The notes under the pieces: generated by a model
Told to the model about the DNA's origin: nothing
Databases searched by the model: none
Seen by the model: only the letters and a program-made list of their open reading frames with translations
Position numbers and translations under genes: made by a program
Assembly: GCA_903868845.1 (NCBI GenBank)
Contig: CAIPWS010000136.1
Coordinates: 1-12,560 of the forward strand
Source: an uncultured bacterium
GTDB lineage: Bacteria; Patescibacteriota; Minisyncoccia; Phycocordibacterales; PALSA-1337
DNA: 12,560 nucleotides
Direction of reading: 5' to 3'
In this document: positions 1 to 12,560 of the stretch, in pieces
How the letters are laid out: every line of letters starts with the position of its first letter
How positions within the stretch are numbered: position 1 is the first letter of the stretch

Positions 1-1017
1 AATAGAACCGACGCTACTTCAACTATAAAAGCTGCATTGGCAGACACATTGACTACTATTCAGATGGTTTCGAAAGCGGTTACAGATGCTCAAAACGCTG
101 TAACCTTCATCACCAACACTCAACCAGATTACCAGTCCAAGACATCTGCAACCACAATTGCAAACGTAAATACCTGGTCAAGCAAAGCAAACTCAGATCT
201 TACGAACTTGATCTCAACTCAAAACTCTATTCAAACTGCAGAAAATTCATATGCTTCCCTAACGACAGGTGCAGATCAGTACGATATACAAGCTGCTCAG
301 ATAAGTTTGGCTCAACAACAAAGAACTTATTCAAATTATTTCATTCGTGCTCCTTATGACGGAATCGTAGGTCGCATTCCAGTCAACGCTTTCGGTCAAG
401 CAAATAGCGGAACAGTCATTGCTACAGTTGTTGGAACACAGATGTTGGCCACAATATCACTCGACGAGGTCAGCGCCGCAAAGGTCAAAGTTGGTCAGCC
501 CGCAAATGTCACCTTCAATGCCATCAGCGGATTTACCGCCACTGGAACAGTCAGCGTAGTCGATCAGATAGGTACAGTTTCATCTGGAGTCGTGTCATAT
601 GGAGTCAAGATTGCCATAAATACGCAAGATAGCCGCATCAAGCCTGGTATGAGTATAAATACAAATATTATCACTTCTCAAAAGGACGGCGTTCTCATAG
701 TGCCGAACAGTGCGGTCAAGACTCAGCAAGGTTCAAGTTATGTACAGGTTCTAGACAAACCATCGGTCGCATCATCTACTGGCATGGGAGGATTTACAAG
801 AAGTATCACCGTATCCACAAACACCGTTCCAGCCAAGATAAACGTTACAGTCGGTGACTCTGATAATACAAACACCGAAATAGTCTCTGGACTTACAAAA
901 GGACAGTTTGTAGTTACTAGAACAATAAGCGGTGCTACAACACAGACGACAACAGCAACACCAAGTCTATTATCTGGCCTAGGTGGAGGAAGAGGAGGAA
1001 GACCGGCTGGAAATTAA
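1..1017 (+). CDS. HlyD/MacA-family periplasmic adaptor subunit of an ABC exporter, 5'-truncated
   Basis: The reading frame is open from base 1 (338 codons to the TAA at 1015-1017), so the N-terminus with its signal or membrane anchor lies outside the window. The TTG at 37 is not a real start. The first ~110 codons are rich in Ser, Thr, Asn, Gln and Ala, as expected for the alpha-hairpin coiled coil of adaptors. A lipoyl half-motif (IRAPYDGIVG, about 343-372) follows, then beta-barrel sequence and a membrane-proximal part containing 'KPGMSINTNI' and 'VPNSAVK'. The C-terminus is a short Gly/Arg-rich tail (GLGGGRGGRP). Adaptors of this family link an inner-membrane MacB-type transporter to an exit channel or the cell surface. 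The ATPase and permease genes directly downstream support that role. Family assignment is solid; the exported substrate is unknown. Confidence 0.9.
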   Translation, partial: NRTDATSTIKAALADTLTTIQMVSKAVTDAQNAVTFITNTQPDYQSKTSATTIANVNTWSSKANSDLTNLISTQNSIQTAENSYASLTTGADQYDIQAAQISLAQQQRTYSNYFIRAPYDGIVGRIPVNAFGQANSGTVIATVVGTQMLATISLDEVSAAKVKVGQPANVTFNAISGFTATGTVSVVDQIGTVSSGVVSYGVKIAINTQDSRIKPGMSINTNIITSQKDGVLIVPNSAVKTQQGSSYVQVLDKPSVASSTGMGGFTRSITVSTNTVPAKINVTVGDSDNTNTEIVSGLTKGQFVVTRTISGATTQTTTATPSLLSGLGGGRGGRPAGN

Positions 1018-1042
1018 TTCATTCACTTTAGATTCAAAAAGT

Positions 1043-1762
1043 ATGATTGAAGTAAAAAATATAACAAAAACATATGTAAACGGTGACAACGAAACTCGTG
1101 CTTTGCGCGGCGTTACATTTACCATTGAAGACGGAGAATTTGTTGCCATCATGGGTCCATCTGGAAGTGGTAAATCAACACTCATGCACATACTTGGTGC
1201 ATTGGATACACCAACATCTGGGACATATCACCTAGATAAACATGATGTGTCTGAGCTTACTGATGATGAGTTGGCAGATATCAGACGCAACCGTATCGGC
1301 TTCGTCTTCCAATCCTTCAACCTATTACCACGTGCTACTGCCCTACGAAATGTCATGTTGCCACTCATATATGCTGAGGTACCAGAAAAGGAACGTACGA
1401 AGCATGCGAGAAATGCTCTCACGAGTGCCGGATTGGATGAGGACAGGTTCGATCATATGTCCAACCAACTTTCTGGAGGTCAGATACAGCGCGTCGCTAT
1501 CGCTAGAGCCTTAGTAAATGATCCGTCGCTCATCCTTGCTGATGAACCTACTGGAAACCTAGACTCGCAGACTGGAGATATTGTGCTTGGAACATTTCAA
1601 AAATTGAATAGAGAATTCAAAAGAACAATAGTTCTGATCACACACGAACGTGAGGTCGCTGAACATGCTGACCGTATCATTTACATAAAAGATGGTCTTA
1701 TTGTCGAAGATGGTCGTGGTCATGAAAAAAGAATTATAAACGATGGTAAGAGAAAATCTTAA
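1043..1762 (+). CDS. MacB/LolD-type ABC transporter ATP-binding protein
   Basis: This 239-residue protein is a complete ABC nucleotide-binding domain. It has Walker [10 protein letters not shown] at residues 38-46, the Q-loop Gln at 90, the signature LSGGQ at 143-147, Walker B LILADEP at 163-169 followed by TGNLD, and the switch His at 201. The DEPTGNLD ending and the [15 protein letters not shown] segment are typical of the MacB/LolD/FtsE group that drives FtsX-fold permeases. I chose the ATG at 1043 because homologues begin close to [11 protein letters not shown]. An upstream GTG at 983 in the same frame would add an unlikely acidic leader overlapping the adaptor gene. The gene starts 25 nt after the adaptor stop and ends next to the permease start, so the three genes form one operon. 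It should energise the permease encoded at 1767-2993. Confidence 0.95.
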
Positions 1763-1766
1763 TCAA

Positions 1767-2993
1767 ATGACAACAAAAGATATATTACATGAAACATTCT
1801 CAGCACTGACAGCGAACAAAGTTCGCACTTCCCTTACCATGCTTGGTATCGTGATCGGCATAAGCTCTGTCATAATCATGGTGGCTATCGGTCAAGGCGC
1901 ACAAAGTTCAATACAATCGAACATTCAATCACTTGGCTCGAACTTGATAATGATAATGCCTGGAGCTCAAAGATCATTTGGTTACAGTCCATCTGCTGGA
2001 AGGGGTGGTGCACAAACACTGACGCCAGAAGATGCAACAGCTATATCAAATCAGATATCCAACATAACAGATATGTCCCCAGAAGTTTCCGGTAGATATC
2101 AAGTCACAGCAAAAGGTACAAATACAAATACCACCGTAAATGGTGTCAGAGCATCCTATTTGAATGTACACAATATCCAAGTAAATGACGGGCAATTTAT
2201 TACAGATGCAGATAGCGCAAATCTTGCGCGTGTAGCCGTCATAGGTCCAACTACAGCTAGCGACCTCTTCGCTACAGGAACTGAGCCAGTTGGTCAGACT
2301 ATAGCTATAAAAGGAATGCCATTTACAGTTGTCGGAGTGACCGTATCGAAGGGTTCTAGCGGCTTCAATAACCAAGATGACGCAATATATATTCCACTTC
2401 AAGATGCGCAACTTTTCTTACTTGGAAAAACAACTTATCTTTCTACTTTGAGTATTTCTGCAACTTCTCCAGATGTCATGACGCAGGTGCAGGCTGATAT
2501 TACTACACTGCTTTTACAGAGACACAATATTAGTGATCCTACTCAGGCTGATTTCAATGTCTTGAACCAGGCATCGATAGTTTCTGCGGCATCGAGTGTT
2601 ACTGGTACATTTACGATGTTACTTGGAGCAGTTGCCGGAATATCTCTAGTTGTTGGAGGTATCGGTATCATGAACATGATGTTGACTACAGTTACAGAAC
2701 GCACTCGTGAAATTGGTCTACGAAAGGCCATAGGTGCAAAGCGTCATGATATAAATATCCAGTTTCTCACAGAAGCTGTTGCTCTCACTGTTATAGGTGG
2801 AGCTATAGGTGTTCTTCTGGGTTGGTTGGTCTCGTATGCCATCACTGCACTTGGTATCTTGCAGTCTTCTATATCAACTTCCTCAGTCTTACTCGCCTTC
2901 GGTGTTTCAGCATTCATAGGTATAGTCTTCGGATATTATCCAGCACGCAAGGCCTCAGGACTCAATCCTATAGAGGCGCTTAGGTATGAGTAG
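1767..2993 (+). CDS. MacB-type ABC transporter permease (FtsX fold)
   Basis: From ATG 1767 the protein is 408 residues. It has an N-terminal transmembrane helix (LTMLGIVIGISSVIIMVAIG), a long extracytoplasmic MacB-PCD-like domain, and three C-terminal membrane helices of the FtsX domain. Family hallmarks are visible: GQGAQ..I...IQSLGSNL after TM1, TTVTERTREIGLRKAIGA before TM3, and the C-terminal YYPARKASGLNPIEALRYE. An in-frame ATG at 1743 would add eight residues and overlap the ATPase gene by 20 nt. I prefer 1767 because the family usually begins just before the 'DILHETFSAL' segment and the gene then sits 4 nt after the ATPase stop. A weak purine stretch (AGAGAAAA, 1749-1756) is the only ribosome-binding candidate. 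With the adaptor and ATPase it forms a mechanotransmission-type exporter, possibly for peptides, lipids or toxic compounds; the substrate cannot be read from sequence. Confidence 0.93.
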   Translation: MTTKDILHETFSALTANKVRTSLTMLGIVIGISSVIIMVAIGQGAQSSIQSNIQSLGSNLIMIMPGAQRSFGYSPSAGRGGAQTLTPEDATAISNQISNITDMSPEVSGRYQVTAKGTNTNTTVNGVRASYLNVHNIQVNDGQFITDADSANLARVAVIGPTTASDLFATGTEPVGQTIAIKGMPFTVVGVTVSKGSSGFNNQDDAIYIPLQDAQLFLLGKTTYLSTLSISATSPDVMTQVQADITTLLLQRHNISDPTQADFNVLNQASIVSAASSVTGTFTMLLGAVAGISLVVGGIGIMNMMLTTVTERTREIGLRKAIGAKRHDINIQFLTEAVALTVIGGAIGVLLGWLVSYAITALGILQSSISTSSVLLAFGVSAFIGIVFGYYPARKASGLNPIEALRYE

Positions 2994-3002
2994 TGGTATA
3001 AT
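2994..3002 (+). promoter_or_regulatory. Extended -10 promoter of the SDR gene, predicted leaderless
   Basis: TGGTATAAT is an extended -10 element (TGn plus a perfect TATAAT) beginning right after the TAG stop of the permease gene. It ends 6 nt before the ATG at 3009. Transcription normally starts about 7 nt after a -10 hexamer, so the mRNA would begin at or next to the A of the start codon. No good -35 box is visible about 17 nt upstream, which an extended -10 can tolerate. Confidence 0.6.
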
Positions 3003-3008
3003 TTCGTC

Positions 3009-3725
3009 ATGAAAACTGTTCTCATAACAGGGGTCAGTAGTGGCATAGGCCAAGCTCTAGCAAAAAAGTTTCTAGCAGAAAACTTTGCAGTCATCGGCAC
3101 TTCCTTGACTGGTAAAGTAGATTTCGACGACAAAAATCTGACTATCTATCAGTTGGATCTGACTTCAACAGACTCAATGAACGAGTTCCATAAGCATGTA
3201 TTCAAAAAATGCGAAGCAGATAAAACCCCAATCGACATCCTCATCAACAATGCTGGTGTAATGTTCGATGACGATGAAACTCACGTCTACGTGGAAACAT
3301 TGAGAAAAACTTTGGAAGTAAACCTTCTTGGTGCAGTCGGCACGACAGAATTTTTGATTCCATGCATGAGCACGAACGGTCATGTCATATTCATATCCTC
3401 CGCTGCTGGCTCTCTTGCAGATACTGGCTCTATTGAAAAGTCCCGCAAGCCATATCATTATCCTGCATACAAAATATCCAAATGCGCGCTCAACATGTAC
3501 ATGCGCACTTTAGCATTACGCTTCAAACATGAGGGTCCTATAAACAATAAGAATGGTGACTACATTACAGCATCTTGTATAAATCCTGGTTGGGTCAAAA
3601 CCGCGATCGGTGGCGATGATGCTGACCTCACACCAGAGCAGGCAGCAGAAAATATATACAAACTCGCCATAACAAGACCTGAGACTGGTCAGTTCTGGTG
3701 GAATGGTGAGAAGTATCCTTGGTAA
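3009..3725 (+). CDS. Short-chain dehydrogenase/reductase (SDR) family oxidoreductase
   Basis: This 238-residue single-domain Rossmann enzyme has the classical SDR order of motifs: TGVSSGIG (residues 7-14) for cofactor binding, NNAG (80-83), Asn105, the active-site Ser in ISSAAG (about 131), and YKISK with Tyr154 and Lys158. NPGWVKT supplies the usual PG turn. The length suits a classical SDR. The Ser-Tyr separation is about 23 residues rather than the usual dozen or so, because of an insert with the segment SIEKSRKPYHYP that may shape the substrate pocket. The segment after strand 2 has 'QLDLTS', a usual adenine-pocket Asp, which alone does not decide between NADH and NADPH. It probably reduces a carbonyl or oxidises an alcohol; the substrate is unknown. 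It lies 15 nt after the MacB-type permease but has its own promoter-like element, and there is no Shine-Dalgarno sequence. Its stop abuts the stop of the converging gene. Confidence 0.93.
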   Translation: MKTVLITGVSSGIGQALAKKFLAENFAVIGTSLTGKVDFDDKNLTIYQLDLTSTDSMNEFHKHVFKKCEADKTPIDILINNAGVMFDDDETHVYVETLRKTLEVNLLGAVGTTEFLIPCMSTNGHVIFISSAAGSLADTGSIEKSRKPYHYPAYKISKCALNMYMRTLALRFKHEGPINNKNGDYITASCINPGWVKTAIGGDDADLTPEQAAENIYKLAITRPETGQFWWNGEKYPW

Positions 3726-4481
3726 TCACACCTGAATCTTTTTGAACAAGCGCGCACCTATGATCAAGAAAACTATTGAGACTATTGCGAGTATCAGAGC
3801 ATCAAACCAAACACCACCAAATATTGAACTAACTCCTGTAAGCGTGTACCTCAAACCGTCGATACCATAAGTAAGTGGATTGAACTTGGCTACATTTCCA
3901 ATGATACCTTCAAGTGGAAACAAAGCTCCTGACAAGAAAAATATAGGCATCACCACGAAGTTCATGATGAGCTGAAATCCTTGCATGTCTTCTAGAACAG
4001 ACGCTATGCCGGTGCCAAGAGCTGTAAAGACAATTGCGATGCCGAGCATAAAAAGAATTGCAGCAGGTATGAGTGTCAGAGTCGGATGAAAACCAATGAA
4101 TAGCGATATGATAAGGACTATAACACCCTGGAGCATTGCAACGGTCGCTCCACCTAGAGTTCTTCCAAGCATTACAGAAAAACGACTGACAGGTGCCACC
4201 AAAGTCTCCTTCAAGAAACCAAATTGGCGATCCCATATAACTTCTATACCGGAGAAAACTGCAGTAAACAAAATGCCCATGGCTATAACACCAGGTGCGA
4301 GGAATTGGATATAATTACCACCTCCAGCCTTGGCGAAAGTTGGACCGAGTCCATAACCAAGTGCTACCAAGAAAAGAATAGGCTGACCGAGAGAGCCAAT
4401 CATGCGGGCACGCGAACGAAAATAACGCTTGATTTGTCTGAGCCAAAGAATGTATATGACGTAAATAAAATTTGATTTCAT
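3726..4481 (-). CDS. ABC-2 type transporter permease (DrrB/NodJ-like)
   Basis: This 251-residue, very hydrophobic protein has about six predicted membrane helices. An N-terminal amphipathic lead (LRQIKRYFRSRARMIGSLGQPILF) is typical of ABC-2 permeases. Family features include a 'FLAPGVIAMGILFTAVFSGIEVIWDRQFGFLKETLVAPVSR' block, a GTALGTGIAS-like turn, and the C-terminal NPLTYGIDGLRYTLTG. The family exports drugs, polysaccharide precursors or lipids when paired with a DrrA-type ATPase, here encoded just upstream on the same strand with a 41-nt gap. The ATG at 4481 has no Shine-Dalgarno sequence and no -10-like element, so it is probably translated from the ATPase transcript. The TGA stop touches the stop of the converging SDR gene. 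The substrate is unknown. Confidence 0.92.
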   Translation of the reverse strand: MKSNFIYVIYILWLRQIKRYFRSRARMIGSLGQPILFLVALGYGLGPTFAKAGGGNYIQFLAPGVIAMGILFTAVFSGIEVIWDRQFGFLKETLVAPVSRFSVMLGRTLGGATVAMLQGVIVLIISLFIGFHPTLTLIPAAILFMLGIAIVFTALGTGIASVLEDMQGFQLIMNFVVMPIFFLSGALFPLEGIIGNVAKFNPLTYGIDGLRYTLTGVSSIFGGVWFDALILAIVSIVFLIIGARLFKKIQV

Positions 4482-4522
4482 GATGAAGAATTTGGTTTGG
4501 TTTAGAAATGAATTTGGAAATG

Positions 4523-5329
4523 TTATCTACGATTTTTTCCTTGATGCATAGCGGCCATCTTGCGGAATGCGTCCGCCGCAGTAGCCTCGTCTGCACGTAT
4601 GGTATGACCAGTTAGCTTTATGAAAGCTTCTTCAAGAGTTTGTGTACCGGCTTTTGCGATAATATTGGCAGCCGTATCATTTGCTATCATTTTTCCATGG
4701 TCAATGATCGCTACTTTGTCAGCAATACGTTCAACCTCATCCATATAATGAGTCGTGAAAAAGACTGTGAGGCCTCGATCTTTATTTAACTTCTTTATGT
4801 ATTCCCAAATATGATTTCTGGTCTGTGGGTCTAGACCAACAGTTGGCTCATCCAAAAACAAAACTGCTGGTGTATGTAGAAGACCACGAGCTATCTCAAG
4901 TCTGCGTTTCATTCCTCCAGAAAAAGTCTTGACCAAACTATCACGACGATCCCAAAGTTCCACAAACTCTAACATCTCTTTTATACGTGCTGGTGTGTCT
5001 TTTCTTGGTACACCATAAAGTCCAGCATGGAAAAACATATTCTCATATGCAGTGAGTTCATCATCTAAGCTTGGATCTTGGAAAACTATTCCAAATGACT
5101 TTCTGACCTTGAGTGCATCTTTGGTGGGATCGAAACCATTTACTACTATAGAGCCCGCTGTCGGATCTACGAGTGTTGTCAGCATCTTTATGGTCGTAGT
5201 CTTCCCCGCACCATTTGGACCAAGGAAGGCAAAAGTCGTACCAGCTTCGACTTCAAAAGAGACGTCGTTTACAGCGGTAAATTTGCCAAATGACTTGGTA
5301 AGGTTTTTTACAGAAATAGCTGTTGACAT
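4523..5329 (-). CDS. ABC transporter ATP-binding protein (DrrA-like, ABC-2 partner)
   Basis: This 268-residue ATPase has Walker A GPNGAGKTT at 37-45, the Q-loop Gln at 84, the signature FSGGMKRRLEIARGL at 136-150, Walker B VLFLDEP ending at 162 followed by TVGLDPQTR, and the switch His at 194. SGGMKRRLEIA and GLDPQTR are characteristic of the DrrA/CcmA/NodI branch that drives ABC-2 permeases, matching the permease gene downstream. After the nucleotide-binding domain a C-terminal tail (about residues 225-268) contains 'TLEEAFIKLTGH', a common end in DrrA proteins. The ATG at 5329 lies 7 nt after an extended -10-like element and 18 nt downstream of the FAD oxidase stop, so the pair may be its own transcription unit. 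It likely powers export of an unidentified lipid, drug or glycan. Confidence 0.94.
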   Translation of the reverse strand: MSTAISVKNLTKSFGKFTAVNDVSFEVEAGTTFAFLGPNGAGKTTTIKMLTTLVDPTAGSIVVNGFDPTKDALKVRKSFGIVFQDPSLDDELTAYENMFFHAGLYGVPRKDTPARIKEMLEFVELWDRRDSLVKTFSGGMKRRLEIARGLLHTPAVLFLDEPTVGLDPQTRNHIWEYIKKLNKDRGLTVFFTTHYMDEVERIADKVAIIDHGKMIANDTAANIIAKAGTQTLEEAFIKLTGHTIRADEATAADAFRKMAAMHQGKNRR

Positions 5330-5336
5330 GAGCTAT

Positions 5337-5345
5337 ATAATAGCA
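5337..5345 (-). promoter_or_regulatory. Extended -10-like promoter of the DrrA/DrrB-like operon
   Basis: Read on the - strand, TGCTATTAT (extended TGn plus TATTAT, one mismatch to TATAAT) lies in the 18-nt gap after the FAD oxidase stop. It ends 7 nt before the ATG at 5329, so the transcript would start at about the start codon. There is no recognisable -35 box. Confidence 0.5.
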
Positions 5346-5347
5346 TA

Positions 5348-7021
5348 CTACTGATTCACAATATGCTTAAACGCATATTCGAGAGTTCCACCAACTTTCT
5401 TACCGGGATTGAAAATTCCGCGAGGATCCCATATCTTCTTTGTTTTCTCGAAAAGACTGTATACCTCATCACCATACTGCATCTTCACAAAAGGTGTACG
5501 TATGATGCCGTCGTTGTGCTCGCCAGTAATAGAACCTCCAAACTTGTGAACAAGTTTGTAAACGCGCACTGACAAATCTTCAATAACCTTGTGCACCTTC
5601 GGATCATGTAGATCCATGAGTGGAATGATGTGGAAATTTCCATCACCGACATGCCCAGCAATTGTGTAAGTCAACCGGTACTGATCTAAGATATCGTAAA
5701 GCTGTGGAAGAAATTCAGATAAATGATCTGGTCTCACCACGAAGTCATCTATGAAAGGTGCTGTTCGAAGTTTTCCAGAATGTTTGCGCAACATGTTAAA
5801 ACTCTCACGACGTATGACCCAGTATTTGTCAGTAGCGGAAACAGAACGAGTAACCTCGGTGCGCGCCTTGAATACACCATCACCTATCAAGGCTTGGAGA
5901 GCCTTCTCTGCCTGCTCCGCCTCATATACAGCCCCAGCAGCCGTGCTAGCCGTAAACTCAGCCATAAGCACCATCTTCGGCACTCCGCCACGTATAACAG
6001 CCCAAAGCTCAGGCAAAAATCCTATAGCTAGTCTGAAGACATTTCCTTTCAACTGCTTTATAAGTGATGGTAAAAACTTCACAGCCACACGAAAAGTATG
6101 ATCATCGTATGACTCGAAGCTTTCTGGCTTGAATTTCATTATCTCGGAAGCGACTCTTCCAAGACTTTTCATATCCTTCAGAAAGACGACAAGGAGACGT
6201 GAATGTGGCTTCGGTACGACAAGACCGTACTCTATCTCTGTCACGAGACCAAGTGTTCCCTGCGAGCCAACTATCATTTTGGTAAGATCGAAAGTCCCTG
6301 CTTTTTTATCCAAAACATTCCAAAGATAATATCCACATGAATTCTTCGAGACCTCTGGACGAGCTTTCTCAAGCACGTCAAAATTTGCGTCTATAAGCTC
6401 ATGCATCTTTCTATATATCTCACTTTGTAAATTTGGAAACTTCTTTTGTTGTTCAAGCTCGGCCAAAGTAAGTGATCGAAATTCATATTCTTTTCCATCT
6501 GCCAAAACCATTTTCACTCGACGAATATATTTCTCTGTTTTTCCATAAGTGAGAGTTTTCTCTCCACCTGAATTGTTCGATATCATGCCACCAACCGTAC
6601 AAAGCTCACGTGAGGCTGGGTAACTTGGAAGGATCTGGCCACCATGAGCCAGAGTTGCTTTGTCGAAATCTCTATAATAAACTCCCGGCTCTACGACCGC
6701 GTAGCCGTCACCAACTTCTTTTATATTATTGAAATATTTCGTAAAGTCTACTATAAGGGACTGACCTAGTGGCCCACCACTCATATCAGTTCCTGCTGAG
6801 CGTGCAGTTATGTTCATCTCAGCCATACCGTCACTACGAGTACCAGCACGATCGCTCACATATTGAACTAACTTGCTGAGCACTGCCACATTTTTCGGAT
6901 GCAACAAAGCCTCTGGTTTTACTTCGAATATGCTCGCATCATGCGAAACATTGTACAAAGTCTGTGGAAACACTTCCACCTCACAACCAGTCAACTCTAT
7001 TATTTCTTTTTGATTTACCAC
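5348..7021 (-). CDS. FAD-linked 2-hydroxyacid oxidase/dehydrogenase (GlcD/D-lactate dehydrogenase-like)
   Basis: This 557-residue flavoprotein belongs to the VAO/PCMH family. The FAD-binding half shows ARSAGTDMSGGPLG (73-86), PSYPASRELCTVGG (132-145), ISNNSGG (147-153) and IVGSQGTLG (250-258). The catalytic half shows HVGDGNFH (457-464) and GEHNDG (500-505), which carry the metal-ligand and active-site residues of lactate/glycolate oxidases, then FNPGKK near the end. There is no C-terminal 4Fe-4S domain. An unusual hydrophobic/basic insert at about 313-352 could attach it to the membrane. Members oxidise D-lactate, glycolate or similar 2-hydroxyacids and pass electrons to quinone or another carrier; the exact substrate is inferred only. 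The start is the GTG at 7021, preceded by TATAAT-N6. The gene lies 28 nt downstream of DoxX. Confidence 0.9.
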   Translation of the reverse strand: MVNQKEIIELTGCEVEVFPQTLYNVSHDASIFEVKPEALLHPKNVAVLSKLVQYVSDRAGTRSDGMAEMNITARSAGTDMSGGPLGQSLIVDFTKYFNNIKEVGDGYAVVEPGVYYRDFDKATLAHGGQILPSYPASRELCTVGGMISNNSGGEKTLTYGKTEKYIRRVKMVLADGKEYEFRSLTLAELEQQKKFPNLQSEIYRKMHELIDANFDVLEKARPEVSKNSCGYYLWNVLDKKAGTFDLTKMIVGSQGTLGLVTEIEYGLVVPKPHSRLLVVFLKDMKSLGRVASEIMKFKPESFESYDDHTFRVAVKFLPSLIKQLKGNVFRLAIGFLPELWAVIRGGVPKMVLMAEFTASTAAGAVYEAEQAEKALQALIGDGVFKARTEVTRSVSATDKYWVIRRESFNMLRKHSGKLRTAPFIDDFVVRPDHLSEFLPQLYDILDQYRLTYTIAGHVGDGNFHIIPLMDLHDPKVHKVIEDLSVRVYKLVHKFGGSITGEHNDGIIRTPFVKMQYGDEVYSLFEKTKKIWDPRGIFNPGKKVGGTLEYAFKHIVNQ

Positions 7022-7027
7022 CTATAT

Positions 7028-7033
7028 ATTATA
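7028..7033 (-). promoter_or_regulatory. -10 box of the FAD oxidase gene, predicted leaderless
   Basis: A perfect TATAAT on the - strand lies in the 28-nt gap between the DoxX stop and the GTG at 7021, separated from the GTG by exactly 6 nt. It is preceded by GT, so only part of an extended -10. No -35 box is evident. Transcription would begin about at the GTG. Confidence 0.5.
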
Positions 7034-7049
7034 ACTAATACTTAGATGT

Positions 7050-7412
7050 TTAGGCTATAGCTAACAACATGAGCAAAGCACCGATGAGAGCAATATTCTT
7101 CTGAAAATTGATCATGGAGTTCATCTTTGTCATAGGATCTGACTCCTTCCAAAAAGCATGCATAGTAAATGTGACTCCAACCAAGAAAACAATCAAAGCG
7201 ATAAGACCGATGAATACCATGTAACCTGTGATTATTGAGAGGCCACCTACGATGAGCAAAATAGTCGATATTATGACTGAAACCCCTGGTGCAGGAATAC
7301 CCTTCGAAGCAGCATAACCTGTCATGCCCTTGTGATTCTTTATGTGATTGAAAGCTGCCAAGAGCCAATACAAACCGAAGATGATACGACCTACTGTAAA
7401 TACTGTAAACAT
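7050..7412 (-). CDS. DoxX-family integral membrane protein
   Basis: This 120-residue protein has four hydrophobic helices (roughly residues 4-22, 44-62, 66-86 and 104-119). It matches the small DoxX/DoxD-type membrane family in length and pattern: 'VGRIIFGLYWLLAAFNHIKN' at the N-terminus, then 'GYAASKGIPAPG' after helix 1 and a 'MHAFWKESDPM' loop before the last helix. DoxX proteins are linked to thiosulfate:quinone oxidoreductase subunits in some archaea and to redox-stress membrane complexes in other bacteria, but many have no known activity. Its place between a P-type ATPase and a flavin oxidase suggests a redox or membrane-stress role here. The ATG at 7412 has no Shine-Dalgarno sequence. 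Confidence 0.85.
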   Translation of the reverse strand: MFTVFTVGRIIFGLYWLLAAFNHIKNHKGMTGYAASKGIPAPGVSVIISTILLIVGGLSIITGYMVFIGLIALIVFLVGVTFTMHAFWKESDPMTKMNSMINFQKNIALIGALLMLLAIA

Positions 7413-7481
7413 ATTATTAATATTACAAAATTAAAACGACCTTAATAATTAACTCACCAATTTGTACTTCTATATTATGGG
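7413..7481 (-). promoter_or_regulatory. 69-bp AT-rich intergenic region upstream of DoxX with a weak -10
   Basis: This is the longest non-coding stretch in the window. On the - strand TAATAT (7425-7420) ends 7 nt before the DoxX ATG and could be a -10 of a leaderless promoter, matching TATAAT at 4 of 6 positions. A small palindrome, TTAATAATTAA (7442-7452), lies about where a -35 or operator would be. I see no GC-rich hairpin with a U-run, so no clear terminator for the P-type ATPase gene. Confidence 0.3.
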
Positions 7482-9386
7482 CTACTTACGACCAGCGCGC
7501 AATGCATTGACTATAGGAATGAAGTCTGTCAAAAAGTTATATGTTGCAGCTCCGACTGGACCGAGAAGTCCAAGTCCTGGTATTCCTACAGTAACCCAGA
7601 TGAGTCCTATGCCATTTGTGATACCCCAGATCCAAAAACTTTGATGCATAATACCCTTCACCTTCTGAGCCATAGTTATAACTTCTGGAACTCTGTCTAT
7701 ATGGTCCTTCATGATAGTGACATCAGATGCTTCTATGGCTGAGTCTGCGCCGATACCACCCATTGCAATAGAAACATCTGCCAAAGCTAGAGACGCTGCA
7801 TCGTTTACACCGTCACCTATATAAGCGACAACACTGGAAGACGAGCTATTTTCTTTTTCAAACTTCCTTATGAGATCAACCTTACCTTCTGGTGTCATGT
7901 TTGCATGGAAATGTCTCAAGTTTAGTTCGTGAGCAATATTCGATGCTGCTTTTTCATTATCTCCCGTCAACATATGCCACTCCTTCACTCCGAGCTTACG
8001 AGTTTCTGCTATGATCTCTGTAGCATGTGGTCGTAATTCATCTACATAAGAAAGTAGTCCAGCCACTTCTCCATTTACAGAAAGACAAACTATACCTCGT
8101 CCAGCATCTTTCTCAGTCTGAATATCCTTCTTCACCACATCGGATATGCGTGAACCACGAGCCTCGACGAATGAAACTCTTCCCATAAGCATCGCTTCAC
8201 CATCGTGGCTAAACGATATACCTTCACCAGGTATTTCATTCAATTCGTCAGGCAAGTGTGGCTCTATCTTATATTCGCTGGCATATTCCATGATAGCTCT
8301 AGAAATAGCATGCTTGGACTCAGCAGCTCCACCAACAAAACGTTTCGCAATCTCTTCACGAGTCCAAAGACCATACATATGTATGTCCACAACTTTCGGT
8401 TTTCCTCGTGTTAGAGTCCCTGTCTTATCCGTCAAAATATATTTCACCTTAGAGAGTTGTTCGAAAGCACTTGAACCCTTCACGATAACTCCACGTCTTG
8501 CTGCATAAGCTATGGCCGCTGTATATGCAAGAGGAATAGCAACAGCGATGTCATCTGCACATACAACAAGCAAAATAGACAAAATGACTTTCGGTTGGAA
8601 ACCGAGTAGGTAAAGACCGATCGAGACTATAAGCGATACAGCTATATACCACTGAGTAAATTTGTCCGCAGCAAGTTCTGCCTTATTTTTGTCACGACTC
8701 GCCTCCTCCACAAGTGAGACCATCCTAGAAAGAGTCGTATCAGCTCCAACCTTCTCAGTCTTAACTATAAGTGATCCTGATTCATTTACAGTTGAAGTAA
8801 AAACTTTGTCACCAGCTTTCTTGGGTATCAGTTCACTTTCACCAGTCAATGAAGACTCGTCGATATCTGCTTGTCCTGAGACAACCAGACCATCTACTGG
8901 TACCCTGTCTCCAGACTCAACAATAACCAAATCTCCAGGCTTTACTTCGCTTATATGAATATCCTTCACAGAATCACCGATCCTTATACGGACATTCTCA
9001 ACATGATATTTCATAAGACTCTGTATAGTCTTTTTTGCTCTGGTCTCTGTTATGAGATCAAATATTCTAGCGAAAGCCAACATGAGCGTTATGAAGGCTG
9101 CAGATGACCATTCCTGTGCAAACAATGAAAATACCAAAGCTATTGAAGCCAGCAAATCTACTGATATACGCTTCTCAACCAATGTTTTTAGAGCGCTAAT
9201 AGCCACTGGAATTATTCCAAGGAAAGCCAACACTGCCATGGACTCATGTAACCAAGGTGTATTTGAAAAAATCCTCGCAATAAGCAATGACCCTGTACAA
9301 ACTATCAATACGATATCGAACACCATGAAGAACCTTTCTTCGAAGAGTTCAAGTGAAGGAAAGTTTTTTGCAAATTTGATAGACAT
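7482..9386 (-). CDS. P1B-like (heavy-metal-type) P-type ATPase with non-canonical ion-binding motifs
   Basis: This 634-residue protein has the full P-type ATPase core: actuator TGES (181-184), phosphorylation site DKTGT with Asp320, TGDN (474-477) and GDGVNDA (524-530). The membrane layout, the KRISVDLLASIAL...EWSSAAFI start and the terminal NALR resemble P1B heavy-metal pumps. There is no N-terminal metal-binding domain. Two signatures are altered. The CPx site before the P-domain reads CADDIAVAIP (276-285). The HP dipeptide of the nucleotide domain reads HA (ESKHAISRA, 356-364). The last helix has NFLTDFIPIVNALR. The substrate is therefore open: a divalent metal, or another cation bound by the Asp pair. 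The ATG overlaps the NDH-2 stop as TAATG, allowing coupled translation. TAAACT-N6 upstream is a weak -10 match. Confidence 0.9.
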   Translation of the reverse strand: MSIKFAKNFPSLELFEERFFMVFDIVLIVCTGSLLIARIFSNTPWLHESMAVLAFLGIIPVAISALKTLVEKRISVDLLASIALVFSLFAQEWSSAAFITLMLAFARIFDLITETRAKKTIQSLMKYHVENVRIRIGDSVKDIHISEVKPGDLVIVESGDRVPVDGLVVSGQADIDESSLTGESELIPKKAGDKVFTSTVNESGSLIVKTEKVGADTTLSRMVSLVEEASRDKNKAELAADKFTQWYIAVSLIVSIGLYLLGFQPKVILSILLVVCADDIAVAIPLAYTAAIAYAARRGVIVKGSSAFEQLSKVKYILTDKTGTLTRGKPKVVDIHMYGLWTREEIAKRFVGGAAESKHAISRAIMEYASEYKIEPHLPDELNEIPGEGISFSHDGEAMLMGRVSFVEARGSRISDVVKKDIQTEKDAGRGIVCLSVNGEVAGLLSYVDELRPHATEIIAETRKLGVKEWHMLTGDNEKAASNIAHELNLRHFHANMTPEGKVDLIRKFEKENSSSSSVVAYIGDGVNDAASLALADVSIAMGGIGADSAIEASDVTIMKDHIDRVPEVITMAQKVKGIMHQSFWIWGITNGIGLIWVTVGIPGLGLLGPVGAATYNFLTDFIPIVNALRAGRK

Positions 9387-10642
9387 TAGGTCAGTTTAGT
9401 GATATCTCGTGTGAAAAAGAGTTGCAGTGCCCATTCGAACATGATACGTATCCTTTTTTTGGATGATGCAAATTTGAAGAGATAAATCGTACGCCATACG
9501 AACCATGTAAATCGGCCTTGTATACTTTTTTTGAATACTTCTCCAACTGCAAACAATTTTCCTACAGACACCAAACTACCTTTCAAATGAAAATCAAAAG
9601 TCTGTAACTTTTTTTGTTTTATCGAGGCAATGACGTTGTGAGCGATCACATCCGCTTGTTGAACAGCGGTTTGAGCAAGCATTGGTAATGCCCCAGCAGT
9701 ATCTCCCAAAGCAAAAGCCCTTTCATCTCCACTTATTCTGAAAAATTCATCCGTGTTCAGACGACCGGTATTTGATATGGTATTACTGCTTCCTATAAAA
9801 TCGAGTGAAATAGCTTTCACACCAGCAGCCCAGATTACTGTTGCTGTTGGTATTGCTTCAACCTCATTTGTCTTATCTAGCAAAGTTAAAGTGTGAGATG
9901 TGATATTTGTGACCTTACCTTCTAGTTTGATATCAACTCCTTTTTCTTTAAGGTGATCTAGAACTGATTTTCTCAATTGTGGCTGAAATTGCTGTAGCAA
10001 CTCTGGTCCAGCATGTATCAAGGTAATTTTGACTTCTTTATGATCACAAGAATAATTATTTTTGAAATAGCGATCTATCATTCCATGAATGAATTCTGTT
10101 AACTCCGCTACCGTCTCTACACCTGTCGGACCTCCACCAACTACTACAAACGACAACAATCTGGCACGTTCAGCAGGATCCTCACACATGACCGCTTCTT
10201 CGAAGCAGTCTATGACATGAGTACGTATATTTACAGCATCACTCAAGCTCTTGAGTGGTAAACTATACTTTTCCGCTCCCGGAATACCATAATAATTTGT
10301 TTCTGCACCAGTCGCTACAACCAGATAATCATAAGGAAGTGCATGTTGTGAATTTGCACTAGCAATATATACTTTTCTCTCTGTTAGATCTATGGACTTC
10401 ACTGCTCCCTGACATATAGCTATACCTGTTCCAGCAAATATCTCGCGAAGTGGTTCGGCCACACTAGTTGGACTGAGTGACCCTGTTGCAACTTCATGCA
10501 GAAGTGGTGTAAATAAAAAATAATTTGTTTTATTTACTATAGTTACATCGATAGTTTCATTCTTAACATACTTCGCCAACTTCTTGGCAACATATGTTCC
10601 ACCAAACCCTGCTCCAAGTATGACTATGTGCGGCTTTAACAT
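9386..10642 (-). CDS. NDH-2-like NAD(P)H:quinone oxidoreductase (FAD-dependent)
   Basis: This 418-residue two-dinucleotide-fold flavoprotein has GAGFGG (10-15) for FAD, VVATGAETNY (108-117), the NAD(P) motif GGGPTGVE (169-176), IWAAGV (270-275), the flavin-contacting ALGDTAG (311-317) and the quinone-site motif AQTAVQQ (323-329). The C-terminus (about 378-418) has the WFVWRTIYLFKF...RIRIMFEW and FFTRDI pattern of the type II NADH dehydrogenase membrane anchor. It should oxidise NAD(P)H at the cytoplasmic face of the membrane and reduce quinone without pumping protons. I start it at ATG 10642 (MLKPHIVILGAG). The frame continues to a start at 10678, but that adds 12 residues before the Rossmann strand and overlaps the ZIP gene. 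ATG 10642 is also preceded by TATAAT-N6. The stop overlaps the next gene's ATG. Confidence 0.93.
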   Translation of the reverse strand: MLKPHIVILGAGFGGTYVAKKLAKYVKNETIDVTIVNKTNYFLFTPLLHEVATGSLSPTSVAEPLREIFAGTGIAICQGAVKSIDLTERKVYIASANSQHALPYDYLVVATGAETNYYGIPGAEKYSLPLKSLSDAVNIRTHVIDCFEEAVMCEDPAERARLLSFVVVGGGPTGVETVAELTEFIHGMIDRYFKNNYSCDHKEVKITLIHAGPELLQQFQPQLRKSVLDHLKEKGVDIKLEGKVTNITSHTLTLLDKTNEVEAIPTATVIWAAGVKAISLDFIGSSNTISNTGRLNTDEFFRISGDERAFALGDTAGALPMLAQTAVQQADVIAHNVIASIKQKKLQTFDFHLKGSLVSVGKLFAVGEVFKKSIQGRFTWFVWRTIYLFKFASSKKRIRIMFEWALQLFFTRDITKLT

Positions 10643-10648
10643 TCTTAC

Positions 10649-10654
10649 ATTATA
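10649..10654 (-). promoter_or_regulatory. -10 box of the NDH-2-like gene, overlapping the ZIP stop codon
   Basis: A perfect TATAAT on the - strand overlaps the TAA stop of the ZIP gene and is followed by exactly 6 nt (GTAAGA) before ATG 10642. GT precedes the hexamer, as at the FAD oxidase promoter. This supports the shorter NDH-2 start and predicts a leaderless transcript. A -35 box is not evident. Confidence 0.5.
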
Positions 10655-11411
10655 ACCCAGCCAAACGAATAGCTCCATAGAGTATGGCTACTCCAAGTAA
10701 AGTCATGAGTGTTGTCATGAACTTGGGGTGTGCATGTTGACTCTCTGGTATGAGATCACTTGCACCAATATACAAAAAGAATCCAGCGAAAAGTGCCAAT
10801 ATCACACCAAGATTTTGTTCTGAAACTTTGAAAAACATAGTTGCGACTACACCGACTACTGGTGCCAAGGCGTCCGCCACAAGCCATCGAATAGCATGTT
10901 TAAATTCGCCTTTATTTTTCAAAATCATGTTCACGGTATTTATTCCATCAGAAAAATCGTGCACCAATACAGCTACAGCAACTATTGCTCCTATAGCAGC
11001 AGAAACTTGGAATGCGAGACCTATAGCGACACCATCCAGGAAACTGTGAAAACAAAGACTGCCTGCGCCGAGTATGCCACGCTGTGCATGTGTAGTGTTC
11101 TCGATATGTGATACTCCGTCAGCGTGTTCCGTGTTGTCATCATGATCATGAAAATGAAGAAAGACCAAACGATCGAGCAAAAGATAAATGACGAATCCGA
11201 GTGCGGTTATGGCAAGAATAGTAGAATTTGAATAAAAAACGCCGCCAAGATTTAGCGACTCTGGCATAAGATCGAAGAATGCCACAGCTATGACAGCTCC
11301 AGCTGAAAATCCAAGTATGAGATGTAACTTATCTTTCAATTTGAGAGCAAAAAGACCGCCGAGTAATGTGGCGACAAACGTAGCGATGGAAATGAGAATT
11401 ATTGTTAGCAT
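10650..11411 (-). CDS. ZIP-family metal transporter
   Basis: This 253-residue protein has about eight hydrophobic segments in the ZIP arrangement. Helix 2 contains FFDLMPES (45-52) and a late helix repeats the theme as GASDLIPES (216-224). Helix 4 has HSFLDGVAIG (122-131) and helix 5 has HDFSDGINT (151-159), the positions of the metal-binding HNxPEG-type motifs. The cytoplasmic-type loop between helices 3 and 4 is His/Asp-rich (HFHDHDD at 86-92, further His to 108), a common ZIP feature for zinc binding or sensing. ZIP carriers usually move Zn, Fe or Mn into the cytoplasm; the exact metal is unknown. The gene starts 24 nt after the second MacB-type permease and has no Shine-Dalgarno sequence or well-spaced -10, so it is probably co-transcribed with that permease. 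Confidence 0.9.
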   Translation of the reverse strand: MLTIILISIATFVATLLGGLFALKLKDKLHLILGFSAGAVIAVAFFDLMPESLNLGGVFYSNSTILAITALGFVIYLLLDRLVFLHFHDHDDNTEHADGVSHIENTTHAQRGILGAGSLCFHSFLDGVAIGLAFQVSAAIGAIVAVAVLVHDFSDGINTVNMILKNKGEFKHAIRWLVADALAPVVGVVATMFFKVSEQNLGVILALFAGFFLYIGASDLIPESQHAHPKFMTTLMTLLGVAILYGAIRLAGL

Positions 11412-11435
11412 AAAATAGCAATGCTGAGCCAGATT

Positions 11436-12560
11436 TTACTCATACCTAAGCGCCTCGATAGGACTCTTCTTCGAAGCCTTGCTTGCAGGATAACCACCGA
11501 AAACCAACCCTATCACTGCTGACACTCCAAATCCAAGCGCTGCACCTCCCCATGGAAATATAAATTGCCAATTTACACCTAGGCCCTTAGAAAGTATGAG
11601 CGCAATGATAAATGCTAATGATGATCCAAGTATGATACCTATGACACCTCCAAGAACAGTCAGCATGATAGCTTCTATAAGGAATTGCCACAATATATCA
11701 CTATCTGTCGCACCTATCGCCTTACGAAGACCTATTTCACGTGTTCGTTCAGTAACCGCGACCAACATGATATTCATGATACCAACACCTCCGACGAACA
11801 GAGCAATAGAGGCAACCGCAACTAGAAACCATGTCAAAGCTCCAGTTATAGTAGAAAGTCGATTTGCTAGATCCTGCTGAGTTTGAACAGAAAAATCTTC
11901 TTTTGTTGGATCAGTGATTCCGTGTGAATCGCGTAGAGTTGCGCGAATATCATCAGCAGTCACAGTCACGGCTGAGTCTGATACTGCTTGAACGATAATA
12001 CGCTGAAAATATTTTATACCCAAAAGGTAGTTCTGTACTGTCGTATATGGCATGATGGCCATACTATCGAAGTTGAACAATGATCCACCTCCAGAAGGAG
12101 GCAAAGCTCCGACAACTTTGAAATTTCGTCCTTTTATCTTTATTTTCTGACCAACAGGATTTGCATCGGCATTGTCGAAAAGGTGTTCAACAACTTTGGA
12201 ACCGATGACAACTACATCATTGCTTGATGTCACGTCATCTTGTGTGAAAAAAGAACCATATTTAGGATTTAAGTCAAAGATATCGGCCATCAAGTTTGTA
12301 GCACCGAAAATACTGACCTGATATGTATTCGACTCGTATGACGCAATGTCCGCACCAAGAACTGTAGGCATTATAGACTTCAGTCCTGGGACATTCGCTT
12401 TATTCTGCAAAGCGACCAAATCTTTTTGTTTCAATGAATCACCATACAACTGAGCCGAGTCAGATGGTCCAGTCGGTTCACGTCCTGGAATGATAGCAAT
12501 AGTATTTGTTCCCAAACCCTGAACTTGACCCAAGATAAGATTTTGTGCACCAGCGCCGAG
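11436..12560 (-). CDS. Second MacB-type ABC transporter permease, 5'-truncated by the window edge
   Basis: The frame is open to the last base (374 codons plus the TAA at 11436-11438), so the N-terminus and first membrane helix lie outside. The visible part begins LGAGAQNLILGQVQGLGTNT, equivalent to the segment after TM1 in MacB proteins. The extracytoplasmic domain follows, then three FtsX-domain helices with VAVTERTREIGLRKAIGATDSDI, and the end GYPASKASKKSPIEALRYE. It is a clear paralogue of the permease at 1767-2993 and shares its C-terminal LRYE, but the extracytoplasmic domain differs and has a Gly/Ser-rich insert (PPSGGGSLFNF). Its ATPase and adaptor are presumably just beyond the window. 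The TTG at 12531-12533 is an internal Leu codon, not the start. Confidence 0.93.
   Translation of the reverse strand, partial: LGAGAQNLILGQVQGLGTNTIAIIPGREPTGPSDSAQLYGDSLKQKDLVALQNKANVPGLKSIMPTVLGADIASYESNTYQVSIFGATNLMADIFDLNPKYGSFFTQDDVTSSNDVVVIGSKVVEHLFDNADANPVGQKIKIKGRNFKVVGALPPSGGGSLFNFDSMAIMPYTTVQNYLLGIKYFQRIIVQAVSDSAVTVTADDIRATLRDSHGITDPTKEDFSVQTQQDLANRLSTITGALTWFLVAVASIALFVGGVGIMNIMLVAVTERTREIGLRKAIGATDSDILWQFLIEAIMLTVLGGVIGIILGSSLAFIIALILSKGLGVNWQFIFPWGGAALGFGVSAVIGLVFGGYPASKASKKSPIEALRYE

Follow-up and report, generated by a model that had tools for sequence, protein, structure and literature searches.

CADD pumps of Patescibacteria, a P1B subgroup of P-type ATPases with an acidic, P2A-like putative transport site

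The window (the whole stretch of DNA that was analysed, 12,560 nucleotides) carries a gene for a P-type ATPase, preceded by genes for a ZIP-family metal carrier and an NDH-2-like flavoprotein and followed by a gene for a DoxX-like small membrane protein (Table 1). The open reading frame of the pump reads on the minus strand, and the plus-strand frame over the same positions is riddled with stops.

Table 1. Genes of the locus and motifs of the pump, with positions in the window and the basis of each assignment.
Feature	Position	Strand	Basis or remark
ZIP-family metal carrier gene	10650..11411	-	upstream of the pump, same gene run
NDH-2-like flavoprotein gene	9386..10678	-	stop overlaps the pump start by 1 base
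P1B-clade cation pump (P0001), CADD in the sixth helix (core helix M4)	7482..9386	-	634 aa
TGES (position 181), actuator dephosphorylation loop	8835..8846	-	motif reading
C276-A277-D278-D279 instead of CPx, core helix M4	8550..8561	-	motif reading, alignment, conservation
DKTGT (position 320), phosphorylated Asp320	8415..8429	-	motif reading
H359-A360 (SKHAIS), HP dipeptide with Pro lost in the window's branch	8307..8312	-	conservation count
TGDN (position 474)	7956..7967	-	motif reading
GDGVNDA (position 524)	7797..7817	-	motif reading
N591, core helix M5, aligned with N of the P1B-1 YN pair	7614..7616	-	alignment
N617-F-L-T620-D621, core helix M6 (eighth helix), P2A-like N-x-x-T-D pattern	7524..7538	-	alignment
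DoxX-like small membrane protein gene	7050..7412	-	69 bases downstream of the pump

CPx in M4 and the HP dipeptide are hallmarks of P1B pumps, whose classes are set by residues of M4 and M6. A preliminary description of this locus had read the protein as a P1B-style pump with an intact catalytic core and no N-terminal metal-binding domain, in which Cys-Ala-Asp-Asp (276-279) replaces CPx and HA (359-360) replaces HP, and each of these readings is borne out. Motif reading confirmed both replacements and found TGES, DKTGT, TGDN and GDGVNDA all present; Pfam identified only E1-E2_ATPase and Hydrolase domains, without HMA or the Cation_ATPase_N and Cation_ATPase_C domains. The protein passed the NCBIfam model of heavy-metal P-type ATPases (TIGR01525, 467 bits against a cut-off of 346) and exceeded the cut-off of the Cd family model (TIGR01512, 381 bits against 313.5); its scores with the KdpB, P3A and P2A models (163, 151 and 117 bits, respectively) were all well below the cut-offs. 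In the hydropathy profile two segments come ahead of M1; M1, M2 and M4 follow, then a single segment for the M5/M6 region, and M3 and M6 do not stand out on their own. The C-terminus lies 10 residues past P624, and helices M7 to M10 are absent.

The preliminary description had also proposed that other proteins with CADD be sought, and we observed this motif as a near-invariant feature of a large protein set. Three protein searches were run with three different members as queries, and the best 120 of thousands of matches (E < 1e-20) from each were listed, giving 360 proteins, two of which are the queries themselves; matches under E 1e-20 beyond these may belong to other families. Among the 360 listed proteins, the M4 residues are kept in 359 (C276), 360 (A277), 359 (D278) and 360 (D279), so that CADD is not a chance occurrence. 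The suggestion of a coherent P1B subgroup with an Asp pair is likewise upheld, since the residues of the eighth helix are conserved alongside: N617 in 359 proteins, T620 in 347 (with Ser in eight more) and D621 in 358. W587, N591 and G594 are found in 359 each. We consider it very improbable that these proteins are degenerate or regulatory P-type ATPases that transport nothing, as the loss of CPx, and of the HP proline in the window's branch, could suggest, since the catalytic motifs of the window's copy are intact and the proposed site hardly varies across the listed set. The organism names attached to these proteins are patescibacterial groups, as we take them to be, or plain 'bacterium', and several CADD members carry the automatic names Cd2+/Zn2+- or Cu+-exporting ATPase.

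The HA dipeptide does not have the same standing. H359 is kept in 360/360 listed proteins, and position 360 is Pro in 228 of them, distributed very unevenly: 1/120 of the window's close homologues, against 119/120 and 108/120 in the other two listed sets. Since Pro is nearly absent in the window's homologue set only, it was lost chiefly, and late, in the window's own branch. The Pro of HP is missing also from 11/11 TPCP rows and 3/3 CPH rows of the tree described below. HA had been put forward as a defining feature; we rejected it as a subgroup mark, because HP is present in most CADD members and these other groups lack the Pro.

The distribution of the pump was examined in 379 genomes sampled evenly across the phylum, with up to three candidates per genome scored against profile A1. 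At least 12 of these genomes contain a match scoring at least 730 bits, a lower bound given the number of candidates scored, and CADD and N-F-x-[TS]-D are both present in all 12 matches. Below these, the best match falls to 504 bits, and the 14 other matches listed, at or below this score, comprise eight with TPCP, three with CPD, two with CPC and one with GAEPAV. In the window's genus, a CADD-pump match of at least 57% identity was found in 22/34 genomes, some of the matches being cut by contig ends. Among the 40 plasmid matches listed the closest, an AntA-like pump of an antimonite operon on an Enterobacter plasmid (L071), has 36% identity, and among the five phage matches listed the closest has 32%. 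CADD was found in none of the seven listed plasmid matches whose motif was read. In the literature searched, with most subscription journals and the FUPA classification papers outside its scope, we found no paper or biochemistry on any CADD member.

Further P-type pumps with altered motifs were noticed in Patescibacteria. Four P1B-like pumps with open reading frames of 620 to 643 residues carry a phosphorylation motif with a basic residue: DKTKT for DKTGT, with CPDA in M4, in three (L093, L094 and L095, from genomes G182, G259 and G287), and DKTRT for DKTGT, with CPC in M4, in the fourth (L103, from G091). Another non-CPx variant (L097, G229:C38) is P1B-like, with 563 bits to TIGR01525, and has GAEPAVLAISVP in M4 and HEGGE in M6. 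The window's genome itself encodes a second P-type ATPase (L031, G000:C106) with IIPQGL in M4, for which no NCBIfam subtype model scored above its cut-off. A P6 label, which had been a guess, was rejected for this pump, since it has PQGL where P6 pumps have PEGL, according to PMC10654040, and its best match, TIGR01525 with 216 bits, is below the cut-off.

The neighbourhood of the pump was compared in 27 loci, one per genome, 15 from the window's genus and 12 from outside it, with genes called as longest open reading frames and some contigs cut. In BLAST clusters, the ZIP carrier and the NDH-2-like flavoprotein are each found upstream in 10/15 genus loci, the DoxX-like protein occurs in 5/15, and none of the three clusters is present in the 12 CADD loci outside the genus. 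The ZIP carrier and flavoenzymes had been taken as a clue to a little-described subgroup; with the ZIP and NDH-2-like genes in 0/12 loci outside the genus they tell little about the CADD family, and deducing the substrate from neighbouring genes was rejected, as these vary between loci. Of the 27 neighbourhood loci, 17 were scanned with Rfam, and none of these yielded a metal riboswitch at the gathering scores. The ZIP carrier of the window and those of nine related loci have HSFLDG (once HSFFDG) and HDFSDG in all 10 copies; the usual ZIP motif is HExxH, and HDFSDG is more acidic. In one locus (L110) the gene after the pump is DoxX-like by eye, falling in no cluster and matching no NCBIfam model at E 1e-20. 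In another (L107, G298) a second P-type pump, with VVPEALP, begins 27 bases after the CADD pump, its best match being the Mg2+ model TIGR01524 (537 bits, below the cut-off).

The preliminary description had proposed a P-type ATPase tree as a check, and in such a tree the CADD pumps form a clade of their own inside P1B. The tree contains 64 P-type ATPases and was built by an IQ-TREE quick search with a PMSF mixture, with SH-aLRT values only and no bootstrap. The 24 CADD rows, picked for spread, form a single clade (SH-aLRT 100), which lies within P1B with SH-aLRT 99 against KdpB, P2A and P3A; the KdpB, SPC and CPG rows and L031, the row labelled P6, are long branches of unsure place. P2A and P3A rows were labelled by their motifs and by best NCBIfam matches below the cut-offs, the best match of the patescibacterial P2A rows being TIGR01522 with 546 to 629 bits against a cut-off of 798. 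The CADD clade groups with the TPCP clade and the AntA-like pump (SH-aLRT 91), the tree leaving the order among the three unsettled. The TPCP clade (SH-aLRT 100) is separate, so the CADD pumps are not within the P1B-5 clade.

We take the TPCP group as P1B-5 on two grounds. Its member from a Sinorhizobium meliloti plasmid has a C-terminal hemerythrin domain (PF01814), a domain described at this end of some P1B-5 pumps in PMC9388753, and the P1B-5 pump Nia of S. meliloti is reported, in PMC4932525, in connection with Ni2+ and Fe2+. On the same plasmid (L127), another P-type ATPase gene lies ahead of the P1B-5 gene. P1B-5 pumps are marked by TPC(P) in M4 together with QExxD in M6, both seen in rows of the tree.

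This kinship leads to a reading in which the CADD pump would be a usual transition-metal exporter of the P1B-5 kind, for Ni2+, Fe2+, Co2+ or Zn2+, the Asp pair being a variant coordination. The tree grouping, the Asp at the D621 position common to P1B-5, the retained Cys276 and the ZIP carrier upstream in genus loci are consistent with it. Nevertheless, TPCP and the Q-E of QExxD have both been lost, and the membrane carboxylates D278, D279 and D621 favour harder ions, which makes this reading rather unlikely in our view.

Aligned with the solved copper pumps, CADD falls onto CPCA, and D278 takes the position of the second Cys of CPC, which places D278, by alignment, within the ion path; N617, T620 and D621 fall onto the M and both S residues of MALSS in copper pump 3rfu. 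The positions of D278, N617 and D621 are known ion-ligand positions in the copper pumps. N591 is also present in copper pumps and is thus not a P2-like novelty. In MAFFT alignments with P2A pumps of the same phylum, D278 falls onto the Glu of IPEGLP, and N617, T620 and D621 onto the N, T and D of NLVTD. Profile-profile alignment with hhalign put YNFLTD on LNFVTD without gaps, and gapped the M4 stretch, so that the match of D278 to Glu is based on MAFFT and on spacing, which is equal: 42 residues separate D278 from Asp320, as they separate Glu284 from Asp326 in a P2A pump (L059). At the M6 columns, NxxTD is found in 2/4 P2A rows of the tree, the others having NIIEE and NLVEG, and in none of the 32 non-CADD P1B rows.

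In human SPCA1, Ca2+ is bound by Glu308, Asn738 and Asp742 together with backbone carbonyls of M4, according to PMC10313705; the enzyme is termed a Ca2+/Mn2+-ATPase in PMC6712213, and the sites of LMCA1 and SERCA (site II) resemble that of SPCA1, according to PMC11977196 and PMC3997511. The new observation is that D278, N617 and D621 align, with equal spacing, with the ion-binding Glu, Asn and Asp of P2A Ca2+/Mn2+ pumps. The preliminary reading, sound on the Asp-pair P1B subgroup and wrong on the HA mark, had overlooked this P2A pattern of D278 with the three residues of the eighth helix. Since the P2A and P3A rows are outside P1B, a P2A-like ion site would be a convergence, one that seems to be built partly on an Asp, that of the D621 position, also found in the P1B-5 relatives. 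The gene, the conservation of its motifs, the clade and the alignment to known ligand positions are established, and the CADD pumps form a genuine P1B subgroup that spans the phylum and whose putative transport site is acidic and P2A-like.

One rival reading of this alignment is that the pump exports Ca2+, its P1B frame having acquired by convergence a site like that of SERCA/SPCA1, and fills the role of a housekeeping Ca2+-ATPase. The ligand positions agree with the Ca2+ sites published in the articles cited above and, in the window's genus, where CADD pumps are frequent, a P2A match was found in only 1/34 genomes, one without CADD, a pattern that may nonetheless be mere descent. Phylum-wide, in a scan that scored up to two P2A and up to three CADD candidates per genome, P2A matches (E <= 1e-85) occur in 5/12 CADD genomes, barely so in one (G373), against 158/379 overall. 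Replacement would mean mutual avoidance, so the CADD pump as a plain substitute for the P2A Ca2+-ATPase was rejected. As Cys276, kept in nearly all listed proteins, is moreover unneeded for Ca2+, we regard the Ca2+ exporter as unlikely.

Carboxylates in M4 and M6 are found too in P2 and P3 pumps, and two loci of the genus, L006 and L033, have a P3A-like pump close to the CADD gene, the one in L033 scoring 609.8 bits, just below the P3A cut-off of 615.5. The CADD pump could then transport H+, Na+, K+ or Mg2+, with the Asp pair serving as a site for protons or alkali ions, as in the P1A, P2C and P3 pumps. The placement inside P1B, apart from KdpB, P2A and P3A, the missing C-terminal helices of P2 and P3 pumps and the nearly invariant Cys make this improbable.

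The reading that we somewhat favour, judging from sequence, is that of a P1B lineage with a convergent oxygen-rich site and one Cys, which would export a borderline or hard divalent cation. In the standard P-type cycle, ATP would phosphorylate Asp320 and TGES would drive dephosphorylation; the ion would be held between core helices M4, M5 and M6 and then moved out of the cell. The putative site would comprise D278 (with D279 adjacent) and Cys276 of M4, and Asn617, Thr620 and Asp621 of M6, with Asn591 of M5 near, a layout that would be that of a single-site P2A Ca2+/Mn2+ pump plus a thiolate. In combining Cys, Asp and Asn, the putative site would resemble the Asp-Asn-Met site with which Nramp carriers bind Mn2+/Fe2+. 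From this layout we infer the ion, as well as the geometry and the direction of transport: Mn2+ or Fe2+ would come first and Ca2+ second, because Cys276 would be a sulfur ligand superfluous for Ca2+. Tentatively, we put forward a narrower proposal, in which this patescibacterial P1B subgroup, having lost the CPx proline altogether, would have converged on the P2A site and would export hard ions: one Mn2+ (or Ca2+) would be bound by D278, N617, D621 and carbonyls of M4 within the short frame of heavy-metal pumps. Since a sulfur-rich site has been swapped for acidic residues like those of Ca2+/Mn2+ pumps, the CADD pump probably moves an ion different from the usual heavy-metal cargo.

If this reading is true, the names Cd2+/Zn2+- or Cu+-exporting ATPase on several CADD members may be wrong, and a large natural clade in which the M4 and M6 motifs of P1B have both been exchanged for a P2-like set would offer a ready test of the determinants of ion choice among P-type ATPases.

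Compared with known systems, the P1B-5 pumps share with the CADD pumps the catalytic core, the tree group and, in the patescibacterial members, a short frame of about 620 residues, together with the Asp at the D621 position (11/11 rows) and the absence of the HP Pro that marks the window's branch, and they differ in having TPCP (SPCP in one) and QExxD where the CADD pumps have CADD and NFxTD. In the AntA-like pump, as in that of the window, Pfam found no HMA domain, but CPCA is present in M4, QEAGC in M6, and HP is kept. The P1B-1 and P1B-2 pumps (CopA, ZntA, CadA) have the same fold family, catalytic motifs and NALR-type end of the last helix, with CPC in M4 and MxxSS or DxGx[TS] in M6 as differences. 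The P2A pumps (SERCA, SPCA1, LMCA1) resemble the CADD pump solely in how they would work, with an acid at the Glu308/309 position and an Asn and Asp four residues apart in M6, whereas they have PEGLP in M4 where the pump has CADD, extra C-terminal helices and a place on another branch of the tree.
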